DNA from: Burkholderiales bacterium
GTDB taxonomy: Bacteria > Pseudomonadota > Gammaproteobacteria > Burkholderiales > SG8-41
DNA length: 64,000 bases
Reading direction: 5' to 3'
Assembly (NCBI GenBank): GCA_030683105.1
Contig: JAUXMZ010000024.1
Span: 1 to 64,000 of the forward strand
Below are positions 1 through 64,000 of the stretch, piece after piece. Position numbers and translations under genes: made by a program. How positions within the stretch are numbered: position 1 is the stretch's first letter; the number at the start of each line of letters is the position of its first letter. The notes beneath the pieces are model-generated. The model was given only the letters and a program-made list of their open reading frames with translations, did not search any database and was not told where the DNA came from.

Positions 1-78
1 CCCAGCCCTCATCCCTGACCCTTCTGATGAAGCCCCTACCCTTCGGTATCCCCCAGTGGAGAAGGGAAACAAATGCCT

Positions 79-104
79 CCCCTCTCCCGCTTGCGGGAGA
101 GGGG
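79..104. repeat. REP-like perfect hairpin
   Basis: Two perfectly complementary 12-base arms (79-90 and 93-104) flank a 2-base loop; the arms read CCCCTCTCCCGC and its complement. A related G-rich run follows at 105-117. Palindromes of this composition are common extragenic repeats in proteobacteria. There is no T-tract, so a terminator role is not supported. Confidence 0.6.
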
Positions 105-184
105 TCGGGGGAGAGGGTTCGAACGCCGATCGAACCAACCCCGACGGTCTTTGTTCCAGAGAACGTATATAATAATAAATAAAA

Positions 185-196
185 ACAACATGTTGT
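185..196. promoter_or_regulatory. Palindromic operator candidate upstream of GST
   Basis: ACAACATGTTGT is a perfect 12-bp palindrome lying 12 bp downstream of a TATAAT hexamer (168-173). A near-identical sequence (ATAACATGTTGT) lies upstream of the nitroreductase gene at 19361-19372. The shared motif next to two enzymes often linked to electrophile or nitro-compound handling suggests, by inference only, a common regulator. Confidence 0.35.
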
Positions 197-397
197 ATGA
201 TAACACTCCATCCTACCGTATTTGGTAGTTTTTGATGTTTATCGGCGTTCATCGGCGGCTAATTTATTTTATTTTGTTATGGGCTCTTAGCATTGAACGG
301 CAGTCCCAATCAAGGGGAATGGCGCCCCGTTTCCTGCGGATTCCCCTCCACCGGTATCCTACAATTCACCACGCCTCAAACACAAGGATTCCGGCAG

Positions 398-1042
398 ATG
401 ACGCTTACGCTGTACTACGCCCCCCTGACTTGCGCGCTCGTGCCCTACGTCACGCTCACCGAGGCCGGCGCCGATTTCGACGTTCAGAACGTCAACTCGC
501 GCTCGGGCCAGCTGAAGACGCCCGAATTCCTGGCGCTCAATCCCAAGCACAAGGTCCCGGTCCTGCTCATAGACGGCGAGCCGCTGACTGAGAACATCGC
601 CATCCAGATCTGGATCGCGCGCCAGTTCCCTCACGCGCGCCTGCTGCCCGAAGACCCCAGGCTGGAGATCAAGGCGATCTCGCTTATGGCATGGTTCGCC
701 TCGACGATACACCCGCACCTGACGCCCAACGCCAGGCCGGAAAATTACTGCGACCTTCCCGGATCCGGGGACAGCGTGAAGCGGGTCGCCAACAAGATGC
801 TGTTCGAGGATCTCGCCATCGCTGACGGCTTGCTGGCCGGCCGCGAGTTTTTCTTCGACCACTTCACCGCGCCCGACGCGTACTTCTTCTGGTGTTTCCG
901 GCGCGCGCTGTCGTTCGGCCTCGACCTCTCGCGGTTCACGAACTGCGCGGCCCATTTCGAACACATGCAGCAGCGGCCGAGCGTGAAGAAGGTCCTCGCC
1001 CACGAAAAGCAGGTGCAAGATGCGTTCGCCAGGGCAGCGTGA
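398..1042 (+). CDS. Glutathione S-transferase, beta class-like
   Basis: A 214-residue protein starting MTLTLYYAPLTCALVPYV. The N-terminal thioredoxin fold is recognisable: the first strand is followed by Cys10 (in TCALVP), the cis-proline segment KVPVLLIDG at about residues 50-58, and the glutathione-contacting ES/EN turn (LTENIAIQIW) at about 62-71. The rest is the all-helical C-terminal domain. The length fits the GST family (200-220). The open frame extends upstream to 293, but the conserved fold begins at the ATG at 398. It is convergent with the Ldh2-family gene, with 37 bp between stops. The substrate cannot be told from sequence; a role in glutathione conjugation or thiol redox chemistry is family knowledge. 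Confidence 0.85.
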   Translation: MTLTLYYAPLTCALVPYVTLTEAGADFDVQNVNSRSGQLKTPEFLALNPKHKVPVLLIDGEPLTENIAIQIWIARQFPHARLLPEDPRLEIKAISLMAWFASTIHPHLTPNARPENYCDLPGSGDSVKRVANKMLFEDLAIADGLLAGREFFFDHFTAPDAYFFWCFRRALSFGLDLSRFTNCAAHFEHMQQRPSVKKVLAHEKQVQDAFARAA

Positions 1043-1079
1043 AGGACATGCGACCGCCCTGCTCTCCCGGACACTCCCG

Positions 1080-2078
1080 CTACTTGGCCAGCCGCAACAA
1101 CTCCTGGTGCAGCGCTTCCGAAATTTCCATGCCTTGCGCACGCGCCTGGGCCACGCTTTGGTGGCGGCGCGCACCCGGCAGGCGCACGCCTTCATCCGCG
1201 ACCATCGCTGAAATCATGACTTCGAGGCGCGAGTAATACGAATCCGCGCCCGCCAGTGCGTCAGGGTCGATGGCAATGAGCGCATGGCCTATGCGCGGCG
1301 CGTTGCCGGGCTCGAAGTAGGATTCGTTCTCGAAGCTGAATGCGGCGCCGGTCAGCGCAACGCACAGCACCTCCACCATCAGCGCCAGCGCCGTGCCTTT
1401 GACGCCGCCGATCGCGGTGAGGCTGCCGGTGAGCGCGGCCCTGGCATCGGTGGTCGGGTTGCCGTCGCGATCCACCGCCCATCCCAGCGGTATGGGTGTG
1501 CCTTCCTTGGCCGCCAGCATGATCTTGCCGCGCGTGACTTCAGTCAGCGAGAGATCGACGATGATGGGCTCGGCATTGCGGCGCGGGAAGATCGCCGCGA
1601 TCGGATTGGTGCCGAAAAACGGCTTGCTGCCGCCCCAGGCATTGATTGCCGCAGGCGAGTTGGTAACGGTGATGCCGGCCAGCCCCGCTTCCGCCAAAGG
1701 CGCCAGGTGGTAAGCCGCCGCGCCGAAGTGATGGCTGTTGGTGACGCCGCAGAAAGCTACGCCATATTTTTTTGCGCGCTTGATGGCTTCTCTCACTGCA
1801 ATCTCCGCGGCAACGTAAGCTAACCCGCCCGCGGCGTCGATCAGGCAGGTGCCGCCTTTTTTTCTGATGATCCTGGCTTTTGCCTTGCCGTTGGCGCGGC
1901 CTTCGCGCAAATGCTGAGAATAGAGCGCAACGCGCGCTACGCCATGCGTTGCGAGCCCGTCCATCTCGGCGGCGACCAGCGCCCGCGCAGTCGACTGTGC
2001 CATGGCCTTGGAGGCCCCGGCTTTTTTAAGGCCTCGTGCTGCGAGCTGGATCAGATCATCTATTAAAAGTTGGGGCAT
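1080..2078 (-). CDS. Ldh2/MDH2 family 2-hydroxyacid (malate/L-lactate/sulfolactate-type) dehydrogenase
   Basis: A 332-residue protein of the NAD(P)-dependent Ldh2/YlbC/ComC fold. Diagnostic segments are ATHGVARV near residue 45, NSHHFGAAAYH with the catalytic-type His near 117, TNSPAAINAWGG and FGTNPIAA. Members oxidise 2-hydroxyacids such as malate, lactate, ureidoglycolate or (R)-sulfolactate. It is the last gene of the minus-strand catabolic operon, 20 bp after a TctC gene. Because SuyA/SuyB-like genes open the same operon, a ComC-like sulfolactate dehydrogenase role is possible, but no residue visible here decides the substrate. No strong ribosome-binding site precedes the ATG. Confidence 0.85.
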   Translation of the reverse strand: MPQLLIDDLIQLAARGLKKAGASKAMAQSTARALVAAEMDGLATHGVARVALYSQHLREGRANGKAKARIIRKKGGTCLIDAAGGLAYVAAEIAVREAIKRAKKYGVAFCGVTNSHHFGAAAYHLAPLAEAGLAGITVTNSPAAINAWGGSKPFFGTNPIAAIFPRRNAEPIIVDLSLTEVTRGKIMLAAKEGTPIPLGWAVDRDGNPTTDARAALTGSLTAIGGVKGTALALMVEVLCVALTGAAFSFENESYFEPGNAPRIGHALIAIDPDALAGADSYYSRLEVMISAMVADEGVRLPGARRHQSVAQARAQGMEISEALHQELLRLAK

Positions 2079-2098
2079 GGTAGCAACGATTCCGGAAG

Positions 2099-2869
2099 TT
2101 ATTCAACTGTTGTGCCCGACTGCTTCGCGACATCCGCCCACTTCTCCGCTTCAGCCTTGTAGAACGCAGAGAATTCCGCCGGCGTGTTGCCGCCGGGTTC
2201 GGCGCCCTCGGCTCGTATGCGCTGCGCGACCTCGGGCGATTTCACGGCGATAACCCATTCGCGATACAGCTTGTCCTGCACGACCTGCGGCGTCTTCGCC
2301 GGCGCGAACAGGCCGTTCCATTGCAGCGCGAGATGGCCCGGCACACCGGCCTCTTCCATCGCCATGTGCGACATCGTGCCGGTGCCGGCCGACGAATAAT
2401 CGAGCGAGTTCGGTTTGGATTTGGCGAGCGTCACCAGGTCTCTGACGCTCTTCACCGGAAGTGCTGGATGCGCGACCAGCGCAAACGGATACGACGAGGC
2501 CATCGAGATGGCCGTCAGGTCGCGCACCGGGTCGTAGCTGAGCTTTTTGTAGATCGCCGGGCTGATCGACAACGACGAGTTGGCGAACAACACCGTATAG
2601 CCGTCGCCGGGCGCCTTGGCAACGATGTCGGCCGCGATGTTGCCGCTGGCACCTGCACGATTGTCGACGACGACCTGCTGGCCGAGCTGGGCGGAGAATT
2701 TCTGGGCAATAATACGCGCGATGAGGTCGCTGCCGCCCCCGGCCGGAAACGGCAGCACCATGCGGATCGTCCGCACGGGGAATTCCTGCGCCAGCACAGG
2801 CATGGCTGTTACCAGCACGCCACTCAAAGTTACGGCAGCGCCTAGTGCGCACGCAGAATAACTGGCCAT
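2099..2869 (-). CDS. TctC/Bug tripartite tricarboxylate transporter binding protein, internally deleted
   Basis: The predicted product is 256 residues, with a Sec signal peptide ending near VLAQ (about residues 1-28) and then the family opening FPVRTIRMVLPFPAGGGSD. The start is set by AAGGAGGA just before the ATG at 2869. Normal family members, including the second copy at 6395-7357, are about 320 residues. Here the text jumps from SHMAME (residues 168-172) straight to EAGVPGH, skipping about 69 residues including the conserved VHVPYKG segment. The reading frame is kept. The missing part forms one wall of the ligand cleft in this family, so binding is probably lost or changed. Call it a probable in-frame deletion derivative rather than a functional receptor. 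Confidence 0.8.
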   Translation of the reverse strand: MASYSACALGAAVTLSGVLVTAMPVLAQEFPVRTIRMVLPFPAGGGSDLIARIIAQKFSAQLGQQVVVDNRAGASGNIAADIVAKAPGDGYTVLFANSSLSISPAIYKKLSYDPVRDLTAISMASSYPFALVAHPALPVKSVRDLVTLAKSKPNSLDYSSAGTGTMSHMAMEEAGVPGHLALQWNGLFAPAKTPQVVQDKLYREWVIAVKSPEVAQRIRAEGAEPGGNTPAEFSAFYKAEAEKWADVAKQSGTTVE

Positions 2870-2964
2870 GGTTCCTCCTTTTTTTGATCCGGACTGCGTG
2901 TGCCGGACAGCGAGTCTTGCCCGCCGCCCCCGTAAAATCAATAAATAAAAACAGCGAGTTATAT

Positions 2965-4683
2965 TCAGGCCGCGTCGAGCAGCGATTCGCCGGGCTTGAC
3001 GCGGGTGAATCGTACCGGCCGTGTCGTGCTGTCGAAGCGCCCGTCTTTCCATGTGACGCAGGTGTAGCGCGAATTCTCGATGTCGCGCACGTCAGGGAAA
3101 TCGGATCGGAAATGTGCGCCACGCGAGTCCTCCCGCGCCATCGCAGCAAAGCGTATCGACTTGGACACGAGGATCAGGTTTTTCAGGTTCATCCAGTCGT
3201 GCCAGGTGAGATTGAACGCAAGATTGGCATCCGCAACGCCGGTGGCATCGAGCCGGGTTTCAAGCGCGTCGAGCGCATCTTCCGCGCGCCTCAGACCAGC
3301 CGCATCGCGCACGATGCCGACATCATCCCACATCAGGTCATAAAGCTCCTCGCGTATGCTGTTGAGGTCGCCAGCGGGTTTGCCGAGCGGCGCGCGGCAA
3401 AGCGCCACGGCCTCGTCTATTGCAACCGGGTCAGGCTCATGGAAACCACCGCCGCCCGCCTTGAGCCAGCGCGGCATGGCGTCACCGGCGATGCCGCCGA
3501 ACACCGTGGAGTTGGCAACGCCGTTGCCGCCGAGGCGGTTCGCGCCGTGCACGCCGCCGGAATCCTCCCCCGCCGCGAACAAGCCAGACAGGTCGGTGGA
3601 GCAATCGGTTTTGAACACGACCCCGCCCATCATGTAATGCGCCGTGGGCACGACATCGACCAGCCCGGACACGAGGTCAAAGCCGCAATCGGCGCAGCGC
3701 TCGACCATGCCCTTGAACATTTTGCGCACCATGACCGGATCGAGATGGCGCATGGTGATGTAGAGCCCGCCGCGCGGCCCGACGTTGCCTTCGCGCATCT
3801 GGTAGTACATGCCGCGGCTGACGATGTCACGCGTCGCGCGCTCTTCCCGCTCGTCATAGAGGTGCATGAAGCGCTCGCCGGCGCCGTTGAGCAGTTGGCC
3901 GCCCGCGCCTCGCAGCCCCTCTTCGATGATGGTCCCGGTGATGCGGGTGTGGGGCCCGGCAATGAGGCCGGTCGGATGAAACTGCACCATCTCCATGTCG
4001 CGCAGCGTAAGCCCGGCACGCAGCGCCATCGCCATGCCATCGCAGGTCTTGTCACCCGAAGGCGTATGGTATTTGTACATGGTCGGCCCGCCGCCGGTGG
4101 CAAGCAACACTGCCTGCGCCTGCACGAACGTGAACTCGCCGCTGCGCATATCTATCATCAGAACGCCGGCAATCGCATCGCCCGCCTTGTTCTTGATGAA
4201 CTCGACCGCGCGGTGTTCCTCAAGACGGTTGATGCCGCGCGCCCACACCTGCTCAGCGAGCCGGTTGATGATCTCGATGCCGGTCAGGTCGCCCTTGTGC
4301 ACGGTGCGGTCGAACGTCTGCCCGGCAAATGCTTTCTGGTGGATGGTGCCGTCGGGATTGCGGTCGAAAAAACAGCCAAGTTCGTTTTCCAGTTCGCGGA
4401 CGCGCTCTACTGCGGTGCTCACCAGCGTCCAGGCGAGATCCTGATCGGGCAGCCACTTGCCGCCTTCTATGGTGTCCATGAAATGACGCTCGACCGAATC
4501 GCCCTCGGCCAGCGCGACGTTATAGCCGCCCTGCACCATGCGCGTGCAGCCGCATTTACCGAGGAGCCCTTTCACGCCGACCGTGATCGAGAGGTCAGGG
4601 TTGGCCTGGTGCGCGTGCAGCGCGGCGAACAGCCCGGCGCCGCCGGAACCGAGGATCAGAATGTCAGTTTTGAGTTTTTTCAT
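2965..4683 (-). CDS. Succinate dehydrogenase/fumarate reductase-like flavoprotein subunit
   Basis: A 572-residue FAD-binding protein. The dinucleotide motif GSGGAGLFAALHAH is at residues 12-25, and the substrate-site blocks QFHPTG, EEGLRG, PTAHYMMGGV and VHGANRLGGNG are all present. It pairs logically with the iron-sulfur subunit (9709-10425) and two membrane anchors (8893-9587) of the same operon, though it is separated from them by five genes. Two family hallmarks differ: the His that links FAD covalently in SdhA/FrdA appears to be Cys46 (GKCGCTRMVQGG), and RGEGG reads RGAGG. FAD is therefore probably not covalently bound, and the substrate may not be succinate. It starts 10 bp after a CACAGAG-type palindrome. 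Confidence 0.85.
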   Translation of the reverse strand: MKKLKTDILILGSGGAGLFAALHAHQANPDLSITVGVKGLLGKCGCTRMVQGGYNVALAEGDSVERHFMDTIEGGKWLPDQDLAWTLVSTAVERVRELENELGCFFDRNPDGTIHQKAFAGQTFDRTVHKGDLTGIEIINRLAEQVWARGINRLEEHRAVEFIKNKAGDAIAGVLMIDMRSGEFTFVQAQAVLLATGGGPTMYKYHTPSGDKTCDGMAMALRAGLTLRDMEMVQFHPTGLIAGPHTRITGTIIEEGLRGAGGQLLNGAGERFMHLYDEREERATRDIVSRGMYYQMREGNVGPRGGLYITMRHLDPVMVRKMFKGMVERCADCGFDLVSGLVDVVPTAHYMMGGVVFKTDCSTDLSGLFAAGEDSGGVHGANRLGGNGVANSTVFGGIAGDAMPRWLKAGGGGFHEPDPVAIDEAVALCRAPLGKPAGDLNSIREELYDLMWDDVGIVRDAAGLRRAEDALDALETRLDATGVADANLAFNLTWHDWMNLKNLILVSKSIRFAAMAREDSRGAHFRSDFPDVRDIENSRYTCVTWKDGRFDSTTRPVRFTRVKPGESLLDAA

Positions 4684-4693
4684 AAGAGCTTAA

Positions 4694-4780
4694 GCCACAG
4701 AGAGCACAGAGGTCACAGAGAAAGAACCAGAAATTTTCCCTTTGCTTTGTTCTCTCTGTGTTCTCTGTGTCCTCTGTGGC
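4694..4780. repeat. CACAGAG nonamer palindrome, copy 1
   Basis: The left arm (4694-4724) is three tandem nonamers of the form CACAGAGNN. The right arm (4750-4780) is the inverted complement ending CCTCTGTGGC. Together they can fold into a long hairpin with a loop of about 25 bases. It fills the gap between the fumarase beta gene and the flavoprotein gene. Further copies are at 43926-44013 and 45248-45326. Confidence 0.8.
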
Positions 4781-4789
4781 AAATGATTT

Positions 4790-5401
4790 TCAGGTTTTCA
4801 CGCCGAGTGAAGCGAGCGCGGCGGCGCGCCTGCCGCGCGCAGCCTGGTTGACCTCGGTGTAGAGGCTGCCGCCATGGGCATCCATGGACACCAGCAACGG
4901 ACCGAAACCTTTGACGCGGAATTTCCACAGCGACTCGGGATTCAGATCGTCGAGATCGACTTCTTCGATCTGCTCGATCCAGGTGGTTTCCAGGGCCGCT
5001 GCACCGCCCACGATCGCCAGATAAACGCCGCCGATATCGCTGAACGCCGCAGCCGAGCCTTCGGACAGCCCGCCCTTGCCGATGATGATGCGCACGCCAT
5101 ACTCGCTCATCAGCGGCCGCGTAAACCGCTCCATGCGCGCGCTGGTCGTGGTGCCGATGCAGATCGGCTCGTAACCGCTGGGGGCCGACTTGGTCTCGCC
5201 CACCCATTTTGCATTGGGGGCGGTGTGAATCACGGCATGGCCGTTCATGTCGAAACGGGTCTTGCGGCCGCGGTCGAACATGTGGATCTGCGTCGCATCG
5301 CGAATGCCGAAAAGCGTGCCGTTCAACGTGACGGTGTCGTTCACCTTGAGCTGCCGGACCTGCGCTTCGGCCACCGGCATGTTGAAGTCGTAATGAGCCA
5401 T
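4790..5401 (-). CDS. Class I fumarase-type hydro-lyase, beta subunit
   Basis: A 203-residue protein matching the C-terminal (beta) half of iron-sulfur fumarases and the TtdB subunit of L(+)-tartrate dehydratase. Recognisable segments are the CIGTTTSARM block near residue 81 and IIIGKGGLSEG near 105, which belong to the substrate-binding swivel domain. It follows the alpha-subunit gene by 45 bp, and both subunits are needed for activity in this family. Possible substrates are fumarate/malate, mesaconate/citramalate or tartrate; the sequence alone does not choose. The start MAHYDFNMP fits family length. Confidence 0.88.
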   Translation of the reverse strand: MAHYDFNMPVAEAQVRQLKVNDTVTLNGTLFGIRDATQIHMFDRGRKTRFDMNGHAVIHTAPNAKWVGETKSAPSGYEPICIGTTTSARMERFTRPLMSEYGVRIIIGKGGLSEGSAAAFSDIGGVYLAIVGGAAALETTWIEQIEEVDLDDLNPESLWKFRVKGFGPLLVSMDAHGGSLYTEVNQAARGRRAAALASLGVKT

Positions 5402-5410
5402 TGAAATTCC

Positions 5411-5438
5411 GTGACTGGTGATGGGTGATTCGTGACTG
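5411..5438. repeat. Heptanucleotide array (unit GTGAYKG)
   Basis: Four consecutive 7-mers read GTGACTG, GTGATGG, GTGATTC, GTGACTG. The array sits in the 45-bp gap between the two fumarase subunit genes. It belongs to the period-7 repeat class found at 13 loci in this window. Confidence 0.75.
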
Positions 5439-5446
5439 GTCTAAAC

Positions 5447-6322
5447 CTAAAAGCCGTATGTCAGGCCCTGCGGCGTGAACGTCGCGCGCGCGCGCCGCGC
5501 GGAATGGCACTGCATGTTGACCGCCACCGGATTCATGGTGATATGTGTCGCCGCGGTCTCGATATGCACAGCGAACGATGTCGAGTCTCCGCCCAGCCCT
5601 TGGGGACCTACGCCGAGCTGGTTCACCGCTTTGCTGAGATCAATCTCCAGTTTCGCGCCCTCGGGGTCGTCGCATTTGCTGCCGAGCGGGCGCGTCGCCG
5701 CGACCTTGGACAGATGCACGCACAGGTCCGCCGTGCCGCCGACGCCGACGCCGACGATGGTCGGCGGGCAGGTCTTGCCACCGGCATCGAGCACGCAGTC
5801 CACGACGAAAGTCTTGATGGCGTCGATACCATCGGCCGGGACCGCCATCTTGAGGAAGGAGTTGTTTTCCGAGCCGCTGCCCTTGGGTATCATCTCGATC
5901 GTGAGCGTGTCGGCATCGGGCACGAAATCGATATGGATCACCGGCACCGAGCGCCCGCATGAGGTGTGCTCGTTCTTGCGTGTTACCGGATGCACCACCG
6001 ACGAGCGCAACGGGTATTCACGCGTAGCGCGCTCGCAACCCTTGATAATCGCCTGCTTGAGCTGGTAGCCATCAAGCTCGACGCCGGCGCCTATGGTCAC
6101 GTTATAGATCGGAATGCCGGTATCCTGACACAGCAGGTTATCGGTCGCCTCGGCAACCATGATGTTTTTGATCATGGTGCCGAGGATCGCCCTGCCGGTG
6201 GCATCGGTCTCGGTCTTGTCCAGCCGCGCGAAGCCTTGCTTGATATCGGGCGGCAGCACTTTGAGCGCGCGGATATAGAGCTCCTTGCACGCTTCTTCAA
6301 TCTGCTTGAGATCGACTTTCAC
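5447..6322 (-). CDS. Class I fumarase-type hydro-lyase, alpha subunit
   Basis: A 291-residue subunit of the iron-sulfur fumarase/tartrate dehydratase family. The three cysteines expected to hold the [4Fe-4S] cluster are seen in LLCQDTGIP, KTCPPTIVGVG and SKCDDPEGAK. NEHTSCGRSVP and GGTADLCVHLSK are other family blocks. The GTG at 6322 is chosen as start because GAGGA lies 8 bases upstream and the homologous region begins KVDLKQIEEAC; the open frame continues to 6367 with unrelated sequence. It lies 72 bp after a TctC gene in the same operon. The catalysed step is reversible hydration of an unsaturated dicarboxylate; the exact substrate is uncertain. Confidence 0.88.
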   Translation of the reverse strand: MKVDLKQIEEACKELYIRALKVLPPDIKQGFARLDKTETDATGRAILGTMIKNIMVAEATDNLLCQDTGIPIYNVTIGAGVELDGYQLKQAIIKGCERATREYPLRSSVVHPVTRKNEHTSCGRSVPVIHIDFVPDADTLTIEMIPKGSGSENNSFLKMAVPADGIDAIKTFVVDCVLDAGGKTCPPTIVGVGVGGTADLCVHLSKVAATRPLGSKCDDPEGAKLEIDLSKAVNQLGVGPQGLGGDSTSFAVHIETAATHITMNPVAVNMQCHSARRARATFTPQGLTYGF

Positions 6323-6394
6323 TTGCTCATCCTCATGCTCAATGCTCCGGCGTCCGCTGCCCACCATGTCATCATGACAGGGAACACCGTGATT

Positions 6395-7357
6395 TCAGTT
6401 CACCTGAAGCTTGCGCTCGCGGATGATTTTCTCCCAGCGAACGGATTCTTCCTTGATCGCCTTGGCAAATTCCGCCGGCGTGTTGGCAGCAGGCGCCATG
6501 CCCAGATCTTCGAGGCGCTTGCGCACATCCGCCGATTGCAGCACCTTGGCGGTGTCCTGTTGGATTTTATTGATGAGAGCCTTGGGGGTTCCGGTCGGCA
6601 CCATGAAGCCGAACCAGCCGAGATTCTCGAACCCCGGCAGCGTTTCCGCAATCGCGGGCACGTCCGGCAACTGGCTCGTGCGCTGCTTGCTGGTAACACC
6701 GAGCGCACGCAACTTGCCCTGCTTCACGAATCCTATCGCCGCGGCGAGATTGGGCGTCACGAACTGGATCTGGCCGCCGATGAGATCGGAAACTGCCGGC
6801 GCCTCGCCTTTGTAGGGGACATGCACGACGTCGATGCCGGCGGTGTATATGAAATTCTCCGCCGCGAGATGCGTCTGCGTGCCGAAACCCGCAGAGCCAA
6901 AAGTCATGGATTTCGGCTTGGCCTTGGCCATCGCGATCAGCTCCTTGACGTTCTTCGCCGGAAAGCTCGGATTGACCACCAGCGCCTGCGGCCCGCTCGC
7001 GACGTTGGTTACCGCCACGAGGTCCTTCTCGGGATTGAACGGCATTTTCTTGAACAGGTGCTGGTTGGCGGTCACGATCGAACCCGAGGTCATGAACAGC
7101 GTGTAGCCGTCCGGATTGGATTTCGCGGCGAGATCGCCGCCGATGTTGCCGCTGGCCCCGGCGCGGTCGTCCACCACCAGGGTCTGGCCCCACACTTCGG
7201 TGAGTTTCTGCGCCACGATGCGCGCCACAATATCGGTCGCCCCGCCCGCCGAGAACGGCACGATCACCCGTACCGGCTTGTTCGGATAATTTTGCGCATT
7301 TACAGCCGTAGCCGCGAACACCGCACCCACCACCGCAATCCACTTGGCAATCCTCAT
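6395..7357 (-). CDS. TctC/Bug family periplasmic solute-binding protein
   Basis: A full-length 320-residue binding protein. The signal peptide is about residues 1-21 (MRIAKWIAVVGAVFAATAVNA), and family blocks are YPNKPVRVIVPFSAGGATD, DDRAGASGNIGGD, VHVPYKGEAPAVSDLIGGQ and ALGVTSKQRT. GGAGGAAAT directly precedes the ATG at 7357. Members capture carboxylic acids for the TctAB transporter or act as orphan sensors. No tctA or tctB gene is present in the window, so uptake must use a permease encoded elsewhere. The ligand is presumably the substrate of the surrounding operon. Confidence 0.92.
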   Translation of the reverse strand: MRIAKWIAVVGAVFAATAVNAQNYPNKPVRVIVPFSAGGATDIVARIVAQKLTEVWGQTLVVDDRAGASGNIGGDLAAKSNPDGYTLFMTSGSIVTANQHLFKKMPFNPEKDLVAVTNVASGPQALVVNPSFPAKNVKELIAMAKAKPKSMTFGSAGFGTQTHLAAENFIYTAGIDVVHVPYKGEAPAVSDLIGGQIQFVTPNLAAAIGFVKQGKLRALGVTSKQRTSQLPDVPAIAETLPGFENLGWFGFMVPTGTPKALINKIQQDTAKVLQSADVRKRLEDLGMAPAANTPAEFAKAIKEESVRWEKIIRERKLQVN

Positions 7358-7455
7358 ATTTCCTCCCTGTCTACCCGTTGTAATCAATTGTTTCCGTGGG
7401 CTGCCAACATACCCTATTGCCCTGCCAGCGACAAGACGAAAAGCCAGCGTAGCGA

Positions 7456-8841
7456 TTACAGCCCCATCGCGTCGACCGCAAGCCGCCGCAACTCGCGTTG
7501 CAGCCGGTCGCGCACGGTGCGATAGGCTGGCCGCCGGATGACATTGGCGACCTCGTACGGGTCGCGGTCGAGATCGTAGAGTTCGTCGAGTTCGCCGTTG
7601 CGGCTGCGGTTCACCCACCGGATGTACTTGTAGCGGTCGGTGCGCACGCATTTGTAGGTCATCCCCACCAGCCATGGCATCGCGTTCTCGGCCCAGTACT
7701 CGACAAGAAACGACTTGCGCCAGCCGGTGCCAGTGCGTTTTGCGCCCGCAAGCAGCGGCAGCAGCGATCGCCCCTGGATCTGCAGGCCGGACTTGCCGCC
7801 CGCCAGCTGGATTAACGTGGGCGCGATGTCCTGAAGTATTACCAGTTCCTTGCGGCGGGAACCCGCCTTGATCCGTCCGGGCAAACGCGCGACGAACGGC
7901 GCGCGTATGCCTTCCTCGTAGGCAAAACGGCGCTCGGGCCCCAGCCCGTGCTCGCCGAAGAAATAACCGTTGTCTCCGAGGAACAAGATGAACGTATTGT
8001 CGAGCTCGCCTTTTTCTTCCAGCGCCTCGAACAGCATGCCCACGCCCTCGTCCACAGAGGCCATCATGCGCGCACGCAACCTGATTTCTTCCTGCTCTCC
8101 GGAATAGATGGCATCGAGCAGCGCCCTCGATTTGTCCGATGTTTTCAGATCGAACGCCTCCGCCCAGGCGGGCTTCTGCTTGACCACCTGCGCCGGCGTC
8201 ATCATATTGGGCGTCTTCGGAAACACGCAGCCCCGGTAGAGATTTTCGTGCCGCGCCGCAGGCTGGTAACCCACGAGAGACAATGTGCCGTCGGCGGCCT
8301 GTTCCGCATCCGGGTGCACGGCCTTGTGCGCGAAAAACAGCGACCACGGCTTGTCGTGCTTTTTGCGCACAAAGTCCACCGCCATCGTGTTCATGATGTC
8401 GGTGATGTAGCCGCTGTGTTTGGCGTAGCGTCCGTTTTCGTTGAGCTGCGGATCATTGAGCCGGCCATGGCCATCGAAGCTCACCCAGTGGTCGTAACCG
8501 GGACGCGGCTTGCCGTCGTTGCCCATGTGCCACTTGCCGATATGCGCCGTTTCGTAGCCGAGCCGCTGCAGCTCCAGGTGGTAATTCGGCAGGCGGTGAC
8601 TCGCCATGTCGCGCGCCACGTTGTCGATGATGCCGTGACGGCTCGCGTACTGGCCGGTCAGGATGGAGGCTCGATTCGGCGAGCAGATCGGGGTTGTATG
8701 AAACGCCCGCTCGAACAGCGCACCTTCACGCGCGATGCGGTCGATATGCGGCGTTTTCATGTAGGGATGACCGCCTGCGCAGAACTCATCGTAACGCAGA
8801 TCGTCGATCAGGATCACCAGCAGATTCGGTTTACGTGCCAA
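7456..8841 (-). CDS. Cytoplasmic type I sulfatase (arylsulfatase/choline-sulfatase family)
   Basis: A 461-residue alkaline-phosphatase-fold hydrolase. The metal-binding aspartates are in VILIDDLRYDEF (residues 9-20), and the maturation signature ICSPNRASILTG places the formylglycine-precursor Cys at 53. The second metal site is FLGDNGYFFGEHG. There is no signal peptide, so it should act in the cytoplasm. Cys-type sulfatases need a formylglycine-generating enzyme, and none is visible in the window. The gene is embedded between the membrane-anchor and TctC genes of the operon, suggesting that the imported substrate, or a variant of it, carries a sulfate ester. Phosphonate monoester hydrolases of the same superfamily are an alternative. 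Confidence 0.88.
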   Translation of the reverse strand: MARKPNLLVILIDDLRYDEFCAGGHPYMKTPHIDRIAREGALFERAFHTTPICSPNRASILTGQYASRHGIIDNVARDMASHRLPNYHLELQRLGYETAHIGKWHMGNDGKPRPGYDHWVSFDGHGRLNDPQLNENGRYAKHSGYITDIMNTMAVDFVRKKHDKPWSLFFAHKAVHPDAEQAADGTLSLVGYQPAARHENLYRGCVFPKTPNMMTPAQVVKQKPAWAEAFDLKTSDKSRALLDAIYSGEQEEIRLRARMMASVDEGVGMLFEALEEKGELDNTFILFLGDNGYFFGEHGLGPERRFAYEEGIRAPFVARLPGRIKAGSRRKELVILQDIAPTLIQLAGGKSGLQIQGRSLLPLLAGAKRTGTGWRKSFLVEYWAENAMPWLVGMTYKCVRTDRYKYIRWVNRSRNGELDELYDLDRDPYEVANVIRRPAYRTVRDRLQRELRRLAVDAMGL

Positions 8842-8892
8842 GCTGTTTTCTCCGTATTGTCGACCCAGCCCGCTCAGTCGTTTGGCGCGGGA

Positions 8893-9240
8893 TCAAACCA
8901 CGTTCAGTAAAAACACCAGGCCCGCGGCGAGGCTGGCGCCGGCCGCCACCGCCAGCAGGCTTTTCTGCCAGTCGCGCCACGCCATGAATTCGAGCATCAG
9001 CAGGCGCATGCCGCCCGCCATATGCGCTGCGAGCATCAGCACCAGTCCCGTCTCGGCGACCTTCACGAACGGTTCCTGAGTCCAGCGCAGAAAACTGTCG
9101 AACTGGACTTCGCCGCCCATCGCCTGGCCCAGCGCCCAGAAATGAGCAGGCAAAAACAGGGTCAGCAACAGGCCGGAGGCACGATGCACCACGAACGCCC
9201 AGTACGCGGGATGATTGCGCGCACGGAAATCGTTTTTCAT
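8893..9240 (-). CDS. SDH/FRD-like membrane anchor subunit (second anchor)
   Basis: A 115-residue integral membrane protein with three predicted helices (about residues 22-42, 63-83 and 94-114). The RNHPAYWAFVVHRASGLLL opening resembles the quinone-site helix of SdhC/SdhD proteins, and His residues in LPAHFWAL and LAAHMAGG are possible heme ligands. The start at 9240 overlaps the previous stop (ATGA), implying translational coupling. The longer frame from 9561 is a shadow. It would anchor the flavoprotein and iron-sulfur subunits to the membrane and pass electrons to quinone. Confidence 0.78.
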   Translation of the reverse strand: MKNDFRARNHPAYWAFVVHRASGLLLTLFLPAHFWALGQAMGGEVQFDSFLRWTQEPFVKVAETGLVLMLAAHMAGGMRLLMLEFMAWRDWQKSLLAVAAGASLAAGLVFLLNVV

Positions 9241-9587
9241 GCTGCACCGCCGCCGAATACGGCATAGACCGCGCGCGCGCCCCACAGCGCCAGCGCTATG
9301 CCCACAGTCAGCACGCTGATTTCCAGAGAACGTCCACGCCAGCCCAGGCTCTCGGACAGTATGGTGCGCAGCCCGATCGGCGCATGCACTGCGATTGCGG
9401 CGACGAACAGCATGTAAAAACCGGCCCATGCAATATTGCCTTGGGTTCGACCCAGGATCTCCGCGGCCGTGAGTCCGTTGCGGATGGCATAGATCATGGT
9501 GATGAAATGCACAATCAGGCACAACGCGAGCACCATGGCGCTGATCCGCTGGGCGCCCCACAGCAACACCTGAGCGCGGGCGCTCAT
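9237..9587 (-). CDS. SDH/FRD-like cytochrome b membrane anchor (first anchor)
   Basis: A 116-residue membrane protein with three hydrophobic helices (about 14-35, 54-74 and 88-110). RISAMVLALCLIVHFITM matches the first helix of SdhC-type anchors, with a His suited to heme or quinone contact, and a second His follows in AIAVHAPIGLR. It overlaps the next anchor by four bases and lies downstream of the iron-sulfur subunit, the usual order B-C-D. The 121-bp gap to that gene is filled by an inverted pair of heptanucleotide arrays. Confidence 0.8.
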   Translation of the reverse strand: MSARAQVLLWGAQRISAMVLALCLIVHFITMIYAIRNGLTAAEILGRTQGNIAWAGFYMLFVAAIAVHAPIGLRTILSESLGWRGRSLEISVLTVGIALALWGARAVYAVFGGGAA

Positions 9588-9603
9588 CGGCGGGCGCCTC
9601 GGA

Positions 9604-9707
9604 ACGATGAACGATGAATGATGAATGATGGGTGGAAAGCAGGCACTGCCACTGCCCTGAATCCGCTGTTTTCGTTCATCATTCCGCGTTCCGCGTTCAT
9701 CGTTGCC
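9604..9707. repeat. Inverted pair of heptanucleotide arrays
   Basis: The left array (9604-9631) is ACGATGA, ACGATGA, ATGATGA, ATGATGG. The right array (9673-9707) is CGTTCAT, CATTCCG, CGTTCCG, CGTTCAT, CGTTGCC, whose units are inverted relative to the left. The 41-base spacer could loop out. It occupies the gap between the iron-sulfur and first anchor genes. Confidence 0.75.
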
Positions 9708-9708
9708 G

Positions 9709-10425
9709 TCACAACTCCCCCTTTAGCGCCGCCGCGAGTATCGCGCGCTTCAGGCCGGCGATGCCCGCCGTCGGCGACAATTGCTTGGGGCAGCGTTCGG
9801 TGCAGTTCATGTGCGTGTGGCAGGCGTGGCAGCCGGCGTCTCCGGCCACGGCCGTCAACCGCGCCTTCTGATCGACATCGCGCACGTCGTTGAACAGCGT
9901 CCAGGCGCGGTTGAGCGCCGCCGGGCCCAGGTAATCCGGATTCCACGACACGACATCGCACGAGCTGTAGCACACGCCGCAGCCTATGCACTCGATCGCC
10001 TCATCAACTTGTTTGCGTTTTGGCGACTCCGGCGAAACACGCACGAAATCGTCAGCTCGCGTCTGCGTCCCCTGAAAGCGACCGCGGGCTTTGCTCCATT
10101 TGTCGAAAAATTCGCTCATATCGGTGACCAGGTCCTTGATCACCGGCAGATTAGTCAGAGGCGCAATTTCGACACGGCCATGGTCAGCGACTTTCGCGAC
10201 GTGCGTGCGGCAGGTCCAGCGCGCCTTGCCATTGACGGTCATCGCGCACGACCCGCACATGCCGACGCGGCAGGCATAACGGTAGGACAGCGTGGAATCG
10301 AGGCTGCGTTGAATATAAGTGACGACGTCGAGCACAGTCTGGCTCTCGAGCCGCGGCACCTCGAATTCCTGAAACCCTCCCGCTTCCTCGCCGCGCCACA
10401 CGCTGACCCGCAATATTTCGCTCAT
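9709..10425 (-). CDS. SDH/FRD-like iron-sulfur subunit
   Basis: A 238-residue electron-transfer subunit. The plant-ferredoxin domain holds a [2Fe-2S] cluster (C52, C57, C60, C72 in CRVGMCGSC...C). The C-terminal domain holds CIGCGVCYSSC (C146, C149, C152, C156) and CHTHMNCTERCPK (C202, C208, C212) for the [4Fe-4S] and [3Fe-4S] clusters. An extra Cys199 precedes the last motif. All three clusters of a succinate dehydrogenase B subunit are therefore supported. It starts 7 bp after the ThDP-enzyme stop. The matching flavoprotein is most likely the gene at 2965-4683. Confidence 0.9.
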   Translation of the reverse strand: MSEILRVSVWRGEEAGGFQEFEVPRLESQTVLDVVTYIQRSLDSTLSYRYACRVGMCGSCAMTVNGKARWTCRTHVAKVADHGRVEIAPLTNLPVIKDLVTDMSEFFDKWSKARGRFQGTQTRADDFVRVSPESPKRKQVDEAIECIGCGVCYSSCDVVSWNPDYLGPAALNRAWTLFNDVRDVDQKARLTAVAGDAGCHACHTHMNCTERCPKQLSPTAGIAGLKRAILAAALKGEL

Positions 10426-10432
10426 AGGCTTC

Positions 10433-12073
10433 TCAGTGCGCGCCGCGCGCCACCACCGGTGCCGGCAGTCGTTCTATCATCACGTTGACGCATGATGGTT
10501 TCCCCGATGCCAGGGCACGCTCCAGCGCCGCCGGCAGGTCCGCCGCCTGCGTCACCATTTCACCGTGTCCACCCAGACCTGCGACCGCCTGATCATAGCG
10601 CGTCGGCAGCAGTTCGCACCCTGTGGTGCGCGCCTTGCCGTAAGTCCGCAGCTGGATCTGGTGCTCCGCATTCCAGCAGGCATCGTTCCCGACCACGGCG
10701 ACTATGGGCAAATGACTGCGGACCCCCGTATCGAATTCAGCCAGGTGAAACCCGAAGGTGCCGTCGCCCAGCATGGCGATCACGGGCGCATCGGGCCGCG
10801 CCATTTTGGCGGCAAGCGCAAACGGGATCGCACTGCCTATGGATCCGCCGGGACCATTGATGATGCGCGTAGGTGCACTGACGCAAGCCTGCGACCATTG
10901 CCCGTACTCGCCACCATCGACGACCAGCACGGCGTCGGGAGAACGGTCCAGAATCTTCTGCACCGCGCGCCCGACCTCAACCGGATGCAGGGATCCGGCG
11001 GGCGACGATTTCATTTCTTTCCATTCAGCGGGACGGAATCGAACCGCAGACTGCACTTCGTCCGCCCATGTTTGCGCGCCGCTGCGGCGCTGCAGTGCAC
11101 GTTCAATCAGCCGCTCTGCCGCCGCCCGCGGCTCGCCGATGGCCGCAAGCACGACACGCTGCGCGGGCTCCAGCACTTTCAGCGCGCGCTGCAGGGCATC
11201 TGGTTCAGGATCGATGACGACAAAGCGGCATCCAGTGTCCACCACCGGCGGCCGGCAGAACCGCAAGGTGAAATCCGGCTGTTTTCCCAGCAGCACGATC
11301 AGATCGGCCTGCGCCAGGACTTCGGCGAATGCACCCAGACACGGGTCGTTCACGCCGCGCGGGCTTTCCATGCAGATCACGGGTGCGCCAATCGCGGCAG
11401 CAAGCTTTTCCTGCAGTAAGCGCCCGCGCCCGGTCGCCATCACCGGGCCGGTCAACACCAACGGACGTTGCGCGTCGCGCAACAGCGCGTTCACGGTATC
11501 GGCCATGTGTTCGCCGAGCATCAGTGGCGTAACTCTGAACGCCTCCGGTGCGGGTATAGCAGCATCGACTTTGGCATCCAGCACGTCCATGGGCAGGCTG
11601 ACGTGCACCGGTCCCGGACGTCCACTGACGGCGATGCGCATGGCCCGCGCGATATCCGCCGCCAGCGTCGCGGCACTTTGTGCGGTCCACGCAGCCTTGA
11701 CCACCGGCGCTGCCAGATCAGCCTGGGGCATCTCCTGAAAGGAACCGCTGCCCAGTTCGGCCAGCGGCGCATGGCCGGACAGCAACACGAGCGGAGATTC
11801 CGAAGCCAGGGCGGTGTAGAGCGCGCCTATACCGTTGGCGTGGCCGGGACCGCCGGTGAGCAGCGCAATACCGGGCTCGCCGGTGAGACGGCCCCAGGCA
11901 TCGGCCATGTGCACCGCGGCGCCCTCGTGGCGCACATGCACAATCGACAGCCGCGCATCGAGGGCCGCGTCGTATACCGGCATGATATGGTTGCCAGAAA
12001 GAGAAAACAGATGCCGCACCCCGGCGCTCGCCAGAGTGCGCGTCAGAATGTCGGCTCCTCTGAGCTGTGGCAT
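10433..12073 (-). CDS. Thiamine diphosphate-dependent enzyme (acetolactate synthase/decarboxylase-like)
   Basis: A 546-residue protein with the three-domain layout of the POX/ALS/benzoylformate decarboxylase family. The N-terminal Pyr domain carries the activating Glu in VRHEGAAVHMADAWGR (near residue 49), the central Rossmann-like domain spans about 190-330, and the C-terminal PP domain has the GDG...N cofactor motif (LGDGTFGFHLAEF, then VVGND). It is unlikely to be the biosynthetic acetohydroxyacid synthase because no small subunit is adjacent and it sits in a catabolic operon. A 2-oxoacid decarboxylase, or an enzyme related to sulfopyruvate or sulfoacetaldehyde metabolism, is plausible by context only. 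Confidence 0.82.
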   Translation of the reverse strand: MPQLRGADILTRTLASAGVRHLFSLSGNHIMPVYDAALDARLSIVHVRHEGAAVHMADAWGRLTGEPGIALLTGGPGHANGIGALYTALASESPLVLLSGHAPLAELGSGSFQEMPQADLAAPVVKAAWTAQSAATLAADIARAMRIAVSGRPGPVHVSLPMDVLDAKVDAAIPAPEAFRVTPLMLGEHMADTVNALLRDAQRPLVLTGPVMATGRGRLLQEKLAAAIGAPVICMESPRGVNDPCLGAFAEVLAQADLIVLLGKQPDFTLRFCRPPVVDTGCRFVVIDPEPDALQRALKVLEPAQRVVLAAIGEPRAAAERLIERALQRRSGAQTWADEVQSAVRFRPAEWKEMKSSPAGSLHPVEVGRAVQKILDRSPDAVLVVDGGEYGQWSQACVSAPTRIINGPGGSIGSAIPFALAAKMARPDAPVIAMLGDGTFGFHLAEFDTGVRSHLPIVAVVGNDACWNAEHQIQLRTYGKARTTGCELLPTRYDQAVAGLGGHGEMVTQAADLPAALERALASGKPSCVNVMIERLPAPVVARGAH

Positions 12074-12146
12074 GGGCCGCTCCGGGTTGAATATCTTTGG
12101 CTACCGTAAGCCGGAGTGCCGCGTGATCGCGCGGCACTCCGCTGCA

Positions 12147-13316
12147 TCAGGCGCTCTCGTAAAGACGCGTCAGCACGAACTCGTTATGACCGAGCGCCTC
12201 CGCTGCCGTCAGCCGGCCGTTGCAGGTACGCAGCATGACCTCCAGCAGTTCGTCGCCAGTCTGGTCGAGATTCTTCTCCCGCTGCAACAGGCCCGAGCAG
12301 TCGTAATCAACGTGCTCGCTCATGGTGCGCACGGTGCGCGGATTCGCGGTGAGCTTGACGACCGGAACGATAGGATTGCCGATGACGTTGCCCTGTCCGG
12401 TCGGGAACAAATGCACCACATAGCCGGACGCCGCGCACAGCGTCACCATCTCGGCCGCAGCCGAGGAGGAATCCATGAACCACAGGCCTGGTTTGGTCGG
12501 CGCCTCAGCCTTGTCCAGCACACCGATGACCTTGCACTTCTTGCCGATTTTCTGGATGTTACCCAGCGCCTTTTCCTCGATCGTGGTCAGGCCGCCCTCA
12601 ATATTGCCCTTGGTCGGCTGCGAATCGGACAAGTCGCTGGTCTTGTGGCGTTCGATGAGATCCTGATAACGATCGAACATCTTCATGAACTGCGCGCGCA
12701 CTTCCGGCGTCGCACAACGGTCGGCGACTATGTTCTCGCCACCAGTGATCTCGGTGGTTTCGCCGAAGCACATGGTCACGCCCAGCGGCTCGAGCTTGTC
12801 AAAGGCGCTGCCGACGGTGGGGTTCGATCCGCAACCGGAGGTCGTGTCCGATTCACCGCATTTGGTCGACACCCACAGATCACTGATCGGGCATTCCACG
12901 CGCTGCTGTTCAGATGCCCACTGCACGTACTCCTTGGCGACCTTGGAGGCACGCATAATGGTGTCGTGATCGCCATGCTGCTCGATGCCGAAGCCGGTGA
13001 CCGGCTTGCCGGTCTTGGCAATGCCGTCGACAACGAGCTTCGCCCATCCTGCTTCGATGCAGATCACCACGACGGCCGCGACGTTGGGGTTGGCGCCCGC
13101 GCCTATCAGCGTGCGGAAATGCAGATCCAGATCGGCGCCGAACTGCAACCGCCCATAGGGATGGGGAATCGCGATCGCGCCCTTGATGTTATTGGCAACC
13201 GCTTCAGCCGCCGCGTTCGACAGATCGTCCACCGGCAGGATGAGAACATGGTTGCGGACGCCGACGCGGCCGTTCTCGCGGCGGTAGCCCATGAAGGTGG
13301 TTTTGCTGGAAATCAT
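12147..13316 (-). CDS. UxaA family lyase, large subunit (SuyB-like)
   Basis: A 389-residue protein of the altronate/galactarate dehydratase C-terminal family. The opening [38 protein letters not shown] and [17 protein letters not shown] are typical. In this family a small SAF-domain partner is encoded separately in some enzymes, notably (R)-sulfolactate sulfo-lyase SuyAB, and the adjacent gene at 13387 fits that. The reaction is beta-elimination of water or, for SuyAB, of sulfite giving pyruvate. From recall the sequence resembles SuyB more than altronate dehydratase, but this was not tested. A weak ACGAGG precedes the ATG. Confidence 0.8.
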
Positions 13317-13327
13317 ATTGAAACCTC

Positions 13328-13355
13328 GTGAAGAGTGAAGGGTGAAGGGTGAAGG
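13328..13355. repeat. Heptanucleotide array (unit GTGAAGG)
   Basis: Four 7-mers read GTGAAGA, GTGAAGG, GTGAAGG, GTGAAGG. The array lies in the 70-bp gap between the small and large lyase subunit genes, just upstream of the large-subunit ribosome-binding region. Confidence 0.78.
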
Positions 13356-13386
13356 GAAAAGCGCGTTCCGCGCCTTCGCGCCTCAC

Positions 13387-13668
13387 TTACCAGCGTTTGG
13401 TCTTGATGTTATGCACGTGGGCATGTTCGCCGATCTTGATATCGGCGACGGCCTTGCCGATATCAAAACCGTACTTGATGATCGTATCGGTTTTCTTGAT
13501 GTCTTTCGTGGCGACCTTGTGACCGATGGGAATGTCGTTGGCTGCCTTGACCTTGATGGTCGAGTCATCTTCCATCACCCAGCCGACCAGCTCTTGGCCG
13601 GCCTTGATGCCTTCGACCACGGCTACACCCACCGTATCTTTCTTGTCGTGAACCAGAATGTGAATCAT
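13387..13668 (-). CDS. UxaA/SAF-domain lyase, small subunit (SuyA-like)
   Basis: A 93-residue SAF-domain protein (MIHILVHDKKDTVGVAVVEG, later DIPIGHKVATKDI and HVHNIKTKRW at the C terminus). It corresponds to the N-terminal domain of altronate dehydratase when that enzyme is split, and matches SuyA in size. AAGGAGA lies 6 bases before the ATG, the strongest ribosome site in the operon. It is the first gene after the promoter at 13741-13769, so it marks the operon start. Confidence 0.8.
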   Translation of the reverse strand: MIHILVHDKKDTVGVAVVEGIKAGQELVGWVMEDDSTIKVKAANDIPIGHKVATKDIKKTDTIIKYGFDIGKAVADIKIGEHAHVHNIKTKRW

Positions 13669-13740
13669 GTTGTCTCCTTGCGGCAGTTAGTGCGAAATGG
13701 AGGATATTTGCTGTTGTTATTTTTTTATTTTATGGCCGTC

Positions 13741-13769
13741 ATCCTAACCACGACATCCGGCAAAGTCAA
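13741..13769 (-). promoter_or_regulatory. Sigma-70 promoter of the catabolic operon
   Basis: On the minus strand TTGACT (13769-13764) and TAGGAT (13746-13741) are separated by 17 bases, close to consensus, about 70 bp before the first gene. A palindromic operator candidate abuts the -35 box. Confidence 0.55.
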
Positions 13770-13784
13770 CTATATGACCTATAT
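13770..13784. promoter_or_regulatory. GntR-type operator candidate
   Basis: CTATATGACCTATAT is a near-palindrome (11 of 15 positions match its complement) directly next to the -35 box of the leftward promoter and upstream of the regulator gene. Its position suits a repressor controlling both directions. Confidence 0.45.
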
Positions 13785-13802
13785 GAATTTAGCAAAGGCT
13801 GG

Positions 13803-13811
13803 TGCTAGAAT
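13803..13811 (+). promoter_or_regulatory. Extended -10 promoter of the GntR gene
   Basis: TGCTAGAAT matches an extended -10 element (TGnTAGAAT), 37 bases before the ATG of the regulator. No good -35 hexamer is seen at the right spacing, as is usual for extended -10 promoters. Confidence 0.45.
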
Positions 13812-13847
13812 GACAGCACGGCACAAAATGGGATCCAGCGCTTACCT

Positions 13848-14603
13848 ATGGCCAACACGCTCGCAGCAGGTAGCCTCACTTTCAACCCGCTCTACAAGGA
13901 AGTCAAGATCCGGATTACCCGCAGCCTCGCCGCGGGCAAATGGAAGTCCGGGGAAGCGATCCCCAGCGAATCGCGCCTGGCCGAACAGTTCAACGTATCG
14001 ATCGGCACCATACGCAAGGCGATCGACGAACTGGTGGCGGAGAGAATCCTGCTCAGGCAGCAGGGGCGCGGCACGTTTGTTGCCACACACACCGAAGACC
14101 GCACCTTATTTTATTTCTTCCATATCGTCGGCAAAGACGGCAGCAGGGAACTGCCCGTCAGCGAAATGCTGTCGTTTGACAAGCGCAAAGCTGACTCCCG
14201 ATACGAAGCCTCGCTCAGTATCGCGCGAGGCACGAAGATCTTCCATATCCAAAACCTGCTGAAACTTGCCGGCGCCCCGGTGTTATTCGACGAGATCACG
14301 GTGCCTGCCGCGCTGTTTCCCGACCTTGATGAAGAGATCTTTGCCCAACGCGACGGCACCATCTACGGGCTGTACCAGGCGCGTTACGGCATCAACGTGA
14401 TTCGCATCATCGAGCGTCTGTCCGCTGCCAGCCCGCCGCCGCCGGTTGCCGCACTTCTGGGTCTGCGCGTGACCGCGCCTGCGCTCATGATCCGCCGTGT
14501 TGCCTATACCTACAACGACACCCCGGTCGAACACCGCGTCAGTTGGGTCAGCACCGAGCACCACGAATACCTGAGCGATCTCTGGAAAAACGAAGCGCGG
14601 TAG
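13848..14603 (+). CDS. GntR family transcriptional regulator, HutC subfamily (UTRA domain)
   Basis: A 251-residue regulator. The winged helix-turn-helix occupies about residues 15-82 (IPSESRLAEQFNVSIGTIRK, then RQQGRGTFVATH), and the C-terminal part (about 95-245) has the UTRA effector-binding layout, including PVLFDEITVPAALFPDL and VEHRVSWVSTEHHEY. It is transcribed away from the catabolic operon with a shared 179-bp control region, so it probably represses the operon until the substrate or an intermediate binds. HutC-type proteins usually bind carboxylates or amino acid derivatives. Confidence 0.9.
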   Translation: MANTLAAGSLTFNPLYKEVKIRITRSLAAGKWKSGEAIPSESRLAEQFNVSIGTIRKAIDELVAERILLRQQGRGTFVATHTEDRTLFYFFHIVGKDGSRELPVSEMLSFDKRKADSRYEASLSIARGTKIFHIQNLLKLAGAPVLFDEITVPAALFPDLDEEIFAQRDGTIYGLYQARYGINVIRIIERLSAASPPPPVAALLGLRVTAPALMIRRVAYTYNDTPVEHRVSWVSTEHHEYLSDLWKNEAR

Positions 14604-14627
14604 TCTTCCGCGCTCCGGCCCGCCCCG

Positions 14628-15524
14628 ATGTCCACTGTCGCCATACTGTTACCTGATTTCGCGCTCATCGCGCTCGGCTGGGTGCTGTACCGCGCCGGCC
14701 GGTTCGGCCAGGAATTCTGGCCGGGGCTGGAGAAGCTCGTTTATTTCGTGCTCTTCCCGGCGTTGCTGTTCAAGGTCACGGCACACGCGAAAATCGATCT
14801 TGCTGCCGCACCCGGCTTCATCGCCACCGGTGTTGCCGCCGCGCTTGCCGCCATGGCGCTCGGAATGGCGGCCCAGCGGCTGTTTCGGCTTTCCGCGCCG
14901 GCGTTTGCGTCGGCGTTCCAGTGCGCATTCCGCTTCAATTCCTACATCGGGCTGGCCATCGTCGACCGCGTTTACGGCGAAGCCGGCATTGCAGCCTTCG
15001 CCCTGATGCAGGCTGTGATGGCACCGCTGGTCAATGCCGTCGCCGTATGGGCGCTGGCGCGACACGGCAACTTCGGCCTTATCCGGGAACTGATGCGCAA
15101 TCCTTTGATCATCGCCACCGTCGCCGGCCTGACGTGGAATGTCGCCGGCTTCCCGCTACCCGAAGTCGCGGGCCACACGCTGGGGCTCATCGCGCAGGCT
15201 GCACTGCCGCTCGGGCTGATAGCGGTGGGCGCAGGCTTGCGTCTTGCCGGGGTTCGCAGCGCCGGCAGCGCCATCGGCTATTTCACCGCAGTGAAGCTCG
15301 CGCTGCAGCCGGCGGCCGCGCTGCTGCTCGCACATGCACTGGGACTGAGCGGTGTGTTCTTCAGCGTGGCGGTCATTTTCGCCGCACTGCCCGCCTCTCC
15401 GTCGTCGTACATCCTCGCAACGCGCATGGGAGGCGATGGAGAACTCGTCGCCAGGATTCTTGCCGCGCAAATCCTTGCGGCTGCCGTTACGCTGCCGCTG
15501 TGGCTCCACGTGATCGGGTTATAG
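14628..15524 (+). CDS. AEC family (auxin efflux carrier-like) permease
   Basis: A 298-residue membrane protein with about ten helices arranged as two halves, the layout of bacterial AEC transporters such as MdcF and MleP, which carry malonate, malate and other organic acids. It begins 24 bp after the GntR stop, so the two genes are probably co-transcribed. Since no TctAB permease is encoded here, this protein is a candidate route for entry or exit of the operon substrate. Its stop overlaps the convergent tetratricopeptide-like gene by 6 bp. Confidence 0.85.
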   Translation: MSTVAILLPDFALIALGWVLYRAGRFGQEFWPGLEKLVYFVLFPALLFKVTAHAKIDLAAAPGFIATGVAAALAAMALGMAAQRLFRLSAPAFASAFQCAFRFNSYIGLAIVDRVYGEAGIAAFALMQAVMAPLVNAVAVWALARHGNFGLIRELMRNPLIIATVAGLTWNVAGFPLPEVAGHTLGLIAQAALPLGLIAVGAGLRLAGVRSAGSAIGYFTAVKLALQPAAALLLAHALGLSGVFFSVAVIFAALPASPSSYILATRMGGDGELVARILAAQILAAAVTLPLWLHVIGL

Positions 15525-17198
15525 TTTTTTAAGCTCGCGGCGTGAGAATTCAAGCTGTGCCGCATCCTTCGAGTTTCTGAGCAGCCACTCGAACTGCATG
15601 CGAGCATCGTCCTTGTAGCCGGCACGCGCCAGATTAAGGGCAGCGAGCAGCCGCGCCTGCAATGCGAGGGCATCGGGCGGGCGGCCGTCGGCCACCAGCG
15701 CCGAGCGCAGATAATAATCCGCGGCAACCGGAAACTGACTGGTGCCTTCGTGAATACGGCCCAGCGCGAACAGCACGCTGCGCTGTTGTGCCGGGCCGGC
15801 CAGCGGCAGCAGCGTTTCGAACAATTCTTTGGCCAGATCGGTCTTTCCGGCATCCAGTATTTCCTGCGCCAGGACCGCGCTGCGCTGTGCGAGTTCGGCA
15901 GACAGCGCTTTTCTGTTGATGAGAACGGTTTTGAGCGCCGCCGCGGCGCGGTCCACCATGCCGGCGCGCAGCGCCGCAGCCGCGATGCGCAACTGCCACT
16001 CCTCGGCGCCGACATTGGCCGGCGTATTTAATCCCTGCCAGAAACGCAGCGCAACCGCCGGCAGATTGTGGCTGTCCGCGATCCCGCCCAGCAGGTAGCG
16101 CGCCTGGTGGTCGATGGCGTCAACCTCAATGCCGGCAAGCTGAAACAACCGCAGCGCCGCCAGTTCGCGCTTGCCGGATTGCAGCGACAGCACGATCTGC
16201 AACTGGGCATGGTGGCGTGTTTCGCGACTCTGGCCCTGTTGTGCAAGCTGGGCAAACAGCGCCCGCGACACGAACGGCCGGGTTGAGAGCTGCCGCGCCG
16301 CGAAACTGGCCCAGGTCGCGTCGTCTCCGGTCAGCAACTGATTCTGGTTGCCGGCCTCCTGCGCCGTCGCAAGATAAACCTGCCATAACGCCTGAACTTG
16401 CCCCGCCTGTTGTTGCGGCGACCGCGCACCGGCAAGAATGGTCTCCAGGGATTCGATCTGCAGTGCCCGGTTTTTCTGCAGCACCGCCACGTGCTCGAGT
16501 ACCTGCCAATAGACCATGCTGTTGCTTTTAGCGAGTTGCGCCCGCGCCTGCGCGCTTGCCGTATCCGCCGAGATCAGTCCGGCCCGAAGCCGCAGCAGGA
16601 GTTTCACCGGACTCGCATCATCGACGCCGCCGAGCCAGTTGACCGCTTCTTTTGCCATGCCGAGCTCGAGCAGAGCGCTCACGAAGCGCGTCGCAGTGTC
16701 GCGATCAAGCGGCTGATAATCCTGCTGATAGCGCAGCATGCTGTGGAACGCTGCATTGCCCTGCCTGTCGGCGACATGGCTCTCGATGACCAGCAACCTT
16801 AGCTCTTTCGCCTCGCCGGGCCCGGGGCTCAGCTGCCACAGAACACGCGCAGCATGTTCGCGCGCGAGCGCGCCCTGGCCGGTCCCGACTGCGGCGCGCA
16901 CGGCAAGCATCAGGATGCCGCGCAATGGTGCGACCGGCATGTTCGCGGGCATGATGTTCGCCCGCTGCAGCAGATCCGATTGACGGCCGAGCTGGTGCAG
17001 CAGATTGAGGCGCAGCGCCTCCCATTCCGCCCAGCGCGGCGCAGCGGTATCCCGCGGCTGCGACTGCTCGACGCGATTGAGCGCAAGCTGCAGCGCGCCC
17101 GCGCTTACCAGCCGCCGCGTCAGATCCAGCGCATCAGGGTCTTGTGCTGAGACCGCCCCCGATGCCCAGAGCAGCAAAACGACCAGCAGTTTTTTCAT
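15519..17198 (-). CDS. Secreted alpha-helical repeat (TPR-like) protein
   Basis: A 559-residue protein with a Sec signal peptide (MKKLLVVLLLWASGAVSAQ) followed by almost entirely helical, Ala/Leu/Arg-rich sequence with irregular TPR-like pairs, for example at about 440-530. It contains no enzyme motif. Periplasmic solenoid proteins of this kind serve as assembly or interaction scaffolds. The partner is not indicated by neighbours: the AEC gene converges on it, and rplS lies upstream behind a terminator. Function unknown. Confidence 0.7.
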   Translation of the reverse strand: MKKLLVVLLLWASGAVSAQDPDALDLTRRLVSAGALQLALNRVEQSQPRDTAAPRWAEWEALRLNLLHQLGRQSDLLQRANIMPANMPVAPLRGILMLAVRAAVGTGQGALAREHAARVLWQLSPGPGEAKELRLLVIESHVADRQGNAAFHSMLRYQQDYQPLDRDTATRFVSALLELGMAKEAVNWLGGVDDASPVKLLLRLRAGLISADTASAQARAQLAKSNSMVYWQVLEHVAVLQKNRALQIESLETILAGARSPQQQAGQVQALWQVYLATAQEAGNQNQLLTGDDATWASFAARQLSTRPFVSRALFAQLAQQGQSRETRHHAQLQIVLSLQSGKRELAALRLFQLAGIEVDAIDHQARYLLGGIADSHNLPAVALRFWQGLNTPANVGAEEWQLRIAAAALRAGMVDRAAAALKTVLINRKALSAELAQRSAVLAQEILDAGKTDLAKELFETLLPLAGPAQQRSVLFALGRIHEGTSQFPVAADYYLRSALVADGRPPDALALQARLLAALNLARAGYKDDARMQFEWLLRNSKDAAQLEFSRRELKKL

Positions 17199-17243
17199 CA
17201 GCTTATTTTATCCCTGCTTCTGAAGATGCGGAATCGCGGACAT

Positions 17244-17275
17244 AAAAAAAGGCGGCAGCAGCCGCCTTTTTAAAA
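17244..17275. terminator. Bidirectional intrinsic terminator after rplS
   Basis: The perfect stem GGCGGC/GCCGCC with loop AGCA is flanked by an A-run on one side and a T-run on the other. It ends the rpsP-rimM-trmD-rplS operon 12 bp after the rplS stop. Confidence 0.85.
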
Positions 17276-17287
17276 GTTTCAGTGCGC

Positions 17288-17710
17288 TTACTCCTGCGCT
17301 GGCTCTTCCGCCGTTACCGGAGTAGCGCTGGCGACTGCTGCCGGGAAGCGGTGGGCCAGTTTCTCCTTGATGCGTGCGGCTTTGCCCGAACGCTGGCGCA
17401 GATAATAGAGCTTGGAGCGGCCAACGTCGCCGCGACGCTTGACCTCGATGCTGGCGATCAGCGGCGAATAGGTCTGAAACGTGCGCTCTACGCCCTCGCC
17501 CGAGGCGATTTTGCGCACGATGAACGAGGAGTTAAGGCCCCGGTTGCGCTTGCCTATCACCACGCCTTCATAAGCCTGCAGACGCTTGCGCTCGCCTTCC
17601 ACCACTTTGACGCTGACCACAACGGTGTCGCCCGCAGCGAATGCGGGAATGGTTTTCTCCAGCCGTTGGATTTCTTCCTGCTCAAGCTGTTTGATAATGT
17701 CCATGTTCAT
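17288..17710 (-). CDS. rplS: 50S ribosomal protein L19
   Basis: A 140-residue L19, recognised by [36 protein letters not shown] and [19 protein letters not shown]. It lies at the 30S/50S interface. The last 25 or so residues (from about 115) form an Ala/Glu-rich tail longer than in E. coli L19 (115 residues), as often seen in betaproteobacteria. It overlaps trmD by four bases (ATGA) and is the last gene of the operon. Confidence 0.96.
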
Positions 17711-18465
17711 GCTCCTTGCACTTCTTTCTTAAAATCGTCCAGCAACGCGCGCTCCACATCGGTCAACTCGCGCTGCTCCAGCAAATCCGGCCGCCGCTGC
17801 CAGGTCCTGCCCAGCGCCTGCTTCAGGCGCCAGCGGTTAATCTCGGCATGGTTGCCCGAAAGCAACACCGGTGGCACCGCCTCGTCTTCATATACTTCCG
17901 GCCGCGTGTAGTGCGGGTGGTCAAGCAACCCGCCGACGAATGAATCCTGGGCCGCCGACTCGGCATCACCGAGCACGCCCGGCATTTGCCGCACCACACA
18001 GTCCATTACCACCATCGCGGCAAGCTCACCGCCCGAAATCACATAATCGCCGATCGAAATCTCATCGTCGATACTGCGCTGAATCAGGCGCTCATCCACA
18101 CCCTCGTAGCGCCCGGCCAGCATCACCACCCCCTGCGCCTGCGACAACTCCATCACCAGCCGGTGATTGAGCGGCCGCCCCTGCGGCGACAGGTGAATCA
18201 CGCGCGAGTTTTTTACACCCGAGCTTTTCTGCCGCTGACGCGCCGCCGAAATTGCCTTTTCCAGCGGGTCCACCATCATCACCATGCCGGGACCGCCGCC
18301 ATACGGCCGGTCGTCCACGGTGCGGTAACTGTTGGCGGCGAAATCACGCGGATTCCACAGCACCAGCTGGTAGAACCCCTTGTCGTGCGCCCGCCCCGTC
18401 ACTCCGCATTCGGTGACGGCCTCAAACATCGACGGGAACAGTGTGACAACATCGAACTGGAACAT
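17707..18465 (-). CDS. trmD: tRNA (guanine37-N1)-methyltransferase
   Basis: A 252-residue SPOUT methyltransferase that makes m1G37 in tRNAs reading CNN and related codons, preventing frameshifts. Trefoil-knot blocks are [24 protein letters not shown] and [17 protein letters not shown]. The start [11 protein letters not shown] at 18465 overlaps the rimM stop (TGATG); the longer frame to 18558 is rimM read out of frame. Confidence 0.97.
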
Positions 18466-18950
18466 CAGTAATCCGCGCCCCAATCCACCCTGATCTCGCC
18501 CGCTGCAAGATCGACCGCCTGAATCACATCCGCAATGAATGGGATCAGCCGTTCGCACTCGCCTTGCACTACCAGCACATCATTCGCTCCGGTTTCCAGT
18601 ATCCGGGTCACTTCACCGAAATCCTGGGCCGCGCTGTTTACCACCCTGAGCCCGATCAGATCGGCCCAGTAAAATTCGTTTGCTCCCGGCCGCGGCAAAA
18701 CGTCGCGGGTTACTGCAACCTGCTTGCCCCGAAACTCCAGCGCGGTTTCGCGGTCTTCGCATCCCTCGAGTTTTGCGACGACCCCGCGTCCCTGAGGTTT
18801 TGCCTCTACAACCCGATACTGCCGCCAATCGCCGTCACGGCCCAGCCACCACGTATCTAACGCGGACAAACAGTCCGACTCTGCGGTGAACGGCTGGATT
18901 TTGAGCCAGCCCTTGATTCCAAACGGGGCCAAAATCCGCCCCATCACCAC
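18465..18950 (-). CDS. rimM: Ribosome maturation factor RimM
   Basis: Encodes the 30S maturation factor that binds S19 and helps 16S rRNA processing. The RimM barrel ([20 protein letters not shown]) is followed by a PRC-type C-terminal domain ([29 protein letters not shown]). About 161 residues if started at the GTG at 18950; the ATG at 18944 is an alternative. The gap to rpsP is only a few bases. Confidence 0.93.
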
Positions 18951-18957
18951 CAGATCG

Positions 18958-19212
18958 TCAGGCGACTTTTTGGTCGCCAAACTGTTTGACAAGACGCGCC
19001 ACGGTGTGTGACAGCTGCGCGCCCTGGGACTGCCAGTGTTGCAGGCGTTCCTTGTTGATGCGCAGCATCTCCTGCCCTTCGGGTGCTTTGGGGTTGTAAA
19101 ACCCGACGCGCTCGATGAACCGACCGTCACGGGCGCGGCGGGAATCGGCCACAACCAGATTGAAAAACGGACGCTTTTTGGCGCCGCCGCGTGCTAAACG
19201 TATAACGACCAT
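18958..19212 (-). CDS. rpsP: 30S ribosomal protein S16
   Basis: An 84-residue S16 ([20 protein letters not shown], then [13 protein letters not shown] and [13 protein letters not shown]). First gene of the rpsP-rimM-trmD-rplS operon, the standard proteobacterial order, with a promoter at 19249-19278. Confidence 0.97.
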
Positions 19213-19248
19213 GGGATACCTGCTGCGAGGAAATGCGGAAAGGGCGTG

Positions 19249-19278
19249 ATTTTACGCTATTTTTTGCGTTCAGTGCAA
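19249..19278 (-). promoter_or_regulatory. Promoter of the rpsP operon
   Basis: On the minus strand TTGCAC (19278-19273) and TAAAAT (19254-19249) are spaced by 18 bases, 37 bases ahead of the rpsP start codon. Confidence 0.6.
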
Positions 19279-19360
19279 GAAGTAACCCATGCCGGGATGA
19301 ACTGTCTGGCGCCGCGCGAAGACACTGTCCGCACTCAGGATCATGATTGTATGGGTTATT

Positions 19361-19386
19361 ATAACATGTTGTTTTATTGCTATAAT
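19361..19386 (+). promoter_or_regulatory. Extended -10 promoter and palindrome upstream of nitroreductase
   Basis: TGCTATAAT (19378-19386) is a perfect extended -10 element. Immediately upstream, ATAACATGTTGT (19361-19372) differs by one base from the palindrome at 185-196 ahead of the GST gene and covers the -20 to -30 zone, a good place for repressor control. Confidence 0.5.
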
Positions 19387-19432
19387 TTTACGATCAGCGC
19401 AAGATCACCGTCATTAATCAGAGGAAGCCGGC

Positions 19433-20284
19433 ATGGATGAACAGGCATTATCGTTAAAGCTACGCATCGAAAACGCGGTCAGCGAACGATTCGGCGAGGT
19501 GATAGACGCAGCAGGTACCGGGGCCGGCGGCGCAGAGCTTGCGCGCCTGGTCGAGCACCGCTCGCACCGCAAATTCACCCCGCAGGCTATCGATGCCGGG
19601 TTGTTGCGCATGCTGTTCGCATGCGCGCTCTCGGCCCCATCCAAGAGCGATCTGCAACAGGCCGACATCGTGCATGTCGCCGATCGCGCCAAGGTAAAAA
19701 CCATCGTCACCCTGATTCCCGACATGCCCTGGATCGATGACGCACCGCTATTTCTTGTTTTCTGCGGCAACAACCGGCGCATCCGCCAGATCGGCCTGAT
19801 GCGCGGCAAGCCGTTTGTCAACGACCACCTCGACCATTTCATGAATGCCGCGGTCGATGCCGGACTGGTCATGATGAATTTCATCCGCGCCGCGGAGGCG
19901 GTGGGGCTGGGCTGTTGTCCGATCAGCGCGGTGCGCAATCACTGCGGTCGTGTCAGCGAACTGCTGGGCCTGCCGGATCACGTGTTCCCGTTAGCGGGTC
20001 TGGCCGTCGGCTACCCGGCCTTACCCGGGAAAATCAGCCCGCGGCTGCCGTTGGATGTGACCGTGCACACCGATCATTTCGATGAAACCCTGCTGACGGA
20101 AAAAATCGACAGCTACGATCACCGCCGGCACCAGCTTCAGCCGTACCGCAGGCAACGTCATATGGATCTTTACGGCACATCTGGATTCTATGGCTGGTCG
20201 GAAGACAAGGCCCGCCAGTACTCGGTGCCCGAACGCGCGGACTTCGGAGAATTCATCCGCAGCAAGGGGTTCACCCTCGGCTGA
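19433..20284 (+). CDS. Nitroreductase family flavoenzyme (NfsA/FRP-like)
   Basis: A 283-residue FMN-dependent oxidoreductase. HRSHRKFTPQAIDAGLL and CALSAPSKSDLQQADIVHV form the FMN-binding start, DAGLVMMNFIRAAEAVGLGCCPI the dimer and isoalloxazine region, and the RRQRH tract near residue 240 resembles the arginine-rich NADPH contact of NfsA-type enzymes. It reduces nitro groups, quinones or flavins with NAD(P)H. AGAGGA lies 8 bases before the ATG. It stands alone between rpsP and ffh with its own promoter. Confidence 0.88.
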   Translation: MDEQALSLKLRIENAVSERFGEVIDAAGTGAGGAELARLVEHRSHRKFTPQAIDAGLLRMLFACALSAPSKSDLQQADIVHVADRAKVKTIVTLIPDMPWIDDAPLFLVFCGNNRRIRQIGLMRGKPFVNDHLDHFMNAAVDAGLVMMNFIRAAEAVGLGCCPISAVRNHCGRVSELLGLPDHVFPLAGLAVGYPALPGKISPRLPLDVTVHTDHFDETLLTEKIDSYDHRRHQLQPYRRQRHMDLYGTSGFYGWSEDKARQYSVPERADFGEFIRSKGFTLG

Positions 20285-20364
20285 AGTTGGGCCATGCCGT
20301 CCTGGCTGCCGCGTGATCTGCGGTGGCTTTCACGCTGCGCAAAAGTTCCCCCTCAGAACACCTG

Positions 20365-21717
20365 TCAGTGCCTGCCCGGGAACATCCCTTTCATCGACCG
20401 CATCATTTTCTGCATGCCGCCTTTGGCCATCATTTTCATCATTTTCTGCGTCTGTTCGAACTGGCTGAGCAGGCGGTTGACTTCCTGCACCGAAACGCCG
20501 GCACCGGCAGCGATGCGGCGCTTGCGGGACGCCTTGAGCAGATCCGGCTTGGCCCGCTCCTCGCGTGTCATCGAGTTGACGATGCCCTCAATGCGGCCGA
20601 TGGCCTTGTCGTCCATCTGCGGCGCCCCCTGAGCCATTTGCGCGAGATTGCCGGGAAGCTTGTCCATGAGCGCCGTCACGCCGCCCATTTTTCTCATCTG
20701 TGCGAACTGCTGTTTGAAATCCTCGAGGTCGAACCCCTTGCCCGACTTGACCTTGTGCGCCAGCTTCTCGGCGGCGTCGCGGTCTACGCCTTTTTGCACC
20801 TCCTCGATCAGGGACAGCACGTCGCCCATGCCGAGGATGCGCGAGGCCATACGGTCGGGATGGAAGGCCTCGAGTCCATCGAGTTTCTCGCCAACGCCTG
20901 CGAACTTGATCGGCTTGCCGGTGACGTGCCGCACCGAGAGCGCCGCGCCGCCGCGCGCATCGCCATCGAGCTTGGTGAGCACAACTCCGGTCAACGGCAG
21001 CGCTTGGGCAAACGCTTTGGCGGTATTGACCGCGTCCTGCCCCTGCATCGCATCCACGATGAACAGCGTTTCGATGGGCTTGAGTTCGGCGTGCAGGTCG
21101 CTGATCTCGCGCATCATCACTTCGTCAATCGCGAGCCGTCCCGCCGTATCGACAATCAGCACCTCATGATAATGCTTGCGGGCAAAATCGAGCGCTGCCC
21201 GCGCGATGGCAACCGGTTTCTCCCCCGGCGCAGACGGGAAAAAATCCGCGCCCACCTGCGCCGCCACTATTTTGAGCTGCTCGATTGCGGCCGGGCGGTA
21301 GATGTCGCAACTCACCAGCAGCACCTTCTTGCGCTGCTGCTCTTTGAGCCATTTTGCAAGTTTGCCCGAGGTGGTGGTCTTGCCCGAGCCCTGCAGGCCC
21401 GCCATCAGGATCACCGCCGGCGGCTGCGTGGCAAGATTCAGCGTATCGATCTTCTCGCCCATCAGCGCGACGAGTTCCCGATGCACCACGCCCACCACCG
21501 CCTGGCCCGGGGTCAGGCTGCCCACCACTTCCGCACCCAGCGCCTTCTCGCGGACACTGCTGATGAATTCCCTGACCACAGGCAGGGCGACGTCGGCTTC
21601 CAGGAGTGCCATCCGCACTTCTCTGAGCGCCTCCTGGATGTTGGCTTCAGTGATTCGGGCCTCGCCGCGCAGCGTTTTGACGACGCGCGACAGGCGGTTG
21701 GTCAGGTTATCGAACAT
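20365..21717 (-). CDS. ffh: Signal recognition particle protein
   Basis: The 450-residue SRP54 GTPase that targets membrane proteins with 4.5S RNA. The N domain covers about 1-90. The G domain includes GLQGSGKTTTSGKLA, DTAGRLAID and TKLDGDARGG, and the Met-rich M domain from about 300 ends in KMMKMMAKGGMQKMM. Its start codon is only 23 bp from that of the divergent CcsA-like gene, so its promoter must lie at least partly inside that gene. Confidence 0.98.
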   Translation of the reverse strand: MFDNLTNRLSRVVKTLRGEARITEANIQEALREVRMALLEADVALPVVREFISSVREKALGAEVVGSLTPGQAVVGVVHRELVALMGEKIDTLNLATQPPAVILMAGLQGSGKTTTSGKLAKWLKEQQRKKVLLVSCDIYRPAAIEQLKIVAAQVGADFFPSAPGEKPVAIARAALDFARKHYHEVLIVDTAGRLAIDEVMMREISDLHAELKPIETLFIVDAMQGQDAVNTAKAFAQALPLTGVVLTKLDGDARGGAALSVRHVTGKPIKFAGVGEKLDGLEAFHPDRMASRILGMGDVLSLIEEVQKGVDRDAAEKLAHKVKSGKGFDLEDFKQQFAQMRKMGGVTALMDKLPGNLAQMAQGAPQMDDKAIGRIEGIVNSMTREERAKPDLLKASRKRRIAAGAGVSVQEVNRLLSQFEQTQKMMKMMAKGGMQKMMRSMKGMFPGRH

Positions 21718-21740
21718 GGGCTTGAATGGTGTAAACTTTC

Positions 21741-22577
21741 ATGGATATGTCTGGAATTCTACCGTATCTGATCAACGCGCTGCTGTATTCGGCACTCGCT
21801 GCCTATTTCTGGCGCACCCGCTGGGCGAACGCTGACAGTCCGTACCCCAAGGCGCCGCCGGCGCAGGCGTACGAACACTATGCAGTGCTGCTGCCGCTGG
21901 GCCTGCACACCGTGCTGCTCGCGCAATCGGCGTTCGGCGGACACGGGCTTTACCTTGGCATCGGCAACGCCATCTCGGCCATTTTATGGCTGACTGTGCT
22001 GATCTACTGGGTGGGAAATTTCTTTCAAAGACTGGAGGGCCTGCAATCGCTGGTCATGCCGGTCGCGGCTGCCGCCGCCTTGCTGCCGGCCGTGTTCCCG
22101 CCGCTCAACCCGCTGCCCAACACCGAACTCTCGGCCTTCAGGATTCATTTGCTGATTGCCCTGCTTGCTTACAGTCTGTTTACGATCGCATCGCTGCATG
22201 TGCTGCTGATGGCGCTGCTGGAGCGGCGCCTGCACGATGGATCGCTGCCCGGGATGCTGCGGAACATGCCGCCGCTGCTGACCATGGAGACGCTGTTGTT
22301 TCGCATCATCTGGGCAGGCTTTATCGTGCTCACGCTGACGCTGGCGAGCGGTGTGATTTATTCGGAAGAACTGTTCGGCAAAGCTGCCAAATTCAATCAC
22401 AAAACGGTGTTTGGCGTGCTGTCATGGCTGATTTTCGCCGCATTGTTATTTGGCCGGCATATCTACGGCTGGCGCGGCCGCGTCGCGGTGCGCTGGACGC
22501 TCGCTGGATTTCTCGCACTGGTGCTCGCCTATATCGGCAGCAAGTTTATTCTTGAAGTGATCCTCGGCCGGGTCTGA
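21741..22577 (+). CDS. Cytochrome c assembly (CcsA/YpjD/HemX-like) inner-membrane protein
   Basis: A 278-residue membrane protein with about eight helices. The conserved histidines of the CcsA/HemX group appear in LGLHTVLLAQSAFG, RIHLLIALLAYSLF and NHKTVFGVLSWLIFA. Members handle heme or assist cytochrome c biogenesis; this short version is usually found beside ffh in proteobacteria and its exact role is not established. An ATG six bases further in (21747) is an alternative start. Confidence 0.85.
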   Translation: MDMSGILPYLINALLYSALAAYFWRTRWANADSPYPKAPPAQAYEHYAVLLPLGLHTVLLAQSAFGGHGLYLGIGNAISAILWLTVLIYWVGNFFQRLEGLQSLVMPVAAAAALLPAVFPPLNPLPNTELSAFRIHLLIALLAYSLFTIASLHVLLMALLERRLHDGSLPGMLRNMPPLLTMETLLFRIIWAGFIVLTLTLASGVIYSEELFGKAAKFNHKTVFGVLSWLIFAALLFGRHIYGWRGRVAVRWTLAGFLALVLAYIGSKFILEVILGRV

Positions 22578-22588
22578 GCTTAGAACCC

Positions 22589-22622
22589 GTAACATAATGA
22601 AACGCGTGATTCATTATGTTAC
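22589..22622. repeat. Perfect 13-bp inverted repeat after the CcsA-like gene
   Basis: The arms GTAACATAATGAA (22589-22601) and its complement (22610-22622) flank an 8-base loop ACGCGTGA. The stem is strong but no T-run follows, so it is a factor-dependent terminator or an mRNA stabilising hairpin at best. It fills the gap to the CNNM gene. Confidence 0.65.
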
Positions 22623-22687
22623 GAGCTCTTAGGCCGTTCGGCCTCAGCTGACAATTTGACACGGGACTCGCACGGCAAGGTGAAACC

Positions 22688-23983
22688 ATGGAAATTCTGA
22701 TTCTGGCCAGCCTGATCCTTCTCAACGGCGTGTTCGCCATGTCCGAGGTGGCGCTGCTCACCGCGCGCATGTCCAAGCTCGCAACGCTCGCCGATCAGGG
22801 AGACCCCCTGGCAGCAGCAGCCGTGAAGCTCAGCAAAGAGCCGACGCGTTTTCTATCAACCATCCAGATCGGGATCACGTCGATCGGCCTGCTCAATGGC
22901 ATCGTCGGCGAGGCGGTTTTCGCCGCGCCGCTGTCCGCGTGGTTCCAATCGCTGGGCCTGGAGCAGAAGGCAAGCAGCATCATTGCGACCGCAGTTATCG
23001 TGCTTGTCATCACCTACTTCACCATCGTCGTGGGTGAACTGGTCCCCAAGCGCCTCGGCCAGCACAACGCGGAGGGTATTGCCAGGCTGGTCGCGTGGCC
23101 GATGCGTTCGCTCGCGATGATCTCAGCCCCGTTCGTGCACCTGTTGTCGGCATCCACCGACGCCATTCTCAAGCCGCTGCTCAGACTGCTGCGCATCCGG
23201 CCCCAGGAGTCCGGTTCGCAACCGCTGTCGGTCGAGGAAATTCGCACCATCGTGCTCGAGTCCTCGAACTTCATGCCGAAAAAGCACGTCTCGATTTTGC
23301 TCAACCTGTTCGAGCTCGAGGCCATTACCGTCGACGACGTCATGGTGCCGCGCAGCCAGATCGAGGCGATCAATCTTGATTTGCCTCTGAACGAAATCAC
23401 TCAGCAGATCGTCACGGCCTACCACCGGCGGCTGCTGGTCTACCGCGGCCAGCTCGATGAGATCGTGGGCACGCTGCGGGTGCGCAACGCGCTGAATCTC
23501 ATGCAGCAGGGGGAATTTACCAAGGAGACGCTGCGCGCAAGCATGCGCGATCCGTACTTCGTTCCCTCCGGCACGCCGCTGTTCTCGCAGCTGCAGAATT
23601 TTCAGGAACGGCAGGATCGACAGAGCCTCGTGGTTGACGAGTACGGCGAGTTGATGGGGCTGGTCACGCTCGAGGATATTCTCGAGGAAATGGTCGGCGA
23701 ATTTACCACCCAGTCGCCGCTGCAAACCCGCGGTTTTTTCAAGCAGGCGGATGGCAGCTACCTGGTCGAGGGCAGCACGCTGCTAAGGGAACTGAACCGC
23801 AAACTCGGCTTCACCTTTCCGCTCGATGGCCCGAAAACGCTCAGCGGGCTGATCGTCGAGCATCTTCAGGACATTCCGGAACCCAATACCAGCGTCAAAA
23901 TCGCCGACCATCCGCTGGAAATCGTGCATACGCAGGACCGCGTCATCAAAGCAGTTCGTGTGTTTCCGCCGCAAGGCGCGTGA
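22688..23983 (+). CDS. CNNM/CorC-type hemolysin-family transporter
   Basis: A 431-residue protein with the layout DUF21 membrane domain (about 1-190, with helices such as AVIVLVITYFTIVVGELVPKR), paired CBS domains (about 205-330, with VDDVMVPRSQIEAI and VDEYGELMGLVTLEDILEE), and a C-terminal CorC/HlyC domain (about 345-425). Members are Mg2+ or Co2+ transporters or magnesium efflux factors; the older hemolysin name is not supported by a direct activity. The N-terminal stretch serves as a signal anchor. No regulatory clue is seen apart from the hairpin upstream. Confidence 0.9.
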   Translation: MEILILASLILLNGVFAMSEVALLTARMSKLATLADQGDPLAAAAVKLSKEPTRFLSTIQIGITSIGLLNGIVGEAVFAAPLSAWFQSLGLEQKASSIIATAVIVLVITYFTIVVGELVPKRLGQHNAEGIARLVAWPMRSLAMISAPFVHLLSASTDAILKPLLRLLRIRPQESGSQPLSVEEIRTIVLESSNFMPKKHVSILLNLFELEAITVDDVMVPRSQIEAINLDLPLNEITQQIVTAYHRRLLVYRGQLDEIVGTLRVRNALNLMQQGEFTKETLRASMRDPYFVPSGTPLFSQLQNFQERQDRQSLVVDEYGELMGLVTLEDILEEMVGEFTTQSPLQTRGFFKQADGSYLVEGSTLLRELNRKLGFTFPLDGPKTLSGLIVEHLQDIPEPNTSVKIADHPLEIVHTQDRVIKAVRVFPPQGA

Positions 23984-24007
23984 TAGGCTGCCGGCCGTCT
24001 GGCCTTG

Positions 24008-24027
24008 CTGCCCGGCAAGCCGGGCAG
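24008..24027. repeat. Inverted repeat between the CNNM gene and pilC
   Basis: CTGCCCGGC and its complement flank AA. It lies 25 bp after the CNNM stop and could end that transcript, but there is no T-tract. The rest of the 146-bp gap turns AT-rich towards pilC. Confidence 0.5.
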
Positions 24028-24129
24028 GGTGTGGCAAATTAGGCTTTACAAATCGGCACAAGACGCGCATCATTTTGCGAACAAACCTTTCTAACTCATT
24101 GGTTAATTTAGATAATCCAAGGACTTGCC

Positions 24130-25359
24130 ATGGCCACAGCATCTGCGGCAGCGAAAAAAACCGACGTCAAGGAGTTCAACTTCTCCTGGGTCGGACAGGA
24201 CAAGTCCGGCAAAACCGTGCGCGGAGAAATGCGCGCCAGCGGCCAGGCCCAGGTCAATGCCACGCTGCGGCGGCAGGGCATCAAGGTCGTCGATGTCAAA
24301 AAACAAAGGATGGGGCGCGGCGGCAGGATCACCGACAAGGACATCACGCTATTTACGCGCCAGCTCGCGACCATGATGAAATCAGGCGTGCCACTGCTGC
24401 AGTCCTTCGACATCGTCGGCAAGGGACACAATAACCCCGCCGTGGCGCGGCTGTTGATGGACGTCAAGACCGAGATCGAGACCGGTTCGAGCCTGAAGCA
24501 GGCGTTCGAAAAACATCCGTTGTATTTCGATCCGCTGTTCTGCAATCTGGTGGGCGCCGGCGAGGCCGCCGGTATTCTGGACAGCCTGCTCGACCGCCTG
24601 GCGACCTACAAGGAAAAAATCCAGGGCATCAAGAGCAAGATCAAGGGCGCGCTGTTCTATCCGATTTCGATCATCGTGGTCGCCTTCGTGATCACCGCGA
24701 TCATCATGCTCTTTGTGATCCCGGCGTTCAAGGAAGTGTTCTCCAACTTCGGCGCCGATCTTCCCGGTCCCACCCTGTTCGTGATGGCGATCTCGGATTT
24801 CTTTGTCGAATACTGGTACCTGATATTCAGCACCGTCGGTGGCAGCCTGTATGCGTTTTTCTGGACTTGGAAACGCTCCGAAAAAATGCAGCACACCATG
24901 GATCGCGTCATGCTGCGCATGCCGATATTTGGCGAACTCATTAGAAAATCGTCGATAGCGCGCTGGACCCGCACGCTGGCGACCATGTTTGCTGCCGGTG
25001 TGCCGCTGGTCGAGGCACTGGAGTCGGTCGCGGGCGCTGCCGGCAATTACGAATACTATCTCGCAACCAAGAAAATCCAGGCCGAAGTGTCCACTGGATC
25101 AAGCCTGACTTCGTCGATGCAGGGCACCGAAGTTTTCCCCAACATGGTGATCCAGATGGTATCCATCGGCGAAGAGTCGGGCTCGCTGGACGGCATGTTG
25201 TCCAAGGTCGCCGATTTCTTTGAAGCCGAGGTCGATGATGCAGTCGAGGCCCTTTCAAGCCTGATGGAACCCATGATCATGGTGGTACTGGGGGTGCTGA
25301 TCGGCGGCATGGTGATCGCGATGTATCTGCCTATATTCAAGATGGGCCAGGCCGTTTAG
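24130..25359 (+). CDS. pilC: Type IV pilus inner-membrane platform protein
   Basis: A 409-residue GspF/PilC protein with two homologous cytoplasmic domains (about 70-190 and 275-395) and three membrane helices (KGALFYPISIIVVAFVITA, the segment near 225-245, and VVLGVLIGGMVIAMYLPIF at the end). It couples the assembly ATPase to pilin polymerisation. It precedes pilD as usual, but the assembly ATPase gene pilB that normally sits just upstream is absent here; a CNNM transporter occupies that place. Confidence 0.95.
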   Translation: MATASAAAKKTDVKEFNFSWVGQDKSGKTVRGEMRASGQAQVNATLRRQGIKVVDVKKQRMGRGGRITDKDITLFTRQLATMMKSGVPLLQSFDIVGKGHNNPAVARLLMDVKTEIETGSSLKQAFEKHPLYFDPLFCNLVGAGEAAGILDSLLDRLATYKEKIQGIKSKIKGALFYPISIIVVAFVITAIIMLFVIPAFKEVFSNFGADLPGPTLFVMAISDFFVEYWYLIFSTVGGSLYAFFWTWKRSEKMQHTMDRVMLRMPIFGELIRKSSIARWTRTLATMFAAGVPLVEALESVAGAAGNYEYYLATKKIQAEVSTGSSLTSSMQGTEVFPNMVIQMVSIGEESGSLDGMLSKVADFFEAEVDDAVEALSSLMEPMIMVVLGVLIGGMVIAMYLPIFKMGQAV

Positions 25360-25509
25360 AAAGCCCCGCCGTTTGATTTTCCCGCCCTGTTGCGTTGTGG
25401 GTGGCCGGGGCAGCGCCCGGACATCGCGAGCCGACCCTGCCCGCAGCCGCCAGCGCGGGCCGTGCCAGCCCGCTCCCAAATCGATTTGAGCTTTCACGGA
25501 CTACATTCA

Positions 25510-26361
25510 ATGAGCCCTATCCTCACCGATCCGGCAGTCTTCACCTCGCTTTGCGTCGCGCTTGGTCTGATGGTCGGAAGCTTTCTCAATGTCGTCATTT
25601 ACCGTCTGCCCAAAATGATGGAGCATCAATGGCGTTCGGAACACGCTGAGATGAGCGGAACGGAAATTACGCCGGCCGACCGATACAACCTGGTCGTGCC
25701 CCGCTCGCAATGTCCGGCATGCGGCCATCGCATCAGCGCGCTGGAAAACATTCCGGTATTGAGCTACCTGATTCAGGGCGGGAAGTGCACGGCGTGCCGG
25801 GTGAAAATCTCGCCGCGTTACCCGGTCGTGGAGGCGCTGACGGGTGCACTCAGCGGCTACGTCGCATGGCGCTTTGGCTACGGCGCAGCGGCCGCCGGCG
25901 CATTGCTGTTCACCTGGGCGATGATTGCGCTCGCCTTCATCGACCTCGACACCTTCTTCCTGCCTGACGATATCACGCTGCCTTTGCTTTGGACCGGCCT
26001 GTTGTTCAATCTGGGTGGCGTATTCACCGATCTGCCCTCGGCCGTGATTGGCGCCGTCAGCGGATATCTCGCGTTGTGGTCGGTCTACTGGCTGTTCAAG
26101 CTGGTCACCGGCAAGGAGGGCATGGGTTACGGCGACTTCAAACTGCTCGCCGCCATCGGCGCGTGGCTGGGCTGGACGATGCTGCCGCTGGTCATTTTGC
26201 TGTCGTCGCTGGTCGGCGCAGTCGTTGGCATCTCGCTTATCGTATTTGCGCGCCATGGCCGCAACGTGCCCATCCCGTTCGGCCCCTATCTTGCCGTTGC
26301 CGGTCTCGTGGCACTGCTGTATGGCAACGCCCTCAACAAGCACTATCTTGGCTTGTTCTGA
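25510..26361 (+). CDS. pilD: Prepilin peptidase / N-methyltransferase
   Basis: A 283-residue integral membrane protease that cleaves and N-methylates type IV prepilins. The zinc-binding CPACGHRI...CTACRVKI pairs are at about residues 72-100. The two catalytic aspartates are in FIDLDTFFLPDD and GMGYGDFKLLAAIGAWLG. The first helix VALGLMVGSFLNVVIYRLP supports the ATG at 25510; the frame extends upstream to 25390 with no homologous sequence. The 150-bp gap to pilC holds nothing recognisable. Confidence 0.96.
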   Translation: MSPILTDPAVFTSLCVALGLMVGSFLNVVIYRLPKMMEHQWRSEHAEMSGTEITPADRYNLVVPRSQCPACGHRISALENIPVLSYLIQGGKCTACRVKISPRYPVVEALTGALSGYVAWRFGYGAAAAGALLFTWAMIALAFIDLDTFFLPDDITLPLLWTGLLFNLGGVFTDLPSAVIGAVSGYLALWSVYWLFKLVTGKEGMGYGDFKLLAAIGAWLGWTMLPLVILLSSLVGAVVGISLIVFARHGRNVPIPFGPYLAVAGLVALLYGNALNKHYLGLF

Positions 26362-26367
26362 TCCGAC

Positions 26368-26973
26368 ATGCCCTACTGCATCGGCCTGACCGGCGGCATC
26401 GGTTCCGGCAAAAGCAGCGCCGCGGAAATTTTTCGCGAACTGGGCGCCGCTGTCGTGGATACCGATGCCATCGCTCACGAACTGACCCGGCCCGGCGGTG
26501 CAGCACTCTCTGAAATCCGCAGTCAGTTCGGCGCTGACTTCATTGCGGCGGATGGCGGACTCGACCGACCCCGGATGCGCCGCCTGGTTTTCAACGACCC
26601 CGCATCGAAGAAAAAGCTTGAAGCCATCCTTCATCCCCGGATTCGAGCAGAATCCGCGGCACGGCTTGCAGCGGCAAGCGAGCCCTACGCGATCATCGCA
26701 GTGCCCCTGCTTCTGGAAACCGGCGCCTACGCTGAACTGACCGACCGCGTTCTGGTGGTGGATTGCGCGGAAGAGTTGCAGGTCGCGCGCACCATGCGGC
26801 GCAGCGCTATAACGGCAGATGAAGTGCGCGCGATCATGGCGGCCCAACTGCCGCGCAGCGAGCGCCTGGCCCGGGCCGATGATGTGTTCCACAATGACGC
26901 TGACATGGCATCCCTGCGGCGCCAAGCCGAGGCCCTGCACATCAAATATCTGGCGCTGGCCGGCTCACGCTGA
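26368..26973 (+). CDS. coaE: Dephospho-CoA kinase
   Basis: A 201-residue P-loop kinase catalysing the last step of coenzyme A synthesis. The Walker A motif is GLTGGIGSGKSSAAE (residues 6-20), followed by VVDTDAIAHELTRPGG and the LID region PLLLETGAY. It starts 6 bp after pilD, the usual betaproteobacterial arrangement. Confidence 0.97.
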   Translation: MPYCIGLTGGIGSGKSSAAEIFRELGAAVVDTDAIAHELTRPGGAALSEIRSQFGADFIAADGGLDRPRMRRLVFNDPASKKKLEAILHPRIRAESAARLAAASEPYAIIAVPLLLETGAYAELTDRVLVVDCAEELQVARTMRRSAITADEVRAIMAAQLPRSERLARADDVFHNDADMASLRRQAEALHIKYLALAGSR

Positions 26974-27095
26974 CCGGCTGACCGCGTAACCGAATATCAC
27001 TAAACCCTTAAAAACACGCAATAACCCCTTTATTTTTTGCGGATTTTGGTGAATACTTAGCCGCAGATTTCAACCCAAAATGGTCTCCGCGCACC

Positions 27096-27851
27096 GTGAT
27101 CAGCTACGAGTATCCGCTAAGCGAACGCGTACGCACGCTGCTGCGCCTGGAAGATCTTTACGACCGGGTAGAGTTCTTCATGTCCAAGAACGACCCGCAG
27201 GAACATCACATCGTGCTGCTCTCCATCTTCGAGATCATGGAAGTGTCGGGCCGCGCCGATCTTAAATCGGATCTGCTGCAGGAGCTCGAGCGGCAGAAGC
27301 AGTCCCTGGAAGCATTGCGCGAAAATCCGGAAATTTCCGAAGAAGCGCTCGACAATGTTTTGTGGCAGATAGACCAGGTTTCATCGCGCCTGTTCCAGGC
27401 TGCCGGCAAGATCGGGCAGGAACTGCGCGAGAACGAATGGCTGATGAGCATCAAGCAGCGCACCAACATCCCGGGCGGCGTGTGCGAGTTCGACCTGCCG
27501 TCTTACCATTTCTGGCTGCAGCAAGATGCAGACCAGCGCCGCCACGACCTGCAGCTGTGGCTCGCACCCTTCCTGCCGATCCGTGATGGCATTGCAATCG
27601 TGCTCAAGCTGCTGCGGGAGAGCGGCAAGACCACCTTGCAGGTCGCCTATCAGGGCATGTACCAGCAAATGATGGCCGGGCGCGTCGCTCAGATGCTGCG
27701 CATCCGGCTCTCGCGCAATTATCACTGCGTGCCCGAGATCAGCGCCAACAAATATGCGCTCAACATCCGCTTTACCACGCAGGAAGGCATACAGCGGCCC
27801 AAGGCGGCAGATACCGAAGTCGAGTTCGAACTGACTTTCTGCAACCTGTAG
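27096..27851 (+). CDS. zapD: Cell division protein ZapD (YacF, DUF1342)
   Basis: A 251-residue cytoplasmic protein that crosslinks FtsZ filaments. It is recognised by ISYEYPLSERVRTLLRLEDL at the start, the YDRVEFF and HHIVLLSIFEIMEVSGRAD-type helices, and the beta-rich C-terminal part (GVCEFDLPSYHFWLQ). The GTG at 27096 is taken as start because homology begins at once. It lies in the coaE-zapD-yacG string typical of beta- and gammaproteobacteria. The 122-bp leader is AT-rich. Confidence 0.94.
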   Translation: MISYEYPLSERVRTLLRLEDLYDRVEFFMSKNDPQEHHIVLLSIFEIMEVSGRADLKSDLLQELERQKQSLEALRENPEISEEALDNVLWQIDQVSSRLFQAAGKIGQELRENEWLMSIKQRTNIPGGVCEFDLPSYHFWLQQDADQRRHDLQLWLAPFLPIRDGIAIVLKLLRESGKTTLQVAYQGMYQQMMAGRVAQMLRIRLSRNYHCVPEISANKYALNIRFTTQEGIQRPKAADTEVEFELTFCNL

Positions 27852-27863
27852 CGTGAGTCGCTT

Positions 27864-28052
27864 ATGAAGTTCGTCAGCTGCCCGCAATGCGGGACTCAAG
27901 TGCGATGGGATCCGGCCAACCCGTATCGGCCGTTTTGTTCCGAACGCTGCAAGCTGATCGACCTTGGCGCGTGGGCGGAGGAGTCTTACCGTATTCCGGT
28001 CGCCGAGCACAAAGTCGAGCCCGACACCGACAGCCGCGAACAGGATGCCTGA
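27864..28052 (+). CDS. yacG: Zinc-binding DNA gyrase inhibitor YacG
   Basis: A 62-residue protein with a four-cysteine zinc finger ([12 protein letters not shown], then [14 protein letters not shown]). E. coli YacG binds GyrB and blocks DNA binding by gyrase. It lies 12 bp after zapD. Confidence 0.95.
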
Positions 28053-28099
28053 GGCATCCATGTTTCGTCGTATCTATTTGTTTATAAATGATTATTTAG

Positions 28100-29035
28100 T
28101 TACGACTGCCAAGCGCCCCGCATCAGGCTGACGCCGTGGGCGCCCACCTGGCACGCCGTGTCCAGATCTTCTTTGCACAACCCTCCGAGCGCGTAGACCG
28201 GCAGTGGATAATCCGCAAGCAGCGCGCCAATTCCCTTCCATCCGATCCCGGATTTCCCGGGATGGCTGGGGGTGGGCAGCACCGGCCCCAGCACCGCAAA
28301 ATCCGCGCCTATCGCCGCGGCGCGGGCCAGTTCCACCTCATCATGGCACGATGCCCCGACCAGATCGAAAGCGGGACGTGCTTCGGCTCGCATCAGCTGC
28401 GCCGACGCCAGATGGACACCGTCGGCGCCACTTAATCCGGCGACCTCGAAACTGCCGTTGATCACTACCCTCGCATCGTAGTCGTGGGCAAGCGTCACCA
28501 CCCGCATCGCAAGTTTTAAGAGGCTGTCTCCCGACAACTGTCGTTCCCGCAACTGCAACAGGCGCATGCCGTTTTGCAAAGCACGTTCAAGCCGCCGCAT
28601 GAATTCGACTTCACCGAGGTTGGCGGCATTGCTGATGCCGTATACATCGGGCAGTTTCAGTGCGCGCAGGATAGGACCATTGGCAGGAAGTAGCGGGGCA
28701 ACCGTCTGCTGGAATACGGATTGCCAGGAAAAGCGTTGATTCTCCCTGCCATGCGGTTCGCCGCGCCAGCGTATGACGCGGAAAAACCGCAGCCTTACTG
28801 CAGCGTGCTCGTAATCGTAATCACGGGTGATCCAGGGATGGGCGCGCTCGACCTCGATGCCGAGCTCCTCATGCAGTTCGCGTGACAGCGCTGCGGCCGC
28901 CGATTCGCCGGGCTCGACCTTGCCGCCGGGAAACTCCCAGTACCCGGCGTACACCTTGCCGGCGGGGCGCTGGGCCAGGAGAAACCTGCCGTCGTCGCGG
29001 AAAACCACGGCCGCCGCAACTTCAACGCGCCCCAT
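28100..29035 (-). CDS. Nudix hydrolase fused to a thiamine phosphate synthase-like domain
   Basis: A 311-residue fusion. The N-terminal half (about 1-130) is a MutT-type 8-oxo-dGTPase with the Nudix box GGKVEPGESAAAALSRELHEELGI in split form at about 37-60 and the family ending PANGPILRALKLP. The C-terminal half (about 135-310) is a ThiE/TenI barrel (LRERQLSGDSL, GVHLASAQL, VLGPVLPTPSHPG). This fusion is a recurrent betaproteobacterial form next to yacG. Whether the second domain makes thiamine phosphate is not known. It converges on yacG. Confidence 0.9.
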   Translation of the reverse strand: MGRVEVAAAVVFRDDGRFLLAQRPAGKVYAGYWEFPGGKVEPGESAAAALSRELHEELGIEVERAHPWITRDYDYEHAAVRLRFFRVIRWRGEPHGRENQRFSWQSVFQQTVAPLLPANGPILRALKLPDVYGISNAANLGEVEFMRRLERALQNGMRLLQLRERQLSGDSLLKLAMRVVTLAHDYDARVVINGSFEVAGLSGADGVHLASAQLMRAEARPAFDLVGASCHDEVELARAAAIGADFAVLGPVLPTPSHPGKSGIGWKGIGALLADYPLPVYALGGLCKEDLDTACQVGAHGVSLMRGAWQS

Positions 29036-29042
29036 AGGCTAA

Positions 29043-29139
29043 GGATGAAGGATGAAGGCGGAAGGATGAACACACCCCGATGCGCACTTGAGCAACTCGA
29101 GGCGTCTTTCTTTCATCGTTCCGCTTACCGCTTGCTACC
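29043..29139. repeat. Inverted pair of heptanucleotide arrays
   Basis: The left array (29043-29070) is GGATGAA, GGATGAA, GGCGGAA, GGATGAA. The right array (29112-29139) is TTCATCG, TTCCGCT, TACCGCT, TGCTACC in the opposite sense, and it runs into the last codons of the ATPase gene (stop at 29125). The 16-mer GAAGGCGGAAGGATGA at the left is also found, inverted, inside murB. Confidence 0.72.
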
Positions 29140-30006
29140 TTCGAGTTTTTGCTTCCCGGACCAGTCGCGCGCGAATTGCCATGCCACGCGGCCACTGCGG
29201 GAACCGCGGGTCAGCGCCCATTGCAGCGATGCTTTTTGCACAACATCGGAATGAGCGTCCGGCGCCTTGAAATACTCGAGCCACACCGCGACGATTTTAA
29301 GATAGTCATCCTGGTCGAATGGATAGAACGACACCCAGATTCCGAAACGTTCAGACAGAGAAACTTTTTCCTCGGTGGTTTCTCCGGGGTGAATTTCCTC
29401 CCCGACATGCTTGTATTCGAGGTTTTCATGCATGTACTCGGGCATCAGGTGACGGCGGTTGGAGGTGGCGTAGATCAGGCAGTTATCGGACGCCGCCGAG
29501 ATCGATCCATCCAGCACCACTTTCAGCGCCTTGTACCCGGGTTCGTCAGCCTCGAAAGACAGGTCGTCGCAGTAGATCACAAAACGTTCAGGCCGCTTGC
29601 CTATGATGTCCACGATTTCCGGCAGGTCGATGAGATCCTGTTTTTCCACTTCGATCAGGCGCAGCCCCTTGCCCGCATACTTGTTGAGCAAGGCTTTGAC
29701 CAGGGAAGACTTGCCCGTGCCCCGCGCTCCGGTGAGCAGCACATTGTTCGCCGGGTAGCCCTCGACGAATTGCCGGGTATTCTGCTCGACCCGATGTTTT
29801 TGATCGTCGATCCCCCTCAGGTCACGGAGGCTGATGCGGTGCACATGCGACACCGGCTCAATATGGCCGCGGCCGTCTTTCCTGCGCCAGCGAAAGGCGA
29901 TGGATGCCTGCCAATCGGTCGCATCGGGCAGCGCCGGCAGTAGCCGCTCGAGACGCCCCACCAGGGACTCGGCACGCGTTAGAAATTTTGAAAGATCTGT
30001 CATCAA
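29125..30006 (-). CDS. DUF815 family AAA+-type ATPase
   Basis: A 293-residue cytoplasmic ATPase. Walker A is LLTGARGTGKSSLVKALLNK (residues 85-104), Walker B is FVIYCDDLSFEADEPG, and a sensor-like YATSNRRHLMPEY follows. The family is widespread in proteobacteria beside argJ or mutT, with no settled function. Its last residues (LEGSKR) are encoded by a heptanucleotide array, so the C terminus has probably been replaced by repeat sequence. Confidence 0.88.
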   Translation of the reverse strand: MMTDLSKFLTRAESLVGRLERLLPALPDATDWQASIAFRWRRKDGRGHIEPVSHVHRISLRDLRGIDDQKHRVEQNTRQFVEGYPANNVLLTGARGTGKSSLVKALLNKYAGKGLRLIEVEKQDLIDLPEIVDIIGKRPERFVIYCDDLSFEADEPGYKALKVVLDGSISAASDNCLIYATSNRRHLMPEYMHENLEYKHVGEEIHPGETTEEKVSLSERFGIWVSFYPFDQDDYLKIVAVWLEYFKAPDAHSDVVQKASLQWALTRGSRSGRVAWQFARDWSGKQKLEGSKR

Positions 30007-30094
30007 ATACCCTGGAACGTTAAAAATGAAATCACAAATTCAATTTACACCCGGACGCAGACCGGAATCGCCGGCCGCTGCAAGCGCCCGGCAT

Positions 30095-31333
30095 TTAACT
30101 CCGATAGTCCGCGTTGATGCTGACGTAGTCGTGCGACAAATCACAGGTCCATACCGTTGCCGCAGCCGCACCCCGGTTGAGCACCACGCGCACCGTGATC
30201 TCGGCCTGTTTCATCACGCGTTGCCCGTCAGCTTCCTGGTAGCCGGCATGGCGCCCGCCATTTTTGGCTACCAGCACATCGTCGAGATACAGGTCGACTT
30301 TTTCAACGTTGAGATCTGCAATACCCGCATAGCCGACAGCCGCCAGGATTCGCCCAAGGTTGGGGTCAGAAGCAAAAAATGCGGTCTTGACCAGCGGCGA
30401 ATGCGCTATGGCGTAAGCAACCTTCCGGCATTCGTCCTCGTTGCGTCCGCCCTCTGCCCGGATGGTGATGAACTTGGTCGCGCCTTCCCCGTCGCGGATT
30501 ATGGATTGCGCCAGCAACGCCGCGACTTCAGCCACCCCCTCGCGAAAAGCGGCGTATTCCGCGCTGCGGGCATCGGTGATCTCGGGCATTTCGGCTGCCC
30601 CGCTCGCGATCAGCATGAATGCATCGTTAGTCGAGGTATCGCCATCCACCGTAATGCAGTTGAACGAATGCTGCGCGGCATATGCAACCGCTGCTCGAAC
30701 CAGAGTCAGGCTGATCCGCGCATCGGTGGCAACAAACCCGAGCATGGTCGCCATATTGGGACGGATCATGCCCGCCCCCTTGGCGATTCCGGTGACGGTC
30801 ACGTTAGCCCCGCCCACCCTGACCTGACCTGACAAGGCTTTTGGCAGCGTATCGGTAGTCATGATGGCCTGCGCGGCAGAAAACCAGTTGTCCTCGCGCA
30901 AATCGGCGATGCAGGCTGGCAGGCCAGCGGCGATTTTATCCACTGGCAGCGGCTCCATGATGACGCCGGTGGAAAACGGCAGCACCTGGGCCGATGAACA
31001 ACCGAGTAGCTCCGCCAGTTCGTTACAGGTACGGCGGGCAGCAGCCACGCCTTCCTTGCCGGTGCCGGCATTGGCGCACCCCGTGTTCACCAGCAACGCA
31101 CGGATCGACGCACCTGGGTCAAGCATGCTCAGATGCTGGCGCGCAACCACCACCGGCGCAGCGCAGAAGCGATTTTGCGTAAATACGCCGGCGACTTTCG
31201 CGCCATCATCGAGCCGGATCAACAGCAGGTCTTTGCGGTCCGCCTTGCGGATACCGGCCTGCGCCACGCCGAGCGCGACCCCATGCACCAGACGCAGGGA
31301 CCCAGGTTCGGGAGCAAACAAATTAACTGACAT
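30095..31333 (-). CDS. argJ: Bifunctional ornithine acetyltransferase / N-acetylglutamate synthase
   Basis: A 412-residue ArgJ that recycles acetyl groups in arginine synthesis. The self-cleavage site is [16 protein letters not shown] (the catalytic Thr follows Ala near residue 195), and [17 protein letters not shown] follows. [11 protein letters not shown] and [14 protein letters not shown] are further family blocks. TATAGT lies 19 bases before the ATG and may be its -10 element. Confidence 0.97.
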
Positions 31334-31450
31334 ACCGTAACTATAGCGGGTTTGCGCGCGAGTCCAAAGCGTCGTGCTGGCTACGTTTCCGACTTCGACC
31401 GCGGGAGCGCGGGCTCCACTCCAGCCTGGCGCAAGCCGGCGGGCGGCGGC

Positions 31451-34195
31451 CTAAGCCAGTCTCCCGTGGCACTGTTTGTACTTCTTCCCCGAGCCGCACG
31501 GGCACGGGTCGTTGCGCCCGATCTTCTGTCCCTCGCGCACGAATGGCTGGAGTTTCTCAGCATCTGGCATTTCGTCTTCCGCGCCGGCTTCAGCCCCTTC
31601 GTCCGCAGCGCCGGCAAATTCAGCGTGCTGATACTGGACGTTCTTCGGCGCTTCCGGTTCCTCCACCGCCTGGAGTTCTTCGGCGCTGCGGATCTGGACC
31701 ATCATCAGAATCCTGGTGACCTCGGCCTTGATCATATCCAGCATCATCGAAAACAGATCAAAGGCCTCGCGCTTGTATTCCTGTGCCGGGTTTTTCTGGG
31801 CATAACCGCGCAGATGAATGCCCTGGCGCAAATGATCAAGCGCGGCCAGATGCTCACGCCAATGCGAATCGAGGCTTTGCAGCATGATTGCGCGCTCGTA
31901 GTGATGCATGGCCGACTTTTCGACGCTTGCGGTTTTGTCGCGATACTGAGAATGCACTGCTTCGATGACGCGCTGGCGCAGCGTGTCTTCTTCGAGCTCG
32001 GCTTCGTCCTTGAGCCATTGCTGGATCGGCAGGCTGACCTGCAATTCCGTTTCCAGCGCTTTCTCGAACCCTGCCACGTCCCACTGCTCCTCCAGGCTTT
32101 CCGGAGCGATATATTGGTTGATTATCCCGTTGACCACGTCAGAACGCATGGCATCCAGGGTCGATGTGATGTCTATCGCCTCCAGCAGTTCATTGCGCTG
32201 CTGGTAGATCACCCTGCGCTGATCGTTGGCGACGTCGTCGTATTCGAGAAGATTCTTGCGGATATCGAAATTTCGCGCCTCGACCTTGCGCTGGGCATTC
32301 TCTATTGAACGCGTCACCCAGGGGTGCTCGATCGCTTCGCCTTCGGGCATCTTGAGGCGCTGCATGATCGCACCCACGCGGTCGGATGCGAAAATCCTGA
32401 GCAAAGAATCCTCAAGCGACAGATAAAAACGGCTGGAACCCGGGTCGCCCTGGCGCCCCGATCTGCCGCGCAGCTGATTATCGATACGCCTCGATTCGTG
32501 CCGTTCGGTGCCGAGGATGTGCAACCCGCCGGCTGCGACCACCTGGTTGTGAAGCTTCTGCCAATCGTGGCGGATCTGCTCGATGCGCTGACGCCTGGCC
32601 GCCTCGTCCAGACTCTCGTCGGCGCCAACCCCGACAATTTCGGGCTCGGGATTTCCGCCCAGCACGATGTCCGTGCCGCGCCCCGCCATATTGGTCGCGA
32701 TAGTGACCATTTTCGGCTGTCCGGCCTGGATCACGATTTCGGCTTCGCGCGCATGCTGTTTGGCGTTGAGCACGTTGTGCGGTAACTTTTCCTTCTGCAA
32801 CATGCCCGACAGCAGTTCGGAATTTTCGATCGACGTGGTTCCGACCAGCACCGGCTGCCCCCGCTCGTGGCAGTCCCTGATGTCGATGAGAATGGCCTGA
32901 TATTTCTCCTGTGCGGTGCGATAGACCTGGTCCATGCGGTCGTCGCGGATCATCTTCTTGTGCGTCGGGATCACCACCGTTTCAAGACCGTAGATCTGCT
33001 GGAATTCGTAGGCTTCGGTGTCCGCCGTTCCGGTCATGCCGGCAAGCTTTTTGTACATGCGGAAGTAATTCTGGAACGTGATCGTCGCCAGCGTCTGGTT
33101 TTCTTTCTGGACTGACACCCCTTCCTTGGCTTCGACCGCCTGGTGCAGCCCCTCCGACCAGCGCCGCCCCTGCATCAGCCGTCCGGTGAACTCGTCGACA
33201 ATGATGATCTCGTCGTTTTGCACCACATACTGCTGGTCGCGCAGGAACAGGTTGTGCGCCCGCAACGCGGCGTTCAGATGATGCATCAGATTGATGTTGG
33301 CGGCATCGTAAAGGCTGCTGCCCTCCGGCAGCAGACCTGCCTGGGTCAGCAGCTCCTCGGCGTGCTCGTGGCCTGCTTCGGACAGGACGATCTGGTGCGC
33401 CTTCTCGTCAACCCAGTAGTCGCCCTCGCCTTTTTCCTCTTTCTGGCGCTTGAGTTTGGGCGCAACGAGATTGATGTGCTGGTAAAGCTCGGTATTATCT
33501 TCGGCCTGCCCGGAAATGATGAGGGGGGTGCGGGCCTCGTCAATCAGGATCGAATCCACCTCGTCAACGATCGCGTAATTGAGTCCCCGCTGCACTTTCT
33601 CCGACAGCTGGAACACCATGTTGTCGCGCAGGTAATCAAATCCGAATTCGTTGTTGGTGCCGTAGGTGATGTCCGAGGTGTAGGCCTGCTGCTTGGCGTC
33701 ATGCTCCATTTGCGACAGATTGACGCCCACGGTAAGGCCAAGAAAGCGGTAAATCCGGCCCATCCAGTCAGCGTCGCGCTGCGCCAGATAATCGTTTACC
33801 GTGATGATGTGCACGCCCTTGCCTGAGAGCGCATTAAGGTAGGCGGGCAGCGTAGCCACCAGCGTCTTGCCCTCGCCGGTGCGCATCTCCGAGATCTTGC
33901 CGTTATGCAGCGCAATGCCGCCGACCAACTGCATATCGAAGTGACGCATGTTGAGCACGCGCCGGCCGGCCTCGCGCACCACGGCAAATGCCTCAGGCAG
34001 AAGCGCTTCCAGTGATTCGCCATTTTCCTTCTGGTGGCGCGCCTTCAACTCACCGGTCTTGGCGCGCAATTCGGAGTCGCTGAGTTTTTCGATCTGCGGC
34101 TCAAACGCGTTGATGGCGCGCACCATGTGCGTGTATCTCTTCACCAGCCGGTCATTGCGGCTGCCGAATATCTTTCTGAGTATAGCCTTGACCAT
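31451..34195 (-). CDS. secA: Preprotein translocase ATPase SecA
   Basis: A 914-residue motor of Sec export. NBD1 holds [20 protein letters not shown] (residue 103 on) and the [19 protein letters not shown] box, followed by the preprotein-binding domain, NBD2 ([35 protein letters not shown]), the scaffold and wing domains, and the C-terminal zinc site [14 protein letters not shown] for SecB. The start codon lies only 11 bases after the T-tract of an intrinsic terminator, and no secM-like gene precedes it. Confidence 0.98.
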
Positions 34196-34206
34196 GAATC
34201 AGTAAT

Positions 34207-34243
34207 CCCAAAATAAAAAAAGGGGTGGGGAAAACCCCACCCC
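34207..34243 (-). terminator. Intrinsic terminator between the M23 peptidase gene and secA
   Basis: On the minus strand a 9-bp stem GGGGTGGGG/CCCCACCCC with loop TTTT is followed by a T-rich tract (34221-34207). It stops M23 transcription just ahead of secA. Because secA starts at 34195, this hairpin also lies in the secA leader. Confidence 0.85.
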
Positions 34244-34267
34244 CCGCATATCCTTGTTTCCCGGACG

Positions 34268-35185
34268 TCAGCCGGCCAATCGCAGAAACTGCATCGGATT
34301 TTGCGGAGCGCCGCGCTGCCTCACTTCAAAATGCAGATGCGTCCCGGTAGCGCGCCCGGTTTTGCCGACTTCAGCTATCTTGGCGCCTCTTAATACCACG
34401 TCACCGAGCTTCACATTTCGCTTCGATGCGTGTGCATAACGCGACACCAAACCGTTGCCGTGATCAATCTCGACCATATTACCATATTGGGGATGGAAAT
34501 CAGAATACACAACGACGCCGCCCGCAGCCGCCATAATAGTCGTGCCCTGCTCCGCCATGAAGTCGATACCCTCATGGAATGCCCGCTGGCCGGAGAACGG
34601 ATCAATGCGCCAGCCGTAGTTTGACGAATGCCACCCGCCTGCCACCGGCAGCATGGTCGGAATCAGCTTTTTCCTGGCGCTGTCGAGCGTGAACAGGGAT
34701 TCGAGCACGCCCAGTTTGTCGCCGCGGTCATCGACCTGCCTGGTCAGCAGATCAAGTTGCTTGGTAAAATCGCCTAGCGAGATATCCTGGCTCGGAATGG
34801 ACGATGGCGCGCCGCCTCGCCCCGGCGCCTGGTCGAACATCAGTTCCTGCGGCTTGAAACCGGCGAGTTTGGCCAGCCGCTCTCCCAGAGTATCGAGCCG
34901 CAGCAGTTGTGCCTGCACCTGGCCCAGCCGGATCGCCATCGCATTGAGGTTTTCGCGCAGATAGGACTGCGACTTCTCGTTTTGATGCCGCTGGGCGGAT
35001 ACCAGCTGGTCTTGAAGATAAGGCAGATTAAGGTCGGCGGCAAAACGCAGGGTAAAATAGTTCATCAGCCCCGCCAGCATAATAAGGGTGATGAAAGTAG
35101 CGATGCCGAGCATCAGCAGTTGCGGCAGCCCCAGCGTGATCGTTCTGGCTTTGGCCAGTCTTTCGGAAACTAGAATGATATTCAC
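34268..35185 (-). CDS. M23 family murein endopeptidase (membrane-anchored)
   Basis: A 305-residue LytM-type protein. One membrane helix is at about residues 21-45 (LPQLLMLGIATFITLIMLAG), a coiled region spans about 55-165, and the zinc peptidase domain is at about 190-300 with HEGIDFMAEQGTTIMAAA, VEIDHGNGLVSRYAH and GRATGTHLHFEVR (the H-x-H signature). It cleaves peptidoglycan crosslinks or activates amidases. It is divergent from the DciA-like gene. Located upstream of secA in many betaproteobacteria. Confidence 0.93.
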   Translation of the reverse strand: MNIILVSERLAKARTITLGLPQLLMLGIATFITLIMLAGLMNYFTLRFAADLNLPYLQDQLVSAQRHQNEKSQSYLRENLNAMAIRLGQVQAQLLRLDTLGERLAKLAGFKPQELMFDQAPGRGGAPSSIPSQDISLGDFTKQLDLLTRQVDDRGDKLGVLESLFTLDSARKKLIPTMLPVAGGWHSSNYGWRIDPFSGQRAFHEGIDFMAEQGTTIMAAAGGVVVYSDFHPQYGNMVEIDHGNGLVSRYAHASKRNVKLGDVVLRGAKIAEVGKTGRATGTHLHFEVRQRGAPQNPMQFLRLAG

Positions 35186-35206
35186 CGTCTCCCTCCCGAC
35201 ACCTTT

Positions 35207-35647
35207 ATGCCCACTAACAAGATAGGCAAGTTTCTTACAGCTTCAGCCGAACTCAAGGCGCTTTCAGACAAAGCGCAGAAGTTGCTACAGCTGCAGAACA
35301 CGTTTTTCGATTCCGCACCGCCCTCATTAGCCCAGGCCAGCCGGGTTAAAAATTTCAGGGCGGGGATGCTTTTTATCGTGGTGGAAAATGCAGCGGTCGC
35401 CGCCAAACTCAGGCAACTAACGCCGCGCATAATCAGCAATATCCGTAAATTTGAACCGCAGGTTACTGGAATCCAGGTGACCGTGCAAGTTACAAGGTCA
35501 CAAAACGAAGCGTCCCTCCCATCCAGAAAAAATAAGATAAGCCTTGATTCCATTGATAAATTAAGGAATCTTTCAGAAAAAATAGTAAACTCGCCCCTTA
35601 AGTCAGCACTCACCAACCTAGTGCGCCGGCACAACCGCCCACGATAA
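35207..35647 (+). CDS. DciA-like protein (DUF721)
   Basis: A 146-residue protein. The DUF721 core is at about 25-105 (RVKNFRAGMLFIVVENAAVAA, KLRQLTPRIISNIRK), followed by a basic tail. DciA proteins are the ancestral bacterial loaders of replicative helicase DnaB and bind single-stranded DNA. This AT-richer gene stands between divergent M23 and a convergent small membrane protein gene. Confidence 0.8.
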   Translation: MPTNKIGKFLTASAELKALSDKAQKLLQLQNTFFDSAPPSLAQASRVKNFRAGMLFIVVENAAVAAKLRQLTPRIISNIRKFEPQVTGIQVTVQVTRSQNEASLPSRKNKISLDSIDKLRNLSEKIVNSPLKSALTNLVRRHNRPR

Positions 35648-35648
35648 G

Positions 35649-35834
35649 TCAGGCCACGAGCACCAGACGCTCCAGCACGTAGAACACCATAAACACGATC
35701 AGGAAAATAAAGGCAAGCTGTATCACGCGCCACGCGATTTTCACATAACGCCGGTCACGCGTGAAAAGGTACATGACCAGCGATGCCCCTATCGTGATCA
35801 GCGCCAGGAATCCGGCTAGCCTGAGGACAATCAT
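35649..35834 (-). CDS. Small two-helix membrane protein
   Basis: A 61-residue protein with two hydrophobic helices (about 4-23 and 37-58) joined by a basic loop TRDRRYVKIAWR. No enzyme motif. Similar small proteins are common upstream of lpxC in betaproteobacteria. The convergent stop is one base from that of the DciA-like gene. Function unknown. Confidence 0.6.
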   Translation of the reverse strand: MIVLRLAGFLALITIGASLVMYLFTRDRRYVKIAWRVIQLAFIFLIVFMVFYVLERLVLVA

Positions 35835-35907
35835 GACGCGGCTCCTAAAGTGTCTGGAATCATAGTACGGAGCGCGTTGTGGGCGGACGCTGCCACCACC
35901 GGAACAC

Positions 35908-36819
35908 CTAGGCGGGTTGTGGCTGCCAGGCGAGGAAGACCGGGGCGTCTTCCGAGCGCTCGAAGCTTACACGTTCCCACGCCTGCTGTTGCTCGAGCAG
36001 GCAGCGCAGCAACTGGTTATTGAGCGCATGGCCTGACTTGTACCCGCTGAAAGCGCCGATCAACGGGTGGCCGAGCAGATAAAGATCGCCGATTGCGTCC
36101 AGCACCTTGTGTTTGACGAACTCATCGTCATACCTGAGTCCATCGGTATTGAGCACCCGGTACTCGTCCATCACGATCGCGTTGTCCAGACTGCCGCCCA
36201 ATGCCAGACCCTGGGCACGCATGGTCTCGACGTCCTGCATGAAGCCGAAAGTGCGAGCCCGGCTCACTTCCTTGATATAAGAGGCTGTAGAAAAATCCAC
36301 GCTCACCGATTGTCGCGACCGGTCGAATACGGGATGGCTGAAATCGATGCTCAGGTCGAGCTTGAAACCATTGTGCGGCTCGAAGCGCACCCACTTGTCC
36401 CCGTCTTTGACCTCTACCGGCTTGAGGATGCGGATGAACTGCTTGGGCGCCGACTGTTCTTCTATTCCGGCCGATTGCAGCAGAAACACGAAGGGCCCGG
36501 CGCTGCCGTCCATGATCGGCACTTCCGGCGCAGTGACGTCAACATAGGCATTGTCCACGCCCAGGCCGGCTAACGCCGACATCAGATGCTCGACCGTGGA
36601 CACCCGCACGCCATCCTTGTCCAGGCACGAGGATAGCCGGGTGTCGCCAACGGCATAAGGATCGGCTTTGATCTCGACCGGTTGTGCCAGATCGGTACGG
36701 CAAAACACGATGCCGGTATCGGGCGCCGCCGGACGCAAGGTCATATAAACCTTCTCGCCGGTGTGCAAACCGACGCCGGTTGCGCGTATTATATTTTTGA
36801 GCGTGCGCTGCTTGATCAC
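35908..36819 (-). CDS. lpxC: UDP-3-O-acyl-N-acetylglucosamine deacetylase
   Basis: A 303-residue zinc deacetylase, the committed step of lipid A synthesis. Zinc ligands are the His of [10 protein letters not shown] (about residue 78) and the [14 protein letters not shown] block (about 238-251); the catalytic His is in [16 protein letters not shown]. It closes the dcw region after ftsZ but has its own likely promoter (36857-36885). Confidence 0.98.
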
Positions 36820-36856
36820 AGAAAACTCTTTTTACTTTCAACCTGTTAAGGCGCGA

Positions 36857-36885
36857 AGTGTAGCATAAGCCGTCACCGCCGACAA
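36857..36885 (-). promoter_or_regulatory. lpxC promoter candidate
   Basis: On the minus strand TTGTCG (36885-36880) is followed after 17 bases by the extended -10 TGCTACACT (TACACT at 36862-36857), 38 bases ahead of the lpxC ATG. Confidence 0.45.
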
Positions 36886-37145
36886 AACGAATTACATCTT
36901 GTAACACCAGCAGCCTGTCGAACACTTGAGCTTTCTGAGGCGGCACATGGCGACACCGAATGGGCTCTTGATGCAAGCTGGGGCGACAGGTTGCTCATTA
37001 AAAGGCTTAATTCCCGTGGCGCAGCCCTTCCCCATGTGTTTCTTGCCCTAATCGGTTTTCATTCTAGCCCGCATGCCCCCTCGCTCATTAACCACTCATG
37101 CTCTCCAAAATCGCTCCCGCGCCGGCTACTCATGAAACATGCGGG
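36886..37145. other. ftsZ-lpxC intergenic spacer
   Basis: With the lpxC promoter this makes a 326-bp gap without a convincing gene. Its only clear structure is the long-range inverted repeat at 37064-37149; the rest is mixed-composition sequence in which nothing was recognised. Confidence 0.6.
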
Positions 37146-37149
37146 CTAG
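37064..37149. repeat. Long-range inverted repeat overlapping the ftsZ stop
   Basis: CTAGCCCGCATG (37064-37075) and its exact complement (37138-37149) are separated by 62 bases; the right arm includes the ftsZ TAG. It would place the end of the ftsZ message in a stem-loop. No T-tract follows. Confidence 0.6.
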
Positions 37150-38306
37150 TCCGCCTGTTTGCGCAAAAAAGCCGGGATGTCCAGCATTTCGACGCCCTGC
37201 TGCTGCATCGCCGCTATGGTTGCGTCGCGATTGCGCCGCCGGATCACCGCCGGCTGATCCAGCGCATCGTAGTCGACTTCCATCGGCATGTCGTCGGTGC
37301 CTGTTCTTTGCGACACCACCGCCATCGGCCGGGGCTGCTGCCGGGCTATCGGCTTGCCCAGTCCGGTGGCCACTATGGTCACCCGCAGGCTGTCCTCAAG
37401 GGTCTCGTCATAAACCGTGCCGATGATCACGGTGGCAGATTCAGCCGCGAAGGACTTGATGGTCTCCATGACATCGTACATTTCCTGCAGCTGGAATGTC
37501 GCCCTGCTGGCCGAAATGTTGATCAACACGCCGCGCGCGTCGGAAATGTTGACGTCTTCGAGCAGCGGGCATGCAATCGCCTGCTCTGCGGCGACGCGCG
37601 CTCGATCGGGCCCGGCAGCTTTTGACGAACCCATCATCGCCATGCCCATCTCGCCCATCACCGTTTTTACGTCGGCAAAATCGACGTTGATCATGCCCGG
37701 GCAGCTGATGATTTCGGCGATACCGGCCACCGCGCCATGCAGCACGTCGTTGGCGGCCCTGAAGGCCTCGTCCAGGGTAACCTGCGCGCCCAGCACCTGC
37801 ATCAGCTTGTCGTTGGGAATCACGATCAGCGAATCGACATGGGGCGCGAGCGCCTCAAGGCCTTCCAGGGCGATGCGCTGGCGCTTGCCCTCGAACGCGA
37901 ACGGCTTGGTCACCACCGCCACCGTCAGGATACCGAGTTCCCTGGCCACCTCGGCGACAACCGGGGCCGCGCCGGTTCCCGTGCCACCGCCCATGCCGGC
38001 GGTAATGAACAGCATGTCGGCACCTGTGATCAGTTCGGCGATACGCTCACGGTCTTCGAGGGCGGCCTGCCGGCCGATCTCAGGATCGGCACCGGCGCCC
38101 AGGCCCTTGGTAAAACAGGCGCCAAGCTGCAACTGGATTTTGGCCTGATTGCGCTTGAGCGCCTGCGCATCGGTGTTGGCGCAGATGAACTCCACCCCCT
38201 GCACCCCCTGCGCAATCATATGATCGATTGCATTGCCGCCGCAGCCGCCTACGCCCACCACCTTGATTACCGCTTCCTGCGTTTGAGTATCGATCAGTTC
38301 AATCAT
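37146..38306 (-). CDS. ftsZ: Cell division GTPase FtsZ
   Basis: The 386-residue tubulin homologue that builds the Z ring. The GTP signature GGGTGTG is at 107-113, followed by the T7 synergy region (NVDFADVKTVM), a variable linker and the C-terminal peptide DIPAFLRKQ that binds FtsA and ZipA. AGGAGG precedes the ATG. It is downstream of ftsA with an 88-bp AT-rich gap that could hold a promoter. Confidence 0.99.
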   Translation of the reverse strand: MIELIDTQTQEAVIKVVGVGGCGGNAIDHMIAQGVQGVEFICANTDAQALKRNQAKIQLQLGACFTKGLGAGADPEIGRQAALEDRERIAELITGADMLFITAGMGGGTGTGAAPVVAEVARELGILTVAVVTKPFAFEGKRQRIALEGLEALAPHVDSLIVIPNDKLMQVLGAQVTLDEAFRAANDVLHGAVAGIAEIISCPGMINVDFADVKTVMGEMGMAMMGSSKAAGPDRARVAAEQAIACPLLEDVNISDARGVLINISASRATFQLQEMYDVMETIKSFAAESATVIIGTVYDETLEDSLRVTIVATGLGKPIARQQPRPMAVVSQRTGTDDMPMEVDYDALDQPAVIRRRNRDATIAAMQQQGVEMLDIPAFLRKQAD

Positions 38307-38394
38307 ATTGACCTCCTGTTGTCACATTCAAAAAAATTAAAATCAATTTCATTCCGACTGCGTTGCATTCATTTCCCCAAACTCAGGGCCACCA

Positions 38395-39633
38395 TCAAAA
38401 ATTTCCCGTGAACCAGGACTTCATCCGCTCCAGCAGTTGCTGAAACGAACTGATCTGCATGCGCGCGATCTGTTGCTGGCGATGCTGCTGCATGCCGGCA
38501 AGAAGCAACCCGACAGCGGTCGAGTAGCGCGGATTGCGCACTACTTCGGCGAGACCGCCGACATAATTCGGCTTGCCGATGCGCACCGGCATGTGGAAAA
38601 TCTCCTCGCCCAGCTCGACCATGCCCTGCATAGCGCTGCTGCCGCCGGTGATCACAATTCCGGAAGATAAAAGCTCCTCGTAACCGCTGCGCCGCAACTC
38701 TGCCTGCACCAGGGAATAAAGTTCCTCGACGCGCGGCTCTATCACTTCGGCCAGCGTCTTGCGCGAAAGCTGCCTCGAGCCGCGGTCTCCCACGCCGGGG
38801 ACCTCTATCATTTCCTGCGGATCGGCCAGTTGCGACAACGCGCAGCCGCGCTTGATCTTGATATCGTCCGCATCCTTGGTCGGCGTGCGCAACGCCATCG
38901 CGATGTCGTTGGTGATCTGGTCGCCGGCAATCGGAATCACCGCGGTATGGCGTATAGCCCCGTGGGTAAACACCGCCAGGTCGGTGGTGCCGCCACCGAT
39001 ATCGACCAGGCACACGCCCAGATCCTTTTCATCGTCGGACAGCACGGCCATGGCCGAGGCCAGCGGCTGGAGTATCAGGTCGCGCACTTCCAGTCCGCAG
39101 CGCCGGACGCATTTGATGATGTTCTGCGCGGACGATACGGCGCCGGTCACAATATGCACTTTGACCTCCAGGCGCACGCCGCTCATGCCCAACGGCTCGC
39201 GTACATCTTCCTGGCCGTCGATGATGAACTCCTGGTTCAGGATGTGCAGGATCTGCTGGTCGTGCGGGATCTGCACCGCCTTTGCAGTTTCGATCACGCG
39301 ATCGATATCCATCTGCGCGACTTCCTTGTCCTTGATCGCGACCATGCCCTGCGAGTTAAAGCTTCTGATGTGGCTGCCGGCGATGCCGGTATACACATCG
39401 CGTATCTTGCAGTCCGCCATCAACTCCGCTTCCTCGAGCGCGCGCTGGATGGCGCTGACGGTAGTCTCGATGTTGACGACCACGCCTTTTTTCAGCCCGC
39501 GCGAGGGATGACTCCCCATGCCGATGATTTCAAAACTGCCTTCCGGCCTGATCTCGGCGACGATCGCGGCAATTTTCGAGGTGCCGATATCCAGACCGAC
39601 GATCAATTCCTTGTTGTCTTTGGCCTTTCTCAT
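38395..39633 (-). CDS. ftsA: Cell division actin-like protein FtsA
   Basis: A 412-residue ATPase of the actin/Hsp70 fold that tethers FtsZ to the membrane. Visible blocks are the phosphate loop VGLDIGTSKIAAIVAE at the start, the SHMA insertion domain (about 85-165), VDIGGGTTDLAVF, VITGGSSAMQGM and a C-terminal amphipathic helix (QLLERMKSWFTGNF). It follows ftsQ after 55 bp. Confidence 0.98.
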   Translation of the reverse strand: MRKAKDNKELIVGLDIGTSKIAAIVAEIRPEGSFEIIGMGSHPSRGLKKGVVVNIETTVSAIQRALEEAELMADCKIRDVYTGIAGSHIRSFNSQGMVAIKDKEVAQMDIDRVIETAKAVQIPHDQQILHILNQEFIIDGQEDVREPLGMSGVRLEVKVHIVTGAVSSAQNIIKCVRRCGLEVRDLILQPLASAMAVLSDDEKDLGVCLVDIGGGTTDLAVFTHGAIRHTAVIPIAGDQITNDIAMALRTPTKDADDIKIKRGCALSQLADPQEMIEVPGVGDRGSRQLSRKTLAEVIEPRVEELYSLVQAELRRSGYEELLSSGIVITGGSSAMQGMVELGEEIFHMPVRIGKPNYVGGLAEVVRNPRYSTAVGLLLAGMQQHRQQQIARMQISSFQQLLERMKSWFTGNF

Positions 39634-39688
39634 AGCTTCCTGTCTCCGGACCGGCGCCCGGCGTCAAAGGTGGCTTCCACCCGGTCGC

Positions 39689-40429
39689 TCATGCCGCACC
39701 CTTGAGCGCTTTGGGCTGGGTTCTTTCGTATTTCAGTTCAGGTATGCGCACCGCAAACCCGTTGACGTAGCGCAGATCAACGTAATCGATGCGCCGGCCG
39801 AGCTGTCCCAGCGTGCGTTCGTATGCGGCTACGAACCGCGCAAGCCGGGCTTCGACCTGCTCACGGCCAAGTTCAAGCGTCAGGCCGTCCTCAAGCTGTA
39901 TCTGCCAGGCACGCCGCGCCGAGACCTGCACTCGCAGCGGAACCTTGCCGATCGCAGCGAGGCTGCGCCGGAAAAAGTCGTACTGGATCGCAACTTCCTT
40001 GGCAGCACCTTCGGGTCCGGCGAACAGCGGCAGGTTGCCGTCATATGCCGCCCGGAATACCTCGCCATAACTATTAACGAGCGCGTCGCTGCCCCAGCGG
40101 GCGAGCGGCAGATGTTCCTCTACCGTGATGTCCAGACGGTCGGGCCACTGGCGCCGCACCTCTACCCGCCTTACCCAGGGCAGCTTCTCGAACGATGACC
40201 GGGCTGCCGCCAGTTTAAGCGTGAAAAAGTTGCCTTTGAGCTCGCGCTTGACGATGGTTGCGAGCTGTTCGCCCGTGACATGGGCCAGCTCGCCGTCGAT
40301 CCGCACCTCGCGCAGCGCAAAAGCCGGCAGACGGACCACGAAATGCACTGCGCCGTAGACCACCAGCAATATTGCGAGCGTGATCAGCAGGTCGGAAACG
40401 CGGTTCAGGGTGTCTGGCTTATGCCACAT
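39689..40429 (-). CDS. ftsQ: Cell division protein FtsQ
   Basis: A 246-residue bitopic divisome protein. There is one membrane helix at about 12-31 ([19 protein letters not shown]), a POTRA domain (about 36-105, with [18 protein letters not shown]) and a beta domain. It bridges FtsL/FtsB to the Z ring. It overlaps ddlB by 11 bases. Confidence 0.96.
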
Positions 40430-41360
40430 GCGCCGACTCCAGAATTCGTATGACCAGGTCCTCGAATGGAATGCCCCGCGCGCGCGCAGCCATTGGCACC
40501 AGGCTGTGGTCGGTCATGCCGGGGATGGTGTTCACTTCCAGAAAATACGGGCTGCCGTTGGCATCAAGCATGAGGTCGACGCGCCCCCAGCCGCTGCAGC
40601 CCAGAAGCCGGAATGCCGCGAGCGCCTGATCCTGTATCGCGCGCTCCTGCGATTGCGGCAAGCCGCACGGGCAGATGTAACGGGTGTCGTCGGCAAAGTA
40701 CTTGGCCTGGTAATCGTAAAACACCCGCGGCGTCTCGAGCCGGATCAGCGGCAGCGGTTCGTTGTCGAGCACCGCCGCAGTCAACTCCATGCCCTGGATG
40801 AAACGCTCGGCGATGATGATTTGGTCGTACTGGGCCGCAAGCTCGTACGCGGCGCCGATTTTTTCAATCGAGGTCACTTTGCTCATGCCTATACTCGAGC
40901 CCTCGCGCACCGGCTTGACCATCAGCGGCAAGCCCAGTCGCTCGCCTACACCCGTGAAATCGCTGTCCTGCGATAACAGCTCGTACTGCGGTGTGGGTAT
41001 GCCCGCGGCCTGCCACAACAGCTTGGTGCGCCACTTATCCATCGCCAATGCGCTCGCCATCACCCCGCTACCCGTATAGGGGATGCCGAGGTATTCGAGC
41101 GCACCCTGTACCGTGCCGTCCTCGCCGAAGCGTCCGTGCAGCGCGATAAACACGCGGTCGAATTTTTGCGCGAGCAATTGCTCCAGCCCCTGGTCGCGCG
41201 GGTCGAACGCGTGCGCATCGATGCCGCTGTTCTTCAGCGCACTCAATACCATGGCACCGCTTTTGAGCGAAATTTCGCGCTCGGCAGAGCGCCCGCCCAT
41301 CAGTACTGCAACCTTGCCAAATGCGTGAGGCGTGAGGCGTGAGGCGTGAGGCGCGTTCAT
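40419..41360 (-). CDS. ddlB: D-alanine-D-alanine ligase
   Basis: A 313-residue ATP-grasp ligase making D-Ala-D-Ala for peptidoglycan. Core blocks are [44 protein letters not shown] and [17 protein letters not shown]. The first 13 residues ([13 protein letters not shown]) are encoded by a four-unit heptanucleotide array and are not part of the conserved fold, so the array supplies the start region. It overlaps the murB stop by four bases. Confidence 0.97.
41323..41350. repeat. Heptanucleotide array in the 5' end of ddlB
   Basis: Four exact copies of GCGTGAG (CTCACGC on the coding strand). They encode DdlB residues 4-13 and lie directly before the conserved start of the ligase fold. Confidence 0.85.
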
Positions 41361-42367
41361 TTAGCCTCCCCGACGATGCGCACTTCACGCTCGAGTTCGA
41401 TGCCGAACTCGCGCTTGACTGCAGCCTGCGCGGTATCGATCAGGGTTTCGATGTCCGCCGCGCTGGCATTGCCGGTATTCACGATGAAATTCGCGTGCTT
41501 GGGCGAAATGACCGCACCGCCGACAACGCGGCCCTTGAGCCCGCAGGCCTCGATCAGGCGTGCCGCATAATCGCCGCGCGGGTTGCGAAACACCGAGCCG
41601 GCATTGGGCTGGCTGAGCGGTTGGCTGGCGCTGCGAGCCGACAACAACTCTTTGATTTTATTACGTGAATTTTCCTTGGCTCCGGCGTGCAACCGGAATG
41701 TTGCCGCGACAAACCACTCCTCTGAAGGATGGGAGATGAAGGATGAGGGATGAATTTTGCCGTTCGTGTTCGTCTCATCCTTCCGCCTTCCTCCTTCCGC
41801 CTTTAAGCGCACGTGCCGGTAGGCAATCTCATAGTCCTCTGGTGAACGAACCCGCTCCGTGCCCAGTCGATCCACGGTGTGCGCGTGCGCCACGATATTC
41901 CAGGTTTCGCCGCCATAGCACCCGGCATTCATCGCCAATGCCCCACCTACCGTTCCGGGAATGCCGGCGAGAAACTCCGCGCCCGCCAGATCGTGCAACG
42001 CGGCGAAGCGCGCTACTTTGGGGCTGGCGACGCCAGCCTCGGCATAAACTACGTCGCCCCCTTCATTCGCAAGGCGTATGTGCTGCAACGCCCGGTGCGT
42101 AAATATCACCGTGCCGCGCAAGCCGCCGTCACGCACCAGCAGATTGCTGCCAAGACCAACGAAATACAGCGGCTCACCCACCGGAAGCGTTCGCAGAAAC
42201 TCACGCAGGTCGGCCAGATCGGCGGGGAAATAGGCGTGATCGGCGGCGCCGCCAGCGCGCCAACTCACGTGACGCGCCATAGACTCGTTGCGGCGTAATT
42301 CGCCACGTAAGGCGTGAACCCCTGCGCTGTTTCCCGGTGGTTTGGCTTTAGTCACATCACACCTCAC
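41357..42367 (-). CDS. murB: UDP-N-acetylenolpyruvoylglucosamine reductase
   Basis: A 336-residue FAD enzyme that reduces UDP-GlcNAc-enolpyruvate to UDP-MurNAc. FAD-binding blocks are [31 protein letters not shown] and the catalytic Ser region [10 protein letters not shown]. Residues about 188-215 ([19 protein letters not shown] in the middle) interrupt the conserved YRHVR...[11 protein letters not shown] stretch; they are encoded by heptanucleotide arrays and are absent from standard MurB. The N-terminal 28 residues are also partly repeat-derived. The GTG at 42367 overlaps the murC stop. Confidence 0.95.
41723..41806. repeat. Inverted heptanucleotide arrays inserted in frame in murB
   Basis: The left array near 41723-41753 contains GAAGGAT, GGGAGAT, GAAGGAT, GAGGGAT. 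The right array near 41774-41800 contains TTCCGCC, TTCCTCC, TTCCGCC in the opposite sense. The insert is 84 bases, 28 codons, and keeps the frame. Confidence 0.8.
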
Positions 42368-42379
42368 GCCTCACTCCTC
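42352..42379. repeat. Heptanucleotide array at the murC/murB junction
   Basis: Four 7-mers read TCACATC, ACACCTC, ACGCCTC, ACTCCTC. The array contains the murC stop codon and the murB GTG start, so it shapes the C terminus of MurC (RSEA) and the N terminus of MurB (MRCDVT). Confidence 0.7.
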
Positions 42380-43764
42380 ACCAACAACGGCGGCACAGTA
42401 CCGATCGAACCCGCGCCCATGATCAACACCACGTCGTCGCTGCGGATCGCGCTGCCGATCGCCTCAGGCAGTTCGGCAACGTGCTCCACGAAAACCGGCT
42501 CGATCCTGCCCATTACCCGCACCGCGCGTGTCAGCGCCCTGCCGTCGGCGGCGACGATGGGCGCCTCGCCGGCCGCGTAGACGTCGGTCAATACCAGCGC
42601 ATCGACCGTGGAGAGCACGCTGACAAAATCCTCGAAGCAGTCCCGGGTACGGGTATAGCGATGCGGCTGAAAGACCAGCAGCAGACGGCGTCCGGGATAG
42701 GCGCCTCGGGCCGCTGCAATCGTTGCCGCCATTTCGGCCGGGTGATGACCGTAATCATCGATCAGCGTAAAGCTGCCCCCGGCGGCCAGCCGCACGTCGC
42801 CGTACTGCTGGAAACGGCGCCCTACGCCTTTGAAATCGGCGAGCGCTTTGACGATTTGCGCATCAGCCACGCCTACTTCCATGCCGACTGCAATCGCCGC
42901 CAGCGCGTTGAGCACGTTATGCACGCCCGGCAGGTTCAACACGACCATGAGATCGCCGGGTATTTTGCCGTTGCCGGCCCGGGTAACCCGGAATTTCATC
43001 TGCCCACCGCGATGCTCTATATCGACCGCCCTGACCTGCGCTTGCGGCGACAAGCCGTAAGTCAGGATGGGCTTGGTCAGCCGGGGCATGATCTCGCGCA
43101 CATTGGCATCATCTGCGCACAGCACCGCCATGCCGTAAAACGGCAGCCGCTGCACGAAATCGACGAAAGCCTGCTTCAACTTGTCCAGCGAATGGTCGTA
43201 GGTCTCCATGTGATCGGCATCGATGTTGGTCACCACGGCCAGCACCGGCTGCAGGTAAAGGAAAGAGGCGTCTGACTCGTCGGCTTCGGCCACGATGAAC
43301 TCGCCGCCGCCCAGTTTGGCGTGCACGCCGGCGCTCACCAGACGGCCGCCGATCACGAAAGTCGGGTCCATGCCCCCTTCAGCCAGCACACTCGCCACCA
43401 GACTGGTGGTGGTCGTCTTGCCGTGAGTGCCCGCCACTGCGATGCCCTGTTTGAGCCGCATTAATTCGGCGAGCATCAGCGCGCGCGGCACCACAGGAAT
43501 CCGCTTTGCACGCGCGGCAATGACCTCGGGGTTGTCTTCCTTGACCGCGCTCGAAATCACCACGGCGTCCGCCCCGGCGATATGCGCCGCGACATGGCCT
43601 GTACTTACTTTCGCTCCGAGTTTCTGCAGGCGGCGTGTCGCCGCGCTGTCGGCCAGGTCCGAGCCGCTGACCTGGTAGCCGAGATTGAGCAGCACCTCGG
43701 CGATGCCGCTCATGCCCGCGCCGCCGATGCCTACAAAATGCACGTGTTTAACCTTGTGCCTCAT
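42364..43764 (-). CDS. murC: UDP-N-acetylmuramate-L-alanine ligase
   Basis: A 466-residue Mur ligase adding L-Ala to UDP-MurNAc. The N-terminal nucleotide motif is [16 protein letters not shown] (residues 11-26), the ATP P-loop [17 protein letters not shown] starts at 111, and [10 protein letters not shown] and [10 protein letters not shown] are further blocks. The ribosome site AGGAGCT and the start codon overlap the end of a short upstream ORF that repeats the first 19 codons of this gene. Confidence 0.97.
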
Positions 43765-43910
43765 AGCTCCTGAACTACCTCATCGCAATCGGCGGCTGGC
43801 GCCAATCGCCGCCGGTCGCATCCCGCCATCAATCCGGCGGGGCCCTGCTCCCTGCTCATGGACGCCCCGCCTCTGCCTACGAAGTGCACATGTTTAACTT
43901 TGTGTTTCAT
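43761..43910 (-). CDS. Short ORF duplicating the murC N terminus (leader-like)
   Basis: A 49-codon ORF beginning [19 protein letters not shown], against [19 protein letters not shown] in murC: 16 of 19 residues agree. Sequence then diverges into low-complexity residues, and the TGA overlaps the murC ATG (ATGA). By my alignment 11 of the first 57 bases differ, five of them synonymous, so the copy is not fresh. It follows a CACAGAG palindrome. It could be a decayed duplication scar or a translated leader coupled to murC; the sequence does not settle this. Confidence 0.6.
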
Positions 43911-43925
43911 ACTTCCCCGACTCTT

Positions 43926-44013
43926 GCCACAGAGGGCACAGAGATCACAGAGAAAAACATGATGACCGAGGTCCAGACCGCGCCGTCTCTGTGTCCTCTG
44001 TGATCTCTGTGGC
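43926..44013. repeat. CACAGAG nonamer palindrome, copy 2
   Basis: The left arm begins GCCACAGAGGGCACAGAG and the right arm ends TGATCTCTGTGGC, with three nonamers in each arm in opposite orientation. It lies 12 bp after the murG stop and directly upstream of the short murC-like ORF. Confidence 0.8.
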
Positions 44014-44025
44014 AAATGTTTTTCA

Positions 44026-45096
44026 TTACGCAGCCAGCTCCATGCAGACTTCGGCCACGGCGCGGGTGGCTTCGGGCTTGCCCGCCGCACGCGCCGCCTG
44101 CGCCATGGCCAGCAGCTTTTCGCGCGTGAACTCGCCAAGCAACCAGGCCAGCTTTTCGGGCGTGAATTCGCGCTGGGGAATCAGTACCGCAGCGCCACGG
44201 TCGGCGAGATAACGTGCGTTGTGGGTCTGATGATCATCGACCGCGTGCGGGTACGGCACCATCACGCTGGCGATGCCTGCGGCGGCGATTTCGGATACGG
44301 TCGAGGCGCCGGCACGGCAGATGATGAGATCGGCTGCGGCATACCGGGCAGCCATGTCATCGACGAAGGGAATGAGTTCCGCACTTACGCCCGCCAGCCG
44401 ATAGGCCTCGCGCAGCGCCTCGGCATGGAGCGACCCCGACTGATGGGTAACCTGCGGACGGGTGTCGGCTCCGAGCAGTGCCAGCGCCTGCGGCACGGTC
44501 TCATTGAGCGCGCGCGCACCGAGACTGCCGCCTATCACCAGCAACTGCAACCGGCCGGCGCGGTTGGCGTAGCGGACCTCCGGCCCTTTGATCGCCGTAA
44601 TCTCGCTGCGCACCGGATTGCCGGTCCAGATCACCGCGGTCGATGCGGCGCAGGCATTCGGAAATGCAACCAGAATCCTGTCGGCGAGTCTGGCCAGCAC
44701 GCGGTTGGTCAGCCCGGCGATCGAATTCTGCTCATGAATCACCAGCGGGCGGTTGAGGAACGAAGCCATCATGCCGCCGGGGAACGCCACGTAACCGCCC
44801 ATGCCCAGCACGACGTCGGGGCGGTGCAGAAAAATCGCCCGCGCGCTTTGCCAGAATGCCACCAGCAGATTGAACGGCAGCAGCAGCTTGCGCAGCCACC
44901 CCTTGCCGCGCACGCCGGTAAAACGGATCCAGGCCATGGTATAGCCCATGGGCGGGATCACCCGCGCCTCCATGCCGGCGCGGGAACCCATCCACACCAC
45001 GTTCCATCCCTGGCCGCGCAGATGCTCGGCGACCGCCAGGGCCGGGAAAATATGGCCACCGGTACCGCCAGCCATGATCATGATGGTTTTAGACAC
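44026..45096 (-). CDS. murG: Lipid I to lipid II N-acetylglucosaminyltransferase
   Basis: A 356-residue GT-B glycosyltransferase adding GlcNAc to lipid I on the inner membrane. Hallmarks are the first glycine loop MAGGTGGHIFPALAVAEHL (residues 8-26), GGYVAFPGG, HEQNSIAGLTNR, VIGGSLGARALNE and CRAGASTVSEIAAAG. The start is a GTG at 45096, overlapping by 8 bases a short ORF that repeats the first 17 codons. ftsW lies 243 bp upstream, an unusually long gap for this cluster. Confidence 0.97.
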   Translation of the reverse strand: MSKTIMIMAGGTGGHIFPALAVAEHLRGQGWNVVWMGSRAGMEARVIPPMGYTMAWIRFTGVRGKGWLRKLLLPFNLLVAFWQSARAIFLHRPDVVLGMGGYVAFPGGMMASFLNRPLVIHEQNSIAGLTNRVLARLADRILVAFPNACAASTAVIWTGNPVRSEITAIKGPEVRYANRAGRLQLLVIGGSLGARALNETVPQALALLGADTRPQVTHQSGSLHAEALREAYRLAGVSAELIPFVDDMAARYAAADLIICRAGASTVSEIAAAGIASVMVPYPHAVDDHQTHNARYLADRGAAVLIPQREFTPEKLAWLLGEFTREKLLAMAQAARAAGKPEATRAVAEVCMELAA

Positions 45097-45229
45097 GAGC
45101 GCCTCCAGAGCCCACTCGCATAACGGCCATATTTTCGGTGTAGGCTAATGCGCGCGCATTGCGCGCTACGCCGAAACCAAAAATATGGCCACCGGTGCCG
45201 CCAGCCATGATCATGATTGTTCGGCTCAT
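45089..45229 (-). CDS. Short ORF duplicating the murG N terminus (leader-like)
   Basis: A 46-codon ORF beginning MSRTIMIMAGGTGGHIF against MSKTIMIMAGGTGGHIF in murG: 16 of 17 residues agree. Base differences include a Ser codon change (AGC for TCT) and other silent changes. After residue 17 it runs through a REP-like palindrome (45125-45190) and ends at 45089, overlapping the murG GTG. The layout matches the murC copy: palindrome, duplicated 5' end, real gene. Leader peptide or duplication scar are both possible. Confidence 0.6.
   Translation of the reverse strand: MSRTIMIMAGGTGGHIFGFGVARNARALAYTENMAVMRVGSGGARV
45125..45190. repeat. 66-bp palindrome inside the murG-like leader ORF
   Basis: The outer arms GGCCATATTTT and AAAATATGGCC enclose TTCGGTGTAG/CTACGCCGAA and a GCGCGCAATGCGC-type core. 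The right-hand arm is itself part of the duplicated murG segment, so palindrome and duplication are joined. The inner part resembles common proteobacterial REP sequences. Confidence 0.65.
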
Positions 45230-45247
45230 AAAAATTTAAAACTCTTT

Positions 45248-45326
45248 GCCACAGAGAGCACAGAGGACTCAGAGGAAACCCAAAAGCTGATTTCATTCTC
45301 TCTGTGATCTCTGTGCACTCTGTGGC
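45248..45326. repeat. CACAGAG nonamer palindrome, copy 3
   Basis: The left arm begins GCCACAGAGAGCACAGAGG and the right arm ends CTCTGTGCACTCTGTGGC. It fills the space just after the ftsW stop and is followed by the short murG-like ORF, the same arrangement as copy 2 before murC. Confidence 0.78.
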
Positions 45327-45338
45327 TAATGCTTGTCT

Positions 45339-46499
45339 TCATACGGCGAGACCACGCATGAGCTGCCTGTTTTCCCAATCGACACGCAGCAGCACTGCGA
45401 TCGCGCAGCAGGTAGCGGCGATGGCGCTGCCGCCAAAAGACAGCAGCGGCAGCGTCAGCCCCTTGGTCGGCAACACCCCCATGTTCACGCCCATGTTGAT
45501 GATCGCCTGCACGCCCAACCACAAGCCGATACCGTGGGCGATCAGTGCCGCGAAATGGCGTTCGAGCGCGGACGCGCGCAGACCGATCGCAAACGCCCGG
45601 ATCACGATCCATGCAAACATCACCGCGATCACCGCCACGCCGACAAAACCGAGTTCCTCGGCGATCACCGCCAGCAAAAAATCGGTGTGCGCCTCCGGCA
45701 AATAGAACAGTTTTTCGACACTGGCGCCGAGCCCCACGCCGAACCACTCTCCGCGTCCAAAGGCAATCAGGGCGTGCGACAACTGATACCCTTTGCCATA
45801 AGCATCGGCCCAGGGGTCCATGAAGCCGATTACGCGCTGCATACGGTACGGCGAAAACCAGATCAGCAGCAGGAAGCTCACCACCAGCATCAGCAGCAAT
45901 CCCGCAAACAATCGCCAATTCATCCCGCCCAGAAACAGGATGCCCATGGCAATGACGGTGATTACCGCGAATGCGCCAAAATCAGGCTCGCGCAGCAGCA
46001 GCCCCCCGGTAAGCACCATGACCGCGAACATTGGAAGAAATCCCTTGCGCAGGCTGTGCATATAGGCGGCCTTGCGCACCGTGTAGTCCGCGGCGTAGAT
46101 CACCACGAACAGCTTCATGAACTCCGAAGGCTGAAGATTCACGAAATAAAGCGATAGCCAGCGCTGACTGCCGTTGACCTCGCGCCCCACGCCGGGAATC
46201 AGCACCAGCGCAAGCATCAACAGCCCGAACAGGAACAGGTACAGCGCAGACTGTTGCCACAACCTTATCGGAATCTGAAACGAGACTATGGCCATGGCCA
46301 GGCTGATCGCGATGAAAATGCCGTGGCGCGTCAGGTAATGCATGGGCTGAAATCCGGTGACGCGGCTGCCCTCGGCTATGGCGATCGAGGCCGAATAGAC
46401 CATCACCAGGCCCAGGCTCAGCAGCACAATCGTGATCCAGACCAGAATCTGGTCATAATCTGCAAGCGGCGTACGCTGTTTTACGTCGGAGTAGAACAT
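45339..46499 (-). CDS. ftsW: Septal peptidoglycan polymerase FtsW
   Basis: A 386-residue SEDS glycosyltransferase with about ten helices that polymerises septal glycan with FtsI. Signature blocks are [68 protein letters not shown] in parts (about 250-275) and [12 protein letters not shown]. The ATG at 46499 lies 2 bp after the murD stop; the frame to 46592 is murD sequence out of frame. Confidence 0.97.
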
Positions 46500-46501
46500 C
46501 G

Positions 46502-47902
46502 TCAGCTCCGCCCATCCCGCAGCCGCGTCACCGCCTGCACGAAGATCTCCGCGCGGTGCACATAATTGCGGAACATGTCGTAACTGGCGCAAGCCGGTGA
46601 CAGAACCACGGCGTCGCCGGGCCGGCTCGCCTTGAACGCCGCTTGCACCGCGTCGCCCATATCACGTGCATGCACAAGGGGCACACCGCTTCCAGCCAGC
46701 GCCAGAGCAATCATCCCGGCATCGCGCCCAATCAGCACCACTGCGCGGGCATGAAGGGCGACAGCGGAGGCCAGCGGCGTGAAATCCTGTCCTTTACCGT
46801 CGCCGCCGGCGATCAAAACCACGGGTTGCGTCAGACCGTTGAGCGCGGCAACCGTCGCGCCGACGTTAGTCCCCTTGGAATCGTCAAAGAACACGACCCC
46901 GTCGATTTCCGCGACCTGCTGCACGCGATGCGGCAGCCCCTGATAACGTCGCAGTGCCTCGAGCAGCGGTGCCTCGGGCAAATCGATGGCGCTGACCAGT
47001 GCCAGCGCCGCAAGCGCGTTGGCGGCATTATGCAATCCGGCCACATGCAATTCATCGACCGGCATCATGCTGTGTCCGCCGCGCGCCAGATAATGCGAGC
47101 CGCGCATTTCCCTGATGCCCCATTCGCTGTCGTTGACCGGCACCCCGAGCCCGAATGTCGATACCTCGCGCCCCGGTAACGCCATGCCCATGCTCCGATG
47201 GTCGTCGCGGTTGAGGACCTGCCGCCCGCCTCCGGCGAAAATGCGGGCTTTGGCCGCCGCGTATCCGCCCATGCCGTCGTAACGGTCGAGATGGTCTTCG
47301 CAAAGATTGAGTACCGTTGCTGCCGCAGGTCTGAGGCTTGCGGTGCTCTCGAGCTGGAAACTCGAAAGCTCGAGAACGAATGCCTGGGGCATCTTGTCAC
47401 CGGTCTCTGCCACAGCCAGAGCGTCCAGCGCCGGCAAACCGATATTGCCTGCAACCACGGTGGCAAGGCCGGCTGCACGGCACATGTCGCCAGCCATTGT
47501 GGTGACGGTGCTTTTCCCGTTGGAACCGGTGATGGCCAGCACCTTCGGCGTGCCGAGTGCTGAGTGTTGAGTGTTGAGTGTTGCAAGCGCCTGCGCAAAC
47601 AGTTCGATATCACCGACGACAGGCACACCGCGGCCGGCGGCGGCGGCAATGGAGCGCTCGCGGCAGTCTATTCCGGGACTGATTGCGATCAGATCCACGT
47701 CATGAAAAGTTCGTTCATCAAACGCGCCGGCGGCCACCGCAACCTGCGGCATTTCGTCCGCCAGCAGCGCCGCGTGGGGAGGATACGCGCGAGTGTCGGC
47801 GACGCGTACCTCCGCCCCGTAGCGGGCCAGCCAGCGCGTCATCGACAATCCGGTATCACCGAGTCCGAGCACCACAACCCTCTTGCCTTTGAAATTCAAC
47901 AT
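46502..47902 (-). CDS. murD: UDP-N-acetylmuramoylalanine-D-glutamate ligase
   Basis: A 466-residue Mur ligase adding D-Glu. N-terminal [17 protein letters not shown], the P-loop [15 protein letters not shown] near residue 124, and later [15 protein letters not shown] and [11 protein letters not shown] are visible. Residues about 108-119 ([12 protein letters not shown]) interrupt the strand leading to the P-loop and are encoded by a heptanucleotide array. The enzyme core otherwise looks intact. Confidence 0.96.
47554..47581. repeat. Heptanucleotide array inside murD
   Basis: Four 7-mers: CGAGTGC followed by three exact TGAGTGT. They encode MurD residues 108-117 in frame, just before the ATP-binding loop. 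Confidence 0.82.
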
Positions 47903-47968
47903 TTAAAATTACCGCCAGCCATGAGACCCGGGCGGAAAAACGCAACCCGCCTGCTTCACTACGCTTTT

Positions 47969-48003
47969 CACTCCTCACTCCTCACCCCTTACTCCTCACC
48001 GTA
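47969..48003. repeat. Heptanucleotide array at the mraY 3' end
   Basis: Five 7-mers read CACTCCT, CACTCCT, CACCCCT, TACTCCT, CACCGTA. The array spans the mraY stop codon and the short mraY-murD gap. Confidence 0.75.
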
Positions 48004-49081
48004 GTTTCAGCGTCGACAACCCCACCAGCACCAGCATCATCGTGATAATCCAGAACCTCACCACGACCTGGTTTTCCTTCCAGCCTTTCAACTCGTAATG
48101 GTGGTGCAGCGGTGCCATTCGAAAAATCCGTTTCCCCGTCAACTTGAACGATGCGACCTGGAACACCACCGACAGCGTCTCAACCACGAACACCCCGCCC
48201 ATGATGAACAGCACGATCTCCTGCCTCACGATCACGGCTATGGTGCCGAGTGCAGCCCCCAGCGCGAGTGCGCCGACGTCACCCATGAACACTTCGGCCG
48301 GATAGGCGTTGAACCACAAAAAAGCCAGCCCCGCACCGGCGATGGCGCCGCAAAACACGGCGAGTTCACCGGCGCCCGGAATAAACGGAAATCCGAGATA
48401 TTTCGAGAACACCGCATGGCCGGCAACGTAGGCGAATATGCCAAGCGCCCCGGCAATCATTACGGTGGGCAGGATTGCCAGGCCGTCGAGCCCGTCGGTC
48501 AGGTTCACGGCATTACTGGTGCCGACGATCACGAAATAGGTCATGACGACGAAACCGATCGCGCCGAGCGGATAGGCCGCCTGCTTGAAGAACGGCACGA
48601 TGAACTCCGTTTGCGCAGGCAGATTGCTGTAATAGGTGATATAGAGCGCCGCGGCGATGCCGACCACCGACTGCCAGAAAAATTTGGTCCTTGCCGGCAG
48701 GCCTTTCGGGTTGCGTGCCACCACTTTGCGATAGTCGTCGATCCAGCCGATGGCACCGAAACCCAGCATCACCCACAACACAATCCACACCAGGCGGTTC
48801 TGCAGATCTCCCCACAGCAAAACAGTGACGATGATCGAGACCAGAATCAGCGCGCCGCCCATGGTCGGCGTGCCGGCCTTGGAAAAATGGGTCTGCGGAC
48901 CATCGTCCCGCACCGCCTGCCCGATTTTGTATGAAGTCAGTTTCCTGATCATCAGCGGTCCGATAAGAAACGTGATTACCAGCGCCGTAAGACATGCCAG
49001 GACCGCCCGCAGCGTGATGTATCCGAACACGTTGAACGCGCGGAAATCTTTAGCCAGGTATTGCGCGAGTTCGAGCAGCAT
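47996..49081 (-). CDS. mraY: Phospho-MurNAc-pentapeptide transferase
   Basis: A 361-residue membrane enzyme with about ten helices that makes lipid I. Catalytic blocks are [19 protein letters not shown] (the DDxxK motif), [17 protein letters not shown] and [14 protein letters not shown], and the histidine cluster [12 protein letters not shown]. It follows murF with a 3-bp gap. Confidence 0.98.
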
Positions 49082-49084
49082 CGA

Positions 49085-50503
49085 TTACCCCTGTCCGGCC
49101 ACAGCGGCGCCGGATGCCATCTCAAAACTTTTAACCACCCGCTCCATTTTCATGAAGCGGGACCCCTTGACCAGCATCGTCGTCTCCGGCGACAGCGCGT
49201 TCTCGATCTCTGCCAGCAGATCCTCGATGCGGGAAAAATGGCGCGCGCCTGCGCCGAAAGCCTGTGCCGCGTGTACTGACAATTCACCAAGAGTGAAGAG
49301 CTGGTCGATCCCCGCTTTGTGCGCAAGCAGTCCGGATTCGGCATGAAGCGCCGGCGCGCCCGCGCCCAGCTCCCCCATGTCCCCGAGCACCAGCAGTTTT
49401 CGTCCGGGTGCTTGCGCCAGGACTGCGATTGCCGCCTGCACCGACTCGGGATTCGCGTTATAGGTATCGTCGATCAGCGTTGCACCACGAATGCACGCTT
49501 TTTTCTGCAGTCGTCCCTTGACCCCCGCATAAGCGGCGAGCCCCTTGGAAATCATGTGCGGTGCAACGTTGAGCGCCACCGCCGCCGCGCTTGCCGCCAG
49601 TGCGTTCCTGACGTTGTGCAACCCCCCCGCCTTGAGCGTGGCCGCCGCCTCACCCAGCGGCGTCTTCACGACAATCTCGCTTTCCAGATAGCGCAGCCGG
49701 CAGGTCGCGGTGACGGCAGCACGGCTGTCGACACCGAACTCAAGCCGCCGCCTGTCAGCGGCAAGTTCGCGCCACAGGCCGGCAAAGCGGTCATCCGCAT
49801 TGATGACAGCGACACCTTCATTCCCGAGACCTTCAAAAATCTCGCCTTTAGCGCGCGCGATCGCCTCCTCGGACCCGAGATACTCGATATGGGCGCGGCC
49901 AGCGTTGTTGATCAGTGCGACATCAGGCACGGCAATCTGGGCGAGGTAGCGGATCTCGCCTGCGTGATTCATGCCCATCTCGATCACCGCGTAACGATGC
50001 TCGGGGCGCAACTCAAGCAGCATCAGCGGCACCCCGATGTCATTATTGAGGTTGCCGCGCGTGGCCAGAACGCAGGATTCCGGATTCGGGTGCCGTGACC
50101 CGGCGCCAACCGCCTCGTGCAAAATCAAGGCCAGCATCTCCTTGACCGTAGTCTTGCCACTACTGCCGGTGAGCGCGACCAGCGGCATCGTGAATTTTTT
50201 ACGCCAGCATGATGCGAGCGTTCCCAGAGCCAGCCGCGTGTCCTTGACCACGATCAATGGCAGCTTGATCTCAGAATCCCGAATCCCGAATCCCGACTCC
50301 TCCACCATTGCCGCAGCAGCACCGGCCGCCGCCGCCTGCGATACGAACCGATGGCCGTCAAAGCGCTCGCCCTTGAGCGCGACGAACAGATCGCCGCGCT
50401 TGATGGCCCGGCTATCGGTATTGACGGCATCGAACGCGACGTCCTCGCCGCGTATTCCGGCACCCAGTGCGCGCGCCGCTTCAGCAATCGCCATCATGGT
50501 CAT
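49085..50503 (-). CDS. murF: UDP-MurNAc-tripeptide-D-alanyl-D-alanine ligase
   Basis: A 472-residue Mur ligase adding D-Ala-D-Ala. The P-loop ALTGSSGKTTVKEML starts near residue 110; ATRGNLNNDIGVPL, IEMGMNHAGEI, DDTYNANPESVQAAI and LGDMGELG follow. Two short repeat-encoded inserts interrupt conserved stretches: ESGFGIRDSEIK (about 69-80) in the N-terminal domain and GAGSRHPNPESC (about 133-144) just after the P-loop helix. Start and stop overlap the neighbouring genes by a few bases. Confidence 0.96.
   Translation of the reverse strand: MTMMAIAEAARALGAGIRGEDVAFDAVNTDSRAIKRGDLFVALKGERFDGHRFVSQAAAAGAAAAMVEESGFGIRDSEIKLPLIVVKDTRLALGTLASCWRKKFTMPLVALTGSSGKTTVKEMLALILHEAVGAGSRHPNPESCVLATRGNLNNDIGVPLMLLELRPEHRYAVIEMGMNHAGEIRYLAQIAVPDVALINNAGRAHIEYLGSEEAIARAKGEIFEGLGNEGVAVINADDRFAGLWRELAADRRRLEFGVDSRAAVTATCRLRYLESEIVVKTPLGEAAATLKAGGLHNVRNALAASAAAVALNVAPHMISKGLAAYAGVKGRLQKKACIRGATLIDDTYNANPESVQAAIAVLAQAPGRKLLVLGDMGELGAGAPALHAESGLLAHKAGIDQLFTLGELSVHAAQAFGAGARHFSRIEDLLAEIENALSPETTMLVKGSRFMKMERVVKSFEMASGAAVAGQG
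50075..50102. repeat. Heptanucleotide array inside murF (site 2)
   Basis: Four degenerate 7-mers read GGATTCC, GGATTCG, GGTGCCG, TGACCCG. They encode about residues 135-143 of MurF, between the P-loop helix and the ATRGNLNNDIG motif. Confidence 0.6.
50275..50302. repeat. Heptanucleotide array inside murF (site 1)
   Basis: Three exact GAATCCC units and one degenerate GACTCCT. They encode about residues 68-77 of MurF in frame. Confidence 0.82.
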
Positions 50504-52059
50504 GCCTCCCTCAATGCGGCTGTTACCGCTGCGGCATCGCTGAACGGATGTCTGACCCCGCCGACTTCCTGATAGGCTTCGTGACCCTTGCCTGCGATCA
50601 GCACGACATCGCCGCGGCGGGCCATTGCTATCGCCTGCCTGATCGCCAGCGCCCGATCAGCCGATACCACGCATTCGGCCTCGACGCCTTCGAGAATGTC
50701 CGTGATGATCGCAAACGGATCCTCGCTTCGCGGGTTGTCGCTGGTGATAACGACCTCATCGGCCAGCCGTGTCGCGACACGGCCCATCAGCGGGCGCTTG
50801 CCGCGATCGCGGTCTCCGCCACACCCAAACACACAAATAAGTTTTGGGTTTGAAGATTGAAGTTTGGCGTTCTTGCTTCGCTTCGCTTTGTCGTGCAACC
50901 TGGAACCTGGAACTTGGAACCTGGAACCCTCAATCAGCTCGCGCAGCGCGGTCAGCACCTTTTCGAGCGCATCCGGCGTGTGGGCATAGTCGACCACGAC
51001 CAACGGCCGCCGGCCGCCACCATAGCGCTCGGTGCGCCCGGGTGCGGCTTTTACCCGCTGCAAAGCACTGATGGCATCATCCAGACTGACTTCGCTTGCA
51101 AGCAGTGTGGCCAGCGATCCCAGCAGGTTGTCCGCATTGAAACGTCCGATCAGGGCGCTGGACAGCGATGCTGAACCCCATGGCGTAGACACATCGAATG
51201 CCAGGCCTTCAGCGTTGACGCGCAGATTGCGGCCCTGCATCCGCAGCACCCCGCGACCGCGCGCGGTCGTGGCACGGCCGAATCCATAACCAATCACATT
51301 CAGGTCACGGCGCGGCAGGCTGGCAGCGAGCGCCGAGCCGAATTTATCGTCAAGATTCAGCACCGCATAGCGCAGCGAGGGCCACTTGAAGAGCTTTGCC
51401 TTGGCCGCGCGGTAGCGGCGCATGCTGCCGTGGTAATCAAGGTGGTCGCGGGAAATATTGGTTAGCAGCGCAACGTCAAACTCGACGCCTGAAACGCGGT
51501 GCTGCTCCAACCCGTGAGACGACACTTCCATACAGGCGCTGCGCGCCCCGCGCCGGAGAAAATCGCTGAGTGCGGCATGTATCCATACCGCATCAGGCGT
51601 CGTGTTCAGCGACGGCTTCAGCGTGCCTGGAAAACCGCACCCCAGGGTGCCGATCACCGCGCATCGCCTGCCGGCACGCGTCAGGGATTGCGCAATCCAT
51701 TGGCTGCACGACGTCTTGCCATTGGTGCCGGTGACGCCGATCATCCACAGTTTCGCGCTCGGCCTGCCATAGACATGGCTCGCGATATCGCCGGCATGCC
51801 GCTGCAGGTTGGCTATGCCGAGATTTGCGGCCCGCCACGCCGGATTCCACGCGAAATCCGCGCTGTCCCACAGCACGGATGCCGCGCCACTGGCAATCGC
51901 ACCCGGAATGAAATCGCGGCCGTCACGGGCCTCACCCGGGTAGGCAACGAACGTGTCTCCGCGCCCGATGTACCGGCTGTCGGAAGTGAGCCGCCTGATG
52001 CCAAGCGCATCGATCGCACGCATGCGCGGCCGGCGCAGGCTCCCTGCTGCCGGCATCAC
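50500..52059 (-). CDS. murE: UDP-MurNAc-L-Ala-D-Glu:meso-diaminopimelate ligase
   Basis: A 519-residue Mur ligase adding meso-DAP, identified by the DNPR specificity motif (TSDNPRSEDPF). The P-loop GVTGTNGKTSCSQWIAQ starts at 108, and MEVSSHGLEQHR, DYAHTPDALE and GKGHEAYQ are present. Residues about 377-406, between LRELIE and LICVFGCGGDRD, are an insert of about 30 residues encoded by two heptanucleotide arrays and absent from usual MurE. The stop overlaps the murF start. Confidence 0.96.
   Translation of the reverse strand: MMPAAGSLRRPRMRAIDALGIRRLTSDSRYIGRGDTFVAYPGEARDGRDFIPGAIASGAASVLWDSADFAWNPAWRAANLGIANLQRHAGDIASHVYGRPSAKLWMIGVTGTNGKTSCSQWIAQSLTRAGRRCAVIGTLGCGFPGTLKPSLNTTPDAVWIHAALSDFLRRGARSACMEVSSHGLEQHRVSGVEFDVALLTNISRDHLDYHGSMRRYRAAKAKLFKWPSLRYAVLNLDDKFGSALAASLPRRDLNVIGYGFGRATTARGRGVLRMQGRNLRVNAEGLAFDVSTPWGSASLSSALIGRFNADNLLGSLATLLASEVSLDDAISALQRVKAAPGRTERYGGGRRPLVVVDYAHTPDALEKVLTALRELIEGSRFQVPGSRLHDKAKRSKNAKLQSSNPKLICVFGCGGDRDRGKRPLMGRVATRLADEVVITSDNPRSEDPFAIITDILEGVEAECVVSADRALAIRQAIAMARRGDVVLIAGKGHEAYQEVGGVRHPFSDAAAVTAALREA
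50849..50926. repeat. Two heptanucleotide arrays inside murE
   Basis: The first array (50849-50869) is TTTGAAG, ATTGAAG, TTTGGCG. The second (50896-50923) is CCTGGAA, CCTGGAA, CTTGGAA, CCTGGAA plus a partial unit. Together they encode most of the extra segment in MurE. Confidence 0.8.
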
Positions 52060-53789
52060 ACCTCCTCCTTGATTTCAGGCGCGTTCGGCGGTGGCAGCAC
52101 CACATTGTCCACCGGCGCATCGGGTTGTACGCCGAGCAGCCTGAGCGCGCCCGCCATGACCTGGCTGAATACCGGGGCCGCCACCGCGCCTCCGTAATAC
52201 TGGCCGGCCGAGGGCTCGTCGATCATCACCGCCACCACCAGCCGCGGATTAGACATGGGCGCGAAACCGACGAATGAAGAGATATATTTGCTTGCCGCGT
52301 AGCCCTTGCCCTCGATCTTGTGCGCGGTACCGGTCTTTCCGGCAACGCGATATCCGGAGACCTGTGCGCGCGGCGCGGTACCCCCCGCCTGCACTGCCAT
52401 CTCCAGCATCCGCCGTAATGCCAGCGCAGTCTCGGGCGTAATCACCGGCAGACCCGCGGCCGGGCCATCACGCTTGAGCAACGTGACCGGCTTCAGTTCT
52501 CCGTTAGCCGTAAAAATGGTGTAAGCGCGCGCCAGCTGCAACAGCGATACCGAGATGCCATGCCCGTAGGACATGGTCGCCTGCTCAATCGGCCGCCAGG
52601 TACTGTAAGCGCGCAGTTTGCCCGAGACTTCGCCAGGAAATCCCGATTGCGGCGGCACGCCGAACCCCACCTGGGAAAACAGGGTCCATAACGTTTCCGC
52701 GGGCAGCGCCAGCGCCATTTTCGCAGCGCCGACATTTGACGATTTCTGAATCACCTGCGCCACCGTCAACGCGCCCTGCGGGTGCGCATCGCGTATCACG
52801 CGGGTGCCTATCGTCATCTGCCCCGGCGCGGTCTGAATCACCGTATCCGACCTGACCGAGCCGGCCTCGAGCGCAGCCGCCGCGGTAAAAGGCTTGAGCG
52901 TCGAACCGGGTTCGAACAGATCGGTCACCGCGCGGTTGCGCATGCGCTTCGGATCAAGTTTGTCGCGATTATTGGGGTTGTAGGTGGGCATGTTCGCCAT
53001 CGCCAGCACTTCACCGCTGACCACATCGAGCACCACGATGCCACCGGCCCTGGCGCGATGCGCGGCGACGGCGGCCTTGAGTTCACGAAAAGCCAGATAC
53101 TGAATTTTGGTGTCGATCGACAGTTTGATCGTCTGTCCCTGCTGCGGCAGGCGGATACTCTCGACGTCCTCGACGATGCGGCCGAGGCGGTCCTTGATCA
53201 CGCGCCGGCTTCCGGGCTTTCCGCCCAGCACATCCTCGAACGCAAGCTCCAGCGCTTCCTGCCCGTTATCGTCGACGCCGGTGAACCCGATCAGATGCGC
53301 CATGACATCACCCGCCGGGTAGTAGCGGCGGTATTCGCGCTGCAGGAACACGCCCGGGATGCCGAGCTCCACCACTTTGGCGGCCTGCTCCGGCGGAAGC
53401 TGGCGCCGCAGATAAGTAAATTCGCGTTTGGTATCGGCAAGTTTATTTTTTATTTCATCCGCGTTCATGTCGAGCAGCCTCGACAGCCTCACCATCTGCT
53501 GCGGCGTAATATCGATGTCTGCCGGGCTGGCCGCCACGGATTCGACCGGCGTGGAAATCGCCAGCGGTTCGTTGTTGCGGTCGACTATCATGCCGCGCGT
53601 GGCGCTCATCTCGACTACGCGCGAGTAGCGGGACTCGCCCTTTTGCCGCAAGAAATCATTGTTGAGTCCCTGAAGGTAGAGCGCACGCACTATGAGCGCG
53701 ATAAACCACAGCAGCAGGCACGCGAGCAGCACCCGCGAACGCCATACCGGCAGCTTGAGATCGAGTACCGCGCCCGCGGTTGCGTTCAT
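52056..53789 (-). CDS. ftsI: Septal transpeptidase (penicillin-binding protein 3)
   Basis: A 577-residue class B PBP that crosslinks septal peptidoglycan. Membrane anchor at about 19-40, pedestal domain about 60-220, transpeptidase domain with the active serine in PGSTLKPFTAAA (Ser296), SSN at 350-352 and KTGT in VAGKTGTAHKIEG. It overlaps ftsL and murE by four bases each. Confidence 0.97.
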   Translation of the reverse strand: MNATAGAVLDLKLPVWRSRVLLACLLLWFIALIVRALYLQGLNNDFLRQKGESRYSRVVEMSATRGMIVDRNNEPLAISTPVESVAASPADIDITPQQMVRLSRLLDMNADEIKNKLADTKREFTYLRRQLPPEQAAKVVELGIPGVFLQREYRRYYPAGDVMAHLIGFTGVDDNGQEALELAFEDVLGGKPGSRRVIKDRLGRIVEDVESIRLPQQGQTIKLSIDTKIQYLAFRELKAAVAAHRARAGGIVVLDVVSGEVLAMANMPTYNPNNRDKLDPKRMRNRAVTDLFEPGSTLKPFTAAAALEAGSVRSDTVIQTAPGQMTIGTRVIRDAHPQGALTVAQVIQKSSNVGAAKMALALPAETLWTLFSQVGFGVPPQSGFPGEVSGKLRAYSTWRPIEQATMSYGHGISVSLLQLARAYTIFTANGELKPVTLLKRDGPAAGLPVITPETALALRRMLEMAVQAGGTAPRAQVSGYRVAGKTGTAHKIEGKGYAASKYISSFVGFAPMSNPRLVVAVMIDEPSAGQYYGGAVAAPVFSQVMAGALRLLGVQPDAPVDNVVLPPPNAPEIKEEV

Positions 53790-54070
53790 GGCTTGCCTTC
53801 ACCGGAGGCCGGCGGCACGTTCTGGGTGCGGCTGGCGGGCGGCACGCGCATATTGAGTTTCTGCGTGGCTATTTTCTCGATACGCCCGTGCATCGCCCAG
53901 GTGCTCTGCTCGAGCTGCAACTGACCCCACTCGACTTCGAACCGCTTGGCGAGTTCCACTTCTTTTTGCAACTCAACGTAAAGTTTGCGCGCCTTGTGCT
54001 GGGAGCTGACCAGCGACAGGGCGCAGGCTATCAGGATCGCCAGCAACAGCAGGTTGAGCCGCACGATCAT
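53786..54070 (-). CDS. ftsL: Cell division protein FtsL
   Basis: A 94-residue bitopic protein with an N-terminal helix ([20 protein letters not shown]) and a periplasmic coiled coil (about 28-70). It joins FtsB and FtsQ and activates FtsWI. Position between rsmH and ftsI and the size support the call; sequence conservation in this family is low. Confidence 0.93.
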
Positions 54071-55026
54071 GCCGGCACTCCCGCGCGATCACCGGCATTC
54101 CCCGAATTGCGTTCCGCGATCCTCATGACGGCGCTGCGCGAACGCGGGTTGGCGGCGACTTCGGTATAGTCCGGGCGCCGCGCACGGCCAACGAGCGTGA
54201 GCAGCGGCGGCGCGATATCTTTCGCCTTGACCGGCAACCGGGGGGGCAGATGATCGGCTCGTGCGTGGTCACGCATGAAACGCTTGACGATACGGTCTTC
54301 GAGCGAATGAAAGCTGATCACCACCAAGCGTCCCCCGGGCGCCAGCAACTCGACACATTGGGGCAGGACTAACGACAACTCCTCAAGCTCCTGATTGATG
54401 TGAATCCGTAAAGCCTGAAACGTGCGCGTCGCCGGATCCTGGCGTGGTTCGCGCGTGGGAACGGCTTCTGCCACGAGCGCGGCAAGTTCTCGTGTGGTGC
54501 CAAGAGGTCCCCGCGCTCGAGCCGCAGCAATCGCTGCTGCAATCTGTTTAGCAAACCGTTCTTCGCCATAATTTTTTATAACCCCCCTGATTTCCGACTC
54601 GTCTGCCTGCGCCAGCCATTGCGCGGCCGTAAGGCCGCGGCTGGTATCCATGCGCATGTCGAGCGGCGCATCAAATCGAAAACTGAAGCCTCGCCCGGCA
54701 TGGTCGAACTGCGGGGATGACACGCCGAGATCGAGCAGGATGCCGTCCACGCACTCCACTCCGGCGTGAAGCGCGATATCCCGCAACCGACCGAAAGCGC
54801 CATGCACGATCGAGAAGCGCACATCTTTTATTTCTCCTCCTGCTGCCACCGCATCCGGATCCCGATCGATTGCGATCAGGCGCCCGGTCTGTCCCAGCTG
54901 ATCCAGAATCCGCCTGCTGTGCCCACCGCGGCCAAACGTGCAATCCACATAAATTCCGTTCGCACGCACATTCAACCCGTCAACCGCCTGCTCCAACATG
55001 ACCGGGGCGTGTGAGCCTGGGCTCAC
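54067..55026 (-). CDS. rsmH: 16S rRNA (cytosine1402-N4)-methyltransferase
   Basis: A 319-residue SAM methyltransferase (MraW) acting in the ribosomal P site. Motifs include [60 protein letters not shown] and [16 protein letters not shown]. It overlaps mraZ and ftsL by four bases each. Confidence 0.98.
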
Positions 55027-55469
55027 AAGGAGAAACCCTCCAGTTCGGGCGGCAACCCGCCCGCGCCAAGCCCCCCGGCCTGTTCAATCAACTGCTCCCA
55101 ACGCTCCTGGTTCCATAACTCAAACTTCTTGCCCTGCCCGACCAGCACCACGTTTTTTTCGAGCTGCGCGAACGCGCGTAGCGCGGGTGAAATCAGAATG
55201 CGCCCGGCGCCGTCGATGTCCACATCGACAGCGAAACCGATCAGCCGGCGCTGCAACTCGCGCACGCGCGGATCGAGATTCGACAGGCTTTCAAGTTTTT
55301 GCTGGATGAGCTCCCAGTCCGGGAGCGGATAGACGAGCAGGCAATGGTCGGCATCTGCCGTGATGACCAGATGGCCGCCGCAACGCTCGAGCAGCGTATC
55401 GCGGTGCCGCGAGGGCACTGCGAGTCTGCCTTTACTGTCCAGATTGAGCTGCGCGATACCGCGAAACAC
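55023..55469 (-). CDS. mraZ: Transcriptional regulator MraZ
   Basis: A 148-residue AbrB-fold protein with two repeats ([15 protein letters not shown] and [14 protein letters not shown]) that oligomerises and represses the dcw operon. The GTG at 55469 is taken as start because the conserved [10 protein letters not shown] follows and GGGGGG precedes it by a few bases; the frame extends to 55526 through the promoter box. It is first in the cluster, just downstream of three MraZ boxes. Confidence 0.95.
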
Positions 55470-55520
55470 AAACCCCCCATATGCGGCAAATGGCGCTTTC
55501 CGTTGGAAAGCAGCTCCTTT

Positions 55521-55545
55521 TCCCACTTTCTACCACTTATCCCCA
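55521..55545 (-). promoter_or_regulatory. MraZ operator (three direct repeats)
   Basis: On the minus strand TGGGG, TGGTA and TGGGA are spaced by exactly five bases (55545-55541, 55535-55531, 55525-55521). This is the TGGGN-N5 architecture described for MraZ binding in several bacteria. The middle repeat is degenerate. It lies immediately downstream of the -10 box. Confidence 0.82.
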
Positions 55546-55573
55546 CTATATTTAAAAACAACTAGTGGGTCAA
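55545..55573 (-). promoter_or_regulatory. dcw cluster promoter (Pmra)
   Basis: On the minus strand TTGACC (55573-55568) and TATAGT (55550-55545) are 17 bases apart, a near-consensus sigma-70 promoter. The remaining DNA between here and rnpB (to 55788) is strongly AT-rich and shows no gene; it may act as an UP element. Confidence 0.75.
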
Positions 55574-55788
55574 GGGGAGGATTTACGTTTTCTGTTTCTG
55601 TGACAAAGACTTATGTCATATATCTCAGGCCAGTTTTGAGCTTTTTCCTAAATCACATTTAGGCTGTAAAAACATAATGATAAAGTTTGTACTAAAAGTA
55701 AAACTTTAAATATATTTACGCTTAATAATCAGGAAATTAGAGCAAGCATAGAGATGTTGCAGAACAGCAACACCTGAAAATCGAAAAT

Positions 55789-56110
55789 GAAGCTGGCCGA
55801 TAAGCCGGGTTCTGTCGTGGACAGCCATTCCTCTAGGCCTTGGATTACTCCAAGGCTCAAGCCACCTACCCGCAAGCTCGACGGGCCGCGTCATCGCTTG
55901 CCTATTTGGTGTTGCTCCGGGTGGAGGTTGCCGCGTTTCACCCTTGATGTTTGCACACCAAGACTCGTCTCTGTGGCCCTGTTCCTCGCCTTCGCCGCAG
56001 ACTTGCGTCTGCGGTTTATAACGGACGGCCGTTAACCGTCACCCTGCCCTGTGGAGCCCGGACTTTCCTCTGCGCACCCTAAGGTGTTCAGCGGCTGTCT
56101 GGCCAGCTTC
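55789..56110 (-). ncRNA. rnpB: RNase P RNA (bacterial type A)
   Basis: About 322 nt. The 5' end GAAGCTGGCC pairs with the 3' end GGCCAGCTTC (helix P1). The universal GAGGAAAGTCCGGGCTCC region is at 56070-56053, and the 3' domain has AACCCGGCTTATCGGCC. A TAAACT -10 box (56122-56117) sits six bases ahead of the inferred 5' end. It is the catalytic RNA that matures tRNA 5' ends. A weak inverted repeat (55753-55774) lies downstream and may help end the transcript. Confidence 0.95.
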
Positions 56111-56168
56111 ACGGTCAGTTTAACACCGGTTGTCGCCAGGAAACCGATCTGGCGGGCGCGACCCGCGC

Positions 56169-56744
56169 TTATTCGTCCCGGGCCTGAAGTTTTCTGACCG
56201 CCGCGTGTATTCTGCGCAATCCCGGGTCGCGCACTCCCAGTTCCTCAAGATGGCTCAGCGTATTGATCAGATAATCGATATTGGCGCCGCGTGCGCCTAC
56301 ACCGCGCGAGATCATCGCTGCAATTTCCTCCTGTGCCAGGCCTCCCGCATAGGCGGGATGCGCAGGGTCAGCCACGAAAGTCAGCGCCTGGGCCCGTTCG
56401 CTGGCAAGTTCAACACGCACCAGGCGCGGACGATACGTGCGGCGCGACATCTCGCGGGTCCACAGGCCGTTGAGCACGTGTTTGATCTTTTGCTTTGCGA
56501 CCAGGTACGCGATGCCGCGGCACGCGCCCCCGCGGTTTAACCCCAGCACCAGTCCGGGTTGCTCGGGCGTGCCACGATACCGGTCGGAATAGATGCAGAA
56601 GGTTCGGTGATAGCCGCGCAACAGAGCGGAACCTGAGCGGATGTAGGGAAATCCTGGATTCCACATCAGCGATCCGTAACCGAAAATCCACAGATCGCCG
56701 CGTGGCAACTCCAGCTCGAACTCGTGTCGCGTCGAATGGCTCAA
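56169..56744 (-). CDS. ChaC-like gamma-glutamylcyclotransferase
   Basis: A 191-residue protein. The nucleotide-like loop LWIFGYGSLMWNPGFPY (about 17-34) and GLNRGGACRGIAYLV are typical of ChaC enzymes, which cleave glutathione to 5-oxoproline and Cys-Gly. It precedes rnpB by 58 bp on the same strand and may share a transcript with it. Substrate preference is not shown. Confidence 0.88.
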   Translation of the reverse strand: MSHSTRHEFELELPRGDLWIFGYGSLMWNPGFPYIRSGSALLRGYHRTFCIYSDRYRGTPEQPGLVLGLNRGGACRGIAYLVAKQKIKHVLNGLWTREMSRRTYRPRLVRVELASERAQALTFVADPAHPAYAGGLAQEEIAAMISRGVGARGANIDYLINTLSHLEELGVRDPGLRRIHAAVRKLQARDE

Positions 56745-56817
56745 TTTGCCGTTAAGGTGGGTTCAATTTCCGGAATAATAGTTGCGTTAAGGCAAAGTTG
56801 ACGCGGACGTCTGTCGG

Positions 56818-57849
56818 TCACTCGATCTTCCAGGCCACATGGCCAGAAGCGCGAAACGGCACCAGCGAATCGCGTGCGTAGGGCAGCTTGTCCGGCACCG
56901 GCCACGATTCCCTGACCAGCGTGATCCGGTCCTGGTTGCGCGGCAGGCCATAAAAGTCAGCGCCATAATGGCTGGCGAACCCCTCCAGCCGATCGAGTGC
57001 GCCGGCCTGATCAAACGCTTCAGCATACAGCTCGATGCCGGCATGCGCGGTATAAATGCCCGCGCAGCCGCAACCGGTCTCCTTGGTGTGCTGCGCGTGG
57101 GGCGCGCTGTCCGTGCCGAGGAAAAATTTGGGACTGCCGCTTATCGCGGCTGCCGTCAACGCCTGACGGTGCTGTTCGCGTTTGAGCACCGGCAGGCAAT
57201 AATGATGCGGCCGGATCCCGCCCGCGAACAACGCATTGCGGTTCAGCAGCAGGTGGTGCGCGGTGATCGTCGCTGCAACCCGCAACGGCGCTGCGCTCAC
57301 GAAATCCACCGCTTCGCGCGTCGTGATGTGCTCGGCCACCACTCGCAGCCGGGAATAGCGCTCGATCAGCGGCGCCAGTACCCGCTCGAGAAAAACCCGC
57401 TCGCGGTCGTATATGTCCACGGCCGGATCGGTGACTTCACCGTGCACCAGCAGCGGCATTGCGCACGCTTCCATGGCCTCGAGCACGCCGCGGCATTTCC
57501 CGAGGTCAGTCACGCCCAAATCCGAATTGGTGGTGGCGCCCGCCGGATAGTACTTGATCGCGTACACCGCGCCGCTTTGCCTGGCCTTGATGATTTCCGC
57601 TGGCTGGGTGTTGTCCGTCAGATACAGCGTCATCAGCGGCTCGAAGCTGCTGTCCGGAGGCAGCGCGGCGCGGATGCGATCGCGATATTGCAACGCTAGC
57701 GCAGTCGTGGTCACCGGCGGCTTCAGATTGGGCATAACGATCGCGCGCGCAAACCGCCGCGCCGTGTCCGGCAGCACCGCCTGCATGTAGCCCTCATCAC
57801 GCAGGTGCAGGTGCCAGTCGTCGGGACGGATAATAGTGATCTTGTTCAT
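56818..57849 (-). CDS. pyrC: Dihydroorotase
   Basis: A 343-residue class II dihydroorotase of pyrimidine synthesis. Zinc ligands are in [14 protein letters not shown] (H-x-H near residue 15), the carbamylated Lys is in [15 protein letters not shown] (near 99), and further His ligands are in LLVHGEVTD and [11 protein letters not shown] heptanucleotide array region separates it from rsmI. Confidence 0.97.
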
Positions 57850-57860
57850 GTCTATTAGAG

Positions 57861-57914
57861 TAAATGGTAAACGGATTTAAGTGTGATTTGTCTTACTCAC
57901 CGCTCACGGCTCAC
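57861..57914. repeat. Heptanucleotide arrays between pyrC and rsmI
   Basis: The left pair (57861-57874) is TAAATGG, TAAACGG. The right array (57894-57914) is TACTCAC, CGCTCAC, GGCTCAC in roughly inverted sense and includes the rsmI stop codon. Confidence 0.6.
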
Positions 57915-58785
57915 CTTTGAGCTTGAGCGCCAGCTCATAAAGCTCATTGCGCTTGCCGCCGGTAATTTTTGTCGCGAGCGCAACCGCCTGCCTGAGCGGC
58001 AACTCGGACAGCAATGCCTCCAGCACATGCTGGGACTGGGCGCGGTCTTCTCCGGAGGGCATCGCAGGCTGTCCCTCGACTATCAGCACAAATTCGCCTT
58101 TGCGGCGATTGGCGTCTGCCTCGGTCCAGGCCACGGCCTCGCCCAGCGCGCACGCGTGGATGCTCTCGAACAACTTGGTGAGTTCGCGCGCAATCACTAT
58201 CCGGCGCGCATCCCCGAAAGCGGCGCGCAGATCCGCAATGCTGTCGACGACCCGGTGCGGCGCCTCGTAAAAAACCAGCGCATACGGCAGATCCACCAGC
58301 GCCGCAAGCTCACGCCTGCGCTCTGCGCCACGCGCCGGCAGGAAGCCATAAAACAAATAATGCTGCGCGCTGAGCCCGGCCGCCGATAACGCGGTGATGG
58401 CGGCATTGGCGCCCGGGACCGGCACGACCCGGTAGCCCTGGCTGAGGGCCGCGGCAACCACCAGCGCGCCGGGATCGGAAATCGCCGGCGTTCCGGCGTC
58501 GCTGACCAGCGCCACAGACCGGCCCGCGGCAAGGTGCTCCAGCAGCTGCGGCGCCATGCGCTTCTCGTTATGCTCGTGCAGCGCAATCATCCGGTTGGTG
58601 ATCCCATAGTGGTTGAGCAGCCTGGCGGTGATGCGCGTATCCTCCGCCGCCACCGCATCGACGCTTTTGAGCACGTCGAGCGCACGTAAACTCACGTCGC
58701 CTAAATTACCAATCGGGGTTGCAACTACATATAATGTCGGCTTTGAACCTTCCCCGCTTTCATGATGCGCTGCCGCGTTACTCAT
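57904..58785 (-). CDS. rsmI: 16S rRNA (cytidine1402-2'-O)-methyltransferase
   Basis: A 293-residue tetrapyrrole-methylase-fold enzyme acting on the same nucleotide as RsmH. Motifs: YVVATPIGNLGDVSLRAL, VAAEDTRITARLLNHYGI, LVSDAGTPAISDPGALVV and YEAPHRVVDSI. Its 5' end overlaps by 24 bases the 5' end of the divergent lpoA-like gene unless the latter starts at 58807. This pairing (rsmI divergent from lpoA) is conserved with E. coli. Confidence 0.97.
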   Translation of the reverse strand: MSNAAAHHESGEGSKPTLYVVATPIGNLGDVSLRALDVLKSVDAVAAEDTRITARLLNHYGITNRMIALHEHNEKRMAPQLLEHLAAGRSVALVSDAGTPAISDPGALVVAAALSQGYRVVPVPGANAAITALSAAGLSAQHYLFYGFLPARGAERRRELAALVDLPYALVFYEAPHRVVDSIADLRAAFGDARRIVIARELTKLFESIHACALGEAVAWTEADANRRKGEFVLIVEGQPAMPSGEDRAQSQHVLEALLSELPLRQAVALATKITGGKRNELYELALKLKGEP

Positions 58786-59910
58786 CGCTGGTTCTTCGTA
58801 TGGCTGATGACCGCAATACTATACGGTGGCGCCACAGCCTTTGCCAGCAAGGCGGCGTTCGGCGCGCAGCCGCTACCCGGCGGAAAACCTGCTGCCAGCA
58901 CGTCTTTAGCCACTAAAGATCCCGGCGCGGGAACCTCAGTTCCCCACATCGGCCTGCTGCTGCCCGTCGGCCAGCCACCGTTCGCGAGGCCCGCCGAGGC
59001 GGTCAGAGACGGTTTCATGGCGGCCGCCAAGGCGCAGGGCGGATCGCCGCTGCCCATCCGCATCCACGCCATATCCGAAGAGGACGGCCCGAGTCTCATC
59101 GACGGCTATCGCCGTGCGCTGGACGCCGGCGCGCGCATGGTGGTCGGGCCGCTGACGCGCAGCGGCGTTACCGCTCTTGCGGCCAGCGACGGGATCACCG
59201 TGCCAACACTCGCGCTCAGCGCACCCGACGGCGGCGGCCCCCTGCCGCAGAATCTTTTCATCCTGAGTCTTCAAATCGAAGCTGAAGCGCGCCAGGTCGC
59301 ACAGCTTGCGTTCCGGGAAGGCCGTCTCAACGCCTACACCATCACCGGCGATACGCCGCTGCAGCGGCGCATGCACCAGGCGTTTGTGGACGAGTTCTCG
59401 CGGCTAGGCGGCAAGCACATTGCCGAATTCGCCGCCACCCCTGACCAGGATGGCCTCAATCGCCTCAAACAGGCGGCCGCACTTGGCGTCGCCGATATGG
59501 CGTTTCTGGCGCTGGATTTCCAGCGCGCGCGCCAGGTGCGCCCGTATCTCGATCCGCTCGCGCTTTATGCCACCTCGCAGGTCTATCGTGTCAATGCCGG
59601 CCCGCTTGCCGGTTTCGATCTTGCCAACATCCGGTTACTTGAAATGCCGTGGCTGCTGCAGCCCGACCATCCCGCGGTGATGATTTATCCGCGCAAGGAC
59701 TTTGGCGGCGCCATCGACCTCGATCGCCTATATGCGCTCGGTATCGACGCTTTCCGTATCGCTCAGGAACTGCTCAATGGCCGCACCGAGCTGATGCTGG
59801 ACGGAGTAACAGGACACATCACCACCGGCCGCGACCGCCATTTCGTGCGCGAACTCTTGGGCGCGAGGTTCAGCGACGGCCGGCTGATCCCGGATAGCGC
59901 CAAACCATGA
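58762..59910 (+). CDS. LpoA-like penicillin-binding protein activator
   Basis: A 382-residue periplasmic-binding-protein-fold domain corresponding to the C-terminal half of LpoA (VPHIGLLLPVGQPPFARPAEA, then ARMVVGPLTRSGVTAL and LNAYTITGDTPLQRRM). E. coli LpoA is an outer membrane lipoprotein activating PBP1a. Here the N-terminal helical domain is missing, and the signal region (VWLMTAILYGGATAFA) has no lipobox Cys, so it is probably soluble in the periplasm. The start may be 58762, 58765 or 58807. Gene order lpoA-yraN-diaA-dolP is conserved. Confidence 0.85.
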   Translation: MMRCRVTHRWFFVWLMTAILYGGATAFASKAAFGAQPLPGGKPAASTSLATKDPGAGTSVPHIGLLLPVGQPPFARPAEAVRDGFMAAAKAQGGSPLPIRIHAISEEDGPSLIDGYRRALDAGARMVVGPLTRSGVTALAASDGITVPTLALSAPDGGGPLPQNLFILSLQIEAEARQVAQLAFREGRLNAYTITGDTPLQRRMHQAFVDEFSRLGGKHIAEFAATPDQDGLNRLKQAAALGVADMAFLALDFQRARQVRPYLDPLALYATSQVYRVNAGPLAGFDLANIRLLEMPWLLQPDHPAVMIYPRKDFGGAIDLDRLYALGIDAFRIAQELLNGRTELMLDGVTGHITTGRDRHFVRELLGARFSDGRLIPDSAKP

Positions 59911-60242
59911 AAGGTGAAGCGGCGGAGCAGTTCGCCGCGGAATTCCTGCAGCGCCAGGGAATGAAAATCACCGCCCGCAATTATCGCTGCCGTTTCGGCG
60001 AGATCGATCTCATCGCACAGGACGGCAAGACCCTGGTATTCATCGAAGTGAAAAGCCGCCGTACCGAGGATTTTGGCGGCGCCGCGGCCAGCATCACGCG
60101 GGACAAACGCGACAAACTCCTGCGCGCGGCGCGTCATTATCTGGCCCGGCTCGGCAACGCGCCGCCGTGCCGCTTCGATGCCGTCCTGATCCGCGGCGAA
60201 CCGCCGCAGATCGAATGGCTCAGGAACGCGTTTGGAGAATAA
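59907..60242 (+). CDS. yraN: UPF0102 family protein YraN
   Basis: A 111-residue endonuclease-like fold with the conserved GEIDLIAQDGKTLVFIEVKS core (residues 32-51). The enzymatic activity of the family is unproven. It overlaps the lpoA-like gene by four bases. Confidence 0.92.
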   Translation: MKGEAAEQFAAEFLQRQGMKITARNYRCRFGEIDLIAQDGKTLVFIEVKSRRTEDFGGAAASITRDKRDKLLRAARHYLARLGNAPPCRFDAVLIRGEPPQIEWLRNAFGE

Positions 60243-60258
60243 GAGTCTGACTCTGTAG

Positions 60259-60879
<621 letters not shown>

Positions 60880-61443
60880 ATGCGTAATATCCTTGCATTG
60901 CTGGTAATGGCCGCCCTGCCGCTGCTCAACGGTTGCGCCGCAGTCGCGATCGGCGGCGCCGCCACCGGCGTGGTGTTGGTCGATGACCGGCGCACCGTGG
61001 GCACCATCACTGAAGACCAGGGCATCGAGTTCAAGGCGTCGAGCCGTGTCGGCGAGAAGTTCCCCAACGCCCACCTCAACTTCACCAGCTACAACCGCAT
61101 GTTGCTGATCACGGGTGAAGCGTCCGATGCCGCGGCCAAAAGCGAAATCGAAAAAATTTCGCGCGCCGTGGAAAACGTTCGCGGCGCCTACAACGAAGTC
61201 CAGATCGCCGGCAGCAGTTCGTTTTCGGCGCGCTCCAACGATACCTACCTCACCTCGAAGGTCAAGGCGCGGTTCATCGATGCCCGGAAATTCAACTCGA
61301 TCCATGTCAAGGTCGTCACCGAAGCAAGCACCGTTTATCTGCTGGGGCTGGTGACCCGCCAGGAAGCCAATGACGCCACTGAACTGGCGCGCACCACGGG
61401 CGGCGTGCAGCGGGTAGTGCGGGTGTTCGAATATCTCGACTGA
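60880..61443 (+). CDS. dolP: Outer membrane lipoprotein with two BON domains (DolP/YraP)
   Basis: A 187-residue lipoprotein. The signal peptide ends in the lipobox LLNGC (Cys19), and two BON domains follow (about 45-112 and 123-187). DolP binds anionic lipid at division sites and supports outer membrane integrity and amidase regulation. It begins directly after the diaA stop. Confidence 0.93.
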   Translation: MRNILALLVMAALPLLNGCAAVAIGGAATGVVLVDDRRTVGTITEDQGIEFKASSRVGEKFPNAHLNFTSYNRMLLITGEASDAAAKSEIEKISRAVENVRGAYNEVQIAGSSSFSARSNDTYLTSKVKARFIDARKFNSIHVKVVTEASTVYLLGLVTRQEANDATELARTTGGVQRVVRVFEYLD

Positions 61444-61495
61444 ACCGGCGCGGGGATCAAGGACCACAGCAGACGCGGCGCCCGACCATCCCTTT

Positions 61496-61930
61496 CTATC
61501 CCATGCAGCGTTTGAGGCCGCGCATCAGCCACCCCACCAACGGTAGTTTCTCGTAGAGTTCTTCCGCGGCATCCCAGTAGTCGCGGTGATAGTTGACCCT
61601 GCCCGCGGTATTGAAACCGAGCAGCGAAATGCCGTGTATGCGCCGCGGCTCGTCCGGGCGCCATGCCCTGATGCGGAACTCGAACTCCCACACCAGCACA
61701 ACGCCGCTGCCATCATCGGCGATCATGCGCCGGCTCACCTTGAAGCGCGGCTCATCCAGTTGCCGGTACATGCGCCGGAAAATCTCCTGGATGTCCGCCA
61801 GGCCGCTCACTTCGTTGAAGGGATCCTTGAAGTGGCAGTCGATGGCGTAGAAGCGCCCCATCTGCTCCACCGACCGGGGTTCCAGGGTTTCGTAAAAGCG
61901 CACCAGCGCATCCAGCGCAGCGGCGGTCAT
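61496..61930 (-). CDS. NTF2/SnoaL-like domain protein
   Basis: A 144-residue cone-fold protein (DALVRFYETLEPRSVEQMGRF at the start, FYAIDCHFKDPFNEV, RMIADDGSGVVLVWEFEFR). The start at 61930 overlaps the SDR stop (ATGA). Such proteins accompany SDR, DUF3833, DUF1365 and cyclopropane synthase-like genes in sigma-E/ChrR-type singlet oxygen clusters. No catalytic residues can be assigned. Confidence 0.8.
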   Translation of the reverse strand: MTAAALDALVRFYETLEPRSVEQMGRFYAIDCHFKDPFNEVSGLADIQEIFRRMYRQLDEPRFKVSRRMIADDGSGVVLVWEFEFRIRAWRPDEPRRIHGISLLGFNTAGRVNYHRDYWDAAEELYEKLPLVGWLMRGLKRCMG

Positions 61931-62700
61931 AGGCCGGTCAGCTTGTGCATGAGATAAAAATACCACCGATAAGGCAGGATGCGCATGACTTTAAGCCAGC
62001 GCGTAAAGCGTCGCGGGAAGTGGATTTCAAACTGGCCGCGCTCCAGTCCCCGCACGATTTCGCGCGCGGCTTCTTCGGCCCCGATGAGCGCGGGCATCCT
62101 GAATTCGTTGCGGTCGGTAAGCGGTGTTTTCACGAAGCCGGGGTTGATCAGGTACACGCCGAGGCCCCTGGGCGCGAGGTCGAAATACAGCGTTTCGGCC
62201 AGATTGATGAGCGCCGCCTTGGTCGCGCCATACGCCAGGGCGGTCGGCAGGCCGCGGTAGCCCGCGACGCTCGACACGATGCCGATGCCGCCGCGCCCCT
62301 GCTTGAGCAAGTATGGAATCACGCTCGACAACCCGTCCATCACGCCCAGCACATTGACCTCGAACAAGCCGCGCGCCATCCCGGCATCGAGTTCCCATGC
62401 GCGCACCGGCCGGTGCGCGCCTGCGACAAACAGCACCAGATCGATGCCGCCCCACGCAGCCGCGATGCGTTCCAGCGCCGGCGCCGTGGCGCCGGGCTGC
62501 GCGAGGTCGAGCGGCAGCACCAGCGACTGGGCGGCATCGAATTTTGCCGCAAGCGCTTCGAGTGCGGCGCGGTTGCGTGCAGACAGCGCGAGCCGCGCGC
62601 CGCGCCGCAGCAGTGCAATCGCCGTCGCCGCGCCGATGCCGCTGGATGACCCGATCACCCACACGCGCTGCGCGCGCCAGTCGGCGATGGGCGGATTCAT
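61927..62700 (-). CDS. Short-chain dehydrogenase/reductase
   Basis: A 257-residue SDR. The cofactor loop VIGSSSGIGAATAIALL is at about 15-31, VLFVAGAHR corresponds to NNAG, and the catalytic Ser-Tyr-Lys is seen as SSVAGYRGLPTALAYGATKAAL in parts (Tyr near 156, Lys near 160). Substrate unknown. It is coupled by four-base overlaps to DUF3833 upstream and the NTF2-like gene downstream. Confidence 0.9.
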   Translation of the reverse strand: MNPPIADWRAQRVWVIGSSSGIGAATAIALLRRGARLALSARNRAALEALAAKFDAAQSLVLPLDLAQPGATAPALERIAAAWGGIDLVLFVAGAHRPVRAWELDAGMARGLFEVNVLGVMDGLSSVIPYLLKQGRGGIGIVSSVAGYRGLPTALAYGATKAALINLAETLYFDLAPRGLGVYLINPGFVKTPLTDRNEFRMPALIGAEEAAREIVRGLERGQFEIHFPRRFTRWLKVMRILPYRWYFYLMHKLTGL

Positions 62701-63230
62701 GGCGAGCGCCGCGCGAAACTCAGGGTCAGATCGCCGAGGCGGAAACCGAACTTGCTCATGACCGAGCGGTTGAGCATGACCTTGTCGTCCATCAGGTACA
62801 TCCAGTCGTCAAAATCGACATCGTAAACCTTGCCGTCAACGGGCAGCCGCAACACATAAGTCCAGCGCAGGGCGTTGCCGTAAGCAGTGCCGGTCGCCAC
62901 CCCGACCACGTCATCGGCGCGGCCCTCGTAGGTGTGCGCATCGAGTTTGGTTATGGTCCACACGCGGCGGCTGGTGCTGCCGTCGGCGTAGCTGAAATCC
63001 TCGTCCAGCGTGCCGGTGTTGCCCTGCCAGCCGGCGTCTATTTTCACGTAAAAGCGTTTCACGACCTTGCCGCTGCGATCCTGGAACACACCCCAGCCAT
63101 CGATGGTGCCGTTGAAATACTGCGCCAGGTCGAGCACCGGTTTTTCATTGCGGTACGCCTCGACCATGGTCGACCCGCATCCGCCCAATCCGATCATGCA
63201 TGCAATGGAAGCGATAAGCGATTTCTTCAT
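62697..63230 (-). CDS. DUF3833 family lipoprotein
   Basis: A 177-residue protein. The signal peptide with lipobox IGLGGC (Cys18) is followed by VLDLAQYFNGTIDGWGVFQD and the WTYVLRLPVDGKVYDVDFDD beta-rich body, typical of DUF3833. The start at 63230 overlaps the MFS stop. Function is not established; the family is often in clusters for membrane lipid changes under photooxidative stress. Confidence 0.85.
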   Translation of the reverse strand: MKKSLIASIACMIGLGGCGSTMVEAYRNEKPVLDLAQYFNGTIDGWGVFQDRSGKVVKRFYVKIDAGWQGNTGTLDEDFSYADGSTSRRVWTITKLDAHTYEGRADDVVGVATGTAYGNALRWTYVLRLPVDGKVYDVDFDDWMYLMDDKVMLNRSVMSKFGFRLGDLTLSFARRSP

Positions 63231-64000
63231 GTTGATTCCTCTTTGGTGCGCAGCGGCGCAACGCCGCGCTGTGGTTCGAGCGCTGAGCGCCAGAGCAGCC
63301 ATGCCGCCGCCAGTTTGATCGCGCACGGCAACAGCGCGTAGGTTGCCGCCAGCGCCGTGGCGCCACCCGTGGCGCCGGGCTGATAGCCCAGCGCATCGAG
63401 CAATGGCAGCGCCGTGCCCGCGGCGATCGCCAGCGCCAGCTTTTCCAGCAGATGCCACATGCCGAAGTAGGCGCCGTCGGGTCGGCCCCCGCCGGCTCGT
63501 TCATCGCGATCGATCACATCTGCCAGCAACGATGCCGGCAGCGCAAGATCGGCGCCGAAGGCCAGGCCCGACAATGCACACACGACGGCGAACGCAACGA
63601 CATCCCCCGCGCCCAGCGCAAATGCCCAAACGAAGGCAACAACGCTCAGCGCCATGGCGATGGCCCAGGTTCGCGTTTTGCCGATCACCCGCGACCAGCG
63701 CACCCACAGCGGCATGCCCGCGGCGCCGGACAGAAAATATACAACCAAAAATAATCCAGTATATTCAACTGCTTGTATGATGTCCGCAACGAAGAACAGG
63801 ATCAGCGTCGCCGGTATCGCGGCCGCAATCCCGTTGACCAGAAATACTGCCGCCAGCCGGCGGTACCGGGCATTGGCGAACGGTTGCAACACGGATCGGA
63901 GTTCGAACCGCGCACGCCGCATGACTGGCGAAACCGCCGGCGCAGGTGTCCAGACCAACGTGGCGACAGCAGCAACGACCAGCAGCGGCACAAAGCCGAT
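63227..64000 (-). CDS. MFS/GPH-type transporter, C-terminal part (cut by window edge)
   Basis: The open frame runs past position 64000, so only the last 258 or so residues are seen. They contain about six hydrophobic helices, with LILFFVADIIQAVEYTGLFLV-type helices and the loop motif LFGADLALPASLLADVIDRDE-like at about 145-165 of the visible part, resembling the glycoside-pentoside-hexuronide branch of the MFS. It heads the coupled MFS-DUF3833-SDR-NTF2 operon. The substrate cannot be told. Confidence 0.8.
   Translation of the reverse strand: MGFVPLLVVAAVATLVWTPAPAVSPVMRRARFELRSVLQPFANARYRRLAAVFLVNGIAAAIPATLILFFVADIIQAVEYTGLFLVVYFLSGAAGMPLWVRWSRVIGKTRTWAIAMALSVVAFVWAFALGAGDVVAFAVVCALSGLAFGADLALPASLLADVIDRDERAGGGRPDGAYFGMWHLLEKLALAIAAGTALPLLDALGYQPGATGGATALAATYALLPCAIKLAAAWLLWRSALEPQRGVAPLRTKEEST

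Follow-up and report, generated by a model that had tools for sequence, protein, structure and literature searches.

Immediately upstream of murG in the 64,000-nucleotide stretch of Burkholderiales DNA analysed here (the window) lies a short open reading frame whose predicted product begins like MurG itself. This locus raises the question of what such an ORF is, and why it still resembles the gene that it overlaps. The minus strand of the window carries part of a division and cell-wall cluster (mraY, murD, ftsW, murG and murC, recognized by Pfam domains, with the exact names taken from domain plus gene order), and the parts relevant to the question are the following:

44026-45096, minus strand: murG, the present functional gene, with a GTG start and GGAGG 5 nt upstream; assigned by ORF and translation and by Pfam PF03033 and PF04101 (Glyco_transf_28 N and C domains)
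45047-45088, minus strand: present (functional) copy of the 42-nt direct repeat
45089-45229, minus strand: short ORF of 46 codons with an ATG start, known from its translation; its stop overlaps the murG start
45102-45106, minus strand: Shine-Dalgarno-like GGAGG of the putative new murG start, seen in the sequence
45125-45136, plus strand: inverted copy of the target start (GGCCATATTTTC), which lengthens the hairpin of element E; inverted repeats I2 and I5
45133-45182, plus strand: palindromic element E, consensus TTTCRGYGNAGRCTAAY..RTTAYGYCGRARCYAAAA; covariance model R1, 66.5 bits, E-value 4.4e-15, this copy being one of the 13 used to build R1
45180-45221, minus strand: putative old (stranded) copy of murG codons ~4-17; direct repeat
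45226-45342, minus strand: first linker ORF, 38 aa, with an ATGA overlap with the ftsW stop and a TGA that overlaps the short-ORF ATG
45245-45329, no strand assigned: CACAGAG dispersed inverted repeat, within the first linker ORF; inverted repeat I1
45339-46592, minus strand: ftsW, upstream gene of the predicted coupled chain; Pfam PF01098

A sequence-only reading of the locus had held that the short ORF repeats the MurG N terminus, and this is confirmed: the ORF reads MSRTIMIMAGGTGGHIF... and MurG reads (V/M)SKTIMIMAGGTGGHIF..., so that 16 of 17 residues are alike if GTG is read as Met, and the 46-codon ORF overlaps the murG GTG, its TAA stop falling across murG codons 2-3 (GTGTCTAA). The DNA basis of the likeness is the 42-nt direct repeat, 95% identical at a spacing of 133 nt and beyond chance, since BLAST within the genome gives it an E-value of 2.0e-12. 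The AGC/TCT switch in a serine codon, to which that reading had also drawn attention, is real; it sits in codons 2-4, outside the near-identical 42-nt block, and these codons may therefore never have belonged to the duplicated DNA. Several details go beyond the first reading: a palindrome, E, lies between both copies, with arms that extend into the repeat; a second short ORF joins ftsW to the first; and the CACAGAG repeat lies inside this second ORF. From its ATG onwards, the short ORF appears to be composed of a displaced old murG 5' end, E read in frame, the inverted target copy and filler.

The ftsW stop (45339-45341) and the murG GTG (45096) have 242 nt between them. The predicted fold of 45060-45340, a stretch that includes the CACAGAG hairpin, beats 200 of 200 shuffles (z -6.8). 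Seven matches to known RNA families were found, all far below gathering score; five of these fell on the CACAGAG repeat, the other two within ftsW. A scan of 44900-45600 returned no promoter-like site, and its sole terminator-like site is within murG rather than between ftsW and murG. When a 316-nt junction query was searched against the genome, 84 of 86 matches fell in the CACAGAG part (45245-45329), and by eye a relative (G006, locus L026) also has a CACAGAG-type insert at its ftsW-murG junction that is likewise open and coupled.

Two beginnings of murG are thus present, and relatives indicate which is older. Of 25 relatives with a parsed junction, 16 belong to the same family; ATGAGCCGNAC (ATG-AGC-CGN-AC) opens murG in eight of these 16 and in no other of the 25, and GTGTCTAAA (GTG-TCT-AAA) in none of them; the latter start occurs once among all 97 parsed junctions, in the window itself. 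We take the short ORF as the old murG start because it carries the start common among relatives, an argument that draws on part of them, with only 8 of 25 having ATGAGCCGNAC. On these sequence comparisons the short ORF looks like the old murG 5' end, split by E from the present one. Window codons 2-4 show differences beyond simple copying, which counts against this explanation.

The palindrome is not peculiar to this junction. E is a ~50-nt palindromic repeat in the window and 40-69 nt long across copies, and the covariance model of 13 copies, R1, found 15 matches in the genome of the window at E<=1, of which 12 reach E<=1e-3, and at least one match at E<=1 in 22 of the 40 genomes searched, the window genome included; 150 candidates per genome were scored, so these match numbers are lower bounds. 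Its hairpin is conserved, with a covariation of 0.416 against 0.190 after shuffling, 95.8% of positions paired and 159 double changes against 48.6 in shuffles, in an alignment that had been fitted to the model, which favours covariation. A pattern scan of named genomes, which took no account of flanks, found at least 113 loci; by title, 101 of those listed belong to taxa that we take to be Betaproteobacteria, 11 are entered as 'Proteobacteria bacterium' and 1 is from the Gammaproteobacteria. E is dispersed, mainly in Betaproteobacteria. No match fell on plasmids. By hand-entered counts, the number of E copies tracked neither the number of Y1_Tnp domains (Spearman 0.22, p 0.16) nor that of RVT_1 domains (Spearman 0.26, p 0.11), and E is present without Y1_Tnp in two genomes (G006 and G015).

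E tends to lie between duplicated pieces of DNA, as it does at murG. Among 80 of the at least 113 listed loci, in which 85 of 87 elements were usable (the other two having short flanks), a direct duplication scoring >=14 surrounded 27 of 85 E copies as compared to 11 of 1740 positions drawn at random within those loci, and 58 of 85 had no flanking duplication at that threshold. In a wider set, made of all of the at least 113 loci plus covariance-model matches (174 of 179 elements after removing duplicates), 63 of 174 elements scored >=14 and 111 were below threshold or had short flanks. The duplications have variable lengths, from ~20 to >90 nt, and in 19 of the 27 in the first set it is at the AAAA end of E (-4 or -3) that the right copy starts. 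The duplicated pieces include gene starts, gene ends (FtsW, MraY, Dps, FolE2, MetK, GAPDH) and 5' parts of tRNA-like genes. An inverted target copy was found in 14 of 86 elements versus 42 of 1489 controls at score 4, an enrichment modest enough that we describe this copy from examples and not as universal.

The sequence-only reading had proposed looking for the same arrangement in relatives, and such a search shows that it recurs. A pattern of MurG HIF followed by E matched in 10 of 399 genomes of the order; the match in G244 is not murG, which leaves nine, the window included, and a Nitrosomonadales MAG (L176), which has a second E at the ftsW end, brings the genomes with the MurG module to 10. 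In one genus (g46) the module is present in 7 of 9 sampled genomes, and one genome (G275) has three tandem copies of the unit; many of the sampled genomes are MAGs. Counted from first base to first base, the leader stop falls 1 or 5 nt downstream of the murG start in every one of the nine measured MurG leaders, so that stop and start overlap, which fits the earlier suggestion that translation of the ORF could feed murG, here as predicted coupling. Matching leaders are found at unrelated genes, including NuoD, RuvC, RmlB, PilD and others. Where E lies at a gene start, a Phe TTT codon precedes it in one frame and the encoded peptides are of the F-[SG][SF] type, and 22 of 25 loci match this pattern in a script that sought that phase only; of the three that do not, L197 is in phase and L147 out of phase (by hand), and L122 has no duplication (score 8.0). 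Relative to the duplicated start, the leader stop fell between -5 and +10 nt in 18 of the 21 leaders measured, nine of them MurG leaders, those of one genus not being independent of each other; L159 (a NuoD leader) and L250 lie outside these 21 and were read separately. Five further leaders fit the same range (L159, L194, L246, L251 and L186), three PilD leaders end 13 nt upstream of the start, and the leaders at L113 and L117 stop inside E, exceptions among the 5' cases. In a hand-chosen set of 14 leaders, from which the misses L117 and L147 were left out, 13 fit, as compared to 4.6 (sd 1.7) expected from shuffles.

The short ORF is also one member of a series of overlapping frames. In the window these run from ftsW through ATGA into the 38-aa linker, through a second ATGA into the 46-aa ORF, and through GTGTCTAA into murG. 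For comparison we assembled 99 distinct ftsW-murG junctions, drawn from the 97 of 117 loci that could be parsed, four of them picked for E (L176, L167, L225 and L256), and from four more leader loci, so that eight in total were selected for E or a leader. Sixty-three of these junctions are direct, with the murG start -10 to +6 nt from the ftsW stop. Where an insert separates the two genes, overlapping linker ORFs, each starting -10 to +6 from the previous stop, bridge ftsW to murG in 33 of 34 testable inserts, which by eye comprise several repeat kinds; L367 is the single failure. The numbers expected were 17.9 from dinucleotide shuffles, 10.5 with other E sequences swapped in and 18.2 with random 1-2 nt deletions (z 6.0, 8.8 and 6.0, respectively), the junction ends being held fixed in the shuffle and swap controls. 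Under a strict window the chain holds in 29 of 34, versus 14.8, 7.1 and 14.0 expected for shuffle, swap and deletion. Two further inserts were too short to shuffle, and both keep the chain. At two loci (L043 and L305, in G035 and G082) a different GC-rich insert, repeated in L043, occupies the ftsW-murG junction and the linker chain is intact.

Together, these comparisons suggest that the short ORF is probably a translation-coupling linker built by an element that works like the palindromic elements of Rickettsia (RPE), its translation being predicted from the sequence. The ~50-nt palindrome E would have been inserted into murG just after the codon for Phe-17, at a TTTT site, rather than having arisen in place, and the insertion would have left the murG 5' end on each side of E and extended the hairpin by a short stretch of inverted target sequence. 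The old gene start would be the copy lying upstream, which has stayed attached on the ftsW side; the downstream copy, with its own Shine-Dalgarno sequence and start, would now make MurG. E is open in the Phe-codon frame in the window, so ribosomes from the old start could read through it, and those leaving the leader would stop exactly over the new murG start and could reinitiate there. The short ORF would then be a link in an unbroken chain of ftsW, linker 1, short ORF and murG that ribosomes presumably use and that keeps translation of the operon coupled. The MurG-like peptide may owe its retention to continued sequence exchange between the two copies together with selection on the gene. More generally, and more tentatively, since we put this at somewhat under an even chance, E may be a 'self-forgiving' insertion: it would copy the nearby gene end across its palindrome and, at gene starts, add a frame-matched leader that stops on the rebuilt start, so that the gene is never lost and translation stays coupled, with exchange between the copies protecting the displaced one from decay.

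If so, this would explain how a mobile repeat can enter essential division and cell-wall genes without killing the cell, and coupling of ftsW to murG would be kept in nearly every sampled, parseable junction of the order, even under invasion by repeats. The junctions would offer natural replicates for testing termination-reinitiation, and they would carry a warning for annotation, namely that short ORFs echoing the N terminus of the next gene can be displaced gene starts. They would also raise the testable question of how displaced gene fragments escape decay.

The displaced copies have not decayed like neutral DNA. Displaced and functional copies were compared in 38 Pfam-backed cases with 21 gene labels, and 132 codon differences are synonymous and 37 non-synonymous, as compared to an expectation of 21% synonymous (sd 3%) under random substitution, and on this ground we reject neutral decay of a duplicate. 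The bias holds at gene starts (85:20) and gene ends (47:17) and is absent at ProB (0:2), GAPDH (3:3) and SerS (8:8). Of the 63 duplications in the wider set, 47 had a bounded ORF, and the 38 cases are 33 of these 47 automatic entries plus five re-framed by hand for wrong strand (L138, L226, L246, L186 and L140); a sixth hand-framed case, L122, gave no pair. Left out were L145 twice (Pfam match, no differences) and L128, L191, L245, L261, an antisense reading of L110, L240 and L150 (no Pfam match). Genes were chosen first by eye, and the Pfam check was made partly before and partly after the count, with matches for all 38; without gene selection the bias is weaker, at 125:85 over all 47 automatic entries, five of which were in wrong frames and seven without a Pfam match. 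In genus g46, third-position identity between the two murG copies is 0.90 within a genome and 0.61-0.64 between genomes (0 of 5000 permutations). From these pairs, and from the tandem copies in G275, the two copies seem to exchange sequence. Concerted evolution alone gives no synonymous bias, so an extra assumption is needed; exchange would plausibly make harmful changes in the displaced copy costly.

The claim that the copy does not behave as a neutrally decaying duplicate was therefore well founded, but its cause is general and not specific to MurG. The sequence-only reading had gone on to suggest a MurG glycine-loop peptide that competes for folding or binding, and a functional leader of this type, a MurG-like N-terminal peptide under purifying selection that acts on MurG or its mRNA by regulation or binding, could draw on AGGTGGHIF, invariant in every stranded copy among the ten genomes compared, on the retention of the leader frame in ten genomes and on the synonymous bias itself. 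However, similar leaders, stop/start overlaps and synonymous bias occur at NuoD, RuvC, RmlB, PilD and other unrelated genes, with the E-encoded part alike among them, and the bias extends to duplicated 3' ends (MraY, FtsW, Dps, FolE2), where no N-terminal leader is made, so no MurG peptide function is needed; within a genus, moreover, the displaced copy tracks its own genome's murG. We set a MurG-specific regulatory peptide aside on these grounds and regard such a function as quite improbable: repeat exchange, not peptide function, would be what preserves the copy. A different source for the bias would be import from a related species, in which one gene end arrived with E and the two copies had already diverged, as functional genes, by the time they came together. 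Import would account directly for the synonymous differences and would suit the strongly diverged copies of L176, and at mraY of G020 the stranded end is nearer to G009 (third-position identity 0.85) than is the functional end (0.55); at mraY of G008, however, there is no such difference (0.68 versus 0.65), the g46 pairs match their own genome, and some pairs are identical (L137, L185 and L161). In the window a foreign murG end is not favoured, since both copies share synonymous states (GCT, GGT and CAT) that are absent there from the congeners G001 and G002. We consider import unlikely here and keep it as a rival for strongly diverged pairs and other loci, where G020 speaks for it and G008 is neutral.

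The geometry of the locus invites two further readings. Direct repeats and palindromes favour slippage, and a plain local tandem duplication at the hairpin followed by drift would make the ORF meaningless and its open frame a matter of luck, a reading with which the tandem amplification of the unit in G275 and the occasional openness of the two other frames of E agree; that E is a dispersed family with a consensus, that stop/start overlap and chain exceed chance and that the copies do not decay as neutral DNA argue against it, and we judge it improbable. A hairpin between matching take-off and landing sequences, with both ends staying coding-like, also recalls programmed bypassing, in which ribosomes would hop across E, taking off in the first copy and landing at its match in the second, with both copies encoding the same protein. 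Hopping, though, would require neither a separate start with a Shine-Dalgarno sequence in the second copy nor a leader stop positioned at that start, and both are present, making bypassing highly improbable.

Read as a coupling linker built around E, the locus can be set beside known systems. The closest kind is the protein-coding palindromic elements of Rickettsia (RPE) and Wolbachia (PMC2229807, PMC10969869), small mobile palindromes in frame inside unrelated genes, as E is in CobT, Lnt and an AMP-binding enzyme. RPE of Rickettsia are given there as 105-146 bp, with target duplication marked '?' (PMC2229807). E differs in being 40-69 nt long, in its mainly betaproteobacterial distribution and in that a third of copies lie between duplications, often of gene ends. 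It shares with RPE the dispersed palindrome with a conserved hairpin and in-frame insertion in genuine protein genes but not the size, for which reason we say that it works like RPE and do not file it as one. Bacterial MITEs such as Correia/NEMIS, ERIC and RUP are described as non-autonomous inverted repeats whose transcripts fold as hairpins, with direct repeats in younger copies and, in some, ORFs (PMC10969869, PMC2229807). The palindrome of E amounts to terminal inverted repeats of this type; its flanking duplications (27 of 85 copies), however, are longer than usual for MITEs and include gene ends or tRNA-like halves, often with an inverted target copy at one end. REP and the GTAG- and CGTC-tagged repeats are short palindromes near gene ends, some inside ORFs (PMC3733652). 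E lacks the high copy number and RAYT transposase association of REP: it reaches at most 15 matches per genome among 40 (a lower bound), it occurs without Y1_Tnp in G006 and G015, and it duplicates gene ends.

In its consequences the locus resembles two other kinds. With its open frame, a stop that overlaps the next start and a Shine-Dalgarno sequence inside the leader, the short ORF has the layout of a coupled leader ORF. Elsewhere, too, a stop that overlaps the next start couples a leader ORF to the gene that follows; this putative leader differs in being apparently built from a displaced gene start and a palindromic repeat. Some phages and islands insert into the end of a gene (e.g. icd) and rebuild that end from a synonymous copy. 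Insertion at a gene end and a replacement end that differs mostly silently are shared with E, which, in contrast, is without integrase or cargo, forms an inserted unit of ~100 nt and affects 5' ends too. Long variable direct repeats are made by the IS1549/IS1634-type transposase group. In literature searches of an open-licence library, none of the listed titles and abstract openings describes E or rebuilt starts with coupled leaders; most subscription papers lie outside this scope, so this is weak evidence of novelty.

E is not open in the Phe frame in every copy: it is so in 59 of 153 elements, versus 37 and 8 in the two remaining frames of the strand concerned, and this counts against the coupling explanation. 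In 37 of the frame matches the ORF extends >=40 codons on both sides of E. Ten hand-picked long ORFs containing E were scanned, and nine had Pfam matches: CobT (L214) contains E in frame, in Lnt (L270 and L188) it comes shortly after the N-terminal domain, and in an AMP-binding enzyme (L212) it separates two domains, whereas it lies outside domains in the remaining scanned ORFs. Within the operon, E also recurs at the 3' end of mraY (L127, L119 and L280), with displaced MraY C termini, of which L119 has three copies. A prepilin peptidase gene start with E and a duplicated N terminus was seen in five Nitrosomonadales or Gallionella MAGs (L194, L197, L208, L218 and L250). Finally, by eye, E lies in or beside tRNA-like genes at L160, L222 and L196, with the 5' part duplicated and one intact-looking copy left.
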